51,197 nucleotides of DNA from Alphaproteobacteria bacterium (lineage in GTDB: Bacteria > Pseudomonadota > Alphaproteobacteria > JAJFIK01), in the NCBI GenBank assembly GCA_021774965.1, contig JAJFIL010000055.1:1-51197 (forward strand), written 5' to 3'. Below the pieces are notes generated by a model. That model saw only the letters and a program-made list of their open reading frames with translations, had not been told where the DNA came from and did no database searches. The position numbers and the translations under genes were made by a program. Each line of letters opens with the position of its first letter. Position 1 is the stretch's first letter. Positions 1-51,197 of this stretch are shown here, in pieces.

Positions 1-360
1 GAAATGGTGCGCATGGGGGCATTGCGCCGTCATGATGTGCCTTTGGCTCTGCACTCAGATCTCACCATGGCGCCAGCGCAACCGCTTTATCTCGCCTGGA
101 TTGCGGTCAATCGCATGAACATGGAAGGCAATCTGATGGCCCCCGATGAGCGGCTGAGTATGGAAGACGCCATGCGCGCCATAACCATTGATGCGGCGCT
201 CATTCTGGGCTTGGAAGAAGAAGTCGGCTCCATTACGCCGGGCAAACGGGCGGACTTTGCCGTGCTGGCGGAAAGCCCATTTGAGATTGACCCCGAACAG
301 CTGCGCGACATTCCCATTCGCGGCGTGGTTTTTGAGGGTGAGTTCTTTTCCGTAGAATGA
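1..360 (+). CDS. Amidohydrolase family protein, C-terminal part (cut by window start)
   Basis: Only the last 119 residues are present; the reading frame is open at base 1. The fragment shows the C-terminal end of an amidohydrolase of the Amidohydro_3 (YtcJ-like) type. It has the short HSD motif (HSDLTMAP) whose Asp is a metal or catalytic ligand in this superfamily, then the ending typical of the metal-dependent hydrolase fold (GSITPGKRADFAVL followed by a V-x-F-E-G-E beta strand). The substrate cannot be told from this part. In the family these enzymes hydrolyse amides or cyclic amides in the cytoplasm or periplasm. It ends 490 bases before the outer-membrane protein start and no clear terminator follows. 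The family is well supported; the subfamily is a guess. Confidence 0.8.
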   Translation, partial: EMVRMGALRRHDVPLALHSDLTMAPAQPLYLAWIAVNRMNMEGNLMAPDERLSMEDAMRAITIDAALILGLEEEVGSITPGKRADFAVLAESPFEIDPEQLRDIPIRGVVFEGEFFSVE

Positions 361-850
361 ACCGTGGTCCGCAGAGTAAGCCGCGGCGGGTGATGAACAA
401 ATTGCTTTGATCCCCAGGCCTTTTGCCGCACCCGGCGGAATTCGGCAGATGCATCGCTCTTTGAGCTTATACAGGTCAGTAGAATCGTGCTGTTTATCAG
501 TCAATCGGATCTGTATGCCAGATGGCAGGTCGATCTGAGCAATCAGCTTAGAGAGCAACAAGCTCCGGGCTGCAGTTGTTGCGTAAGGGGTCGCTAGATC
601 CTCTTTCCTTGATGGATATCAATTTAAGGTGGGAATAAATTGGGCTGCTTAGTCTCCATTTGGGTATGGAGATGTAGTCGTTTTTGGGTGGGCAGGGCGA
701 GTTCTTATCCCCCTCAATTGTTTCTTCGTTTCCCCTTTCCGGTTTGATCAAGATCAAGGTTTCATTGTTCATTGTGGGGAAAGTGTCCCCATCAAAAAAC
801 CGGCTCACAGCATTTAATGGCCCGTGGGCAATATAGAGTGGGATGTACAG
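361..850. other. Intergenic region upstream of the outer-membrane protein gene
   Basis: No convincing gene was found in these 490 bases; open frames on either strand have no family resemblance. The second half is AT-richer and contains an FNR/FixK box (744-757). It also contains a small hairpin at 775-791 with arms TGGGGA/TCCCCA around a 5-nt loop. The likely content is the promoter and leader of the gene starting at 851. Confidence 0.5.
744..757. promoter_or_regulatory. FNR/FixK-type binding site
   Basis: The sequence TTGATCAAGATCAA is an exact match to the FNR/FixK consensus TTGAT-N4-ATCAA. It lies about 100 bases before the start codon of the outer-membrane protein at 851. If the site is centred near -41.5, transcription would begin near 792 and give a leader of about 60 bases. 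This suggests oxygen-dependent control of the channel gene. The match is direct; the function is inferred. Confidence 0.55.
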
Positions 851-2110
851 ATGAATTTCCTCCGGACCATGGCAGTTGGCCTTTTGGCAAGCACTTGCCT
901 TTTTGCCCCTCACGCCTATGCAGACGATGACGCTGATAGCGGCGCTCCGTTGAGCTTTGAAGACGCCCTTGGCGCAGGTGAGCTTTCTGCAAGCCTTAGA
1001 TACCGCTATGCGCATATCGATCAGGATGGCTTTGCCAACGATGCACGGGCATCAACCTATCAATTGATGCTGGGCTACCAGACCGGCGAGTGGATGGGCC
1101 TCAGCGCCATGGGCCAGTTGCGCCACGTGGGCGTGTTCGGCTCTGAACGCTACAACAGCACGACAAACGGCTTGGTGCAGTACCCTGTAGAGGCTGATCC
1201 GGAAGCCACCGAAGTTGATCAGCTTTATGTCCGCTATTCAGGTCTTCCTCATCTGAGCATAACGGTCGGTCGGCGCAAGTTGAACTGGGGCAATCAACGG
1301 TTTGTCAGCCCTCTTGGATGGCGCCAAAACAATCGCTCCTTTGACGGGATCGTTGTTGAGTCAACGCCGGTCAATGATCTTTCCTTCCGCTATGCTTATT
1401 CGATTGGTGTCAATCGTGCGTTCACGGACGATTCTCCCGTGGGCAATTTTGAAGGTGATTTCCATCTCTTCAATGCAGTTTATGGCGGTTTGGATTTTGG
1501 CACGCTCACGGGTTACGCCTATGTGAACGATTTTGATGATGCCTTTGCTCTTGGTCTGTCTTCGCAGACCTATGGTGCAAACTTCACCGGCAGCTCTACA
1601 ATCGAAGACATGACCCTTGGGTTAGTTCTCGAATACGCTTATCAGTCGGATTATGGCAATCATCCTTCCAGCTATGACGCGTATTACTTCCGGGTGGAAC
1701 CTTCGGTATCCTTCCAGGGTCTGACCCTGAAGGGTGGTCTGGAAATTCTGGATGGCGACGGCTCTAATTCCTTTAAAACGCCGTTTGCCCTGTTGCATGC
1801 CTATAACGGTTGGGCTGATCAGTTCCTGGCCACGCCCGGCAATGGTTTACAGGATGTCTATGGATCCGCTTCCTATCGCTTTGGCAGCCAAAACACACCT
1901 GAGTTTCTTGATGGCGTGCGGGTGACCGTTGCTTATCATGACTTCCAGGCCGAGGATGTTTCCATGGACTACGGCACGGAATGGGATGGTGCCGTGATCG
2001 TTCCCTTCGGAAGCCACGTTACAGCAGGCCTGAAATTCGCCAGCTATGAAGCAGACATGTTCAAGGTAGATTCTGAAAAAGTCTGGTTCTTCTTCACTGT
2101 TCGCTACTAG
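851..2110 (+). CDS. Outer-membrane beta-barrel protein, alginate-export/porin-like
   Basis: A 419-residue protein with a clear Sec signal peptide (residues 1-24, cleavage after AYA before DDD). The rest alternates aromatic and polar residues as in a beta-barrel and ends in a terminal aromatic strand (FFFTVRY), the usual outer-membrane assembly signal. The VGRRKLNWGNQRFV segment and overall pattern resemble the alginate-export (AlgE-like, PF13372) barrel family. These form anion-selective channels for uronate polymers or other solutes. The start was placed at 851, not at an in-frame GTG or ATG further upstream, because the signal peptide begins here. It is a single gene with its own terminator at 2143. 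A FNR/FixK box upstream suggests induction by low oxygen. The substrate is unknown. Confidence 0.75.
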   Translation: MNFLRTMAVGLLASTCLFAPHAYADDDADSGAPLSFEDALGAGELSASLRYRYAHIDQDGFANDARASTYQLMLGYQTGEWMGLSAMGQLRHVGVFGSERYNSTTNGLVQYPVEADPEATEVDQLYVRYSGLPHLSITVGRRKLNWGNQRFVSPLGWRQNNRSFDGIVVESTPVNDLSFRYAYSIGVNRAFTDDSPVGNFEGDFHLFNAVYGGLDFGTLTGYAYVNDFDDAFALGLSSQTYGANFTGSSTIEDMTLGLVLEYAYQSDYGNHPSSYDAYYFRVEPSVSFQGLTLKGGLEILDGDGSNSFKTPFALLHAYNGWADQFLATPGNGLQDVYGSASYRFGSQNTPEFLDGVRVTVAYHDFQAEDVSMDYGTEWDGAVIVPFGSHVTAGLKFASYEADMFKVDSEKVWFFFTVRY

Positions 2111-2142
2111 GCGCAAAGCCCAGTATTCAAAGAATACGCAAG

Positions 2143-2176
2143 CAGCCTCCCACGGTAAGTGGGGGGCTGTTTTTGT
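2143..2176 (+). terminator. Rho-independent terminator after the outer-membrane protein gene
   Basis: An 11-bp stem (left arm CAGCCTCCCAC, right arm GTGGGGGGCTG, one G-T wobble) with a 5-base loop is followed by a T-rich run. It begins 32 bases after the stop codon. Confidence 0.85.
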
Positions 2177-2211
2177 TTGTGCTTTGCAATTTTCCAGTAA
2201 TCAAGATCAAT

Positions 2212-2790
2212 CTACTTTGTTATACAATTCTCAAGAACCCACTCAATGCGCTGCTCTCTCGTTTCAACATGCGTTGGGATGACATGTACCTTGTTTGTCG
2301 GGAGCCATTGAAATGCCAGTCCGATCAATGCGTTGTGATTGCGCCACATTTCCCAGATCCGGGCTGGTTTGCCGAAGTAATTTACGCTACCCAATTCGGG
2401 TGATGGGCCAGGCGGAAAAACCAATGCGTCGTAGTGCGGAGACTGCTTTTTACACAGGGAAATGAAATCCTGTGACTCTTTTGGATAACGAAGCGGCAAC
2501 CCACGTATGAGCCATGAATAGGCTAAATCGATAGGACAACGATCACTGACAAAGCCATTTGATAATGTTGCTTCCCGATGGGACTTAGCCTCCAAAATTG
2601 CAGCAAATCTCTTCATTTCCTGAAGGGGAGTAAGATGCGGGCTAACCTCAAACGGAGACCCCAGAAACTCCGGAATAACTTGCAACTTCAGGGTTTTGGC
2701 CAGGTCTTTTGCTAGGGTTGTTTTGCCACAATTTGATGCTCCGGTTACAGCCAAGCGCATTTCAGCCGCCTCAGTTATTTGCTTCGACAT
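2212..2790 (-). CDS. AAA-family P-loop ATPase, NadR/AAA_28-like
   Basis: A 192-residue protein beginning with a strand and a Walker A loop (GASNCGKTT, about residues 17-25), followed by an ELxxP-like region (VIPEFLGSPFE). This layout is typical of small nucleoside- or NAD-related kinases of the AAA_28 (NadR C-terminal-like) group. A DRCPIDLAYSW segment fits the Walker B / LID region of thymidylate-kinase-like folds. An ATG at 2790 is preceded by AGGA at good spacing; a longer in-frame version up to 2874 lacks this. The substrate cannot be deduced. It lies alone on the minus strand, converging with the outer-membrane protein gene, in an AT-richer area suggestive of acquired DNA. Confidence 0.6.
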   Translation of the reverse strand: MSKQITEAAEMRLAVTGASNCGKTTLAKDLAKTLKLQVIPEFLGSPFEVSPHLTPLQEMKRFAAILEAKSHREATLSNGFVSDRCPIDLAYSWLIRGLPLRYPKESQDFISLCKKQSPHYDALVFPPGPSPELGSVNYFGKPARIWEMWRNHNALIGLAFQWLPTNKVHVIPTHVETREQRIEWVLENCITK

Positions 2791-2857
2791 TATCAGTCCT
2801 AGTCGCAGTGCCGTTCGGAAGCTAGCCCGTTCTTTTCTTGAGCTCGAGAAATTAAAA

Positions 2858-3109
2858 TCACGCTGCAACAGCAATTGAGTGAATCAATTGGGCCGTGAAC
2901 GTAAATTCAGACTTCAAAACGGAAATGCAGTCTTTGGAAATATCAACGATCTGTTTGTATGCGTCCGCGTCTTGATGGAACGGCATATCCAATCTGGCGC
3001 TTGCCCCCAGCGAGTTAGCGGCGGGGTGCATTACATTGTGCGCATTGACGCAATTTGAGGAACCGCTAAGAGGCAATGTGGTAGCCCCCAAGAGAAACGG
3101 TAATGTCAT
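2858..3109 (-). CDS. Possible small hypothetical protein
   Basis: An open frame of 83 codons starts 4 bases after the stop of the secreted protein encoded by 3114-3488, in the same direction. No family is recognised, there is no good ribosome-binding site before the ATG at 3109, and no transmembrane segment is evident. It is included only because it fills the gap between two same-strand genes. It may be non-coding. Confidence 0.22.
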   Translation of the reverse strand: MTLPFLLGATTLPLSGSSNCVNAHNVMHPAANSLGASARLDMPFHQDADAYKQIVDISKDCISVLKSEFTFTAQLIHSIAVAA

Positions 3110-3113
3110 GCCA

Positions 3114-3488
3114 TCATCTGAAAAGTTCCATATGGTCGATAAGAATCTCACGACCGCGCTCAGTTTCCTCGGCTCTTTCTTCTTCTGTCATACAGACCCG
3201 TCTTCGGATGTGTGAGCCGGTAACCTGACGAGAACGGCAGATAACCTCACCACTAGATCCATCGGAATTTTGTGCTCGGCTTGCCTGGCGGGTGCTACCT
3301 GCTTCGGCCATGCAATGACCGGGTATAGGGTCTCTGCCGACCACAATGTCACGGCAAATCACCTCGCTATCATCGGGTTCTGTTTGCGCTTGTTCTTCCT
3401 CAACAGGCACATCGTCTGCCATGGTTGGAAGCGTAAGAACCAACAAAGCAGCGATGCCGAATAGAGCTGGATTTAACCGCTTCATCAT
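3114..3488 (-). CDS. Secreted hypothetical protein with two cysteine-pair repeats
   Basis: A 124-residue protein with a signal peptide (residues 1-24, LPTMA before DDVP), so probably periplasmic. An acidic linker is followed by two imperfect copies of a short repeat, residues 42-60 and 81-100. Each begins EVICR and ends with Cys-Met, with cysteines at 45/59 and 84/99. Paired cysteines in an exported protein suggest a disulfide within each repeat. The C-terminus is charged and probably helical (TEEERAEETERGREIL). GAGGGG lies about 9 bases before the tandem ATG-ATG start. Similar short secreted proteins with a C-R-x-V-T-G-S-x-[IL]-R-x-x-x-C-M-T element occur in alphaproteobacteria; their function is unknown to me. 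Confidence 0.55.
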   Translation of the reverse strand: MMKRLNPALFGIAALLVLTLPTMADDVPVEEEQAQTEPDDSEVICRDIVVGRDPIPGHCMAEAGSTRQASRAQNSDGSSGEVICRSRQVTGSHIRRRVCMTEEERAEETERGREILIDHMELFR

Positions 3489-3596
3489 AAGCTGTGTTCC
3501 CCTCGCAACCTATCCTATTGCGAGTACTCTATTGGTTTTGTGAATATTGTCAATTTTCCGCAACAAACAGTTGAGACACAGAGATAGCAGTTGGGG

Positions 3597-3712
3597 TGGT
3601 GGAGCCGGGGGGAGAGACATCGAACCCATTGGTTGCCAAAACAATGGGTTCGCGAGCCCCCCTTGCGCCATTGCGCATATTGACGGGCGCCGGGCGGTTA
3701 GCCCGCCCTTTT
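3597..3712 (-). repeat. Palindromic intergenic block with tRNA-3'-end-like tail
   Basis: Read on the minus strand, this block ends in CGGCTCCACCA, identical to the last 11 bases of the tRNA-Ala gene at 5339-5414. It carries TTCGAT as in a T-loop, but with extra bases. Just inside is a perfect 11-bp inverted repeat (3621-3631 with 3642-3652, arms CGAACCCATTG/CAATGGGTTCG, 10-base loop), enclosed by runs of G6 and C6. Further on are a TGCGC-CATT-GCGCA hairpin (3664-3677) and a GGGCGG/CCGCCC hairpin (3692-3708) followed by TTTT on the plus strand, which could act as a terminator. No protein-coding gene is supported here. It looks like a decayed tRNA-derived or REP-like mobile repeat. Confidence 0.5.
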
Positions 3713-3750
3713 GGAGCCATGAGCAAAGCGAATTGGCGTGAAACGATAGA

Positions 3751-3780
3751 TGGTGGACCTGACAGGAGAAACATCGAACC
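3751..3780 (-). repeat. Second tRNA-3'-end-like fragment
   Basis: On the minus strand this reads GGTTCGATGTTTCTCC, then a short segment, then AGGTCCACCA. That is the T-loop and CCA-ending 3' tail of a tRNA with an insertion. The same TTCGATGT-TCTCC core occurs in the copy at 3597-3627, in the same orientation 154 bases away. There is no cloverleaf, so it is not a functional tRNA. Confidence 0.45.
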
Positions 3781-3897
3781 AATTGCTCGATATTTTAGAG
3801 GAATGGAACAGGGTTCTTCAGCATACGTCGCTTGGGTCAAATGACCCACCCGATCTGAACATTTGACCAGAGGTTACATCTTCCATATGAAATAGTG

Positions 3898-3976
3898 AAT
3901 TTCACGGTGTATAAAATAGTAATTACACGGTATTAATAATTGCAATTACACGGGTAATTAAGTTATAATTACACGG
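3898..3976 (+). repeat. Four direct repeats phased at exactly 23 bp
   Basis: The decamer AATTACACGG starts at 3921, 3944 and 3967, and a variant AATTTCACGG starts at 3898. The step is 23 bp each time, close to two helical turns. The stretch between copies is AT-rich and partly conserved (AATAGT before the first two). The array ends 46 bases before the DUF4143 ATPase start and overlaps its promoter. This arrangement is typical of an operator or iteron bound cooperatively by one protein. Confidence 0.75.
3940..3969 (+). promoter_or_regulatory. Sigma-70-type promoter of the DUF4143 ATPase gene
   Basis: A perfect -10 hexamer TATAAT (3964-3969) lies 18 bases after TTGCAA (3940-3945, four of six matches to TTGACA). 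Repeat 3 overlaps the -35 and repeat 4 overlaps the -10, so anything binding the repeats should block RNA polymerase. The predicted start of transcription is near 3976. Confidence 0.6.
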
Positions 3977-4021
3977 GGATTGCAGAGCCCCGCATTCCAC
4001 CACACACGAATAAGGAGACAC

Positions 4022-5251
4022 ATGAAAAAGCACATCAACCGTTGGCAAAAAACTCGATTGGAGGAGGCCTTGGCGGAGCGCCGCGTTGTCCTTCTCTCCG
4101 GGCCGCGGCAATGCGGCAAGACCACGCTTGCGCTCCAGCTTCAAACAGCCGATGTCGAATATCGCACTTTGGATGATCAAAACTTTCTGCAAGCCGCATT
4201 GGCTGATCCGCAAAGCTTCGTTCGGCACAAAGGGACCACGCTCATAATCGATGAGATCCAGCGTGCGCCAGATCTTCTTCCGGCGATCAAAATGGCGGTT
4301 GATCAGGATACGGCCACGGGGCAATACCTTCTCACTGGTTCAGCAAACATCAATGCGATTCCTACAGCCAAAGAATCCCTTGCAGGAAGGGTTGCTAAAG
4401 TCCGGCTCCGGCCTTTGGCGGAAGGTGAGCTCAACGGTTCCACACCCGATTTTCTTGCCCGCGCCTTTGAAGGTGAATTTGATGGATCTATCACAGAGGG
4501 CAATCGCGACACACTTCTTGAGTTGGGTTTTCGCGGTGGTTACCCCGAAGCAATTGAGATGTCCTCACGCGCCCGCACAAGTTGGTATCGCGACTATGTC
4601 AGCGCTTTACTGGAACGTGATCTGCAAGATATAGCGCGCGTTCATCGCATAGACGCCATGCGAAAACTGGTTGAGGTTCTTGCCGCCTGGTCCTCGAAAT
4701 ACATGGATATTGCCAACATCACGTCAAAGCTGTCGATCAAACGACCCACTGTAGAGGTCTACATCAATGCGCTTGAAGCGCTTTACATCGCAGAGCGCGT
4801 GCCGCCGTGGACCAAAACAGATTACCAGCGCGTTGGTACCAAGGATAAACTTTTCATGACGGATTGCGGTATGATGGCCGCAATTTTGAATTGGCAGATT
4901 GATCAGGTTCGCTTTGATGCAGACCGGTCCGGCAAGCTCATAGAAACGTTAGCCTTCAACGAACTAAAGGCTCATGTGGATAATTCAGACATCTACAAAC
5001 TTTATCATTATCGGGATTGGGAACAGCGGGAAATAGATTTTCTAATCGAGCGCAATACCGATAGTGCGCTTCTTGGCATCGAGGTCAAAGCCTCTGAAAC
5101 AATAGGCAAGGGTGATTTTAAACATCTCGCGTGGTTCCGCGACAACCTTGCATCGGAATGTTCTTTCAAAGGCATCATTCTCTATTCTGGAACACACACA
5201 TTGAGTTTTGGAGAAAACCTGTGGGCAGTGCCATTTGGTGCGTTGTGGTAA
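4022..5251 (+). CDS. DUF4143 / AAA_14 family ATPase
   Basis: A 409-residue protein of the AAA_14 plus DUF4143 architecture. The N-terminal P-loop has Walker A GPRQCGKT (about residues 27-34), Walker B LIIDEIQRAP and the LLTGSAN sensor. A middle winged-helix-like segment includes YMDIANITSKLSIKRPTVEVYI. The C-terminal part (EREIDFLIE-like, then GIEVKAS) resembles a PD-(D/E)XK nuclease core. Family members are widespread, often laterally transferred, and of unknown role; DNA binding is likely. The start is the ATG at 4022 with AAGGAG 5 bases upstream; an in-frame TTG at 3980 lies in the promoter repeats. It is a lone gene between tRNA-like debris and tRNA-Ala, consistent with a small transferred cassette that regulates itself through the phased repeats. 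Confidence 0.88.
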   Translation: MKKHINRWQKTRLEEALAERRVVLLSGPRQCGKTTLALQLQTADVEYRTLDDQNFLQAALADPQSFVRHKGTTLIIDEIQRAPDLLPAIKMAVDQDTATGQYLLTGSANINAIPTAKESLAGRVAKVRLRPLAEGELNGSTPDFLARAFEGEFDGSITEGNRDTLLELGFRGGYPEAIEMSSRARTSWYRDYVSALLERDLQDIARVHRIDAMRKLVEVLAAWSSKYMDIANITSKLSIKRPTVEVYINALEALYIAERVPPWTKTDYQRVGTKDKLFMTDCGMMAAILNWQIDQVRFDADRSGKLIETLAFNELKAHVDNSDIYKLYHYRDWEQREIDFLIERNTDSALLGIEVKASETIGKGDFKHLAWFRDNLASECSFKGIILYSGTHTLSFGENLWAVPFGALW

Positions 5252-5300
5252 GCGGAATTGAACCGCAAATCTTGCGATTTCAATGACTTGGCCTACCACC
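5245..5300 (-). other. tRNA-like three-arm element
   Basis: On the minus strand the ends pair as an acceptor-like stem (GTGGTA with TACCAC). The 3' part is a T-arm with the canonical loop context (GCGG-TTCAATT-CCGC, matching GGTTCRANTCC). The middle folds as one arm (CAAGTC with GATTTG, 13-base loop). At 56 bases with only three stems it is too short for an elongator tRNA and has no proper 7-base anticodon loop. It overlaps the last bases of the DUF4143 gene and lies 38 bases downstream of tRNA-Ala. It may be a tRNA remnant, a processed leader of the tRNA transcript, or an attachment-site scar. Confidence 0.35.
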
Positions 5301-5338
5301 AAATTTGAGAGCACTGCTAACCCATTGAAATAGTTGAA

Positions 5339-5414
5339 TGGTGGAGCCGAGGGGAATCGAACCCCTGACCTCTACACTGCCAGTGTAGCGCTCTCCCAAC
5401 TGAGCTACGGCCCC
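5339..5414 (-). tRNA. tRNA-Ala (anticodon GGC)
   Basis: A 76-base cloverleaf on the minus strand starts GGGGCCG and ends CGGCTCC-A-CCA, with the CCA encoded. The acceptor is 7 bp with one G-T pair, the D-arm contains AGCTCAGTTGGGAGAGC, the anticodon stem CTACA/TGTAG encloses a loop with GGC, and the T-arm contains GGTTCGATTCC. GGC reads the GCC and GCU alanine codons. It sits between the DUF4143 gene and the FYDLN gene. Its 3' tail recurs in the debris at 3597. Confidence 0.96.
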
Positions 5415-5466
5415 TTACCAAATGGTTTGCCGTATTTGGGAATACGGCAATCAGTTCGACTTCAGA

Positions 5467-5964
5467 CTATTTGGCGTCTTCTTCGTCGTCATCTTCCACT
5501 TCGGGAAGGTCTTCGCCATCCAATGCCTTGAGGATGGCATCGTCCTCATCATCATCAGCGTTTTCTTCTGCGAGGATGTCTTTGTTTTCGTCAACAACCG
5601 TTAGGTTATCTTCAAGCGGTGTATCGGCGTTGGCCTTGGGCTCGTCGTCGCCGTCTTCATCTTCGCCATCCGCGACAAGGACGGGATTTTCGAGATCAAT
5701 TTCCTTGATCTCGTTTTCATCATCACCGTCGGTGTTTTCTGCCTCATCGACTTCTGCCAGCTCAGCTTCTTCTTTTTCTTCGGCTGTTGGCTCTTTTGGA
5801 GCCTCTTCAACTTTGGCAGCGCGTTGACGGCGCGGCTTCAAAAGCACTTCCGGCTCGAACTGCTCTCCGCATTTCGGACATTGGACAGGCTGTCTACTGA
5901 GATCATAAAAGCGCGCTGCACAGGCAGGGCAATTGCGCTTGGTCCCAAGCTCGGGCTTCGCCAC
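5467..5964 (-). CDS. TIGR02300 / FYDLN-acid family protein
   Basis: A 165-residue protein with an N-terminal zinc-ribbon-like motif: cysteines at 12 and 15, the family signature FYDL (19-22), then cysteines at 29 and 32. A basic stretch follows, and then about 110 residues so rich in Asp and Glu that the C-terminus must be disordered and strongly acidic. This is the alphaproteobacterial FYDLN-acid family (PF09538), of unknown function. The start is a GTG at 5964 with GAGGT 6 bases ahead; there is no in-frame ATG nearby. It is divergent from aroA and close to tRNA-Ala, an arrangement seen in other alphaproteobacteria. Its low-complexity sequence also opens a spurious serine-rich frame on the other strand. 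Confidence 0.9.
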   Translation of the reverse strand: MAKPELGTKRNCPACAARFYDLSRQPVQCPKCGEQFEPEVLLKPRRQRAAKVEEAPKEPTAEEKEEAELAEVDEAENTDGDDENEIKEIDLENPVLVADGEDEDGDDEPKANADTPLEDNLTVVDENKDILAEENADDDEDDAILKALDGEDLPEVEDDDEEDAK

Positions 5965-6123
5965 GGCATTACCTCATTGATACTGAGAATCGAGAAATTC
6001 GGTTGGGTCAAATGCCATGATTAGGGAGCGCTGTCAAAGCTAAATGCGGAATTATTCGCCGCACCCCTGCCAGGGGCTTGGATAAGGGTTTGCATCCCTG
6101 TTATCTCGGTGCGAAAACGGGCC

Positions 6124-7458
6124 ATGACCAGTCAACCTCTCTCCTCCCGCAAATGTGGTCCTCTGAAGGGGACTTTGAAAGTTCCAGGGGACAAATCCCT
6201 CTCCCACCGCGCCTTGATCTTTGGGGCGCTGGCTGTGGGGGAGACATGCATTGAGGGCCTCTTGGAGGGCGAAGACGTCCTTGCGACAGCTGCTGCCTTG
6301 CGGGCTCTGGGGGCAGAGGTCGAACGCAGCAGCGATGGCGTCTGGCACGTTTGGGGCCGGGGCATAGGTGGACTAAGAGCACCGGACGGTGTGCTGGATC
6401 TTGGAAATTCCGGGACCGGGGCACGGCTTTTGATGGGCGTTGTGGCGCAACAGCCGATCCGCGCGGTCTTTGCTGGGGATGGCTCCCTGCAAAGCCGGCC
6501 CATGGGGCGTATCTTTGGACCTCTCAGCCAGATGGGCGTTTCTGTTGTTGCTGCAGAGGGGGATCAGCTTCCTGCCACCCTCACAGGGCCAGAGCGACTA
6601 CGTCCCATTTCCTATGAGCTGCCCAAGCCCTCCGCCCAGATTAAATCGGCCGTGTTGCTGGCGGGACTTGCGGCGCCCGGCATTACCGAGGTCATTGAGC
6701 CTGAGGTGACCCGGGATCATACCGAACGCATGGCACGGGCTTTTGGGGCTGAAGTTGAGGTCTCTCAGCAAGACGGCAAGCGCCACATCCGCCTGACCGG
6801 ACAGCCTGAATTGGTCGCCACATCTGTTACGGTGGCAGCGGATCCGTCTTCGGCAGCCTTTCCTGCTGTGGCAGCTTTGATATCTCAAGGCTCTGAGCTC
6901 GTAATTTCCGGGGTCATGACCAATCTCACCCGCACCGGGCTCTACGACACATTGCTGGAAATGGGTGCTGATCTGAGTTTTGCGAATGAGGCCGAGGTGG
7001 CAGGGGAGACGGTGGCGGATCTGGTCGTAAAATCATCCATCCTCAAGGGTGTCGAGGTGCCCGCAGATCGTGCGCCCTCCATGATCGATGAATACCCCGT
7101 CCTGGCTGTTGCAGCCGCCTATGCCTCTGGCACCACGGTGATGCGGGGTCTGGCGGAGTTGCGGGTCAAGGAAAGCGATCGTCTCTCCGCCATCGCGGAA
7201 GGGCTAAAGACCATCGGGGTCAATGTCACAGAAACCGAAGACAGCCTCACCGTTGAGGGCACGGGAGGCGAGGTGCCCGGCGGCGGCACCATCGCTACCC
7301 ATATGGACCATCGCATCGCCATGGCCTTCCTGGTGGCCGGAACAGCTGCAAAATCTGCTGTCAAAGTGGATGATGGCTCCTTTATTGAGACCAGCTTCCC
7401 GGGCTTCACCGATCTCATGAACGGTCTTGGGGCCCATATGGAAAGGGTCAACCGATGA
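6124..7458 (+). CDS. aroA: 3-phosphoshikimate 1-carboxyvinyltransferase (EPSP synthase, class II type)
   Basis: This enzyme joins phosphoenolpyruvate to shikimate 3-phosphate in the cytoplasm, the sixth step of the chorismate pathway. The 444-residue sequence shows [10 protein letters not shown] (about residues 21-30, catalytic Lys and Arg), LGNSGTG (93-99), RPMGR, the [11 protein letters not shown] loop, [11 protein letters not shown] and LRVKESDR. It follows the class II (CP4-like) pattern throughout. Where CP4 has Ala100 in its NAATG loop, this protein has Gly97. The ATG at 6124 gives the normal N-terminus; a GTG at 6109 would add five residues. In this class aroA is commonly followed by cmk; here a GNAT gene lies between them. 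It feeds aromatic amino-acid synthesis, as do trpFBA further on. Confidence 0.96.
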
Positions 7459-7491
7459 TGTTGGCCGCTGACTACTAGAAAAGCAGCTAAT

Positions 7492-7959
7492 ATGGTTGAA
7501 GCTATAAAGGTGACGGAGGCTTATGCGGATAAAGCTAATATCTGCCGCGAAGTCCTGGAAGATCTTCCAGAATGGTTTGGTATTTCTGATGCCAGGGAAA
7601 CCTACATCGCTGAATCGGTGCACATGCCGATGTTTGTCTGTTTCAGTGATCAAGAGCCAATAGGATTTATCTCAGTAAAGATACACACTCAATTTTCTGC
7701 TGAACTATATGTCCTAGGCGTCAAACGTCGATTTCATCGGGAGGGCATAGGAAAAGCTCTCATCGATGCGGCATTGCAATTCGCTAGGGCGGAGAAAATG
7801 CGTTTTCTTACGGTAAAAACTCTCGCCTCCTCACACCCCGATCCGCATTATGCAGGCACGCGAAAATTCTATGAAAAGATGGAGTTCTTGCCAGTAGAGC
7901 TCTTTCCAACTCTCTGGGGCGCGGGAAACCCCTGCCTTTTGATGGTCAGGGTACTTTAG
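7492..7959 (+). CDS. GNAT family N-acetyltransferase
   Basis: A 155-residue protein with the GNAT fold. The central beta strand (AELYVLGVKRRFHREGIGKALI) contains the acetyl-CoA pyrophosphate loop R-x-x-G-I-G-K, and the C-terminal YAGTRKFYEKMEFLPVE helix-strand is the family's motif B region. The acceptor substrate is unknown; relatives acetylate antibiotics, polyamines or proteins. It starts 33 bases after aroA in the same direction, but its codon use and AT content differ from its neighbours and its ribosome-binding site is weak. It looks like a late insertion into the aroA-cmk pair. Confidence 0.85.
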   Translation: MVEAIKVTEAYADKANICREVLEDLPEWFGISDARETYIAESVHMPMFVCFSDQEPIGFISVKIHTQFSAELYVLGVKRRFHREGIGKALIDAALQFARAEKMRFLTVKTLASSHPDPHYAGTRKFYEKMEFLPVELFPTLWGAGNPCLLMVRVL

Positions 7960-8094
7960 GTCAAAACATAACTCTTAGGCCGTAATTTTGAACAAAGAAA
8001 TGCAGTATGAAATCCAGCCAAAGTTGGCGGCAGCGAGATGGGCGCCCCTTTATTCTTCCACGGACATTGGCCCCAACAAAAAAAGGGTGAACTC

Positions 8095-8754
8095 ATGAGC
8101 CAAGCAGCGCTTGTTGTGGCCATCGATGGCCCGGCCGCCTCGGGCAAGGGCACCATTGCGCGCCGTCTGGCTGCCGAATTCTCGCTTGCTTACCTGGATA
8201 CGGGCTCACTTTATCGGCAAGTTGCTTTTCTGGTGCTGGAGGCTGGCGGTGAGCCAACTGATGAGGCCGATGCTCTGGCCGCTGCCAAAGCGGTGGCAGG
8301 CCGAGACATTGAAGATGACAAGCTGCGCAATCAACTGGTGGCAGATGCTGCCTCCAAAGTGGCGGCCATTCCAGCGCTGCGCACAGCTTTGGTTGATTTT
8401 CAGAAAGAATTTGGCAGAAATCCGCCAGATATAGATGGCGTGGCCTCCAATGGTGCTGTGATCGACGGGCGCGATATTGGCACCGTGATCTTCCCTGATG
8501 CGCCGGTGAAGCTATTCGTGAGCGCCAGCGCGGAAGAACGCGCCCGTAGGCGGCATTTGGAGCTCCTGGATCGCGGAAATGAGGCCTCATTCGGCGATAT
8601 TCTGACTGAGGTGAAGGAACGAGACGCCCGGGACGAGGCGCGGCCCATATCTCCGTTAATGCCTGCGGCGGATGCGCACTTGCTCGATACCACAGATTTG
8701 AGTATAGAAGCCGCGTTCGAAGCGGCGAAGAGTATTGTCGCAGCAGCGTTCTAG
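8095..8754 (+). CDS. cmk: Cytidylate kinase
   Basis: The enzyme phosphorylates CMP and dCMP with ATP in the cytoplasm and supplies CDP for RNA, DNA and lipid synthesis. The 219-residue sequence opens with the P-loop IDGPAASGKGTIAR, then YLDTGSLYR (substrate site), VIDGRDIGTVIFPDA and a LID-type arginine region (ERARRRHLEL, KERDARDEARPISPL). This is the normal length and order for the bacterial enzyme. The ATG at 8095 has AGGGTGA at 6-7 bases; an in-frame ATG at 8038 would add an atypical hydrophobic extension. It is followed by rpsA, the usual neighbour, but a weak terminator and a 255-base gap lie between. Confidence 0.95.
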   Translation: MSQAALVVAIDGPAASGKGTIARRLAAEFSLAYLDTGSLYRQVAFLVLEAGGEPTDEADALAAAKAVAGRDIEDDKLRNQLVADAASKVAAIPALRTALVDFQKEFGRNPPDIDGVASNGAVIDGRDIGTVIFPDAPVKLFVSASAEERARRRHLELLDRGNEASFGDILTEVKERDARDEARPISPLMPAADAHLLDTTDLSIEAAFEAAKSIVAAAF

Positions 8755-8813
8755 CAGGGGAGTGAGGTCAGACCCAGAACACCAGCTTGAGAAATCTTGA
8801 GCCGTTTTGAAAA

Positions 8814-8842
8814 GGGTAAGACCGCTCGTCTTGTCCTTTTTT
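8814..8842 (+). terminator. Weak terminator-like hairpin between cmk and rpsA
   Basis: A 5-bp core stem (AAGAC/GTCTT, 5-base loop), extended by GG/CC through a bulge, is followed by six T. It may separate cmk transcription from rpsA. Confidence 0.4.
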
Positions 8843-8922
8843 GTTTATGGGACTGCTGGAGCACACATTTTTCAGGGGCTCTTAAGAAGCGCCGGTCTAT
8901 GTGATTTCGAACAAATGAAGCC

Positions 8923-8977
8923 AGACCTCAATGGTGAGGTCTTGATGACCACCAAAGACCGTCGGAGCCAACCGGTC
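8923..8977 (+). promoter_or_regulatory. Structured leader upstream of rpsA
   Basis: Two hairpins lie in the 90 bases before the rpsA start. One has a perfect 8-bp stem AGACCTCA/TGAGGTCT with loop ATGG (8923-8942). The other is GACCG/CGGTC with an 11-base loop (8957-8977). Ribosomal protein S1 represses its own translation through leader RNA structure in other bacteria, so these may serve that role. No known alphaproteobacterial leader family was recognised. Confidence 0.4.
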
Positions 8978-9009
8978 GGCCAGAATAATGAATGTAACAA
9001 GGAGCAAGT

Positions 9010-10758
9010 ATGTCTGAAACTCAAACCGCGGACACATCGTCACTTAATCCGTCAACTGACGATTTTGCCGCACTACTAGAAGAATCCTTTGAATCCCATG
9101 GCGCGCCTATTGAAGGCTCCGTTCTCAAAGGAACAGTGATCGACCTTCAAAACGACATGGCGATCATCGATGTGGGCCTCAAAACTGAAGGCCGCATCCC
9201 CCTTAAAGAATTCGGCATTGATGAGAATTCGAACCTTGTCGTTGGCGACGTTGTCGAGGTCTATCTCGAACGCGTTGAAAACGAGATGGGCGAAGCCATC
9301 CTTAGCCGCGAAAAAGCTCGGCGCGAAGAAGCTTGGGAACGTCTCGAGAAATCTTCTGAAGCCGGCGAAAAAGTTGAAGGCCGCATCGTTGGTCGCGTCA
9401 AAGGTGGCTTTACTGTTGATATGGGCGGAGCGTTCGGCTTCCTTCCAGGCAGCCAGGTTGATATCCGCCCCGTGCGCGATGTCACGCCTCTCTTGAACCT
9501 GCCGCAGCCGTTCCAAATTCTTAAAATGGATCGTCGTCGTCAGAACATCGTTGTCTCTCGTCGCGCCGTCCTTGAAGAGACCCGTGCGGAACAACGTAAT
9601 GAGCTGGTTCAAAATCTTGAAGAGAGCCAAATCATTGAAGGCGTGGTCAAGAACATCACCGATTACGGTGCGTTCGTTGATCTGGGCGGCGTTGACGGCC
9701 TGTTGCACGTCACGGACATTGCCTGGCGTCGTGTGAACCATCCTACGGACGTGCTCACCATTGGCGAGACCGTTAAAGTTCAGATCATCAAGCTGAATCA
9801 GGAAACCCAACGTATCTCCCTTGGCATGAAGCAGCTTGAGCAAGATCCTTGGGAAGGCGTTGAAGCCAAATACCCAGTGGGCACCAAGCTCAAAGGCCGC
9901 GTGACCAACATCACCGATTACGGTGCATTTGTTGAGATCGAGCCGGGTGTTGAAGGTCTGGTCCACGTCTCCGAGATGTCCTGGACGAAGAAGAACATCC
10001 ATCCAGGCAAGATCGTCTCGACCAGCCAAGAACTGGAAATCATGGTGCTTGAGGTTGATCCTCAAAAGCGTCGGATTTCTCTTGGCCTCAAGCAGACCAC
10101 AGCCAATCCTTGGGAAGACTTTGCGGAACGTTATCCGTCCGGCACCCATGTGGAAGGCGAGGTCAAGAACATCACCGAGTTCGGTCTGTTCATTGGTCTT
10201 GATGGCGACGTTGATGGCATGATCCACCTTTCCGATCTGGATTGGGAACGTCCGGGCGAAGAAATTCTCAAGGAATTCAAGAAGGGCGACATGGTCAAAG
10301 CTGTCGTGCTGGAAGTTGACCTTGAGAAGGAACGCATCTCCCTTGGCGTGAAACAGCTTTCCGGTGATCCAATGGATAGCGTGGGCGGCACCAAGCGTGG
10401 CGAACGCGTAACCTGCTCCGTGACCGCAGTTCAGGACAACGGCATTGAAGTGTCCGTTGGCGAGGAAGGTTTCAAAGCCTTTATCCGCCGCTCTGATCTG
10501 GCACGGGATCGTGGTGATCAGCGTCCAGAGCGTTTCTCTGTCGGTGACAAGCTTGATGCCATGGTCACGCGGATGGATAAATCCTCCCGCTCCATGAGCC
10601 TTTCCATCAAGGCCCTTGAAATGGCTGATGAGAAAGAAGCTGTTGCTCAGTATGGCTCCACCAATGCTGGTGCCTCCTTGGGCGACATTCTCGGCGCGGC
10701 GCTCAGCCAGGCCGATGATGGCGAAGAAGCTACGGACGAAGAAAAAAGCGACGACTAA
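9010..10758 (+). CDS. rpsA: 30S ribosomal protein S1
   Basis: S1 binds mRNA on the small ribosomal subunit and helps unfold and place it for initiation. The 582-residue protein contains six S1 (OB-fold) repeats, beginning near residues 38, 122, 210, 295, 382 and 470. Repeats 3 and 4 are nearly identical in the ITDYGAFV core. The acidic C-terminal tail ([14 protein letters not shown]) is usual in alphaproteobacteria. AAGGAG lies 6 bases before the ATG. Codon use is strongly biased, as expected for a highly expressed gene, and this leaves a long open frame on the opposite strand that is not a gene. It is preceded by a structured leader, closed by a strong terminator at 10789, and followed by ihfB as in most proteobacteria. 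Confidence 0.98.
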
Positions 10759-10788
10759 GCTCGCCTCTCTTTCTTTGTAGACATTCAG

Positions 10789-10822
10789 AATGGCCGGGAC
10801 GGACACGTCTCGGCCATTTTTG
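10789..10822 (+). terminator. Strong rho-independent terminator after rpsA
   Basis: A 13-bp stem (AATGGCCGGGACG with CGTCTCGGCCATT, one G-T wobble) closes a GACA loop and runs into a T tract. It begins 30 bases after the rpsA stop. Confidence 0.92.
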
Positions 10823-10983
10823 TGACTTATGCACCATTAGATTCTGAAAATGCGTGCAAATTGAATGGGTTAAGCTTGACGTTGAGGGCTGCCTTTGGCA
10901 GCTTCGCCCTTGAGGAATCGCACCTAATATAGAGGGTGCGAGAGAGACAGATCGCACAGGCAAGAGTTAAAGAGCAGCCCACC

Positions 10984-11322
10984 ATGATCAAATCTGAACT
11001 TGTCGCCAAACTTGCCGATGCCAACCCCCATCTTTATCAGCGGGATGTGGAACGCATTGTTTCCACCATCTTTGATGAGATTACAGGAGCGCTCGCAAGC
11101 GGTGACCGGGTAGAGCTGCGCGGCTTTGGCGCTTTTTCGATCAAACATCGCCCAGCCCGCACAGGACGGAACCCGCGCACCGGAGACCCGGTTGAGGTAG
11201 AGGCCAAGTCTGTGCCTTTCTTCAAGGCGGGCAAGGAATTGCGCGACCGGCTGAACGATGGCTATTTGCCAGGGGCTGCGGGAAACAGCGCGGTCGATGA
11301 CGGCGCAGGAGATGGCTCTTGA
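10984..11322 (+). CDS. ihfB: Integration host factor subunit beta
   Basis: A 112-residue DNA-bending protein of the HU/IHF family that pairs with IhfA and binds specific sites to shape promoters, origins and recombination complexes. The family pattern is complete: [11 protein letters not shown], the dimer helices, [10 protein letters not shown], then the arm with [14 protein letters not shown] and the [13 protein letters not shown] ending. A short extra C-terminal tail ([16 protein letters not shown]) goes beyond the usual length. The ATG at 10984 gives the standard N-terminus. It heads a chain of eight closely packed genes running to folC, and its stop overlaps the TTG start of the LapA-like gene. 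Confidence 0.95.
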
Positions 11323-11603
11323 GGCTTTCGACCTGGATCGCCGGCATTCCGACAGTGGCGATTACAATCTGGTTTGCCCTTGCCAATAGATCGTCCGTAA
11401 CTCTCAGCCTTGATCCTTTTGCAGGGGCCTCCAGCCAATGGACCCTTGGCCTGCCTCTTTTTGTTGTTGTTTTCATGGGCGTCTTTATTGGCATGTTGGC
11501 CGGCGGGGCTGTGGTCTGGTGGGGCCAGGGCCGCTGGCGCCGTGAGGCGAAATCCACTCGCCGTGAAGTTCAACGCCTTTCTGCAGAGGAAAAATCTGAA
11601 TGA
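11319..11603 (+). CDS. LapA-domain (DUF1049) membrane protein
   Basis: A 94-residue inner-membrane protein with two hydrophobic segments (about residues 6-22 and 43-67), then a short basic and coiled cytoplasmic tail. This is the DUF1049/LapA layout, seen in proteins linked to lipopolysaccharide assembly (YciS in E. coli, which works with LapB). It starts at a TTG overlapping the ihfB stop (TTGA) with AGGAG 8 bases ahead, and its own stop overlaps the pyrF ATG. Such tight coupling and the position after ihfB match E. coli and other proteobacteria. No LapB partner lies in the window. Confidence 0.85.
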
Positions 11604-12313
11604 GTCAAATTACCAATAACCCGGTCTTTTGCGCCCTTGATATGCAAGAGGTCGATGCCGCCTCTGCCATGGCAGCGCAGCTTTCGGGGTATGTTGGCGG
11701 GCTCAAGCTGGGTTTGGAATTTTTCATGGCCAACGGGCCGGGCGGTATCCGTGCTGTCACCGAAGCAGCAGGCCTTCCATTTTTTCTGGACATCAAGTTG
11801 CACGATATTCCCAACACGGTGGTAGGGGCCATGCGCGCCATCTTGCCGCTGAAACCTGCGTTGGTGACCATCCATACGGGGGGCGGTCCTGCCATGATGG
11901 AAGCTGCTGCCAAGGCAGCCCAGGAAGTGGGCAGTGAACGGCCGCAAATCATTGGCGTTACGGTATTGACCAGTCTGGATGATGCGGATCTTCGTGCCGT
12001 TGGGGTGAGCGGGAACGCAGGCGATCAGGCACTCGGACTGGCACAATTGGCACGCGATTGCGGCCTGGATGGTGCGGTCTGCAGCCCCCATGAAGTGGCA
12101 AAGTTGCGCGAGGCCTGCGGTCCGGACTTCACACTTGTGGTTCCTGGCGTGCGCCCAAGCGGCGCCGATGTTGGAGACCAAAAGCGTGTTATGACACCGA
12201 CCGAGGCACTCAGCGCAGGTGCGGATGTATTGGTCATCGGAAGACCCATTACCCAGGCGATTGACCCTGGTGCAGCGGCAGCTGCAATTGCTTCAGAGAT
12301 CGCAGGCGGGTGA
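11600..12313 (+). CDS. pyrF: Orotidine 5'-phosphate decarboxylase
   Basis: Catalyses the last step of UMP synthesis, loss of CO2 from OMP. The 237-residue sequence has the active-site motif FLDIKLHDIPNTV (about residues 59-71: the Asp-x-Lys and Asp of the charged network), the phosphate-binding VVPGVRPSG, and GADVLVIGRPIT near the end. This is the complete TIM-barrel of the family. Its ATG overlaps the upstream stop (ATGA) and its TGA overlaps the trpF GTG, so it is built into a tryptophan operon. This puts pyrimidine and tryptophan synthesis, both of which use phosphoribosyl pyrophosphate upstream, under one transcript. Confidence 0.96.
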   Translation: MSQITNNPVFCALDMQEVDAASAMAAQLSGYVGGLKLGLEFFMANGPGGIRAVTEAAGLPFFLDIKLHDIPNTVVGAMRAILPLKPALVTIHTGGGPAMMEAAAKAAQEVGSERPQIIGVTVLTSLDDADLRAVGVSGNAGDQALGLAQLARDCGLDGAVCSPHEVAKLREACGPDFTLVVPGVRPSGADVGDQKRVMTPTEALSAGADVLVIGRPITQAIDPGAAAAAIASEIAGG

Positions 12314-12957
12314 GCCTTCTTATCAAAATCTGTGGTCTGACCACTCGCGAAGCTGCTCAAGCCGTTTCCGAAGCTGGCGCCGATATGGCGGGCTTTATCT
12401 TCTTTGAGAAAAGTCCTCGCCATCTTTCCTCATTTGGTCAGGCACGCGACGTGGCGGCGGGCCTTTCGCCGGACATTGCACAAGTGGCGGTTACGGTTAA
12501 TGCCAGCGATGATGAACTCAGTGCCATTGTGAAAAATCTGGAGCCGGACTTCCTGCAACTTCATGGCGGTGAAGATGTCGCGCGCGTGGCGGAAATAAAG
12601 GCTCAATACGGTCTGCCGGTAATAAAATCTTGCCTGATTTCTGACATAGATGATGTTGAGAGTGCGCGGGAATTTGAAGGTGTGGCTGATCTTCTGCTAT
12701 TCGATGCAAAAGCGTCTGCGGGACAGGAAAGCCGTCCCGGTGGTTGGGGCGACAGCTTTGACTGGCATTTGCTCTCTGATCAGAAATGGCAAGTGCCGTG
12801 GCTTCTGGCGGGTGGTCTGAGGCCTAATAATGTGGCAGAGGCTATTGGCTTGGTACATCCCTCTGGGCTTGATGTTTCATCGGGTGTAGAAACCGCGCCG
12901 GGTGTTAAATCATCCGAGTTGATTGAGAGTTTTGTGGCTGCTGTGCGCAGCGCATAG
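12310..12957 (+). CDS. trpF: Phosphoribosylanthranilate isomerase
   Basis: Isomerises N-(5-phosphoribosyl)anthranilate to the carboxyphenylamino-deoxyribulose phosphate in tryptophan synthesis. The 215-residue TIM barrel has the N-terminal catalytic cysteine motif IKICGLTT (Cys8), the FIFFEKSPRH loop, LQLHGGE, the catalytic Asp region LLFDAK, and the phosphate-binding LAGGLRPNNV and GLDVSSGVE. The GTG start at 12310 overlaps the pyrF stop. A GC-rich hairpin follows its stop before trpB. Confidence 0.96.
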   Translation: MSLLIKICGLTTREAAQAVSEAGADMAGFIFFEKSPRHLSSFGQARDVAAGLSPDIAQVAVTVNASDDELSAIVKNLEPDFLQLHGGEDVARVAEIKAQYGLPVIKSCLISDIDDVESAREFEGVADLLLFDAKASAGQESRPGGWGDSFDWHLLSDQKWQVPWLLAGGLRPNNVAEAIGLVHPSGLDVSSGVETAPGVKSSELIESFVAAVRSA

Positions 12958-12975
12958 GCGGGCACCAAGCCCGCC
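12957..12975 (+). other. Intercistronic hairpin between trpF and trpB
   Basis: A perfect 7-bp stem GGCGGGC/GCCCGCC closes a 5-base loop and begins on the last base of the trpF stop codon. No T run follows, so it is not a classic terminator. Its right arm can instead pair with GTGGGC about 10 bases downstream. The structure may protect or process the mRNA or adjust trpB translation; it also resembles a REP-type palindrome. Confidence 0.45.
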
Positions 12976-13000
12976 CAAAAGGTAGTGGGCAAAAAAACAA

Positions 13001-14212
13001 ATGGCGGGCGAGAATTCCTTCAAGACCGGACCGGATGAACAGGGTCGCTTTGGCATCTACGGTGGGCGCTTTGTTGCCGAGACCCTGATGCCAAATGTGT
13101 TGGCGCTAGAGAAAGCCTATGATGAAGCTAAGGCTGATGATGCCTTTCAGGCTGAGTTTGACCTCTTCATGCGCGACTATGTGGGCCGTCCCAGCCCACT
13201 TTATTTCGCCGAACGACTGACGGAACATCTTGGCGGCGCGCAGGTCTATTTCAAGCGCGATGAGCTCAATCACACCGGCGCGCACAAGATCAATAATTGC
13301 ATCGGGCAAATTCTTTTGGCCGTCAGAATGGGCAAGAAACGCATTATCGCAGAAACCGGTGCGGGTCAGCACGGCGTGGCAACCGCCACGGTCGCGGCTC
13401 GGTTTGGTCTTCCTTGCGTGATCTATATGGGCGCGGTGGATATGGAACGGCAAAAGCCGAACGTCTTCCGCATGCGCCTGTTGGGGGCCGAAGTGGTGCC
13501 AGTGACCTCCGGCTCATCGACGCTTAAAGATGCCATGAACGAAGCGTTGCGCGACTGGGTCACCAATGTGGATGACACGTTCTATATCATTGGCTCTGTC
13601 GCAGGCCCGCATCCTTATCCAGCGATGGTCCGTGATTTCCAATCCGTGATCGGTACCGAAGCGCGCCAGCAAATGATGGATCGGCTGGGCCGTCTGCCCT
13701 CGACCCTTGTTGCCTGCGTAGGCGGGGGCTCTAACGCCATGGGGCTGTTCTATCCATTTCTGGATGACGGAGAAGTTGAAATCATCGCAGTAGAAGCTGC
13801 CGGTAAAGGTCTTGATACGGACGAACATGCGGCTGCCATTGCCAAAGGCACGCCGGGTATTCTGCACGGCTCGCGCAGTTACCTGATGCAAGACGATGAT
13901 GGCCAGATTATTGAGCCTCATTCCATCTCCGCAGGCCTGGATTATCCGGGCATTGGGCCAGAACATTCCTGGCTCGCCGATCAGGGCCGAGTAAAGTTTG
14001 ATGCAGCCACAGACACCGAAGCGCTGGAGGCGTTTCAATTGCTGGCAAAGCTTGAAGGCATATTGCCAGCGCTGGAGCCCGCACACGCGCTTGCCCATGT
14101 GATGAAGATCGCGCCAAAGCGCAACAAGGACAACGTCATTCTGATGAACCTCTGCGGGCGGGGAGATAAGGATATCTTTTCCGTCGCTGATCATTTGGGG
14201 GCAGACATATGA
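13001..14212 (+). CDS. trpB: Tryptophan synthase beta chain
   Basis: Joins indole and serine to make tryptophan, using pyridoxal phosphate bound to the lysine in HTGAHKINN (Lys96). The 403-residue sequence has [16 protein letters not shown] at the start, [13 protein letters not shown], the phosphate-binding [28 protein letters not shown], and [11 protein letters not shown] near the end, all in normal order. The ribosome-binding site is poor: the best purine run (AAGGTAG) is about 17 bases from the ATG and lies in a hairpin loop. Translation may therefore depend on coupling from trpF. Its stop overlaps the trpA ATG, matching the equal need for both subunits. Confidence 0.97.
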
Positions 14213-15084
14213 CCTCTGAATTCAAGAGCTCGCCCACCCGCATCGACAAGCGTTTTGCGAAACTGCGGGAAGAAGACCGCGCGGGCTTTGTTGCCTTCAT
14301 CACCGCAGCCGACCCGGACATTGAAACCTGCTTTGAGATCATGCGCGGCCTGCCCGAGGCGGGTGCCGATGTCATTGAGCTGGGCATGCCGTTCACCGAC
14401 CCCATGGCAGACGGCCCTGCCATTCAGGCAGCCTCAATAAGAGCACTTGAGGCAGGCGGGTCCATGAAAGTCACTCTGGATCTGGTGCGCCGCTTTCGCG
14501 AGCTGGACACCGAAACGCCCATCGTTCTCATGGGCTATTACAATCCGGTCTATCACTACGGCGTGGACGCGTTCTTGAAAGATGCCACCACGGCTGGCGT
14601 GGATGGTCTGATCATTGTGGACTTGCCGCCGGAGGAAGACGAAGAATTATGTCTTCCTGCGCGTGCTGCCGGGGTCAATTTCATTCGTCTGGCGACGCCG
14701 ACCACGGATGAAGCGCGCCTTCCAACGGTGCTGCAAAATACCTCCGGATTTCTCTATTATGTGGCGATTGCCGGAATTACTGGAACAGCAAGTGCTAATA
14801 CAAGCGATTTGAAGGCAGCTATTGACGCTTTGCGCAAAAGCACCCATCTGCCTATTGCCGTTGGATTTGGCATCAACACACCCGAAAATGCCGCAGAAAT
14901 CGGTCAGTTTGCCGATGCGGTGGTTGTCGGGTCTGCTCTTGTGCAGTGCATTGCAGATCATTTAGCAGCCGGAAAAGCATCTGAAGCAGGACTTGCTAAA
15001 GGTGTTCATGATAAAGTAAGAGCGCTGGCCTCGGCAGCTCATCAGTCTCGGGCATCCGTCGGCGTTTTAGGGAGCAGCACATGA
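14209..15084 (+). CDS. trpA: Tryptophan synthase alpha chain
   Basis: Splits indole-3-glycerol phosphate and passes indole through the tunnel to the beta subunit. The 291-residue protein shows [16 protein letters not shown] (catalytic Glu), [10 protein letters not shown] (catalytic Asp), the loop after [12 protein letters not shown], and the phosphate site [11 protein letters not shown] and [13 protein letters not shown]-terminal extension of about 20 residues ([12 protein letters not shown]) is longer than in E. coli. It is coupled to trpB and accD by 4-base ATGA overlaps. Confidence 0.97.
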
Positions 15085-16055
15085 ATTGGCTCACAAATAT
15101 GGTTCGGCCCAAGATTTCGACGCTTTGGAAAAAGCGCGATACGGCGGAGAACCTTTGGCAGAAGTGCAAGAATTGCGGGGAGATGATTTTCCACCGCGAT
15201 TTGGCGGCGGCGCAGAATGTCTGCCCCAGCTGTAATCATCACATGCGTCTGCCTGCGCGGGACCGCCTGACGAATTTGTTCGATGGCGGTAATTTCGATG
15301 AGATCGAAGTGCCGGACGTGCCGACCGATCCGCTTGGCTTCCGCGATCAGAAGAAATATACTGACCGCATCAAGGAATATCGCAACAAGACCGGCGAAAA
15401 AGATGCGTTCCTGGTGTGCACCGGCGCGCTTGATGCGCAGCCGATTGTGGTCGCGCTCCAGAACTTTGCCTTCATGGGCGGGTCCCTTGGTATGGCTGCC
15501 GGAGAATCCATTGTTACCGCAGCAGCAGAAGCGGTCACGCGCAAATCCCCATTGATCTTGTTTGCGGCTTCCGGCGGAGCGCGCATGCAGGAAGGGATAT
15601 TGTCCCTTATGCAAATGCCGCGTACGACCATTGCCGTGCAGCGCCTTAAGGAAGCGGGTCTTCCTTACATTGTGGTTCTGACCGATCCCACCACTGGCGG
15701 GGTGACAGCCTCCTACGCGATGCTTGGCGACATTCAGATTGCCGAGCCCGGGGCCTTGATCGGGTTTGCCGGACAAAGGGTTATTGAACAGACGATCCGC
15801 GAACACCTTCCTGATGGCTTCCAGCGGGCTGAATACCTTTATGATCATGGCATGGTGGACATGGTGGTTCATCGTCACGAGATGCGCGGCACGCTAAGCC
15901 GCATCGTACGTCTTTTGATGGACAAGGGTGCGGCAGCGATCAGCACTCCTGCAACAGATGTGGTGCCTGCATCCGCGCCGGTCTCAACCATGCCCGTGCC
16001 GCAAGCGGCCAATGAAGACAACGACCCTCGGGCTGAAAAAGACGCAGCTGAATGA
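15081..16055 (+). CDS. accD: Acetyl-CoA carboxylase carboxyltransferase subunit beta
   Basis: With AccA this subunit moves the carboxyl group from biotin to acetyl-CoA, the committed step of fatty-acid synthesis. The 324-residue protein carries the bacterial N-terminal zinc ribbon (cysteines 29, 32, 48, 51). The crotonase-fold core follows, with [22 protein letters not shown], the [15 protein letters not shown] oxyanion region and [11 protein letters not shown]. The last 45 residues are a Pro/Ala-rich tail, variable in the family. ATGA overlaps link it to trpA and folC. The trpA-accD-folC order is widely conserved in proteobacteria. Confidence 0.97.
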
Positions 16056-17383
16056 ACACGACCCGTGAGCAGAGCGGCGCGATATTAGACCGCCTGCTCA
16101 CCCTTCATCCCAAAAGTATTGACCTGACGCTAGGCCGCATGGAGCGGCTTTTGGCTGCCTTGGGCAATCCAGAAACCAAGCTGCCGCCGGTAATCCATAT
16201 TGCGGGCACCAATGGCAAGGGCTCGGTTCTGGCCACGCTGAAGGGCTTGTTGCAGGCCGAAGGCCTGTTGGTGCATGCCTACACTTCTCCGCATCTGGTT
16301 GAATTTCGCGAACGGATTGAACTCGGTGGTGCGCCCATCTCTGAAGACACCCTGAGCGATCTTTTGGACGAGGTCGAACGCATAAATGGTGATGAGCCCA
16401 TTACCTTTTTCGAGATTACCACGGCAGCAGCGTTGCTCGCTTATTCGCGCACTTCTGCTGATGTCCTGTTGCTGGAAGTCGGTCTTGGCGGTCGCCTGGA
16501 TGCGACCAACGTTATTGAAACACCGCGTGTTAGTGTCATCACACCTGTAGCTTTGGACCATCAGGATTATCTTGGTGCCACGCTGGGGCAAATTGCTGGT
16601 GAAAAGGCAGGCATTCTCAAACGCAGCTGTGAGGCCATCATCGGACCGCAGGACCGAGAAGCTGAAACGGCCATTGAAGGTATTGCCAACAAGGTTAGTG
16701 CGCCGCTTAAACTTTATGGCACAGACTTTCTGGCCTATGAGGAACATGGGCGGTTTATTTATCAGGACACGGACGGCCTGATGGATCTGCCGTTGCCGCG
16801 ACTGGAAGGGCGCCATCAGATTGAAAATGCTGCCATTGCAATTGCAGCGGCCAAATCATTTGTAGGGCGAACACTCTCGCCGGATGTGATCGCAGCGGGT
16901 CTCAGGACCGCCACTTGGCCGGGACGCCTTCAGCGCCTCAAGGAGGGGCCGATTGTTTCTTCCCTTGGCATCGAAGGTGCGCTGAATGCCAACACGCCTG
17001 ATGTCTGGGTAGATGGCGGGCACAATCCTGCTGCTGCAGGGGCCGTGGCCCAGACCATGGCGGATATGGACGAACGCCTTTCAAGGCCGCTCTATATCAT
17101 CGCCGGGATGCTGCAAAACAAGGATGCAACGGGGTTTTTTCAGGCCTTTGAAGGGCTTGCGCGGCGGGTGTTCGCCGTTCCCATGGTCAAAGCCCATGAG
17201 GGTTTTGAGCCGACGGACCTTGCCGCGGCTGCCTCTGAAGCAGGCCTGGGGGCGGGTACGGCCTCCAACGTGGCGGATGCGATCAGCCAGGTGATGAGTG
17301 ATGTGGGAGAGGGCGAAATCCCGCGCATTCTTATCACGGGATCGCTCTATCTCGTCGGCGATGTGTTGAAAGACAACAGCTAA
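16052..17383 (+). CDS. folC: Folylpolyglutamate synthase / dihydrofolate synthase
   Basis: A Mur-ligase-family enzyme that adds glutamate to dihydropteroate and to reduced folates. The 443-residue sequence shows the ATP-binding [13 protein letters not shown] (about residues 49-61), [13 protein letters not shown], the [10 protein letters not shown] segment, [27 protein letters not shown], and WPGRLQR plus DGGHNPAAA in the C-terminal domain. Length is typical. It is last in the packed ihfB-to-folC group. After its stop the DNA folds into four consecutive hairpins before the convergent trxA. Confidence 0.95.
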
Positions 17384-17412
17384 AGAGTTCTCATCTCTGA
17401 TGGAAAAACCAA

Positions 17413-17494
17413 GGCGTATAAGCATACGCCCGGCGCTTATGCGCCGCCTCTCTTTGCGCAATGGCGCACTCTGGGAGCGTGCACGTTAGTGCAC
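17413..17494. repeat. Array of four tetraloop hairpins between folC and trxA
   Basis: Four perfect inverted repeats follow one another, each with a 4-base loop. They are GGCGTAT/ATACGCC (17413-17430), CGGCGC/GCGCCG (17431-17446), TGCGC/GCGCA (17455-17468) and GTGCAC/GTGCAC (17479-17494). None ends in a T run. The third is the exact reverse complement of the hairpin at 3664-3677. The array fits a REP/BIME-like interspersed palindromic repeat that may stop convergent transcription or stabilise mRNA ends. Confidence 0.6.
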
Positions 17495-17508
17495 AAGCGT
17501 GAGAGAAA

Positions 17509-17542
17509 CAAAAAGGGCCAGGCGATTTCTCACCCGGCCCTT
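17509..17542 (-). terminator. Rho-independent terminator of trxA
   Basis: On the minus strand AAGGGCC pairs with GGCCCTT across an 18-20 base loop, partly paired inside, and is followed by a T run. It lies 24 bases after the trxA stop. Confidence 0.75.
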
Positions 17543-17565
17543 CAAAAGATACTAATCCGTATGCG

Positions 17566-17886
17566 TTAGATCGAGGATTCAATCCACTCTGCAATCTTGC
17601 CTTTGGGAAGGGCACCGACCTTGGTGGCTGCAACTTGCCCACCGGAAAAGATCATCATGGTTGGAATGCCGCGTACGCCGTATTTTGCCGGCACGTTTGG
17701 GTTCTCATCAATGTTGATCTTGGCGATGGTCACTTTGCCTTCCATCTCACCGGCGATCTCTTCCAGTGCTGGGCCAATCTGCTTACAGGGGCCGCACCAT
17801 TCTGCCCAGAAATCCACCAATACAGGTGTGGAAGAATTCAGAACATCAGCCTCAAAATTGGCGTCGGTGATTTTCGTGGTGGACAT
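17566..17886 (-). CDS. trxA: Thioredoxin
   Basis: A 106-residue cytoplasmic disulfide reductase that keeps proteins such as ribonucleotide reductase reduced. The active site WCGPC is at residues 30-34, followed by the cis-proline segment GIPTMMIF and the closing [13 protein letters not shown] helix. Length is standard for Trx1. AAGGAG stands 7 bases before the ATG. It is downstream of addA on the same strand, but a terminator at 17961 separates them, so it should have its own promoter. Confidence 0.97.
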
Positions 17887-17960
17887 GGGGCAACTCCTTT
17901 ACTCAGGTTTGTGATCTCTCCCTCAGGGGTAGCTCGTTTCTGCAAGCACTTTTGAGGGCG

Positions 17961-17988
17961 AAAAGGCCCCCCAAGCAAAAGGGAGGCC
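17961..17988 (-). terminator. Rho-independent terminator of the addA transcript
   Basis: On the minus strand GGCCTCCC pairs with GGGGGGCC (one mismatch) around an 8-base loop and runs into TTTT. It ends the transcript that comes from tsaE through addA. Confidence 0.75.
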
Positions 17989-18035
17989 CTGTTTGAAGTA
18001 AAATGTAGGAATGCCGCCGCCAGCCGTCAAGCAGA

Positions 18036-21000
18036 TCAATTTGCTATGGGAGATTTGCCTGCAATCTCAGACCATTGGGCGTTAAGCATTTCCTCGCCCA
18101 GGACCATCACATGGGGCCCATGGGTCCAGACCAGGGCGCAATGGACTTTGATTCGAGGATAGATCTGGCGCAGTAATTCCCGGTAACCCGCCATTTGCCG
18201 CCAGTAGGTTGGCGAGACCTTCGCCGGATCCGTTGGGGCTGGGTGGTTGGTCTTATAATCCAACACCCAGATCGCATCCTCGGTGATGGCCAGACGATCC
18301 GCGCGACCCTCAAGACGGACTTTCTCGCCTTTAATCTCCACCATTCCGGCGAGGGCAACTTCCGCTCGTCCCTTTACGCCGAAAAGGGTTTTCATTTCCG
18401 GCAGGTCCATCAGGGCAAAGGTCTCCCGTGCCAGCTCATCTCGCTGGCTCTCATTGAAGCCCTCAGCAAAGTTTTGGAGGTATACCGCAGCAGCCTCGGC
18501 GCGACGGGCCTTGGGCAGATCGGGTAGGGTCTGCAGCAGGCGGTGGACCAGTTGACCGCGCTGGGCAGCCATCCCCCCATCGCCGCCGGGAGGAAACACA
18601 GGGCTCTCATCTTCATCCAATTTGGAGGGAGACAACCTTTGCGGCGAAGTTTCCTGAGGCGCAGGCGTTTTGGCCCAGCTCGGGACATCTTCAAATAACG
18701 ATACAGCGGCATCAGCCTTCTTGGCATCCTCCCGCGCTGGACCATCCTTGTCAAAGCGCAGAAAAGTTTCCCCGTCAGGGCCCTCGATCTCTTCACCGAG
18801 TTCGGCAAGTCCAGTCTGGACAAGCTCATGCCAACAGCCCTCATCCATGCCACGTACGCCGGTCCAGCCGCAGATATAGAGCCGCTCCCGGGCGCGGGTC
18901 ATGGCCACATACAAAAGACGCCGGTATTCGTGCAAGGTCTCGTTTCCATAATCTGCGCGAGCTTGCGAGGAAATCGGATCATCATCCGCCTTGCGCGGGC
19001 TCCACAGAAATAACGGATCGCCCTCCGGCGCACCATCGCGGCCGATAAGCTGGCTTGCCAGAATGCCGTTCTCACTTTGTGACTTTGGTACGGCACAGGT
19101 GTCGGGCAGGAACACAATGTTCCCTTCCAGCCCCTTGGCCCCATGCACGGTCATGACAGAAACCTCATCACGGCCCTGTTCCATATCCCGCTTAATCTCG
19201 GTGGTGGTGTGGGTCAGGGCATGAAGAAAACTGTGGAGAGAGGGGGTCTCATTGCGCTCATGGAAAAGCGCCAGAGACATAAACTCCTCAATGGGGTCTT
19301 CCGCATCCGGCCCCAAACGCTGAAGCAGTTTTGCCTTACCGCCGTCCTCAAAAAGTGATGCCGCAAAGAATTCATAGGGCGGCATGAAGTCAGCCCGCGC
19401 AAGCACCTTGCTCAACCACGCATGGGCCAGGGCGAAAGCCTCATTATGTTTTGCGTCGCTTAATGCATGCCACAAGGATCCACGGCGACCGTGAGCCAGC
19501 TCAAACAGTTGCTCATCGGTCAAGCCCACAAAGGGGCTCTTGAGAACTTCTGCCAGAGCCAAATCGTCGGACGGGGTCAGCGCAAAGGCGCCCAGCGACA
19601 ATAGATCCTGCACGGCAATATGGTCGGCAATCTTCAAACGATCCGCGCCAGCGACAGGGATGTTATACTTCTTCAGCTCACGGATCATATGTTCCATGAA
19701 GTTGGATCGCCGCCGCACCAGGATCAGAATGTCCGACGGGCGAATGGGTCGGTCGGCACCGGCCAGCAACTTATTTGTGTCTAGCCAGGTCTTGATGGTC
19801 TTGGCGATGCGGGTGGCGAGGCGACCTTCGGGGCTTGAGGCCGTTACGGTATTGAGCGGCACCTCCCAAGGCACCAAGTCCTCTTCGTCGCCCGGCTCCA
19901 AAACGGGCCACAGCTCCACCAGCCCGGGGGCCTCATTGTGGCGGGCCTGATGGTGCAAAGCCTCGGAAGCTTCATCGCCCGATACAAGCGCTGCGGTCTT
20001 GAAAACCGCATCCACCGCATCAAGAACCGGCGAAGAGGAGCGGAACGAAAGATCCAGCTCCACGGCATTGAAATCGTGCTCCGCTTCCTGCCAGCGCCCG
20101 CTGAAATGCTCCCGCATCTCTGCAAACTTCTGGGGCCGAGCGCCCTGAAACCGATAGATGGATTGTTTGACGTCTCCCACAGCAAAGAGGGATCGCGTGC
20201 GATCTCCGTCTTCCGCAGCACCAAGGCCTGCTGTCATCTCAGCGGCAAGGCGCTCAATGATCTCCCACTGCTGCGGGCTGGTATCCTGGGCTTCGTCCAC
20301 CAGAATATGGTCGATGCCTTCGTCCAGCTTGTAATGCACCCAGGCATCGTTGGGCGGGGTCAGCAGCTCGCGCATTTCAATAATCAGATCGTTGAAATCC
20401 AACGCGCCCTGAGCGGCTTTCAGTTGTTTGTAGATGCCAAGATAGGTGCCGCCAAATATCAGTACGGCGCGGGTACGCTCTGCCGTCTCCGCTGCGGCGA
20501 TGCGTTGTTGCACAGCGATGATGCGGCTTTGCTCAGCGCGCATGACCTCTTCGGCATCCTGCGCCTTCTTGGTGGTGACGTTCTTTTTGGGCTCGCCGGT
20601 TGTTGTGAGAAAGACGGATTTGTATTCGTCCCACAGGTCCGCTCGGTTCGGAGTTTCCAAAAAGCGGGTGAGTATCTCCGCTGCGGTTTGAGAGGTCTTG
20701 GCTCCTTGCAGCAAAATGGGGATGGCCCCGCGCAGCTCCTCGGCGTTTAAGGCCTCATCGGTGGTTTCTTGCTCAATGATACCCTCTGGCGTGATGCCGG
20801 GCGCAAGACCCAGATGCCGCCACAGCATATCCCAAAGCTCACTGCGGCTTTGACCCGCAAACAGCGCATTGAACTCATCGCTCTTGGCCATAAAGGTAGC
20901 CAGCAGCGCTGTAAGCTGGGTCTCGTCCCGGCTTTCCACCAGCAATTGATGGGCTGCTGAAAGATCTGCCTCCTCACCGCTCAGCACTTTTTCAAACAGA

Positions 21001-21497
21001 TGGTGCCGCGCGCGGGTTTGCAGCTCCAATGCCGCTTCATTTTCCAATAGATCAAAGCCGGGATGAATGCTGGCCTCAAGGGGAAAGCGCTTCAGTACCG
21101 ATTGGCAAAACCCGTGAATGGTCTGGATTTTCAGCCCGCCCGGTGTTTCCAGCGCGCGCGCGAATAGCCGTCGGGCGCGCTTCAGCTCCTCCACCTCTAC
21201 ATGGGCACCATGAAGTTTTTTCAGCTCTTCGCGCAATTCAACATCTTGCGCCAGGGACCATTCCCCAAGGCGTTTGAACAGACGCGTTGCCATCTCGGCG
21301 GCGGCGGCCTTGGTATAGGTGATGCACAGGATGCGGGCGGGGTTGGCTCCGGCCAGCAACAGTCGCGCCACCCGGTCCACCAGCACATGGGTCTTGCCGG
21401 TGCCGGCATTGGCAGACACCCAGGCAGCAGCAGTGGGGTCTGCCGCGTTGCGTTGGCGGGCAGTGGTATCTTCAAGGAGGGCGTCGATCTTATCCAT
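18036..21497 (-). CDS. addA: Double-strand break repair helicase AddA
   Basis: The UvrD-like helicase and nuclease subunit of AddAB, which resects DNA ends and loads RecA, replacing RecBCD here. The 1153-residue protein has the Q-motif and Walker A (WVSANAGTGKTHVLVDR, about residues 26-42), the Ia motif ILCITYTKAAAAEM, Walker B HILVDEAQDTSPQQW, VGDVKQSIYRFQGA, VMTVHGAKGLE and LYVAMTRARERL. The C-terminal RecB-type nuclease has EGRADRL and VLDYKTN. The ATG at 21497 was chosen because GGAGG lies 5 bases upstream and it overlaps the addB stop by only 8 bases. Longer starts (for example 21524) are possible. Confidence 0.93.
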   Translation of the reverse strand: MDKIDALLEDTTARQRNAADPTAAAWVSANAGTGKTHVLVDRVARLLLAGANPARILCITYTKAAAAEMATRLFKRLGEWSLAQDVELREELKKLHGAHVEVEELKRARRLFARALETPGGLKIQTIHGFCQSVLKRFPLEASIHPGFDLLENEAALELQTRARHHLFEKVLSGEEADLSAAHQLLVESRDETQLTALLATFMAKSDEFNALFAGQSRSELWDMLWRHLGLAPGITPEGIIEQETTDEALNAEELRGAIPILLQGAKTSQTAAEILTRFLETPNRADLWDEYKSVFLTTTGEPKKNVTTKKAQDAEEVMRAEQSRIIAVQQRIAAAETAERTRAVLIFGGTYLGIYKQLKAAQGALDFNDLIIEMRELLTPPNDAWVHYKLDEGIDHILVDEAQDTSPQQWEIIERLAAEMTAGLGAAEDGDRTRSLFAVGDVKQSIYRFQGARPQKFAEMREHFSGRWQEAEHDFNAVELDLSFRSSSPVLDAVDAVFKTAALVSGDEASEALHHQARHNEAPGLVELWPVLEPGDEEDLVPWEVPLNTVTASSPEGRLATRIAKTIKTWLDTNKLLAGADRPIRPSDILILVRRRSNFMEHMIRELKKYNIPVAGADRLKIADHIAVQDLLSLGAFALTPSDDLALAEVLKSPFVGLTDEQLFELAHGRRGSLWHALSDAKHNEAFALAHAWLSKVLARADFMPPYEFFAASLFEDGGKAKLLQRLGPDAEDPIEEFMSLALFHERNETPSLHSFLHALTHTTTEIKRDMEQGRDEVSVMTVHGAKGLEGNIVFLPDTCAVPKSQSENGILASQLIGRDGAPEGDPLFLWSPRKADDDPISSQARADYGNETLHEYRRLLYVAMTRARERLYICGWTGVRGMDEGCWHELVQTGLAELGEEIEGPDGETFLRFDKDGPAREDAKKADAAVSLFEDVPSWAKTPAPQETSPQRLSPSKLDEDESPVFPPGGDGGMAAQRGQLVHRLLQTLPDLPKARRAEAAAVYLQNFAEGFNESQRDELARETFALMDLPEMKTLFGVKGRAEVALAGMVEIKGEKVRLEGRADRLAITEDAIWVLDYKTNHPAPTDPAKVSPTYWRQMAGYRELLRQIYPRIKVHCALVWTHGPHVMVLGEEMLNAQWSEIAGKSPIAN

Positions 21498-24400
21498 CGC
21501 TGCCTCCGCTTTCTCCGCCGCCATCTCCACCCCCAACCGACCATTCCAGGCGTCGGGCGAGATGATCATAGTCCCCAAAGACGTTCGCCATGCGGGGGCG
21601 AGGTTGGGAGGGGTAGGGACGCGCCAGATCATCAAACTCTTCGATCAGGGCGATGAAGTTTTCAAAGGCATTTTCTGCCAGATCCAGGGTGCGGTCTTCA
21701 TCTGCCGAAATGATACGCTCTTCGCCGGGCTTAACGCCCCCTTTAAGGCCCACGTACGTTAAGTGGCTGACAGGTGCAGTGAGAGCGTCGCCAAAACCGC
21801 CCTTTGATACCATTGCTGCTTCAAGGGTCACCTGTGGCGCCAAGCCGGTCTCACAAGCATCTTTGCGCGGCATCACACCGGTCTTGTAATCGATGATGCC
21901 AATGGAGCCATCCTCATGGCGATCAATACGGTCGGCGCGCCCGCGCAAGGTGAAGGCATTGTCTCCGGCGTCGAAGGTCAGCTCTCCTTTCAGCTCAGCC
22001 AGCGCTTCAACGGTGACCGTGCGGTGCTTTGCTTCAAACTCGATAACCCAATCGGCAACCCGTTCGAACCGTGGCCACCAGATGGCCATGACTTCGGGCT
22101 TGTCCCTGAAGGCCTCGAAATGTTTTGTCCCGATGCTGAGCAGTTGCTCTCGCGCGTCGGTTGGCAGGTCTTTGGGAAACGCCTTGGTGAACTCCTCCAT
22201 GATGTCATGGATCAGGTTGCCTCGCTCGGCGGGTCCTACGGCGCGGTCGATCTCATCCAGAGGGCGCAGGCGCAATACATATTTTGCGTAGATCGAATAA
22301 GGATCGCGGATCCATTTTTCTACGTCTGTGACAGAAAGCTTGCGTGGGCGCGTCTCAACCGGCGGCGTCGGAAGTGGCGGGGCCACGGGCATGGGCGCTC
22401 CGGCGGGATCATCCAGCTTCCGCGCCCATTGTCCATAGGGTGCCGTCAATGCATCCAGATTTGGCAGGTCTGAGCCTTTTAGCAAGTTCTCAAGACGTAA
22501 CCACCAGCGTGAAGGGACCGCCGGTTGGCCATCTACTTTTTCTGAACGAGACAAGATCACTCGCGGGCTGGCCGCCAATTGAGCAAAGTCGTGAGCGGAG
22601 AGGCCGATTTGCCTTTCCGGAGACGAAAGCCCCAATTTCGCGCGCATGGGCCGGGAGAGCCAGGGATCCAGGCTGGCTTCTGCAGGCCAGACTTTCTCCA
22701 CCAGGCCGCCCAGGATCATGAGGTCGGCCTGTTGCAGGCGCGCTTCCAAGGGTCCCCAAATAAAGAGGCGTGGGTGAGCGCCCTCTTGCGCGCGCACAGG
22801 CCTTGAGGCCATCAGGCTACGGATCAAATTGGCGAAAGCTTCGGCATCCATGTTGCCAAGACTGTCAGGTGCTGCCAATAGCTCGTTGATGAAATCGGCC
22901 AGTTCCTCGCCCGCCGCCTTTTCCCAAAGCCGGTCGCTGACGCCAATCTCGTTCGCAGCGAGGGCAATAGCGGCGACCCGAAACGTCTCCACCCAGGTTT
23001 CTGCATTTGTGCCGATCGCGACGAGTTCGCTAAGCGGCCGAGTGTGGTCAACAAGACGGTTCACCAAAGATAGAGCCAATCCGATCTGATCGCGACTTTG
23101 TTGACGGTCCGCGATATCAAGCTTGCGTTCAAGATCATGGATCAGCCCTTCAAGCCCTGCTCCACGGCGAACGCCGCGAAAGCCGTGCAACTCCAACGCA
23201 TCAATCTCAAGACGCAAGGCTCCACGGCTTTGCCCTGTATGAAAAAACGGATGTTTCAGCAAGGCAAGGGTTGGCACGGCCGCCCAATTGCTGGCCAGAG
23301 CATCGATGAGATGAAGGAGGAAAGTGCCTGGTGCTGAGTTAAGCAACACAGATCCCGCGCTATCATCAATTGTTAGGTCAAAGCGTTTGAGTTCTGCTGA
23401 AACGCGCCGTGCGAGGTTTCTGTCTGGGGTGACCAGGGCAGCGGTCTGGCTCGGCTCCTCCACTGCCTCGCGCATGGCAAGGGCGATGGCGCGGGCTTCC
23501 TCCGCACTGTTTTGAGCCACAAGGAAGGAAAGCCCGTTGCAGGCTTCCGCGCTGGAGAGGTCTTTCGCCGTACTAATCCATTCATCCGTGGCGGCGCTGG
23601 GGCGTAGGGCCTCATTTATGAGCCTTTGACGCGGCGGCACGTGGGTGTCGGCACCAACCGCATGAGAGTCCCACGCCTTGATTGCGGCACGATCCGCATC
23701 AAGATGATTTAAGAGCGCCGACATCCCAAATTGGGGGTGGCTGGGCTCCAGTTCTTCCCAGCCGCGGGCACTCATTTCCAGATCGACGCCGGGCAGCACG
23801 ATGTGCCCTTGGTCAAGACCCGCAATGACTTTCAGGAGGTCTGCTGTGGCGGGTACACTACCGGTGGTGCCTGCTGCGATGATGGGGTGATTGGGCGGCG
23901 TGCCTTTCCACCGCGTAGCCAGTGTCTCCAGTAATCGGTTGCGTCGATCTGCCGGGTCCAACTTACGCTCTTCTTCCAGGATAAGCGGCCATGCCTCGCG
24001 AATAATCTTGAGGAACTCGATGGTGTGCTGCCAGTTTTTGGCAAATTGTTCCGGCACCAGATCGTCCAGCCCCGCCAGTGATACACGCTCCGTATGCACC
24101 GTATCCAGGAACCGGGCCAGGCTGCGCGCCATCTCTATCGCTTGAGCGGGAGCTACCTGCGTGCCGGTGGAGCTCATGAGGCGTGCGACCAAACCGGCCA
24201 ACCTGAATACCCGCCCCAATTCATCCATGGCGGGCGGAGTGGCAAGATCAGCTTCCGCGTTGCCGCCAAAGCCCTCCAAGGCGAGGGCTTCTTCGTCTAC
24301 ATCTCCGATGGGTTGGATCTGCGGCAGCAGAAGCGCTTCTGTGCCTTTGTCCGCTGCGATGCGCCCAAAGGCCTCAATAAGCGCGCGCACCCCGCGGCGG

Positions 24401-24534
24401 GTGGGCAGAAGGATTAAAACCCGGGTCAGGGCCAACGGATCATCGACATCGCCATAGGCATCAAGAACCCCTTGCGCCAGCGTATCGGTAAACGCAGCAC
24501 CCGGAGGGATTGTTGAAAGGCGAGGGAGGTCCAT
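21490..24534 (-). CDS. addB: Double-strand break repair protein AddB
   Basis: Partner of AddA; in the family it recognises Chi and supplies the second nuclease. The 1014-residue sequence starts with a degenerate helicase domain (ILLPTRRGVRALIEAF in place of a true Walker A). It ends with a RecB-type nuclease (ALRGRADRIDRHEDGSIGIIDYKTG). The four cysteines that bind an iron-sulfur cluster in Bacillus AddB are absent around this nuclease, as in the alphaproteobacterial form. The ATG at 24534 overlaps the stop of the nucleotidyltransferase by one base (TGATG), which fixes the start. It is co-transcribed with tsaE, the two sugar genes and addA. Confidence 0.93.
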   Translation of the reverse strand: MDLPRLSTIPPGAAFTDTLAQGVLDAYGDVDDPLALTRVLILLPTRRGVRALIEAFGRIAADKGTEALLLPQIQPIGDVDEEALALEGFGGNAEADLATPPAMDELGRVFRLAGLVARLMSSTGTQVAPAQAIEMARSLARFLDTVHTERVSLAGLDDLVPEQFAKNWQHTIEFLKIIREAWPLILEEERKLDPADRRNRLLETLATRWKGTPPNHPIIAAGTTGSVPATADLLKVIAGLDQGHIVLPGVDLEMSARGWEELEPSHPQFGMSALLNHLDADRAAIKAWDSHAVGADTHVPPRQRLINEALRPSAATDEWISTAKDLSSAEACNGLSFLVAQNSAEEARAIALAMREAVEEPSQTAALVTPDRNLARRVSAELKRFDLTIDDSAGSVLLNSAPGTFLLHLIDALASNWAAVPTLALLKHPFFHTGQSRGALRLEIDALELHGFRGVRRGAGLEGLIHDLERKLDIADRQQSRDQIGLALSLVNRLVDHTRPLSELVAIGTNAETWVETFRVAAIALAANEIGVSDRLWEKAAGEELADFINELLAAPDSLGNMDAEAFANLIRSLMASRPVRAQEGAHPRLFIWGPLEARLQQADLMILGGLVEKVWPAEASLDPWLSRPMRAKLGLSSPERQIGLSAHDFAQLAASPRVILSRSEKVDGQPAVPSRWWLRLENLLKGSDLPNLDALTAPYGQWARKLDDPAGAPMPVAPPLPTPPVETRPRKLSVTDVEKWIRDPYSIYAKYVLRLRPLDEIDRAVGPAERGNLIHDIMEEFTKAFPKDLPTDAREQLLSIGTKHFEAFRDKPEVMAIWWPRFERVADWVIEFEAKHRTVTVEALAELKGELTFDAGDNAFTLRGRADRIDRHEDGSIGIIDYKTGVMPRKDACETGLAPQVTLEAAMVSKGGFGDALTAPVSHLTYVGLKGGVKPGEERIISADEDRTLDLAENAFENFIALIEEFDDLARPYPSQPRPRMANVFGDYDHLARRLEWSVGGGDGGGESGGSDG

Positions 24535-25250
24535 CACGTGTTGGCCAAAACCTCCGTCGCCGCGGTGACCCCATCGGGGGAGCCCACATGGCAACCGACG
24601 CCCTTATGGACAAGACCATGGAGGCGGCCATTAGGAATCATTTGATCCCAGATTAGGTTGTTGGAGAACGGCTCGTCCGGTGTGTCGGCATAGGCTGCCT
24701 TGGTGAGGATCTGAACCCCCATCCAGGCATAAGGCGCGGACGCAGCGGCCCCGCGCCGAGAAAGATGTCCGGCTTCATCCATAAAGAAATCACCGGCCCC
24801 GTCAAAACCCGTTGTGCGCTCCATGGGAGACAGCAACATGAGGGCGTCCATTTTCGCGCCGTCCCAGGCTTCGGCCAAGCGGGTAAGGGCTGGCGTGCCC
24901 TCTTCGGTCCAGATGAAATCAGAATTGTAGGTGAAAAACGGTCCGTCATCGAAATGGCCAAGGGCGTTTTTTACGCCGCCGCCGGTATCGAGCAATTTCG
25001 CACGTTCGTCCGAGATCTGAATGGTGGGGCTGGGGCGCTTATTCAGATGCGCGATTAATTGGTCACCCTTGTAGTGAGCATTGACCACCACATCGCTCAC
25101 GCCTGCGGCCTCTAACGCATCAATCACGTGATCAATCAGCGTTTTCCCGCCAACTTCGACCAGTGGCTTGGGGCGATCTTCGGTCAGGTGCAGCATGCGC
25201 GTGCCAAGACCTCCGGCAAGTACCATGGCTTTGGTAATCACCGCACTCAT
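24534..25250 (-). CDS. murU: Sugar-phosphate nucleotidyltransferase, MurU-like
   Basis: A 238-residue NTP-transferase with the nucleotide-binding AMVLAGGLGTRM (about residues 8-19), RPKPLVEVGGKTLIDH, a LDTGGGVKNAL loop, and YNSDFIW as metal-binding region. It follows a phosphotransferase of the AmgK type by a 4-base overlap. In Pseudomonas and Caulobacter, AmgK phosphorylates MurNAc at C1 and MurU turns it into UDP-MurNAc, recycling peptidoglycan past MurA. The gene pair in this order supports MurU rather than a GDP-mannose or glucose transferase, but the substrate is inferred from context and family. Confidence 0.8.
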   Translation of the reverse strand: MSAVITKAMVLAGGLGTRMLHLTEDRPKPLVEVGGKTLIDHVIDALEAAGVSDVVVNAHYKGDQLIAHLNKRPSPTIQISDERAKLLDTGGGVKNALGHFDDGPFFTYNSDFIWTEEGTPALTRLAEAWDGAKMDALMLLSPMERTTGFDGAGDFFMDEAGHLSRRGAAASAPYAWMGVQILTKAAYADTPDEPFSNNLIWDQMIPNGRLHGLVHKGVGCHVGSPDGVTAATEVLANT

Positions 25251-26389
25251 TGGCTTTCCTCTGCTTCAACTTTGCGGGCAAGAAAATCACCGCGCCATTT
25301 TTGCGGGATGTATTGGTCATACCAGGCCTTGAGGTCCGCAAATGCCGGATGAGCAAGGTCGCTTTCCACGTATCGCCAGAGGCGTGGCATATAGGACGGG
25401 TACTGAGGTTTCCCATCCCGTCTCCACAGGCGGGCAAAAATGCCAAGGATCTTTGTGTTGCGTTGAAGGCCCAGCAAAGCATAGCCCATGCGAAATGCTT
25501 CCTCATCGAAGTTAGGTGTATTGGTCTTAGCGTCAGCGATATAGCGTTCTACCATATCAGCGGCCAGCGCTGGTGCCACGTCCCGGCGGGCATCTTCCAG
25601 TAAGGATACAAGATCATAGGCTCGATGGCCGCGCAGGCCGTCCTGAAAATCAAGAATTCCCACGCGGGCAGCACCCATGCGGTCCGGCAACCACAACAGA
25701 TTATCTGCATGATAGTCCCGCAGGATCAATACCTCGTGGGGCTTGGTAAGTTTGCCAAGAGCATCGCGCCACAGGGCATTGAATTCTTCATCGACCGCTG
25801 CGTCTGTTGAGGCATCCGCCGCCGCAGGTAAATACCACTCCGTGAGCAGTTTGATTTCTTCTGCCAGCGCCACGTCGTCATAGGTGAGCAAGGGCACCAA
25901 CTCGCCACCAGGCAAGGGCAGTGAAGCAGGAACTTCCACCGCATGAAGCGCCACCAATGCGTCAATCGCGGCCTCATAGAGCGGGCGTTCGTCTGCGCCA
26001 CCACTGATTACGCGGTTAAAAATCGCATCCCCCAGATCCTCAAGCAACAGGAACCCCTGTTCATAGTCTGCATGCAAAATATGCGGCGCGCTCAAGCCAT
26101 GCTCGCTGAGAAAATCCGCGATGGCCACAAAGGGTCGTGGGTCTGGCCCCGCAAGACGGGCAAGAGCATTGTATCCCAGCGTTCGGCGCATGGCCTCGTC
26201 TGCATCAGGCGGGCAGGAAGGCTCTTCGGCGGCTGGCGGTGCGTCCATTAGGACGGCGGGATGGCCATCGCGTTCCAGTCGCTCATAACGGCGCGTGGAG
26301 GCATCTTCGGCCAGGGAACTCCGATTTGCACTTCCCCAATGGGCCGCTTCAAGAAACGCCTTGATTTGTTCTTCACGGGAAGTCGTCAT
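25247..26389 (-). CDS. amgK: Aminoglycoside-phosphotransferase-fold sugar kinase, AmgK-like
   Basis: A 380-residue kinase of the APH fold. The N-lobe includes ASTRRYERL and a glycine-poor nucleotide loop. The catalytic loop is LRDYHADNLLW, with the base Asp and the metal-binding Asn. The metal motif is GILDFQDGLRGHRAYDLVSLLED. In the known pathway AmgK makes MurNAc- and GlcNAc-1-phosphate for MurU. It overlaps tsaE upstream and the MurU-like gene downstream by 4 bases each, so expression is coupled. AmgK plus MurU can give resistance to fosfomycin by bypassing MurA. Confidence 0.82.
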   Translation of the reverse strand: MTTSREEQIKAFLEAAHWGSANRSSLAEDASTRRYERLERDGHPAVLMDAPPAAEEPSCPPDADEAMRRTLGYNALARLAGPDPRPFVAIADFLSEHGLSAPHILHADYEQGFLLLEDLGDAIFNRVISGGADERPLYEAAIDALVALHAVEVPASLPLPGGELVPLLTYDDVALAEEIKLLTEWYLPAAADASTDAAVDEEFNALWRDALGKLTKPHEVLILRDYHADNLLWLPDRMGAARVGILDFQDGLRGHRAYDLVSLLEDARRDVAPALAADMVERYIADAKTNTPNFDEEAFRMGYALLGLQRNTKILGIFARLWRRDGKPQYPSYMPRLWRYVESDLAHPAFADLKAWYDQYIPQKWRGDFLARKVEAEESQ

Positions 26390-26847
26390 GACGCGGGCTC
26401 TTTGTGTTGGTGCAAGGTGATGCGGCGGGCGCTGGGAGCCTCGCCCAAGGTAATTTCAATGTCGAGCCTTTCAGTGGGCAAATAGCCTCCGGCTTTCTCC
26501 GGCCATTCGATCAGGCAGATGCCTTCATCCATGGCCTCATCCCAGCCCAGTTCCAGAACTTCCGAGGGCTGCTCGATCCGGTAGAGATCAAAATGCCAGA
26601 CAGTGCCTTGGTCTGTTTCATAGGACTGGACCAAGGTGAAAGTAGGGCTGGGCACTTCTTCCGTTGCGGCAACCCCGGGCATGGCCCGAATGAGAGCCCG
26701 AGCAAATGCGGTTTTCCCGGCTCCTAAATCTCCCCGCAGGGCAATAACGCAAGGGGCCGTAAGGCTGGTTGCCAGCTTGTGAGCCACAGCCGCCGTTTCG
26801 GCCTCATTTGCGGCGTCAAAGACCTGAGAATTTGGAGAGTCATTCAT
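26386..26847 (-). CDS. tsaE: tRNA threonylcarbamoyladenosine biosynthesis ATPase TsaE
   Basis: A small P-loop ATPase that drives the TsaB-TsaD complex in making t6A37 on tRNAs reading ANN codons. The 153-residue protein has LRGDLGAGKTAFAR (Walker A, about residues 37-50), the switch EEVPSPTFTLVQSY, HFDLYRIEQPSEVLELGWDE, and ICLIEWPEKAGGYLP. All are standard. It is first in the minus-strand operon that continues to addA. Its promoter must lie in the 121-base gap shared with the divergent reductase gene. Confidence 0.95.
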   Translation of the reverse strand: MNDSPNSQVFDAANEAETAAVAHKLATSLTAPCVIALRGDLGAGKTAFARALIRAMPGVAATEEVPSPTFTLVQSYETDQGTVWHFDLYRIEQPSEVLELGWDEAMDEGICLIEWPEKAGGYLPTERLDIEITLGEAPSARRITLHQHKEPAS

Positions 26848-26968
26848 GCTCCCGTGATAGCGCGGAGGTGGCTTGCCAACAAGGCTCCTTGATTTGGCAC
26901 TGCCAATCTTTACATGTTAAGCCAGAATTCAAAGCACAGCAGTGCCCAGGCTTTCGAGGGGAAATTTC

Positions 26969-28198
26969 ATGAGCGAGACCTTTGTAATCGTCGGTGCCGG
27001 TCAGGCCGGTGGCCAGGCGGCAGAGAGCCTGCGGCGCGAAGGCTTTGAGGGCCGGATTGTGCTGGTGGGGGATGAGCCTCATATCCCCTATCAACGCCCT
27101 CCATTGTCGAAGAAATTCATGGCCGGGGAATTGCCGCTGGAGCGGGTCTATTTCAAGCCCCCTGAGTTTTTTGAGACCGCAAATGTCGAGCTTCGCCTGG
27201 ATACCAATGTCACTCATGTGAACCCTGGCGACAAAACGATCACTCTCTGCGGCGGCGAGCCCTTGGCCTATGACAAGCTACTGCTGGCCACCGGCGCGCG
27301 GGTGCGGACCATTGATCTTCCTGGCGCAGACCTTTCGGGCATCCACTATCTGCGGACCATCCAGGACGTGGAAGGCATTCAGGGCAACTTCAAAGAAGGT
27401 GCGTCCCTTGTTGTTGTGGGCGGCGGTTATATCGGTCTGGAAGTGGCGGCAGTGGCCGTCAAGCGCGGGATCAAAGTCACGGTGCTGGAAGTCGCGGACC
27501 GGGTTTTGCAACGGGTCACCTCGCCGGAGATGAGCGCCTTTTTTGAGAAAGTCCACACCGAAGAGGGCACGGATATTCGTGTGAACACAGGTGTGACGGC
27601 CTTTGAAGGAGAAGGCGGCAAGCTGACCCATGTGATCACCGGAGATGGCGAAAAGCTGGCAGCTGATTTTGCTGTCGTCGGTATCGGCATTCTGCCCAAT
27701 GTGGAATTGGCCCTAGAAGCTGGCCTTACGGTCGAAAACGGCATTGTCGTGGACGAAACCGGCCAGACCTCCGATCCAGACATCTATTCCGTGGGCGATT
27801 GCGCCAATTTGCCATGTGAAATCGTCGGGCGTCGCATCCGCCTTGAATCGGTCCAAAACGCGTTGGATCAGGCCAAGGTAGCGGCTGCCAATATGGTGGG
27901 CAACGTCAAAACCTATAACGAGGTGCCGTGGTTCTGGTCTGATCAATATGAGCTGAAGCTGCAGATGGCAGGGCTCAATCAGGGCTATGATCAGGCCGTC
28001 TTGCGCGGAAACCCCGATGATCGTCGCTTTGCGACATTTTACCTCAAGGATGGAGTGGTGATCGCCGTGGATGCGGTCAATTCACCCCCGGATTACATGA
28101 TCGGGCGCAAGCTGATCGCCGGGGGGGTAAAAGTTCCAGCTGAGACCCTTGCAGACGTGGGTGTTTCTATGAAAGAGATAGGGCAGAAATATACCTGA
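26969..28198 (+). CDS. NAD(P)H-dependent FAD oxidoreductase, ferredoxin reductase type
   Basis: A 409-residue flavoprotein like putidaredoxin and rhodocoxin reductases. The FAD-binding Rossmann motif is FVIVGAGQAGGQAAESL at residues 5-21 and the NAD-binding motif is VVVGGGYIGLEVA around 148-160. An ATG-type motif (LLLATGARVR) joins them, and YSVGDCAN precedes the C-terminal dimer-like domain. It should pass electrons from NADH to the [2Fe-2S] ferredoxin encoded 84 bases downstream. The ATG at 26969 has GAGGGG at 7 bases. No P450 or ring hydroxylase gene is nearby to reveal the final acceptor. Confidence 0.92.
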   Translation: MSETFVIVGAGQAGGQAAESLRREGFEGRIVLVGDEPHIPYQRPPLSKKFMAGELPLERVYFKPPEFFETANVELRLDTNVTHVNPGDKTITLCGGEPLAYDKLLLATGARVRTIDLPGADLSGIHYLRTIQDVEGIQGNFKEGASLVVVGGGYIGLEVAAVAVKRGIKVTVLEVADRVLQRVTSPEMSAFFEKVHTEEGTDIRVNTGVTAFEGEGGKLTHVITGDGEKLAADFAVVGIGILPNVELALEAGLTVENGIVVDETGQTSDPDIYSVGDCANLPCEIVGRRIRLESVQNALDQAKVAAANMVGNVKTYNEVPWFWSDQYELKLQMAGLNQGYDQAVLRGNPDDRRFATFYLKDGVVIAVDAVNSPPDYMIGRKLIAGGVKVPAETLADVGVSMKEIGQKYT

Positions 28199-28282
28199 CA
28201 GACTGTCAATTCAGCAGTTTTAAAGGTAAAAGAGCCAGACTAGGGCGGCCAGACTGCCCCACATCTACAGGATCATACGACC

Positions 28283-28603
28283 ATGCCGAAAATCACCTAC
28301 ATCGAGCACAATGGAAAAGAACACGTGGTGGACGTGCCCGAGGGTTGGACCGTAATGGAAGGGGCCGTGAAAAACATGGTTCCGGGCATTGATGCAGATT
28401 GTGGCGGTGCCTGCGCCTGCGCGACCTGCCACGTCTATGTGGACCCTGAATTCAAAGGCAAAACGGGCGAGGCCGAGGGCATGGAAACTTCCATGCTGGA
28501 TTTTGCCGAGGACGTGGAAGACAATTCCCGTCTTTCCTGTCAGATCACAGTGAGCGCCGATCTGGAAGGCATGACGGTGCGCCTGCCGCGCAGCCAGCAC
28601 TAA
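28283..28603 (+). CDS. [2Fe-2S] ferredoxin, adrenodoxin/putidaredoxin type
   Basis: A 106-residue electron carrier. Cluster ligands are cysteines 40, 46, 49 and 86 (C-x5-C-x2-C, then a distant Cys in SRLSCQI), the vertebrate-type ferredoxin spacing. The acidic helix [14 protein letters not shown] matches the partner-binding surface of adrenodoxin. An extra cysteine at 44 lies inside the loop, as in many relatives. Together with the reductase before it, this makes a complete NADH-to-cluster electron chain for a cytochrome P450, a haem-oxygenating enzyme or an Fe-S assembly step elsewhere in the genome. Confidence 0.93.
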
Positions 28604-28696
28604 CTTCCCAAACTAACCTTTAGGTGAATTGATCTGTTCCAACAGAGAGACTCCGCCTTTATGGTGTAGTTCGTCCTGTTTGCAGCAGAGGTTCTC

Positions 28697-29641
28697 ATGT
28701 CCCGCATCTGGTTATTCATGGTAGTCGGCCTTTTGGTGGCGAGTTGCGGCCCAACTGAAGACGACATCCTCCAAGGTTATGTGGAAGGCGACTACGTTCG
28801 CCTGGCCCCCCGCGACGGCGGTATCCTCGAAACCCTTGCGGTGGCGGAAGGCGATCAAGTCAGTGCGGGCGACCTTCTGTTTTCTCTTGAGACGACTGAC
28901 GCGGAAGCGCGCGTTGCTCAATCCGAAGCTGGAATAAGAACCGCAGAAGCCCGCCTTGCTGATCTTCTCGCGGGTGGCCGCGAGACAGAAAGACGCCAGG
29001 CTCAGGAGCGGGTGGCTCAGGCTTCTGCGACACGAGATCTTGCTCGCGTGACTTTTAATCGAACTCAGGCCCTTGCCGATGATAGCAATGCTTCTCGGCA
29101 ACGATTGGATTCTGATGCAGCGACCCTGCGCCATGCAGAGGCAAGATTGGCAGAGATGCAAGCTGCGCTGGATTTGATAAGCTCGCCGGGGCGTGAAAAC
29201 CAGATTATTGCTGGTGAATATGACATTGTGTGGGGGCAGGCTGTTCTTTCCGAAGCCCAAGATGCGTTGGACCATCGCAGGGTGACAGCCCCTACGTCTG
29301 GCACCGTTGAACGCATCTATCATTATGCTGGCGAGATGATTGCACCGGGAGCACCCGTTGTTTCCTTATTGCCACCAGAGAACATCCGCATACGGTTTTT
29401 TATACCTGAGATGCAGCTTGGCGCGGTACAGTTGGGTGATGAAGTTGATGTTGCGTGCGATGGATGCCCCGCTGACATGACGGCGCGGGTGAGTTTCATC
29501 GCAACGGCAAACGAGTTTACACCGCCGGTGATCTTCAGCCTTGAAGAGAGAGCCAAGCTCGTCTTCATGGCCGAAGCAACGCCCGCCAATCCGCGCGCCT
29601 TTCGCCCCGGTCAGCCGGTGGATGTCCGTCTTCGTCCATGA
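28697..29641 (+). CDS. HlyD-family periplasmic adaptor, predicted lipoprotein
   Basis: A 314-residue membrane-fusion protein. It begins with a lipoprotein signal ending VASC (Cys17), so it is probably anchored by lipid. A short biotinyl-lipoyl half-motif (GGILETLAVAEGDQVSAGDLLFSLE) follows, then a long coiled-coil hairpin (about residues 70-150). The second lipoyl half (VTAPTSGTVERIYHYAGEMIAPGAPVVSL) and a beta-barrel domain come last. It is coupled by an ATGA overlap to an ABC ATPase and then a permease, the YbhG-YbhF-YbhS/R layout. It would link the inner-membrane pump to an outer-membrane channel; no TolC homologue is in the window. Confidence 0.88.
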   Translation: MSRIWLFMVVGLLVASCGPTEDDILQGYVEGDYVRLAPRDGGILETLAVAEGDQVSAGDLLFSLETTDAEARVAQSEAGIRTAEARLADLLAGGRETERRQAQERVAQASATRDLARVTFNRTQALADDSNASRQRLDSDAATLRHAEARLAEMQAALDLISSPGRENQIIAGEYDIVWGQAVLSEAQDALDHRRVTAPTSGTVERIYHYAGEMIAPGAPVVSLLPPENIRIRFFIPEMQLGAVQLGDEVDVACDGCPADMTARVSFIATANEFTPPVIFSLEERAKLVFMAEATPANPRAFRPGQPVDVRLRP

Positions 29642-30561
29642 GCGAGGACCTTGTCATTGATGTGGCCGGGCTCACAAAACGATTTGGCGATCTTGTCGCT
29701 GTTGATCATTTGGACATGGCCGTTCCCAAAGGCTCGATCTATGGGTTCCTGGGCCCCAATGGCAGCGGGAAGACCACGACCATTCGCATGGTCTGCGGGC
29801 TTTTGAAACCTGATGACGGCTCGGGCACGTGTCTGGGATTTGATGTCTTACGCGAATCTGACCGCATCAAGGCGCACGTGGGATACATGACCCAGCGCTT
29901 TTCGCTCTATGAGGACCTCACCATTCGCGAAAATCTGGAGTTCATGGCTCGCATGTACGATGTGCCCAAGCGGGCCACGCGGGTTGATGAAGCCCTTGAA
30001 GAGTTGGGTCTTCAAAGTCGAGGCAAACAGCTGGCAGGAACTCTGTCTGGGGGGTGGAAGCAACGCCTGGCCCTGGCTGCTGCCGTGTTGCACAAGCCGA
30101 AGCTCCTGTTGCTCGATGAGCCAACGGCAGGGGTCGACCCCAAGGCACGGCGGGATTTTTGGGACAGTATCCGGCAATTGTCAGCGGCGGGCGTCACCGT
30201 CCTCGTCAGCACGCACTATATGGATGAGGCAGTCCAGTGCGATTACATTGCCTATATCGCCTACGGCAAGAAACTGGTGGATGCTCCTGCTGCAGATATC
30301 TCTGCTCTCTCCGGGCTTCACACTTGGCGCATTGAGGGAACTCAGCTCGATGATGTGGCCGCCACGCTTAAAGCGAGATCTGATGTTGAACAGGTCGTCC
30401 GCTTCGGCACGGCGCTCCATGTAAGTGGGACAGATGCAGCCGCATTGGAGCGTGCGGTTCAGGCCTTTGCAGGTCAGGCAGATCTCAAGCTGACAGAACA
30501 GCCCGCCAGCCTGGAAGAGGTCTTCATCCATTTGATGGACGGAAAGGAAGGCGCAAAATGA
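29638..30561 (+). CDS. ABC exporter ATP-binding protein (YbhF/CcmA-like)
   Basis: A 307-residue nucleotide-binding subunit with Walker A GPNGSGKT (39-46), Q-loop MTQRFSLYEDLTIREN, signature LSGGW (136-140) and Walker B LLLLDEPTAGVD (about 156-167). The H-loop STHYMDEA follows. The C-terminal extension of about 80 residues (THxWRIEG onward) is typical of drug- and lipid-export ATPases of the ABC-2 class. E. coli YbhF carries two such domains; here there is one. It overlaps both the HlyD and permease genes by 4 bases. Confidence 0.93.
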   Translation: MSEDLVIDVAGLTKRFGDLVAVDHLDMAVPKGSIYGFLGPNGSGKTTTIRMVCGLLKPDDGSGTCLGFDVLRESDRIKAHVGYMTQRFSLYEDLTIRENLEFMARMYDVPKRATRVDEALEELGLQSRGKQLAGTLSGGWKQRLALAAAVLHKPKLLLLDEPTAGVDPKARRDFWDSIRQLSAAGVTVLVSTHYMDEAVQCDYIAYIAYGKKLVDAPAADISALSGLHTWRIEGTQLDDVAATLKARSDVEQVVRFGTALHVSGTDAAALERAVQAFAGQADLKLTEQPASLEEVFIHLMDGKEGAK

Positions 30562-31694
30562 ACTCGCTCTTCTCTTTCTCCCGGCTCGTTGCCGTGATGG
30601 CCAAGGAGTTCATCCAGATGCGCCGGGATCGGCTGACCTTTGCGATGATGATCGGCATCCCCCTGGGTCAATTGATTTTGTTCGGCTATGCGATCAATAG
30701 CGATCCGCGCCACATGCCAACGGTGGTTCAGGTTCGGGACGAAAGCACTTTTTCTCGAAGCTTTTTGGCAGCGCTGGAAAATTCCACCTATTTCGATTTT
30801 GTTGGCCGAATAGAAAGCGAGGACGAGGCGCAGCGGGCTCTTCAATCAGGGCTGGCGGCCTTCGTCGTGGTCATTCCGGAAAACTTTGAGCGCGATCTGG
30901 TTCGAGGGGACCGGCCCGCGATACTGGTGGAAGCAGACGCAACAGATCCATCAGCCGCAAGCGCTGCTGTGGCAGCTCTTCCCCAGCTTGCAAGTCAAAG
31001 TCTGGCCAACGACCTCTCGGGAACTCTTGCGGGGCTTGCGCAAGGCCCGCCGCCGTTCGAGGTCATCGTCCACAGGCACTATAATCCCAATGGTGACTCG
31101 GCCTTTAATATTGTGCCGGGGCTTTTGGGAATTATCCTGACCCTGACGATGGTCATGATAACGGCTGTCGCTCTTACCCGCGAAGTAGAACGCGGCACTA
31201 TTGAAACCTTGCTGGCAACGCCCGTGCGCCCCCTTGAAGTGATGGTCGGTAAGATCACGCCTTATGTGCTGGTGGGCTATGTACAAGTGGTGCTCATTCT
31301 CGTGGCCGCCAGAATCCTGTTTGAAATTCCGTTTGTCGGATCGTTGCCTCTTTTGTTGGCGGCGGTCACAATATTCATTGTAGTCAATCTAGCTGTCGGG
31401 TTCTTGTTTTCGACGGTTGCCCGAAACCAGATGCAAGCCATGCAGATGACTTTCTTCTTTCTGCTGCCCTCAATTTTGCTGTCGGGTTTTATGTTTCCCT
31501 TTGCTGGCATGCCCGGCTGGGCGCAAAACATTGGGACCGCCCTGCCAGCAACCCATTTCATGCGCATCGTGCGAGCGGTCATGTTGAAGGGCGCGGGCCC
31601 CACAGAGATTTGGGGTTTTGTCTGGCCGTTGTTTGTGATCTTGCTGGTTGTCGGCAGCCTGGCGATGGTGCGCTATCGCCGGACGCTTGATTGA
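30558..31694 (+). CDS. ABC-2 type exporter permease (YbhS/YhhJ-like)
   Basis: A 378-residue inner-membrane protein of the ABC2_membrane_3 family. One N-terminal membrane helix follows the conserved RDRLTFAMMIGIPLGQLILFG region. A periplasmic domain of about 130 residues comes next, then five hydrophobic segments from residue 190 onward. The family mark is REVERGTIETLLATPVRPLEVMVGKITPY. Only one permease gene is present, so it probably forms a homodimer. The transported compound is unknown; relatives export drugs or envelope lipids. It ends 13 bases from the convergent divL end, with no clear terminator between. Confidence 0.9.
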   Translation: MNSLFSFSRLVAVMAKEFIQMRRDRLTFAMMIGIPLGQLILFGYAINSDPRHMPTVVQVRDESTFSRSFLAALENSTYFDFVGRIESEDEAQRALQSGLAAFVVVIPENFERDLVRGDRPAILVEADATDPSAASAAVAALPQLASQSLANDLSGTLAGLAQGPPPFEVIVHRHYNPNGDSAFNIVPGLLGIILTLTMVMITAVALTREVERGTIETLLATPVRPLEVMVGKITPYVLVGYVQVVLILVAARILFEIPFVGSLPLLLAAVTIFIVVNLAVGFLFSTVARNQMQAMQMTFFFLLPSILLSGFMFPFAGMPGWAQNIGTALPATHFMRIVRAVMLKGAGPTEIWGFVWPLFVILLVVGSLAMVRYRRTLD

Positions 31695-31707
31695 GCCTCA
31701 GGGCAGA

Positions 31708-34122
31708 TTATTCGGCAGCTTCTGTAAATGGCGTTCGCTCGGGGACCATGCAAGTCACCGTGGTGCCTTTGCCAGCATGGCTTTCCAGGCTGACCCAGCC
31801 CCCATGCAATTCGATAAAGCTTTTTACCAGGGCCAGCCCCAAGCCAGCTCGCCTGCCGCCACCACTGATATCGGAGGAGGAAAAGCTGTCAAAGGCGTGC
31901 ATCTGGGCCGAGGCATCAAGGCCTGAGCCGGTATCTGAGACCCATAAGCGAATCTGGCCAGCTTCCCGTCTTGCCCCCAGAACCACTCGGCCCCCGGCGC
32001 CTGCGTGGCGGGTGGCATTGGACAGAAGATTAAACAGGACCTGACGCAAGCGGCTTTTGTCTGCGATCAGATCACCGATTTCCCTATCAACATCCAGGCT
32101 GATCTGAACAGAGCTATCTTCTGCGCGGGTAACTGCATTGGAAGAGGCACCTTCAAGAAGACCAAACACATCAACCTGTTCCAGATCCAGGCTCAGTGTG
32201 CCCGCTTCAATCATGGAAAGATCAAGGATGTCATTGATGAGATCGCGCAATTGTTTCGCTGCCACGATGACATCACCGACATAGCCCGTTTGCTGTTCGC
32301 TCATGGGACCGGCGATGCCTGTTTCCAACATTTCAGAAAACCCGAGGATCGACGTCAGCGGATTTCTAAGCTGGTAGGAGACATTTTCGATGAAGGCTGT
32401 CTTGAGCCTGTCAGCAGCTTCCAGAGCATCGTTCTTGTCCTGCAACGCGCGTTCGGCATTGGCCTCTGCTGTCAGGTCCAGGAAGGTCACGAGAGTTTGA
32501 CCACTGCGTAGCGGCTGAACCTCAAATTGCACGACTGATCCATTGTGAAGGTCAATGCGCCGTTTAACTGAAGTGCGTGCGCCTTCACCACCGGTAACGC
32601 GGGATCGGATCTGACGCCAATCTTCTTCTTGATCAAACAGGTCTTTACTCAGAGCAATCACATCATTGATGTGTGGCCGCCCCTCAAGTTTTTCAGTTGG
32701 TATGTCCCAGATCTTCTCTAAGGCTTCGTTATGAAGTTCCAGTCGCCCATCGGTACCATAAAGAGCAACGCCTTCGTCAAGGTTATCCAGCGTCTTGCGC
32801 TGAACTTCGATGAGAGTGTTGAACTGGCTTTCAAGTGCAATGCGTTCGCTGACATCCTCATAAAGGAAAATCAAACCGCCAAGAGGGTGCGGACTGCAAA
32901 CAATGTGAAGCGAGCGCCCATCGGGCAGATGCCAGGTATCGTCTTCTACGCCGGTTGCTTCGGTATAAAGGGCCAGTCGGCTGGCTTTCCAGCTGCGGAA
33001 GTCCCGCTGCTCTGGCAGGCGGCGGTCTTCTCTCAAGCGCTCTAGGATTTCTGAATGGGGCGGCAAAGTTTCCAACCAGCTTTGATCCAGATCCCAAAGT
33101 TGTGCGAAAGCCTGATTGGAAAAGCGCAAAATCTTGTCTGGACCAAAAATAGCAACGGCTGTTGCCAGCTTGTCCAACGTCCGGTCATGGGCCTGTTCGG
33201 TTTCGTCCAGAACCCGGGAAAGCTCTTCGGTCTCCGTGTGGTCAATAGCAAGACCGCCTGTGCCCCCCGGCAGAGGCGCTTCGACCAAGTCCATGGCCCG
33301 GCGCTTGCCCGCTGTTACGAAATGATGGCGCTCACAGAGTGTTGTTTCTTCCTGCCTTACCCGTTGAGCAAGCCGCTTGGCGCCTGCTTCCAGCTCCAGA
33401 CCCTTTTCAAGAACTTCTTCAGGGCTATCGGCCTCAACGGCTTTTACGTAGGCGCGATTGACCCAGGCCAGCTTGTTATCTTCCGTTCGCCGCCACACGG
33501 GTGTGGGCAGCGAATGAAGCAGGCTTGCTAGGCCGCGGGCACTATCGTCTGTTTCCTTAAGCAGGTCGCCAAGGCGTTTGACTTCGCGTACGGCACCGGC
33601 GACATCGCGAATACGGACGATGGCCCGGGGGCCGATGGTCTGACCAGTAGCCTCAAATTCTCCATGGTCTTTCCGGTCAATGACCATGGAAAATGGTGTG
33701 CCCCGTCCTCGCAATTCTTCAAGGGCTTGGGCAAAGCTCTGCAGGCCTTCTGGCGCAAGGCGCGCGAGGAAGGTTCGGAATTGTTCTGCCGGGGTGCGTT
33801 CAATGCGGCCTAATACGGCCTCAAAATCTCCGGCAATATGATTGGGCGCCATGGGCGCTGTTCCGCGCGGCAAATCTGCGGCGGGCACGGGCAGGGAAGG
33901 GGCATGGCCTTCGGCTTCCCCCCAGACGAGAATGAGCCCAGGGTCAGAAGCGAGAACCGCTTCGGATTGTTCCAGTCGCCCTTCATTGTCCCGTAGCCGG
34001 ACGCGCAGCTGTGCTTGAATGCGGCGCGCTTCCGCATTGGAAGCTGCTACCCACAAGGCACAGGCCACCGCCAGGCATACAGAGCCTGCAATTGGCAATA
34101 TGGATATGAGTTGTTCACCCAC
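31708..34122 (-). CDS. divL: DivL-type pseudo-histidine kinase with PAS domains
   Basis: An 804-residue protein with one N-terminal membrane helix (about residues 6-26), a coiled linker, several PAS-like domains (roughly 195-300, 315-430, 440-560), a dimerisation helix pair and an HATPase domain. The phosphate-accepting His of the H-box is replaced by Tyr583 (ENVSYQLRNPLTS; codon TAC at 32376-32374), the hallmark of Caulobacter DivL. N-box LFNLLSNATRH, G1 SDTGSG and G2 GLGLALV are kept. DivL controls the CckA-ChpT-CtrA cell-cycle relay by binding DivK through its PAS and kinase-like regions. A GTG start was chosen; its ribosome-binding site is weak. It lies beside ahcY as expected. The promoter region is packed with GANTC sites. 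Confidence 0.88.
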   Translation of the reverse strand: MGEQLISILPIAGSVCLAVACALWVAASNAEARRIQAQLRVRLRDNEGRLEQSEAVLASDPGLILVWGEAEGHAPSLPVPAADLPRGTAPMAPNHIAGDFEAVLGRIERTPAEQFRTFLARLAPEGLQSFAQALEELRGRGTPFSMVIDRKDHGEFEATGQTIGPRAIVRIRDVAGAVREVKRLGDLLKETDDSARGLASLLHSLPTPVWRRTEDNKLAWVNRAYVKAVEADSPEEVLEKGLELEAGAKRLAQRVRQEETTLCERHHFVTAGKRRAMDLVEAPLPGGTGGLAIDHTETEELSRVLDETEQAHDRTLDKLATAVAIFGPDKILRFSNQAFAQLWDLDQSWLETLPPHSEILERLREDRRLPEQRDFRSWKASRLALYTEATGVEDDTWHLPDGRSLHIVCSPHPLGGLIFLYEDVSERIALESQFNTLIEVQRKTLDNLDEGVALYGTDGRLELHNEALEKIWDIPTEKLEGRPHINDVIALSKDLFDQEEDWRQIRSRVTGGEGARTSVKRRIDLHNGSVVQFEVQPLRSGQTLVTFLDLTAEANAERALQDKNDALEAADRLKTAFIENVSYQLRNPLTSILGFSEMLETGIAGPMSEQQTGYVGDVIVAAKQLRDLINDILDLSMIEAGTLSLDLEQVDVFGLLEGASSNAVTRAEDSSVQISLDVDREIGDLIADKSRLRQVLFNLLSNATRHAGAGGRVVLGARREAGQIRLWVSDTGSGLDASAQMHAFDSFSSSDISGGGRRAGLGLALVKSFIELHGGWVSLESHAGKGTTVTCMVPERTPFTEAAE

Positions 34123-34162
34123 CTCGACGCCGCGCCCCCGCGTGTTTCGAAGATCCCAAAAC

Positions 34163-34354
34163 GAATCACTTTGATTTTATGATTTGACTCCGGTGGGACT
34201 CACGTGTCGAGAGGAATTCGTACTTTGTTAACCTTTTAAATCATCCGAGAGCGGAACCTCTTCGCACAGAGAGTCTGTGTGCGGACTCAGGGCTGCTGGA
34301 CACAAAAAAGGCCCCGCCGCGAGTCATCGGGCAGGGCCTCAATTCATGCGAGTC
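34163..34354. promoter_or_regulatory. Cluster of seven GANTC (CcrM) sites upstream of divL
   Basis: GANTC occurs at 34163, 34186, 34197, 34271, 34284, 34321 and 34350, seven times in 192 bp, where random sequence would give fewer than one. Five lie in the divL promoter gap and two in the ahcY terminator region and 3' edge. In alphaproteobacteria CcrM methylates this site and GcrA reads it, so the cluster suggests cell-cycle control of divL. Confidence 0.6.
34304..34339 (-). terminator. Rho-independent terminator of ahcY
   Basis: On the minus strand AGGCCC-type arms (AGGCCC/GGGCCT, extended by GCC-GGC pairing) close a loop and are followed by six T. It lies 27 bases after the ahcY stop. Confidence 0.85.
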
Positions 34355-34365
34355 TTTTGCCGCTT

Positions 34366-35760
34366 TTAGTAGCGATACTGATCCGTCTTGTAAGGCCCGT
34401 CTTTGGGCACCCCGATGTAGGCCGCTTGCTCATCGGTCAACACCGAGAGCTTGGCTCCCAGCTTGTCCAGATGCAGGCGGGCGACTTTTTCGTCCAGGTG
34501 CTTGGGCAGCACATAAACTTCGTTCTTGTAGTTATCGCCATGCTGATAGAGCTCGATCTGCGCCAGCACCTGGTTGGTGAAGGAGGCAGACATCACGAAC
34601 GACGGGTGACCTGTTGCATTGCCAAGGTTCACCAGACGGCCTTCGCTCAAAAGTATCATGCGCTTGTTATCGGGGAACTCGATCAGATCGACCTGAGGCT
34701 TCACATTGGTCCATTTGAAGTTCTTGAGACCTTCAACCTGAATTTCATTGTCAAAGTGACCGATGTTACAAACGATGGCCATGTCTTTCAGCTTACGCAT
34801 GTGATCGACGGTCAGGATGTCCTTGTTGCCGGTAGCGGTGACGACAATGTCGGCGCGATGGATGTCATCATCCATGGTGACAACTTCAAAGCCGTCCATG
34901 GTGGCCTGCAGGGCGCAGATAGGATCGATCTCTGTGACCATCACCCGCGCGCCGCCACCACGCAGGGAAAGGGCAGAGCCCTTGCCCACATCGCCATAAC
35001 CAGCGACCAAGGCAACCTTGCCTGCCATCATAACGTCCGTACCACGACGAATGCCGTCGAGGAGTGATTCCTTACACCCGTATTTGTTGTCGAACTTGGA
35101 CTTGGTCACACTGTCATTCACGTTGATTGCGGGGAACGGAAGCGTGCCTGCCTTCTGCCGGTCATAGAGGCGCAAAACACCAGTGGTCGTTTCTTCTGAT
35201 ACGCCCATGATGTTTTTCTTGATGTTGGAATACCAACCCGGATGTGTTTCCAGGCGATTGCGGATCACCTTGAAAAACTCTTCTTCTTCCTCGTTGGAAG
35301 GACTGGCAATCACGGAAGGATTAGTCTCGGCTTCCGCACCCAGCAGGATCAACATGGTGGCATCCCCACCGTCGTCCAGGATCAAGTTGGCCACTTCACC
35401 ATTGGGCCATTCGAAAATCTTGTCAGCGAACTGCCAATATTCTTCCAGTGTTTCACCCTTGTGGGCGAACACAGGAACGCCGGTGGCCGCGATGGCAGCA
35501 GCGGCGTGGTCTTGGGTTGAATAGATGTTGCACGAGGCCCAGCGCACTTCGGCGCCCAGGGCCGTCAGCGTTTCAATCAGCGCTGCGGTCTGAATGGTCA
35601 TGTGCAGGGAGCCGGCAATGCGTGCGCCTTTGAGGGGCTGGCTGGGTCCGTATTCTTCCCGCGTGGCCATGAGGCCCGGCATTTCGGTTTCTGCAATATC
35701 CAATTCGGTCCGGCCCCAATCGGCAAGGCCAATGTCTTTAACAGCGTAATCGGCGGTCAT
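34366..35760 (-). CDS. ahcY: Adenosylhomocysteinase
   Basis: Hydrolyses S-adenosylhomocysteine to adenosine and homocysteine with bound NAD, clearing the inhibitor left by all methyltransferases. The 464-residue sequence shows [57 protein letters not shown], the NAD motif [21 protein letters not shown] and the C-terminal KTDQYRY that closes the neighbouring active site. The ATG at 35760 has AGGAG 6 bases upstream; a longer in-frame start at 35823 would add 21 atypical residues. A palindrome 105 bases upstream resembles SahR boxes. Methylation metabolism sits next to the divL gene with its methylation-site cluster. Confidence 0.97.
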
Positions 35761-35864
35761 GAGATGCTCCTGAAAAATAGAGGGTGGGACCCAAGAGCGC
35801 ATGATTGAGTTGGCTCGAGCCACATAAGATGGGTCATAGCAGCGAGAAATCCAGTTGGCAAGGG

Positions 35865-35888
35865 AGATATAAAGAAATCTTTATATCT
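35865..35888. promoter_or_regulatory. SahR-like palindromic operator upstream of ahcY
   Basis: A perfect inverted repeat: AGATATAAAG (35865-35874), four bases AAAT, then CTTTATATCT (35879-35888). Its core ATAAAG-AAAT-CTTTAT is close to the ATAAAGATATCTTTAT-type box I associate with SahR, the ArsR-family sensor of S-adenosylhomocysteine, in alphaproteobacteria. A -35-like TTGGCG and a -10-like element on the minus strand overlap or adjoin it. The sequence is certain; the regulator is inferred. Confidence 0.5.
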
Positions 35889-36009
35889 TTATTTAGGTCA
35901 GGTTAATCGCCAAAGGTCGCCAATTGACGGGCCGATGATTCCTTAGCAATCTTGATCATGTTGGCGACTGCCGGGAGGTTTGATCCATCAACAACAAGAG
36001 GTCTATGCA

Positions 36010-36351
36010 ATGGATGATCACAAGGAGTTTGGAAACTTTGTTATCGCAATGTACCACCCAAAAGAAGGGAAAGACGCGGAGTTAAAGGACAAGATCAAAG
36101 GACACCTTCCTACGCTCCGGCGACTGGATCTTGCAACTGATAGAGAAGCGCTGGTATTGCTCTCCAGTGATGGGGTCTATCTCGAGATATTTGAATGGAA
36201 GAGTGTAGAAGCCGTTGAGATGGCTCATAGCCATCCAGAGGTTGCCAAGATGTGGGAAGATTTTGGCAAGGTTTGCGATTTTATTTCGTTGTCAGCGCTT
36301 GCCGATGCAGGCCGGCCCTTCCCCCACTTTCAACTTGCAGATATCGGATGA
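36010..36351 (+). CDS. Dimeric alpha-beta barrel (ABM-like) protein
   Basis: A 113-residue protein with the pattern of the ferredoxin-like dimeric alpha-beta barrel: a first strand FVIAMYHPKEGKDAELKDKIKGHLPTLRR, then ALVLLSSDGVYLEIFEWKS, then a helix with HSHPEVAKMWEDFGKVCDF. Members include antibiotic-biosynthesis-type monooxygenases and haem-degrading enzymes, but many have no known activity. The ATG at 36010 has AGAGGT 7 bases upstream; an in-frame TTG at 35980 is too close to its purine run. It is a lone plus-strand gene ending 7 bases before the convergent HPr gene. AT-rich codons suggest it is accessory. Confidence 0.65.
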   Translation: MDDHKEFGNFVIAMYHPKEGKDAELKDKIKGHLPTLRRLDLATDREALVLLSSDGVYLEIFEWKSVEAVEMAHSHPEVAKMWEDFGKVCDFISLSALADAGRPFPHFQLADIG

Positions 36352-36358
36352 CCACCTC

Positions 36359-36646
36359 CTAGTCAGGGGCCGTTTCGCCAAAGCCTGAATTCACCAGCGC
36401 TTCCAGGGCATTCAGAGCCGCTTCGGCATCAGGTCCCTCGGCGGTGACTTCCAGTTCTGTGCCGGAGGAGGCCCCAAACATCAACAAGCCCATGATGGAG
36501 GTGCCGGGCACAGTTTCCCCGTCTTTGGTAACGGTGATCTCTGCCTCAAACTCACCGGCGCAGCCGACAAACTTTGCCGAGGGCCGTGCGTGCAGCCCTC
36601 GCTCGTTTTGGATGGTCAATTTGCGTGTTTGTGGTTTTCCGCTCAT
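36359..36646 (-). CDS. ptsH: Phosphocarrier protein HPr (NPr-like)
   Basis: A 95-residue phosphocarrier. His19 in GLHARPSAKFV takes phosphate from enzyme I; Ser50 in PGTSIMGLLM is the regulatory serine site for HprK. Both stand at the family positions. In alphaproteobacteria this HPr belongs to a regulatory phosphotransferase chain with no sugar permease. It overlaps the EIIA gene upstream by 4 bases, so the two are co-translated. The matching kinase hprK lies 0.8 kb upstream on the same strand. Confidence 0.95.
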   Translation of the reverse strand: MSGKPQTRKLTIQNERGLHARPSAKFVGCAGEFEAEITVTKDGETVPGTSIMGLLMFGASSGTELEVTAEGPDAEAALNALEALVNSGFGETAPD

Positions 36647-37053
36647 TCAGCGGCTTTTGTACCCTCTGTATCGCCTGATACGCAAATATACTTTTGGCCA
36701 GCCACTTTGGCGGCATCTACGGCTTGCTGCATATTGTCGTTAGTGCGGACGCAAGCCAGCTTGATCAGCATGGGGACATTCACGCCGGATATGACCCGGT
36801 CGCGCCCGCCTGTTACTGCTGACAGGGCTGCGTTGGAGGGCGTGCTGCCGTAGATGTCAGTTAATACAATTGTGCCCGCGCCGGTATCGACACGGGCAGC
36901 AGCATCCTTGATGTCTTGCGTGCGGGCCTTGGGGTCATCGTCGGGATCGACGCACACAACTTCGGTCTGGGGCTGCGGACCACATACGTGCTCCGCTGCC
37001 TTTAGAAGTTCGCGGGCTAGCCCGCCGTGAGTGACCACCACAAGGCCAATCAT
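36643..37053 (-). CDS. PTS EIIA component, mannose family
   Basis: A 136-residue EIIA of the mannose/fructose class (PF03610). The phosphate-accepting histidine is His9 in MIGLVVVTHGGLA. TGAGTIVLTDIYGSTPSNAA and the VISGVNVPMLIKL strand follow, as in EIIA-Man. There is no membrane EIIC/EIID gene nearby, so it is probably a signalling protein, like the EIIA-Man of Rhizobium and Brucella. The ATG at 37053 begins the conserved strand; a longer frame up to 37134 lacks family resemblance. Two 15-base direct repeats lie about 90 bases upstream. Confidence 0.92.
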   Translation of the reverse strand: MIGLVVVTHGGLARELLKAAEHVCGPQPQTEVVCVDPDDDPKARTQDIKDAAARVDTGAGTIVLTDIYGSTPSNAALSAVTGGRDRVISGVNVPMLIKLACVRTNDNMQQAVDAAKVAGQKYICVSGDTEGTKAAE

Positions 37054-37425
37054 CGCATCTTCCGTCCATCCCGTGAGGCGCACCAGAGCGCCCCAGCTTA
37101 GACGCCGCGCCGAGGCGCTTTGTCTTTCCCACATGACCTTAAGCCCACTTGGCTTTAAGCCGACTTGGCCCTAAGTAAGGCCGATCCGCACCCCCCATCG
37201 GTGCTTGTCGCCGAAAATCATCCACCAGCTTTACGTACAACTCAAGAAGAAATTGTGCGCTGCACTAGTGAGCGACATTCGCCGTTAAGCTTCCATGTCA
37301 TTCCTTTACCAAACCTTTCCAGGCTGGCGGGGAGGTACCCTTTAGAAATAGGCCTGTTCTGGGGCGAGGCAAGACGTTGGGACTGCGGCAGGAAGGACAC
37401 AGTTTCGTGTTCCTTGGGGCGCACT
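37054..37425. other. Intergenic region between the EIIA and hprK genes
   Basis: No gene is supported in these 372 bases. Near the EIIA end are two direct repeats 16 bp apart: TTAAGCCCACTTGGC at 37139-37153 and TTAAGCCGACTTGGC at 37155-37169, one mismatch. Near the hprK end is an imperfect hairpin (AAGGACAC with GTGTTCCTT) around 37393-37416, which lacks a T run on the minus strand. The region likely carries the promoter for EIIA-HPr and the 3' end of the hprK transcript. Confidence 0.45.
37139..37169. repeat. Two 15-bp direct repeats upstream of the EIIA gene
   Basis: TTAAGCC-[CG]-ACTTGGC occurs twice with a 16-bp step. A truncated third copy (CCTAAGTAAGGC) may follow. The position upstream of the EIIA gene makes an operator possible, but the step is 1.5 helical turns, so the copies would face opposite sides. 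Confidence 0.45.
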
Positions 37426-37866
37426 TCAGGCTTGGGAATGAGCCAGCGCGCCAAGAGTAAGCCGCACCTTGTCAGGCGCAGAGGCCTCAAAGGGCGCAAT
37501 GCGGAACAGGCGGGTTTTATGTCCTGGCAAGAGCTCCGCCCACTCTGTTTCCGGCAAACGAGGCACCTGGTCTGGGGCAACAAGATCAAAGACCGCCAAC
37601 AAGGGGGCACTCTGCACAAAAGGTACTTTCAAGATGCCGATGCCTCGAACTTCAAGCCGCCCTTCCAGGCGAGGCTCGGAACAGGTACGGATTTTCTGAT
37701 CATCCTCTTGGCTCAGAATGACCTGGTCGTCAGCAATAAGCTGAGCGCCTCGCTCAATCAGGCGAAGGGCTAAATCAGACTTACCGGACCCCGCCGCCCC
37801 CCGGAACAGGGCGCCACGACCCTCAACGGCAACGCAGGTTCCATGGATGTTGATCGTATCCGTCAT
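37426..37866 (-). CDS. hprK: HPr kinase/phosphorylase, short alphaproteobacterial form
   Basis: A 146-residue protein holding only the C-terminal catalytic domain of HprK. Walker A is GAAGSGKS (23-30), followed by LIADDQVIL and the family signature LEVRGIGILKVPFV. The N-terminal regulatory domain of the Firmicute enzyme is missing, as is normal in alphaproteobacteria. It phosphorylates and dephosphorylates the serine of HPr. Its ATG overlaps the chvG stop by 4 bases, so it is co-expressed with the ChvG-ChvI system and ties carbon and energy signals to it. Confidence 0.94.
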   Translation of the reverse strand: MTDTINIHGTCVAVEGRGALFRGAAGSGKSDLALRLIERGAQLIADDQVILSQEDDQKIRTCSEPRLEGRLEVRGIGILKVPFVQSAPLLAVFDLVAPDQVPRLPETEWAELLPGHKTRLFRIAPFEASAPDKVRLTLGALAHSQA

Positions 37867-39632
37867 GGATAGCTTGCAGCGGGAAGGCTCACAACAAATC
37901 GCGCCCCTTTGGGCTTGCCGTTTTCATCCAGTCTGTTTTCCGCCCAGATCAGCCCACCATGCGCAGTAATAATCTGGCGCGAGATGGAAAGCCCAAGGCC
38001 CGAGTTCTTGCCAAAGGCTTCCGCTTCGGGGCGTTCGGTATAGAAGCGCTCGAATATTCGCTCAATCCCTTCCTCGGGAATGCCGGGCCCATCATCTTCG
38101 ACGGTCAGGATCACCTGATCTTGCCCACCGTCTCGGCTCAGTCGAGCAGCAAGGCGCACTTCACCGCCCTCAGGCGAAAAGGATATGGCGTTGGACAAAA
38201 GGTTTTGAATAACCTGACCAAGGCGCGATTCAATTCCCTGAATTTTTAGCGCATTTTCGGGCAGGGCGCCTGTATCAATTTCAATCCGCACACGAATATT
38301 TTGCTCACCGGACAGGTCCGTATAAATCTGTGTAAGGCCACGTAGAAGAGGAGCGAGAAGCATGGGCTCGGCAGCTTCCCGGGTCAGTTCTGCATCAAGG
38401 CGCGAGGCATCAGAGATATCGGTAATAAGTCGGTCAAGGCGGCCCACATCATCGCGAATGATGGAGAGAAGCCGCTCCCGGGCCTCGTCAGTCTTGGCCA
38501 GCTCAAAGGTTTCGACCGCGCTACGCAAACTGGTCAGGGGGTTCTTGATCTCGTGAGAGACATCAGCAGCAAAGCTTTCAATGGCATCAATGCGCCCATA
38601 AAGCGCGGATGTCATTTCCTTGAGCGAGCGGGCAAGATCGCCGACTTCATCGCGCCGGTCAGGCCATTCAGGAAGCCGCGGCATGTCTGTTCCGCTGCCG
38701 GCGCGGCCTGCGCGCCGAACACGATCAGCTTCTCTTGCCAGGCGCTGGATAGGTCCCACAACGCTCATGGCAAAGGCGATGGTGATCAGGAAGGTGGCCA
38801 CCATGGCCAATAGGAAGATGCGAGACAGAACCCGGCGCTCCTGACGCATGGCCTCTTCAATGTCGTCGCCCTCAGCAGACAGCATCAAGGCGCCAAGATA
38901 GGCCCGGAAGCGCTGCACAGGCGTTGCAACAGAAATGATGATGTCGCCACCTTCATCAATGCGCACATTTCTCATTCGATCGGGGTTTTGGACGCCATTG
39001 AGAGCTGCCGTGACTTCCTCATATCGAACATTGGGGCCTTCCGCATAGGGCTTCGCGTCGCGGGGGATCACGCCTAACATCCAGTCGACGCCAAAGCTGA
39101 GCCTCTGCATGAAAACTTCAAATCCGGTGGGTGGATCGATGACGCGCATTTCCACAGCACCGCTGGCATCCAGTGATCGGCTGTCGGCAAGCAACGTTCC
39201 ATCAGTGCTGTAGAGCCTGGCGCGATAACCGGTGCGGCGCACCAGGCGGCGCAGGATGCGATTGGCTGCGTCCACATCGATCTCGGTGCGTACACCGACG
39301 GGGGAGGTCACCGCTCCATCGGCAATGGCGCCTGCAATGATGCCGCTGTGCACATCCAGTGCCCGCATACGTTCGTCGATGAGGCCGCTTTGTGACCCTC
39401 CAAACCAGATGATCAGTATTCCAAAGACCACAAGCCCGGCGACATTGATTAAAAGAAGGCGAACCGCCAAGCGGTCCAAAAAGCGCCCACCGCGGTTTCG
39501 GTCGGGCAAAAGAGCTTCGGCAGCACGGGTCCTCGCATTGGCAAGATGACGCAACACGCCATTCGTTCCGCCATTGCTCCCGCCAGTGGACTGGTCCGGT
39601 GTTTCTGTGTCGTTGCTGTCTTCAGCCGTCAA
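37863..39632 (-). CDS. chvG: Sensor histidine kinase ChvG
   Basis: A 589-residue envelope-stress and acid sensor. It has a cytoplasmic N-terminus of about 60 residues, membrane helix 1 (LLLINVAGLVVFGILIIWF, about residues 61-79) and a periplasmic sensing domain of about 200 residues. Helix 2 comes before HAMP (VVGPIQRLAREADRVRRAG), then the H-box FAADVSHEIKNPLTS with phosphorylated His360. The HATPase domain has NLLSNAISFS, DDGPGIP and GLGLSISRQI. In Agrobacterium, Sinorhizobium, Brucella and Caulobacter, ChvG-ChvI controls exopolysaccharide, virulence and outer-membrane genes. A TTG start fits with a GGGAGAG site. It lies 44 bases after chvI and overlaps hprK. Confidence 0.95.
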   Translation of the reverse strand: MTAEDSNDTETPDQSTGGSNGGTNGVLRHLANARTRAAEALLPDRNRGGRFLDRLAVRLLLINVAGLVVFGILIIWFGGSQSGLIDERMRALDVHSGIIAGAIADGAVTSPVGVRTEIDVDAANRILRRLVRRTGYRARLYSTDGTLLADSRSLDASGAVEMRVIDPPTGFEVFMQRLSFGVDWMLGVIPRDAKPYAEGPNVRYEEVTAALNGVQNPDRMRNVRIDEGGDIIISVATPVQRFRAYLGALMLSAEGDDIEEAMRQERRVLSRIFLLAMVATFLITIAFAMSVVGPIQRLAREADRVRRAGRAGSGTDMPRLPEWPDRRDEVGDLARSLKEMTSALYGRIDAIESFAADVSHEIKNPLTSLRSAVETFELAKTDEARERLLSIIRDDVGRLDRLITDISDASRLDAELTREAAEPMLLAPLLRGLTQIYTDLSGEQNIRVRIEIDTGALPENALKIQGIESRLGQVIQNLLSNAISFSPEGGEVRLAARLSRDGGQDQVILTVEDDGPGIPEEGIERIFERFYTERPEAEAFGKNSGLGLSISRQIITAHGGLIWAENRLDENGKPKGARFVVSLPAASYP

Positions 39633-39676
39633 CTCTGGGGCTCTCCCAAGGCAGAATAGACTAAGGGCAAAACGGA

Positions 39677-40378
39677 CTAGTTGCCGTCCTGAAAGCGGTA
39701 GCCTACCCCGTAGAGGGTTTCAATGGCACCAAATCCTTGGTCCACCTGTTTGAACTTGCGGCGCAATCGTTTGATGTGGCTGTCGATGGTGCGGTCATCT
39801 ACGTAGACCTGATCATCATAGGCCGCATCCATCAGGTTATCGCGGCTTTTTACAAAGCCTGGTCGCTGTGCCAGGGCCTGAAGGATCAGAAATTCGGTCA
39901 CCGTCAGTGTGACGTTCTTTTCGTCCCACGTGCAGGCATGGCGCATGGGGTCCATGGAAAGACGCCCGCGTACCATAATGTTATCTTCTTCGCTCTTGCG
40001 TTCCATACTTGCGTCAGCGGAGGCGCGGCGCAGGACGGCTCTGACCCTGGCAAGGAGCAGCCTCTGGGAGAAGGGTTTTTTGATATAGTCGTCGGCACCC
40101 AGTTCAAGACCCAGCTGCTCATCGGCTTCTTCGTCTTTGGAAGTGAGGAAGATCACAGGCACATCGGATTTTTGTCGCAGGCGACGCAGAAGCTCCATCC
40201 CGTCCATGCGGGGCATCTTGATATCCAGAACGGCAAGGTCCGGAGACATGGTGGCAAAGGCTGCCAATGCCGCAGATCCATCGCTGAATGATTTGACGTT
40301 ATAGCCCTCGGATTCCAGTGCCATGGTGACGGACGTCAAGATGTTCCGGTCATCATCGACGAGTGCAATAGTTGCCAT
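39677..40378 (-). CDS. chvI: Response regulator ChvI
   Basis: A 233-residue OmpR-family regulator. The receiver has the acidic pair Asp8/Asp9, phosphorylated Asp52 ([13 protein letters not shown]), and Lys101 in DDYIKKPFS. The C-terminal winged helix includes [30 protein letters not shown] and [17 protein letters not shown]. It binds promoters when phosphorylated by ChvG, encoded immediately downstream. Conservation through the DNA-binding helix is very high in Rhizobiales-type ChvI. In many relatives the divergent neighbour is pckA; here a MATE gene comes between. Confidence 0.96.
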
Positions 40379-40474
40379 TATTTAACCCCATTCCAGCCAT
40401 GCAAGATGCTTTGTTCGCTGCAAGGACCTTAAACGATTAAATAAGAGTATTCCAAGGCAAGGATGTGGTGGAAC

Positions 40475-41884
40475 TCAGGCGCGGTTAATCTTGCGTTGTG
40501 AGACGAAATAAAACCGCGCAGATGACAGAACCGAGGCTGCAAGAACGCCAGCAAAGACGCCGAGGAAAAGCCCGGACACTCCCATTTCCTGATTGAGGGC
40601 CAAGACGCGGCCCACGGGCACCATGACCACCCACATGGCCCCAATATGGAAGATCAGCGGAACCCATACGTCGCTTGCCCCCCGCAAGGCCCCCAACATA
40701 ACCGTCATGAGGCAGTCAAAGATCAAGGCGACGGAGCCAATGAGAATGGTGACTTTGGCAATCACAAGGGTATCCGGTGCGGTGATGAAAATTCTCGCCG
40801 CGCCCTCGGGAAAAAGCGCCAGCAAAATAGAGAAAGGCGCGATGACCAGAAGGATCAGCCCGGCTCCCGTCCAGCCCGCCCATGCCACCCCTGGAACATC
40901 GGCGCTGCCAACAGCGTATCCCACACGAACGGCAGTTGCAGCGCTCATACCAATGGCCAGCATGAACAGAAGCTGGATGATCTGGAGGGTCACCGTGTGG
41001 GCCGCCAATTGTGCCTCCCCCAATGTCCCGGCGGTGAGAGTGAGGGTGGAAAACGCAACACTCTCCACCGCCATCTGAAGCGACATGGGTGCCCCCAATT
41101 TCAGCACGCGCTTGGCATAGCGCCTGAACCTCAAAACAGCTTCATTGGTGATTCGCCGAGACCAAGACACGCCAAAGTCCTTGCGATCATGCATGACAAA
41201 GGAAATGTAGGAGAAAATAACCGCGACCGAGACCCACCGGACGACAGAGGTCGCGGCGGCGGCCCCTTCGGCCCCCATATCCAGCCCATAGAGAAAGAGG
41301 GCATTGAAGCCCAGGTTCAGAACCACCGCACTCCACATGATCACCATGCCGATGCGCGGGCGCTGCAGCCCCTCGAGGAAATTCCCGCAAGCGATATAGA
41401 GCAACATGGCGGGCATGCCCCAACCATATTGAGCGATCACGGCCCCGCCGCCCGCTGCCATGGCTTCGTTCTGCCCCAGCATCCTTAGCACCGGGTCTCC
41501 CACCAGGGAGACAGCCAGAATCACTAGCCCCAGAACGGCGGCAACACCAAGCCCTACCCGCCATACTTCGCCGCAATAGGTGTATTCCCTCGCACCAAAG
41601 GCCTGAGAGGTCAGGACCATGATCCCCTGCATAAATCCGATGGCCATCATCATGAGGACGCTGATCACGGCAAAGGAAAGGCCCAAATGCGCGAATTCAG
41701 CCTGCCCGGTGTGCCCAACCATCAGCGCATCTGAGCTGATCATGACCAAAATACCGGCTCGAGCCACCATTGTGGGCAAGGCCAGACGTAGGGTCGCCCT
41801 GGCACTTTTGCGCACATGGAACAAAAAAGACTCTTCTACGCCGCCCTCGGGAGAGGGCTGGCCATGGGGTGTCTGGTCTTGCAT
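40475..41884 (-). CDS. MATE family multidrug/Na+ antiporter
   Basis: A 469-residue inner-membrane protein with about twelve hydrophobic helices arranged as two repeats, the MATE (NorM-like) layout. It has the ALPTMVARAGILVMISSDALMVGHTGQAEFAHLGL opening helices, QAFGAREYTYCGEVWRVGL after helix 2, and the matching VGYAVGSADVPGVAWAGWTGAG in the second half. It would export cationic drugs in exchange for protons or sodium. It is on the chvI strand, 96 bases after it would be read, and has its own ATG with no shared operon signal. Its position splits the common chvI-pckA pair. Confidence 0.9.
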   Translation of the reverse strand: MQDQTPHGQPSPEGGVEESFLFHVRKSARATLRLALPTMVARAGILVMISSDALMVGHTGQAEFAHLGLSFAVISVLMMMAIGFMQGIMVLTSQAFGAREYTYCGEVWRVGLGVAAVLGLVILAVSLVGDPVLRMLGQNEAMAAGGGAVIAQYGWGMPAMLLYIACGNFLEGLQRPRIGMVIMWSAVVLNLGFNALFLYGLDMGAEGAAAATSVVRWVSVAVIFSYISFVMHDRKDFGVSWSRRITNEAVLRFRRYAKRVLKLGAPMSLQMAVESVAFSTLTLTAGTLGEAQLAAHTVTLQIIQLLFMLAIGMSAATAVRVGYAVGSADVPGVAWAGWTGAGLILLVIAPFSILLALFPEGAARIFITAPDTLVIAKVTILIGSVALIFDCLMTVMLGALRGASDVWVPLIFHIGAMWVVMVPVGRVLALNQEMGVSGLFLGVFAGVLAASVLSSARFYFVSQRKINRA

Positions 41885-42233
41885 TTTTGTCGATTCGTTT
41901 CCAAGGAAGCCTGATAACAGGGTCCTGAACCCCTTGCTTAGCCGATGCGCAGGGGCCGCGAAAGGCCCGCAATGCCTTAAGCGTGCAGCAAATTGGGCTT
42001 GGTGCTTGTACTTTGGTTCATGATTTTCTAAAGAGGAGGAAACAACAGGTGCTGAGATCTCTCAGCCCCTGAAGTGACCTTCCAAAAGGTTCGAAAATCT
42101 AGGGCGAAAGCGACCTATTCTGGCGTAGGAATACGTGGGCACGTGGTGGGCAAGGAATTCCTTGCCGTGATTTAGATGAGATATTTGCGTAGGGGCAGCA
42201 AGAAGCGCCTCTGCCGCGACGGAGGAATTTGAG
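41885..42233. promoter_or_regulatory. Shared promoter region of the MATE gene and pckA
   Basis: This 349-base divergent gap has no gene. It contains a small GGGCC/GGCCC hairpin near 41952, a GCTGAGA/TCTCAGC palindrome near 42050, and the perfect 18-bp palindrome at 42149-42166. A GGAGG at 42221 serves the pckA GTG. Promoters for both genes should lie here. Confidence 0.5.
42149..42166. promoter_or_regulatory. Perfect 18-bp palindrome upstream of pckA
   Basis: GGCAAGGAATTCCTTGCC is self-complementary over all 18 bases, 67 bases before the pckA start codon. The length and symmetry suit a dimeric repressor or activator. No known regulator site was recognised; the central AATT does not fit the CG centre of LacI-family boxes. 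Confidence 0.5.
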
Positions 42234-43835
42234 GTGAAACAGACCGGTCCCGTGATCAGCAGCCATGGCTTGGATGCTTTTGGCTTTAAGAACCTCAAGG
42301 CCGCCCATTGGAATTATTCCGCTTCGGCCGCCTATCAGGCAGCGGTAGAGCGCGGTGAAGGCGAGATTGCCAAGGACGGCCCCCTCGTGGTGCGCACGGG
42401 CGCGCATACGGGCCGCTCTGCCAAGGACAAGTTCATCGTCAAGGAAGCTTCCTCTGCCGATCACATCTGGTGGGAAAATTCAGAGCCCATGACCGAAGCG
42501 CAGTTCGACCTGCTGCATCAGGACATGATGGATTTTGCGGAAGGCAAAGAACTGTTTGTGCAAGACCTTCATGGCGGCGCGGATGAGACCCACCGCCTGC
42601 CGGTGCGCGTGGTCACGCAATTTGCCTGGCATTCTCTGTTTATTCGCCATTTGCTGCGCCGTCCGCCTCTGGCAGAGCTTGGGGATTTCGCCCCGCAGTT
42701 CTCGATTGTGAATTTACCGGGCTTTAAAGCCGACCCCGACCGCCATGGCTGTCGTTCTGAAACGGTGATTGCGCTCAATTTTTCCAAGAAGATGGTTCTT
42801 ATCGGGGGCACATCTTACGCAGGCGAGACGAAGAAATCGGTGTTCAGCATACTGAACTATCTGTTGCCAGCAAAGAACGTCATGCCCATGCACTGTTCGG
42901 TAAATGTGGGCGACGATGACGACGCTGCAATCTTCTTTGGCCTTTCCGGCACCGGTAAGACCACGCTCTCCGCAGATCCCAGCCGCACATTGATCGGCGA
43001 TGATGAGCACGGCTGGTCCGAGCATGGCTTGTTCAACTTCGAAGGCGGTTGCTATGCCAAGATGATCAATCTTTCTGCTGAGGCTGAACCTGAGATTTTT
43101 GCCACCACAAAGCGGTTCGGCACCGTTCTGGAAAATGTGGTGATGGACGAGGCCACGCGGGAGCTGGATCTTGATGATGGCTCACTGACGGAAAACACCC
43201 GTGGTGCCTATCCCATCGATTTCATTCCCAATGCCAGCCTTAAAGGCGTTGCCCCGCAGCCCAAGAACATCATCATGCTGACGTGCGATGCTTTTGGCGT
43301 GTTGCCTCCGATTTCAAAGCTCACCCCAAGCCAAGCCATGTACCACTTCCTGTCCGGCTACACGGCCAAGGTTGCGGGCACTGAGAAAGGTGTGACTGAG
43401 CCGACCGCGACATTCTCCACGTGCTTTGGGGCGCCGTTCATGCCGCGTCACCCAACCGAATACGGCAACTTGCTGCGCGATCTTATTGCCGAGCATGATG
43501 TGAATTGCTGGTTGGTGAACACGGGCTGGACGGGCGGGGCCTATGGCACCGGCAACCGGATGCCGATCAAGGTGACTCGGGCCCTTTTGGCCGCTGCTCT
43601 GGATGGCTCACTGGCAGATGCACCCATGCGGGAAGATGTTAACTTCGGTTTCGAAGTGCCCACAGAGGTTGCTGGGGTCGACGCCGTTATTCTCGATCCC
43701 CGGGCTACGTGGTCCGATGGTGACGCATTTGATGCGCAGGCTCAGAAGCTGGTGAAGATGTTCATTGAGAACTTCGCTCAGTACGAGGCTCACGTGGATC
43801 CAGAGGTTAAGGCAGCAGCGCCGACAGACGCCTAA
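42234..43835 (+). CDS. pckA: Phosphoenolpyruvate carboxykinase (ATP)
   Basis: Converts oxaloacetate and ATP to phosphoenolpyruvate, the entry to gluconeogenesis from dicarboxylic acids. The 533-residue sequence has [16 protein letters not shown], the [31 protein letters not shown] kinase loop (Walker A about 236-243), the metal-binding [10 protein letters not shown], and [22 protein letters not shown] and [13 protein letters not shown] complete the set. A GTG start at 42234 has GGAGG at 8 bases. In rhizobia pckA lies beside chvI and responds to carbon source; here a palindrome upstream may carry that control. Confidence 0.97.
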
Positions 43836-43954
43836 AACCCTCAAATTCTGCGTTTTTGCTTAACCCTATTTCACCTCGCTTTAACCTGGCATGAGGCAAG
43901 ATCACCCTCTCAAGGCTCATAGTTCGTGGGCCTTAGCGATATTGGTGTGGGTGC

Positions 43955-45685
43955 ATGTCGGGCAAGTCCGTTCACTACGAGGTTTTCATCCGCAAGGGTG
44001 CCAAGGGAGCTTGGCAGCTGAGGGATGCTCTGCCCAATCGCAAAGCAGCAACTGAAAAAGCCGAAGACCTTGTCATGGCGGGCGAAGGCACCGGAGCAAA
44101 GGTGGTCAAGGAAACCCTGGACCATGCCACGGGCGAGTATCTGACCCTCAAAATCTGCGAAATCGGCGATGCGGTGGACACAGGCCGCGTCGAGATCAAA
44201 AAGGATGCTGAGATCCCCTGCTTTAAGCCGCAGGACCTTTACACCCACCATGCCCGATCCGTTATTGCCCGGCTTTTAACCGAGCAACTGGGGCAATGGA
44301 AACTAACAGCCATTGAGTTGATGCACCGGGCCGATATCCTGGAGCAGCTTGAGGCGGCTGGCACCATTGTGCAGCACGCCATCCAGAAAGCTGCCGTCGC
44401 TCACGCCCAATCAGCGAACGAAGATGCGCAAAGTGCGGTCAAACAACTCAACGAATTGATCAACAAAGCTTTCGAGCGCATCTACAAAGATAATCGCGCC
44501 GGGCGGTTCCCAAAAATACGCGGCAAGAAACTGGGCCCCATTGCCGAGAAACTTGTTGGCAATGGAGATGCAGAATATCTCTTGTGCGCAGCTGTTGCCG
44601 ACAACTTGTCCAGCACCGCTGAGTGGCGCGACAAACTTTCCCAGCTTCTGGTCTTTATGAAAGAGCTTCCGGACAAAGGCCCGGCGAGGGATCTTGGCCT
44701 TGAGGTGATCGATCTATTCGTTGCTGAAATGCTGGAAGGGGCCGCTGCCTTGGGGGACCTTCTGGGGGATCAGGAAAACCTCGGAGATTCTCTGACCCTG
44801 ATGGCAGATATTTTTCTGGGCCAGGTCAAAAAGGATGCGCCCGTCGGGGACGGTGTGCGCGTTCTCGCGCGAGAGTTTGGCAAGAACAAACTTCCAAATT
44901 CCCGCAGTGCCATCGCCCAGCGCATTATCCGTGAGCTGAAGAGTGTTCGGCGCCTGATGCCTAGGTGCTTGGAAGAAGAGATCAATCTAGTCAAAACCCT
45001 CGCCACCAAGATGGTGATGGGGCAGGGCAAGCTTCTCTCTCTGGATGAGATTACTGAAGCCTTCACCGTGCGCTCCAAACGGCTGGTGGCTCACGATGTT
45101 ATTGATGACTATCTGCAGGATGTCAGTTCTGTGGATGACAAGATCGAGAAACTGATCCAGTTTGAGGAAAACATTGTGGGCGCGGAAAACAAGCGCACCC
45201 TGGCAAGTTTCATCAAACCGCTTCTGACCTCTCACAAATCCCAGGTCTATTTCATTGATGGGGATAAGCCCGTGATGTGGCGCATGAAACGCCTTGCGGA
45301 GCTGCAAGCCAAAGTTTCGAAATCCGGTCTTCAGGAACACCAAAAGAACGAGATTGTAGAAGCCTTTGGCCAACTGGCTTGCGAGATAGATGGCAAGGCC
45401 GGTTTGCTAGACATGATCGACAAGAAACACACCGATCATGCAGAGAGAGTTCTGACCCTTCTGCGCCTGGTGACATCTGACGTTCTTCCTCAAGGGGAAT
45501 TGGGTCAGAAAATCCAGTTGCGTGTGAACGACAAAATGAGGCGCCCAGAATTTCGCCAAAGCCTGCTGGAAGGCGCCAGCTCTCGCGTCGCCGAGCTTAA
45601 AGAGCTGCTCAGCCAAGCTGGCTTTGACAAGAAGCCAAATGCTTCCAAGAATGGCAAAGGCAGCGAAGAAGAAAGTGCCGCGTGA
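43955..45685 (+). CDS. Uncharacterised 576-residue protein
   Basis: No characterised family was recognised. Residues 1 to about 75 look like a small alpha/beta domain (VHYEVFIRKGAKGAWQL, then KAATEKAEDLVMAGEGTGAKVVKE and EYLTLKICEIGD). Similar N-terminal modules occur in other alphaproteobacterial proteins of unknown role. The rest is almost entirely helical, charged and soluble, with no membrane segment or signal peptide. One striking part is LYTHHARSVIARLLTEQLGQW (about 94-114) before a long helix. The C-terminus is lysine- and glutamate-rich and probably disordered. Coding bias matches the housekeeping neighbours. The ribosome-binding site is poor. Two TTAACC elements 21 bp apart (43860, 43881) lie upstream. 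It stands alone between pckA and a convergent gene. Confidence 0.85.
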   Translation: MSGKSVHYEVFIRKGAKGAWQLRDALPNRKAATEKAEDLVMAGEGTGAKVVKETLDHATGEYLTLKICEIGDAVDTGRVEIKKDAEIPCFKPQDLYTHHARSVIARLLTEQLGQWKLTAIELMHRADILEQLEAAGTIVQHAIQKAAVAHAQSANEDAQSAVKQLNELINKAFERIYKDNRAGRFPKIRGKKLGPIAEKLVGNGDAEYLLCAAVADNLSSTAEWRDKLSQLLVFMKELPDKGPARDLGLEVIDLFVAEMLEGAAALGDLLGDQENLGDSLTLMADIFLGQVKKDAPVGDGVRVLAREFGKNKLPNSRSAIAQRIIRELKSVRRLMPRCLEEEINLVKTLATKMVMGQGKLLSLDEITEAFTVRSKRLVAHDVIDDYLQDVSSVDDKIEKLIQFEENIVGAENKRTLASFIKPLLTSHKSQVYFIDGDKPVMWRMKRLAELQAKVSKSGLQEHQKNEIVEAFGQLACEIDGKAGLLDMIDKKHTDHAERVLTLLRLVTSDVLPQGELGQKIQLRVNDKMRRPEFRQSLLEGASSRVAELKELLSQAGFDKKPNASKNGKGSEEESAA

Positions 45686-45712
45686 TATTCGCCGCTGCGC
45701 CCAATCTGCCTC

Positions 45713-46138
45713 TTAGTTTTCAAGCGCTGCCAGTCCTGCTTCGGCAACTTCCATGTCTTGGCTGTAGTGGCCGCCAGAAACGCCGATACCGCCGATCACT
45801 TCGTCGCCCAGCTTAATGGGATAGCCGCCGCCAAAGACAACAAGGCGCGGTGTGTTGACGATACCCTGATAAAGCGGTGCATCATCTTTGATGAATTCAA
45901 ACCAAGCGTGGGTGGGCATGCTGAAAGAGATGGCGGTATAGGCTTTGTCTTGCGCGATCTCCACGCTCAGCTGTTGGGCACCATCCATGCGGCGGTAAGT
46001 CTTCAGAACGCCGCTTTCATCACACACGGCGATAACCATAGGCACGCCTATTTCCCTGGCTTTCGCATCGGCAGCTTCAAGAACACGTTGGGCTGCTTCG
46101 GCGGTGATGGATTGTTTCTGCAGGGCAATTTCACCCAT
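45713..46138 (-). CDS. GlcG/HbpS-like (Haem_degrading family) protein
   Basis: A 141-residue protein of the GlcG/HbpS family (PF03928). The alternating strands AVCDESGVLKTYRRMDGA and VVFGGGYPIKLGDEVIGGIGVSGGHYSQD are the family's core, with the glycine-rich VFGGGYP turn. Members bind haem, cobalamin or small organic acids and are often cofactor chaperones or subunits of diol metabolism. The name of the Pfam entry does not prove haem breakdown. There is no signal peptide, so it is cytoplasmic. It starts 31 bases after polA on the same strand and may be read with it. Confidence 0.85.
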   Translation of the reverse strand: MGEIALQKQSITAEAAQRVLEAADAKAREIGVPMVIAVCDESGVLKTYRRMDGAQQLSVEIAQDKAYTAISFSMPTHAWFEFIKDDAPLYQGIVNTPRLVVFGGGYPIKLGDEVIGGIGVSGGHYSQDMEVAEAGLAALEN

Positions 46139-46168
46139 GGGGTTTCTCCTTTTTGGAAATAAAATCAG

Positions 46169-49100
46169 CTAGTGCGCCTCATCCCAGGTGTCTCCGGAAT
46201 TGGCGTCCACAATGAGAGGAACAGAAAGCACAAGCGCGGGGTCCGTGGCGTTCTCCATGATCTGCTTGGCAATCGTGATGGTGTCTTCAACTTGCGCGGC
46301 GGGGGTCTCAAAGATCAATTCATCATGGACCTGCAACAGCATGGTGGCATCCAGCTTGGCCGCATTCAGGGCGTCCGGCATGCGGATCATGGCGCGGCGA
46401 ATAATGTCGGCAGCAGAACCCTGAATGGGGGCATTGATGGCAGCGCGCTCATTGAAGGATCTCTGCGCCGGGTTTTTTGAATTGATATTGGGATAGTGAC
46501 AACGCCGTCCGAAAATTGTCTCCACATAACCTTCCCGGCGACAGTCCTCAATGGTGCTGTTCATGTAATCGCGAATGCCGGGGACGCGCTCGAAATAGGT
46601 TTTGATATAGTCCTGCGCTTCGCCGCGAGAAATGCCCAATTGGTTCGCGAGCCCGAATGCAGAAATGCCATAGATGATGCCGAAGTTGATTGCCTTTGCG
46701 CGCCGCCGCACCGAAGGATCCATGCCTTCGATGGGCACGCCAAACATTTCAGATGCCGTCATGGCATGAATGTCCAGCCCATCCTCGAATGCTTTGCGCA
46801 ACTCAGGAATATCTGCTGCGTGGGCCAGCACGCGCAGTTCGATCTGGCTGTAATCTGCGGAGATCAGTTTGTTCCCTTTATCCGCGATGAAGGCAGTGCG
46901 GATCAGGCGGCCTTCTGGTGTGCGAATGGGAATGTTCTGCAAATTGGGGTCGGACGATGCGAGGCGTCCCGTAGTGGTCGCCGCCAAGGAATATGACGTA
47001 TGCACGCGGCCTGTTTCCGCATTGATGAACTCAGGCAAGGCGTCTGTGTAGGTGCCTTTGAGTTTGGAAAGTTGCCGCCAGGTGAGCAAGACTTTAGGCA
47101 GGTCATGGCCTTCCGCGGCAAGGCCTTCCAGCACATCCGCGCCGGTAGCATAGGCACCGGTCTTGGTTTTCTTGCCTGCGGGCAAACCCAGCTTTTCAAA
47201 CATGATCTCACCCAATTGCTTGGGCGAGCCTAGATTAAAGCTTTCTCCGGCCAGATCATGGGCCTCGGCTTCCAGTGCCATCATGCGTTGGGCAAAATCT
47301 CCCGACAGGCGCGAGAGCACTTGACGATCCACCTTAACCCCCGCCATTTCCATATCAGCAAGAATTGGGATCAGCGGTCTTTCGAGGGTTTCATAAACCG
47401 TGGTTAGCCCATCAGCAGGCAGGCGCGGCTTGAGCAATTTATGCAAGCGCAACGTGACATCAGCATCTTCCGCTGCATAGCGGGTGGCTTCGTCCACCGG
47501 TATTTCATCAAATGTCTTTTGCGCCTTGCCCTTGCCCGCAATTTCAGAGAACGGGATAGGCGTGTGTCCTAAATGCTCCTTGGACAGAGCATCCATGCCA
47601 TGGCCATGCAGCCCGGCATCCAGCGCATAAGAGATGAGCATGGTATCGTCAAATGGAAAAAGCCGTATGCCCTGGCGCGCAAGAATCTCAAAGTCATATT
47701 TGACGTTTTGCGCGATCTTCAAGACCGACGGATCTTCCAAGAGGGGCTTTAGCTTTTCCAACGCCAGTCTGAGATCGATTTGTTCGGGCACATCTTCAAA
47801 GCTGAGCCCGTCTCCGCTGCCATGGCCAAAGGGAATATAACAAGCCTCCCCCGGCACAATGGCAAGGGAGATGCCCACCAATCGCGCCACCATGGTGTCA
47901 AGCGAGGTCGTTTCCGTGTCCACGCAAACAGTGCCCGCCTCTGTGGCACGAGCAATCCAGTCTTCCAGAGCCGCCATCGTGTTGATGGTTTCATAGCTGT
48001 CAGGATCAATCGCTTTGACAAGGGCGCCCCGGTCCATCACCGCGCCGGGAGAGCCGCCAGCCTCTGCGGGGCTCATTGGAGCGCTCGTAGAAGGCGCATC
48101 ATTGGATGAGGTTGCCGGCGTCTCCCTGGATGGCGCCGCCAAAGAAGAAGAGCCTTCAGCTGTGATGGCATCCACATCCTCAATATCGAAGTCTGCCGCA
48201 ACACGGCGAACAAGCGTTTTGAACTCCATGGATTTCAGGTAGGGAATTAGCACCTTGGGGTCTGGCTCATGGAGCCCGAAATTCCCAACAGGAACATCTA
48301 CATCCACATCTTGCTTCAGGGTTACAAGCTCGCGGCTCACCGCTGCCTTATCTGCATTCGCAACAATGGTGTCGATCTGCGAGCCGACCATTTTCTTTAA
48401 CATCCGGGCCCGAAGGATGTTCTGTACAAAGACATTACCGCTTGCCGCGATGGCCTCCAGCGATTTTGTGTCCGCCGAAGGTTTGCCGGACTTATCCTTG
48501 CCCAGTTGTGCTTCGGTAATGCCAAAGGTCTCAAGCAATATCCGCGCGATGGGCCCGCCTGCGCCCAATTTGAGCGGCTCTCCCGCCGCGGCATCAATAT
48601 CGGACTGCAGCTGATCAAACGTCTTCTGCAGCTTGGCCTTGATCTCATCGGGCTCTGCGTCCGGGCCGATAAGGGCATCCAGCCCACCCACCTCGCGAAT
48701 GATGGGGCCTGCGGATTTCCCACCAATGCCCGGAACACCGGGGACATTGTCCACGCTATCACCAGAAAGGGCCTGGACTTCGATGACTTTTTCCGGACCG
48801 ACGCCGAATTTCTCGACCACTTCCTCAGGACCCTGACGCCGGTTCTTCATGGTGTCCAGAAGATCACAGCCTTCATCCACCATCTGCATCAGATCTTTGT
48901 CCGAAGAGACGATGGTTACATGAGCGCCCGCGTCCCGGGCCTGGCGCGCGTATGTGGCGATCAGGTCGTCGGCTTCAAAACCTTCCATCTCGATGGAGGG
49001 AAGTCCAAAGGCACGGGTGGCCTCTCGCACCATGGCAAATTGCGGCACCAGATCTTCCGGAGCAGGGGGGCGATGGGCCTTGTATTCAGGATAGATGTCG

Positions 49101-49357
49101 TTGCGGAAGCTTTTGCCCGAATGATCAAAAATGACAGCCAGGTGAGTAGGGCGATCACCGCCTTTAAGCTCTTCCACCAATTTGTGCAGCATGGAGGAAA
49201 ACCCTGAGACAGCCCCCACGGGCATCCCGTCTGATTTCCGGGTCAGCGGCGGCAGCGCATGATAGGCCCGGAAAATATAGCCTGAGCCATCAATGAGATA
49301 GAGGTGATCGCCTTCTCCGATGGGTTGGACGGAATTTGGTTTGGAGGGAGTAGCCAT
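46169..49357 (-). CDS. polA: DNA polymerase I
   Basis: Fills gaps and removes RNA primers in replication and repair. The 1062-residue protein has three domains. The first is a 5'-3' exonuclease (LYLIDGSGYIFRAYHALP, GFEADDLIATYA, SSDKDLMQMV, LSGDSVDNVPGVPGIGGKSA). The second is a 3'-5' exonuclease with intact proofreading motifs (VCVDTETTSLD, NVKYDFEIL, YAAEDADVTL). The third is the polymerase (SADYSQIELRVLAH, RRAKAINFGIIYG, LLQVHDELIFE). It is longer than the E. coli enzyme, mainly because of a Ser/Ala/Pro-rich linker of about 50 residues between the exonuclease domains (about 405-450). It lies between the GlcG-like gene and a divergent ABC ATPase. Confidence 0.97.
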   Translation of the reverse strand: MATPSKPNSVQPIGEGDHLYLIDGSGYIFRAYHALPPLTRKSDGMPVGAVSGFSSMLHKLVEELKGGDRPTHLAVIFDHSGKSFRNDIYPEYKAHRPPAPEDLVPQFAMVREATRAFGLPSIEMEGFEADDLIATYARQARDAGAHVTIVSSDKDLMQMVDEGCDLLDTMKNRRQGPEEVVEKFGVGPEKVIEVQALSGDSVDNVPGVPGIGGKSAGPIIREVGGLDALIGPDAEPDEIKAKLQKTFDQLQSDIDAAAGEPLKLGAGGPIARILLETFGITEAQLGKDKSGKPSADTKSLEAIAASGNVFVQNILRARMLKKMVGSQIDTIVANADKAAVSRELVTLKQDVDVDVPVGNFGLHEPDPKVLIPYLKSMEFKTLVRRVAADFDIEDVDAITAEGSSSLAAPSRETPATSSNDAPSTSAPMSPAEAGGSPGAVMDRGALVKAIDPDSYETINTMAALEDWIARATEAGTVCVDTETTSLDTMVARLVGISLAIVPGEACYIPFGHGSGDGLSFEDVPEQIDLRLALEKLKPLLEDPSVLKIAQNVKYDFEILARQGIRLFPFDDTMLISYALDAGLHGHGMDALSKEHLGHTPIPFSEIAGKGKAQKTFDEIPVDEATRYAAEDADVTLRLHKLLKPRLPADGLTTVYETLERPLIPILADMEMAGVKVDRQVLSRLSGDFAQRMMALEAEAHDLAGESFNLGSPKQLGEIMFEKLGLPAGKKTKTGAYATGADVLEGLAAEGHDLPKVLLTWRQLSKLKGTYTDALPEFINAETGRVHTSYSLAATTTGRLASSDPNLQNIPIRTPEGRLIRTAFIADKGNKLISADYSQIELRVLAHAADIPELRKAFEDGLDIHAMTASEMFGVPIEGMDPSVRRRAKAINFGIIYGISAFGLANQLGISRGEAQDYIKTYFERVPGIRDYMNSTIEDCRREGYVETIFGRRCHYPNINSKNPAQRSFNERAAINAPIQGSAADIIRRAMIRMPDALNAAKLDATMLLQVHDELIFETPAAQVEDTITIAKQIMENATDPALVLSVPLIVDANSGDTWDEAH

Positions 49358-49594
49358 GCGGACAATCTCTATTCTGGCGGTCTGATCTGGTCACTCTGAT
49401 CTAGTCGCAATGACAGCTCATGATGACAGGTCACAATAAGGGGAGGCATGGCAGCCATGCGGCGGCTAACCATTGACGGAAACGAGGGCCGGATGATAGC
49501 GATGCTCCTCTCAATCTCAAAGAATTCAGTTTGGCCCCTCCTGAACCAGCATTAGGCTGGCAAAATTGAAGGGCCAATATCAAGGGGCGCATAT

Positions 49595-50584
49595 ATGTCG
49601 GCTGCCGGACACGCTATCGAAGCTCGCAATTTGCGCAAGACCTACCGGGGCTCCCGCGGGCAGGCCCCTATGGAAGCGCTAAAGGGCGTAGATCTTTACG
49701 TGCCGCAGGGCTCGATCTTTGGGCTTTTGGGCCCCAACGGGGCGGGAAAGTCCACCTTCATCAACATTCTGGCTGACCTGGTGGTGAAAACTTCCGGCGA
49801 TGTTTCGATCTGGGGCTTTGATATCGACAAGAACCCTCGCCAGGCCCGTGCTGCCATCGGCGTGGTCCCGCAAGAGCTAAACATCGACCCATTCTTTACG
49901 CCGGCTGAAGCCATGGAGCTTCAGGCGGGCCTCTATGGGGTTCCAAAGGCTGAACGCCGGACCTTGGAAATCCTTGATGCCGTCGGCCTGGCTGATAAGG
50001 CAGATGCCTATGCCCGCACCCTCTCAGGGGGGATGCGGCGGCGTTTGCTGGTGGCCAAGGCGCTGGTCCATCAACCTCCTGTCCTGGTGCTGGATGAACC
50101 CACTGCGGGTGTGGATATCGAACTCCGCAAACAGCTTTGGGATTATGTGCGAGAGCTGAACGCCCGCGGCACCACCATCGTTCTTACGACACACTATCTG
50201 GAAGAGGCCGAGGAGCTGTGTGATCGCATCGCCATTATCAATCATGGCGAGGTAGCGGCAGTGGAAGCAAAAGAAACCTTGCTTCACCGGATTGAACAGA
50301 AACAGTTGGTCATCCGCCCGGCGGGAGAGGTGCCTCTGCCGGATCTGGGTGGGCTAAAGGTGGAAGCGCGCGCCGATGGTTGTTTCGCGGTGAGCTATTC
50401 TCCCGAAGACATCATGGCCGGTGAAATCATCACCCGGATCCAGAATGCCGGCATCGAGATCTGCGACATCACCACACAACAATCGGACCTGGAAGACGTG
50501 TTCCTGCAGCTTACCTATCACAAGAATGATGAATACTCAGGTCCCGTGGTAGGGGAAAAGCCGGTGCCATCAACGCGCTCTTAA
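49595..50584 (+). CDS. ABC-2 type transporter ATP-binding protein (YadG/NodI-like)
   Basis: A 329-residue ATPase with Walker A GPNGAGKST (46-54), Q-loop VPQELNIDPFFTPAEAM, signature LSGGM (143-147), Walker B VLVLDEPTAGVD (about 163-174) and H-loop TTHYLEEAEELCDR. The C-terminal extension (QLVIRPAGEVPLPDL onward) is of the YadG type, whose partner is an ABC-2 permease such as YadH. No permease gene follows; a tRNA gene and the edge of an integrated element do instead. AAGGGGCG precedes the ATG. The substrate is unknown. Confidence 0.92.
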   Translation: MSAAGHAIEARNLRKTYRGSRGQAPMEALKGVDLYVPQGSIFGLLGPNGAGKSTFINILADLVVKTSGDVSIWGFDIDKNPRQARAAIGVVPQELNIDPFFTPAEAMELQAGLYGVPKAERRTLEILDAVGLADKADAYARTLSGGMRRRLLVAKALVHQPPVLVLDEPTAGVDIELRKQLWDYVRELNARGTTIVLTTHYLEEAEELCDRIAIINHGEVAAVEAKETLLHRIEQKQLVIRPAGEVPLPDLGGLKVEARADGCFAVSYSPEDIMAGEIITRIQNAGIEICDITTQQSDLEDVFLQLTYHKNDEYSGPVVGEKPVPSTRS

Positions 50585-50649
50585 GGGGGCCAGGAGCACC
50601 CGCCTCCGCTAGTTGGCATCCCGCGAAAGGCCGTTTGCACCCGGGCGCT

Positions 50650-50691
50650 GGATCAGTTAGGGTCCGCGCCCTTAGGGTCACACCCTGATCC
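50650..50691 (+). other. Hairpin immediately before tRNA-Arg
   Basis: GGATCAG (50650-50656) can pair with CTGATCC (50685-50691), with an inner GGGT/ACCC continuation through a TTA bulge. The last base is adjacent to the first base of the tRNA. It may be part of the tRNA leader or a terminator of the ABC gene without a T run. Confidence 0.35.
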
Positions 50692-50768
50692 GCACCCATA
50701 GCTCAGCTGGATAGAGCGCCGCCCTCCGAAGGCGGAGGTCAGAGGTTCGAATCCTCTTGGGTGCGCCA
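50692..50768 (+). tRNA. tRNA-Arg (anticodon CCG)
   Basis: A 77-base cloverleaf: acceptor GCACCCA/TGGGTGC, discriminator G and encoded CCA; D-arm GCTCAGCTGGATAGAGC; anticodon stem CCGCC/GGCGG with loop CTCCGAA, so anticodon CCG reading CGG; T-arm AGAGGTTCGAATCCTCT. The 3' half also encodes, on the other strand, the last residues of a serine recombinase, which marks it as the attachment site of an integrated element. Confidence 0.97.
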
Positions 50769-51197
50769 TTCCCGTGCAAAAGTAAGAACTTTTTCTTCGG
50801 GGCCCTGATCGGCCAGCGCCGCGCTTGCTAACGCTGCTTTTGGGCCAGTAATCCTGATCTCTTCATCGCTGACATCCACCCGAGAGACCATCTGGCGCAA
50901 GTAGGCGCGTCGAAACCCTGCATCATCTGGATGGAGCAACCTCTTCTTTGCAGACACTGTAAACGCTTCACGCTGGACTTGAGAGAGCATCTTGGTAGGC
51001 CGGTCCCGTTCGCGCTCCAAACCCGCTATAAGCTTGATGAGCTGATCTCTTCGTTCCTGAAGCTTGTTGATATGAGATTTCAAGCTCCCCTCAAGGGTCA
51101 GCCCATTGCTGAGCTGCCCATAAAGGTTATCAAGCTGGGTGCTGACCTCGCGCTTCTCCTTAGAGAGGTCACGGATGCGATTGAGGAGGTCTTTGTT
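50739..51197 (-). CDS. Large serine recombinase, C-terminal part (cut by window end)
   Basis: The last 152 codons of a site-specific recombinase; the frame is open to the end of the window. The first 80 residues are a charged coiled coil ([21 protein letters not shown], then [21 protein letters not shown]). This is followed by [34 protein letters not shown], the usual ending of alphaproteobacterial large serine recombinases. The catalytic resolvase domain lies outside. The final residues (TQEDSNL) and the stop codon are in the antisense of tRNA-Arg, so the gene ends inside the attachment site. Such enzymes integrate phages and islands into tRNA 3' ends. Confidence 0.82.

What the first reader, a model, noticed from the sequence alone, without database searches (positions are those of the whole stretch)
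3898..4021. Four repeats phased exactly 23 bp over the promoter of a DUF4143 ATPase
AATTACACGG-type decamers start at 3898, 3921, 3944 and 3967. Copies 3 and 4 cover the -35 and the perfect -10 of the only visible promoter. Constant two-turn phasing suggests one protein binding repeatedly along one face of the DNA. DUF4143 ATPases have a P-loop, a winged-helix-like middle and a nuclease-like end but no known role. A self-bound iteron array would be a direct clue to what they recognise.
Basis: partly seen in the sequence, partly recalled or inferred. Interest (0 to 1): 0.68.

Follow-up and report, generated by a model that had tools for sequence, protein, structure and literature searches.

The report
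Self-marked promoter of a candidate defence ATPase
A widespread bacterial ATPase-nuclease gene, suspected but not proven to fight phages, carries over its own promoter a ladder of short repeats spaced 22 or 23 bases apart whose sequence goes with the gene and not with the host, which points to the DNA that these unexplained proteins recognise.

Summary
In detail: AATT(T/A)CACGG starts at 3898, 3921, 3944 and 3967, exactly 23 bp apart, over the only good promoter of an AAA_14-DUF4143 gene (4022-5251). Of 51 non-redundant homologues (≥199 bits to this protein), 48 have 22 or 23 bp as the best repeat period in -180..+20. In control stretches of the same loci 3/48 and 4/48 do. 36 of 51 are strong (z≥4), against 0/96 in those controls; among 479 upstream regions of other genes one is strong at 22/23 bp. 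Of 40 non-redundant members without a clear array, 20 have a palindrome over the promoter or start codon (controls 0/77). The repeat unit follows the gene, not the host: paralogues in one genome carry different units, while relatives in other hosts share a unit. The protein models confidently as AAA+ ATPase, winged helix and PD-(D/E)XK nuclease. Best explanation: each ATPase binds its own array and controls its own promoter, most likely by repression. Binding and the sign of control are inferred. The family is PADLOC candidate PDC-S01, among the commonest candidate defence genes and unvalidated. I found no report of these operators.

The parts
3898..3976 (+). Phased array: four copies of AATTWCACGG at 3898, 3921, 3944, 3967 (period 23 bp, 13-bp spacers)
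   Evidence: z = 12.9 against shuffles; between the window and its 94% relative the decamers differ at 1 of 40 bases, the spacers at 8 of 39
3940..3945 (+). -35-like hexamer TTGCAA, overlapping the start of copy 3
3964..3969 (+). -10 hexamer TATAAT, overlapping the start of copy 4
4012..4017 (+). Shine-Dalgarno-like AAGGAG
   Evidence: sequence
4022..5251 (+). AAA_14-DUF4143 gene, 409 aa: AAA+ ATPase (about 9-140), helical part (144-204), winged helix (210-279), PD-(D/E)XK nuclease (282-409; D339, E354, K356)
   Evidence: Pfam, PADLOC PDC-S01, conservation, AlphaFold2 model pLDDT 92, fold search
3742..5345 (+). Unit shared with the same-genus genome G003 at a different genomic place (92.5% identity), ending at the 3' end of tRNA-Ala in the window: array and gene travel together
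3750..3866 (+). Small ORF of 38 aa in the shared unit (9 synonymous, 4 non-synonymous codon differences to G003); begins with a tRNA-3'-end-like 30-mer found six times in G000 and G003 together; no Pfam match; function unknown
5339..5414 (-). tRNA-Ala (GGC), whose 3' end is the right border of the shared unit

Best explanation
The array is the private operator of the ATPase-nuclease that follows it. The protein binds the asymmetric repeat units head to tail through its winged helix, one protomer per 22-23 bp unit, probably cooperatively through its AAA+ domain. The units lie on and between the -35 and -10 hexamers, and the 22-23 bp period equals the -35 to -10 distance, so the bound protein keeps RNA polymerase off and the gene holds its own product low. 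This fits a protein with an intact nuclease site, which would be costly in excess. When the protein is titrated or switched (for example by invading DNA or its nucleotide state) the promoter opens and the product rises. Other subfamilies do the same through a palindrome over the -10 and start codon instead of an array. Shown: the arrays, their position, their generality, that the unit follows the gene and not the host, and the modelled architecture. Inferred: direct binding, repression rather than activation, cooperativity, and the trigger.
For: Generality: 48/51 non-redundant homologues (>=199 bits) have best period 22 or 23, controls 3/48 and 4/48; z>=4 in 36/51, controls 0/96; among 479 other gene upstreams, one at 22/23 with z>=4. 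Position: median array end 17 bp before the start codon; 29 of 39 promoter-like sites have both hexamers inside the array, which covers on average 41% of the 200 bp searched. The unit follows the gene: within genome G075 three paralogues have units that are 0.49-0.60 similar to each other but 0.95-0.96 similar, for two of them, to units of their relatives in other hosts; motif similarity correlates with protein identity (Mantel p = 0.001); the own genome holds TAATTACACGG only in the array. Array and gene moved together: window 3742-5345 equals G003 C62 at another place. Constraint on the decamers: 1/40 against 8/39 differences. DNA-binding fold: AAA+/winged helix/PD-(D/E)XK, pLDDT 92, with RuvB, ORC and STAND matches. 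Second operator type: 20/40 array-less members have a palindrome over the promoter or start, controls 0/77.
Against: No binding or expression data exist for any member with an array. Column-by-column co-variation does not single out the winged helix: nuclease-domain columns score as high. In two Roseobacteraceae plasmids two array copies persist without any ATPase gene nearby, so array and gene can be separated. A few close members lack a clear array at the called start (L054; L055 has one further upstream). Gene starts were assigned by computation. Activation, or assembly of the protein on its array without regulation, is not excluded.
Confidence: 0.7

Rival explanations
1. A separate host or neighbour-encoded regulator binds the arrays and controls the ATPase genes, as RptR does for a restriction-modification island.
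For: RptR, a small separate repressor, binds three direct repeats over a defence-island promoter (PMC12255303). Some members have an HTH gene just upstream (L108, L110).
Against: Paralogues in one genome carry different units, and related genes in different hosts share one. The unit shared by the window and G003 holds only the array, the ATPase and a 38-aa ORF. Neighbouring genes differ from locus to locus.
Confidence: 0.12
2. The array is an iteron or centromere-like site: the protein is an initiator or partition ATPase and the promoter overlap is secondary.
For: Period of 22-23 bp, AT-rich array (28% GC), AAA+ plus winged helix resembling RuvB and ORC/Cdc6, frequent presence on plasmids (396 records).
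Against: No DnaA box near the array; no Rep domain; up to 22 DUF4143 matches in one genome; arrays sit on promoters; palindromes replace arrays in other subfamilies.
Confidence: 0.06
3. The protein sits on its array to activate its own promoter or to store and license the enzyme, not to repress it.
For: Many copies lie upstream of the -35, as activator sites often do; the architecture resembles signal-switched STAND and AAA+ proteins.
Against: The last copies lie on the -35 and -10 themselves, and the palindromic subfamilies cover the -10 and start codon; both are repressor positions.
Confidence: 0.09
4. The repeats are only a tandem duplication of promoter sequence without a binding protein.
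For: The period equals the -35/-10 distance, so promoter duplications could give such arrays.
Against: Decamers are conserved and spacers are not; unrelated units at the same two periods recur across the family; other genes' promoters do not show it.
Confidence: 0.03

Closest known systems
PDC-S01 candidate defence genes (PADLOC; AAA_14 + DUF4143, PD-(D/E)XK fusion)
   Same: The gene matches PADLOC model PDLC04790 over its full length (E = 1.6e-137) and so do all 18 members tested. The literature describes an ATPase fused to a PD-(D/E)XK domain, 39,480 instances, unvalidated (PMC12988326).
   Different: The passages read describe the protein only; in the papers I could search I found no mention of an operator, of autoregulation or of a DNA sequence these proteins recognise.
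RptR repressor of a restriction-modification defence island (PMC12255303)
   Same: Direct repeats over the promoter of a defence gene set; two repeats are needed for full repression.
   Different: RptR is a separate small homodimer and its repeats are three 9-bp units around a palindrome. Here the units are 22-23 bp apart, asymmetric, clade-specific, and nothing but the ATPase is constantly present.
Plasmid Rep iterons (RepE, RepA, pi; from general knowledge)
   Same: Winged-helix proteins on phased direct repeats of about 20-22 bp, with autoregulation; the same Rep proteins can also use palindromic operators, like the two operator types seen here.
   Different: No Rep domain, no DnaA box, no replicon shown; the binder is an AAA+ nuclease.
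Archaeal Orc1/Cdc6 with ORB repeats (from general knowledge)
   Same: AAA+ plus winged helix binding repeats next to its own gene.
   Different: DUF4143 proteins add a PD-(D/E)XK domain, occur in many copies per genome and have no known link to origins.

Membership tests
PDC-S01 / AAA_14-DUF4143 ATPases | AAA_14 and DUF4143 domains above the curated cut-offs | tested here: met
   DUF4143 114 bits (cut-off 28.1), AAA_14 87.5 (cut-off 27); all 18 members of A1 match both
PDC-S01 / AAA_14-DUF4143 ATPases | Full-length match to a PADLOC PDC-S01 model | tested here: met
PDC-S01 / AAA_14-DUF4143 ATPases | PD-(D/E)XK nuclease domain with intact motif | tested here: met
   D339, E354, K356 conserved in at least 99% of 68 homologues; strand-helix pattern in the model
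PDC-S01 / AAA_14-DUF4143 ATPases | Protection against phage | not testable with these tools
   only association: Qat, restriction or Drt3a genes next to some members
Iteron-type replication initiator | Phased direct repeats of about 20-22 bp | tested here: met
Iteron-type replication initiator | Rep domain | tested here: not met
   Pfam finds only AAA_14, DUF4143 and a weak P-loop family
Iteron-type replication initiator | DnaA box beside the array | tested here: not met
   no TTATNCACA on the + strand of 3600-4100; with two mismatches allowed, one weak TTATACACC on the - strand
Iteron-type replication initiator | Autonomous replication | not testable with these tools
   needs a plasmid assay
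RptR-like separate repressor system | Small separate repressor gene in the same unit | tested here: not met
   the shared unit 3742-5345 contains only a 38-aa ORF without Pfam match and the ATPase

The most novel reading that the evidence does not exclude
The array is more than an operator: it is the nucleation platform and safety lock of the nuclease. The AAA+ protein assembles as a short right-handed filament on its own 22-23 bp ladder, which keeps it counted and inactive. Incoming DNA carrying matching sites, or titrating the protein, releases or retargets it as a sequence-guided defence. Marine phage contigs with two exact copies at 22 bp and no ATPase gene found (L185, L186) could be such targets or decoys.
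Probability: 0.12. Interest if true: 0.88.

Novelty: new variant of a known kind. Interest (0 to 1): 0.74.

Why it matters
PDC-S01 is described as the fourth most common defence gene across prokaryotes, with nearly 40,000 instances and no experimental validation. The arrays give, for each clade, a predicted recognition sequence and a predicted regulator (the protein itself). That turns 'what do DUF4143 ATPases bind?' into a simple gel-shift question and gives a promoter reporter to find what triggers them. A nuclease whose operator changes sequence with every clade while the 22/23-bp geometry stays fixed is also a natural series for working out how its winged helix reads DNA.

Tried and rejected
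Host-wide regulator: rejected because units differ between paralogues of one genome and are shared across hosts. Localising the DNA-reading part by co-variation: inconclusive, the nuclease domain scores as high as the winged helix. RNA element: no Rfam match over the array. Solved relatives by sequence: none meaningful, only P-loop stretches and weak hits. First structure model from 7 sequences was poor (pLDDT 55) and was replaced by one from 29 sequences. Close relatives in viral contigs by single sequence: none; by alignment: 28 loci. Array-first searches of viral contigs: the TTTCAATYGGTC pair found one contig with the ATPase gene and two (same phage) without; three hits of the AATTACACGG pair have no ATPase found nearby and may be chance; three other units had no hit. 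Literature: one paper names DUF4143 (Thermus, plasmid- and Ago-dependent induction of a distant member), seven name COG1373; titles and abstracts show none on regulation. The class-wide pattern search found the exact window unit only in the same genus, which first looked like a private feature until the units were allowed to change.

Full report
CHECK OF THE OBSERVATION. Tandem Repeats Finder independently gives a 23-bp array at 3886-3976, the top score of the window. The gene at 4022-5251 is AAA_14 + DUF4143. The promoter TTGCAA-18-TATAAT lies at 3940-3969 and is overlapped by copies 3 and 4. The 23-bp self-match of -180..+20 has z = 12.9 against Markov shuffles. TAATTACACGG occurs nowhere else in the 3.87-Mb assembly. 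One correction: 23 bp is 2.19 turns, so the sites follow a slow right-handed spiral and do not lie on one face.

CLOSEST RELATIVE. One of the two other genomes held for the genus (G003, a Rhodospirillales MAG) has a 94% identical protein under the same four-copy array. The match runs from window 3742 to 5345 at 92.5% identity and then stops on both sides. In the window the right border is the 3' end of tRNA-Ala; in G003 the unit sits at another place, in front of genes that include a relaxase and a weak NikA-like match. Array and gene therefore travelled together. Between the two copies the decamers differ at 1 of 40 positions and the spacers at 8 of 39, as expected if the decamers are read by a protein.

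Homologues were collected from 385 genomes of the class and 399 of the phylum, plasmids, whole-genome contigs and viral contigs. For each, the region -180..+20 around the computed start was compared with itself at shifts of 15-35 bp, against shuffles and against two stretches further upstream in the same locus. After reduction at 80% protein identity, 51 homologues score at least 199 bits to the window protein. The best period is 22 or 23 in 48 of them, against 3/48 and 4/48 in the controls. 36 of 51 reach z>=4, all at 22 or 23, against 0/96. Of 479 upstream regions of other ORFs in the same loci, one is strong at 22/23 bp. Members at 25-32% identity can also carry arrays at 23 bp (L045, L111, L130, L135, L140). 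The 199-bit line was chosen after seeing the data; over all 91 non-redundant members the figures are 60 with best period 22/23 and 42 strong at 22/23.

UNITS. The units differ between clades: AATTACACGG (window and G003), AAAATCGCGG or AAAAACGCGG (relatives at 51-59%), TTTCAAT(T/C)GGTCGG (Rhodobacterales plasmids and several other genomes), TTCCAATTATC (Rhizobium and Agrobacterium plasmids), TTCCGAATTGGACGG, TTTACAATTGGACGG (a family in another class of the phylum), TAATAGCCG(T/A)TTTCCGG and others. Many reduce to AAT-N4-CGG. The period is 23 in the clade of the window and 22 in the Rhizobium/Rhodobacterales clade.

WHO READS THE ARRAY. Three findings point to the ATPase itself. First, paralogues in one genome have different units: the three of G075 are 0.49-0.60 similar to one another, while two of them match relatives in other hosts at 0.95 (L032 with L030) and 0.96 (L059 with L080, a Neorhizobium plasmid). 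A host regulator cannot easily explain that. Second, unit similarity rises with protein identity (Spearman 0.50, Mantel p = 0.001). Third, the unit shared by the window and G003 contains no other gene except a 38-aa ORF without Pfam match. The co-variation does not localise the reading domain: winged-helix and nuclease partial correlations are 0.21 and 0.25.

THE PROTEIN. The AlphaFold2 model from 29 sequences has pLDDT 92 and pTM 0.92: AAA+ core, helical part, winged helix (helices 210-222, 230-237, 241-253, strands 257-260 and 276-279) and a PD-(D/E)XK domain. Walker A (G27-T35), Walker B (D77-E78) and the nuclease residues D339, E354 and K356 are close to invariant. Foldseek finds RuvB, ORC and STAND proteins and no full-length relative; sequence search of the PDB finds no relative beyond the P-loop.

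PROMOTER LOGIC. The array ends a median of 17 bp before the start codon. In 29 of 39 arrays with a promoter-like match, both hexamers lie inside the array, often as TTGACT in one spacer and TACTTT in the next. The -35 to -10 step is itself 22-24 bp, so the array period keeps the protein in register with the promoter. Of the 40 non-redundant members without a clear array, 20 have a palindrome (z>=3) in -80..+15, against 0 of 77 in controls; some run into the start codon, such as ATCCTTGCA...TGCAAGGAT. Two operator shapes for one protein family recall plasmid Rep proteins, which use direct repeats and palindromes (general knowledge). That is a likeness in working, not membership: no Rep domain and no DnaA box were found.

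EXCEPTIONS AND LEADS. Two Roseobacteraceae plasmids keep two array copies after the same ScpB gene but have a Fic gene or a DUF433/PIN pair where relatives have the ATPase. The simplest reading is a relic left when the cargo was exchanged. Two contigs of one marine phage hold TTTCAATCGGTC twice, 22 bp apart, with no ATPase in the stretch held; this may be a target, a decoy or something else. L055 appears to have its array displaced upstream by an inserted inverted-repeat element.

COMPARISON WITH WHAT IS KNOWN. The protein belongs to PADLOC PDC-S01, described as an ATPase fused to a PD-(D/E)XK domain, fourth most common across prokaryotes and unvalidated (PMC12988326). The nearest regulatory precedent is RptR, a separate small repressor on three 9-bp repeats of a defence-island promoter (PMC12255303). 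In the held literature I found no report of phased operators or autoregulation for DUF4143 genes; subscription papers were not searchable.

VERDICT. Direct binding and repression are inferred, at about 0.7 together. It is rated a new variant of a known kind: autoregulatory repeat operators are known, but I know of none carried by an AAA+ nuclease of a candidate defence family with clade-by-clade change of unit.

Noticed in passing
window 3742-5345; G003 C62:58788-60388 (L007 8789-10389): A 1.6-kb unit (38-aa ORF, array, ATPase) lies at different places in two genomes of one genus, ending at a tRNA-Ala 3' end in the window; no integrase is inside it.
   Followed up: partly
window 3751-3780; G000 C290:35957, C112:3519 and 4486; G003 C62:58794 and 60382: A 30-bp sequence TGGTGGACCTGACAGGAGAANNNTCGAACC, resembling a tRNA 3' end with an insertion, occurs six times in two genomes; in C112 and C62 two copies flank segments of about 1.0 and 1.6 kb, like attachment or cassette borders.
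   Followed up: partly
L024 125-487 and 1559-2851: The 3' end of a luciferase-like monooxygenase gene seems duplicated on both sides of the 1-kb segment in C112, as if an insertion had copied the end of the gene.
   Followed up: no
L190 2500-2550; L191 2500-2540: Roseovarius and Roseobacter plasmids keep two array copies after a ScpB gene although the ATPase is absent and a Fic gene or a DUF433/PIN pair follows.
   Followed up: partly
L185 13481-13514; L186 6600-6633: Marine phage contigs with two copies of TTTCAATCGGTC 22 bp apart in an intergenic stretch and no DUF4143 gene found nearby.
   Followed up: partly
L055, upstream of the called start: An inverted-repeat element (GTGAAATCAAAACCTCT...AGAGGTTTTGATTTCAC) appears inserted between a 23-bp array and its ATPase gene.
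   Followed up: no
window 3597-3652: A second tRNA-3'-end-like stretch followed by a strong hairpin (arms CGAACCCATTGGTT and AAACAATGGGTTCG) just left of the shared unit.
   Followed up: no
window 37128-37175: Three 16-bp tandem copies (CCCACTTGGCCTTAAG type) in the intergenic stretch between an ORF resembling HPr kinase and one resembling a PTS IIA protein (names from reading the translations, not tested).
   Followed up: no
L107 about -47 to +6: In Azotobacter salinestris a near-perfect palindrome (TACATGGTGTAATTTCA...TGAAATTACACCATGTA) runs into the start codon of the ATPase gene.
   Followed up: no
Thermus thermophilus TT_P0211 (PMC4406477): A DUF4143 gene was raised 6.6-fold when a plasmid was present in an Argonaute-bearing strain, a hint that some members are induced by foreign DNA.
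   Followed up: partly
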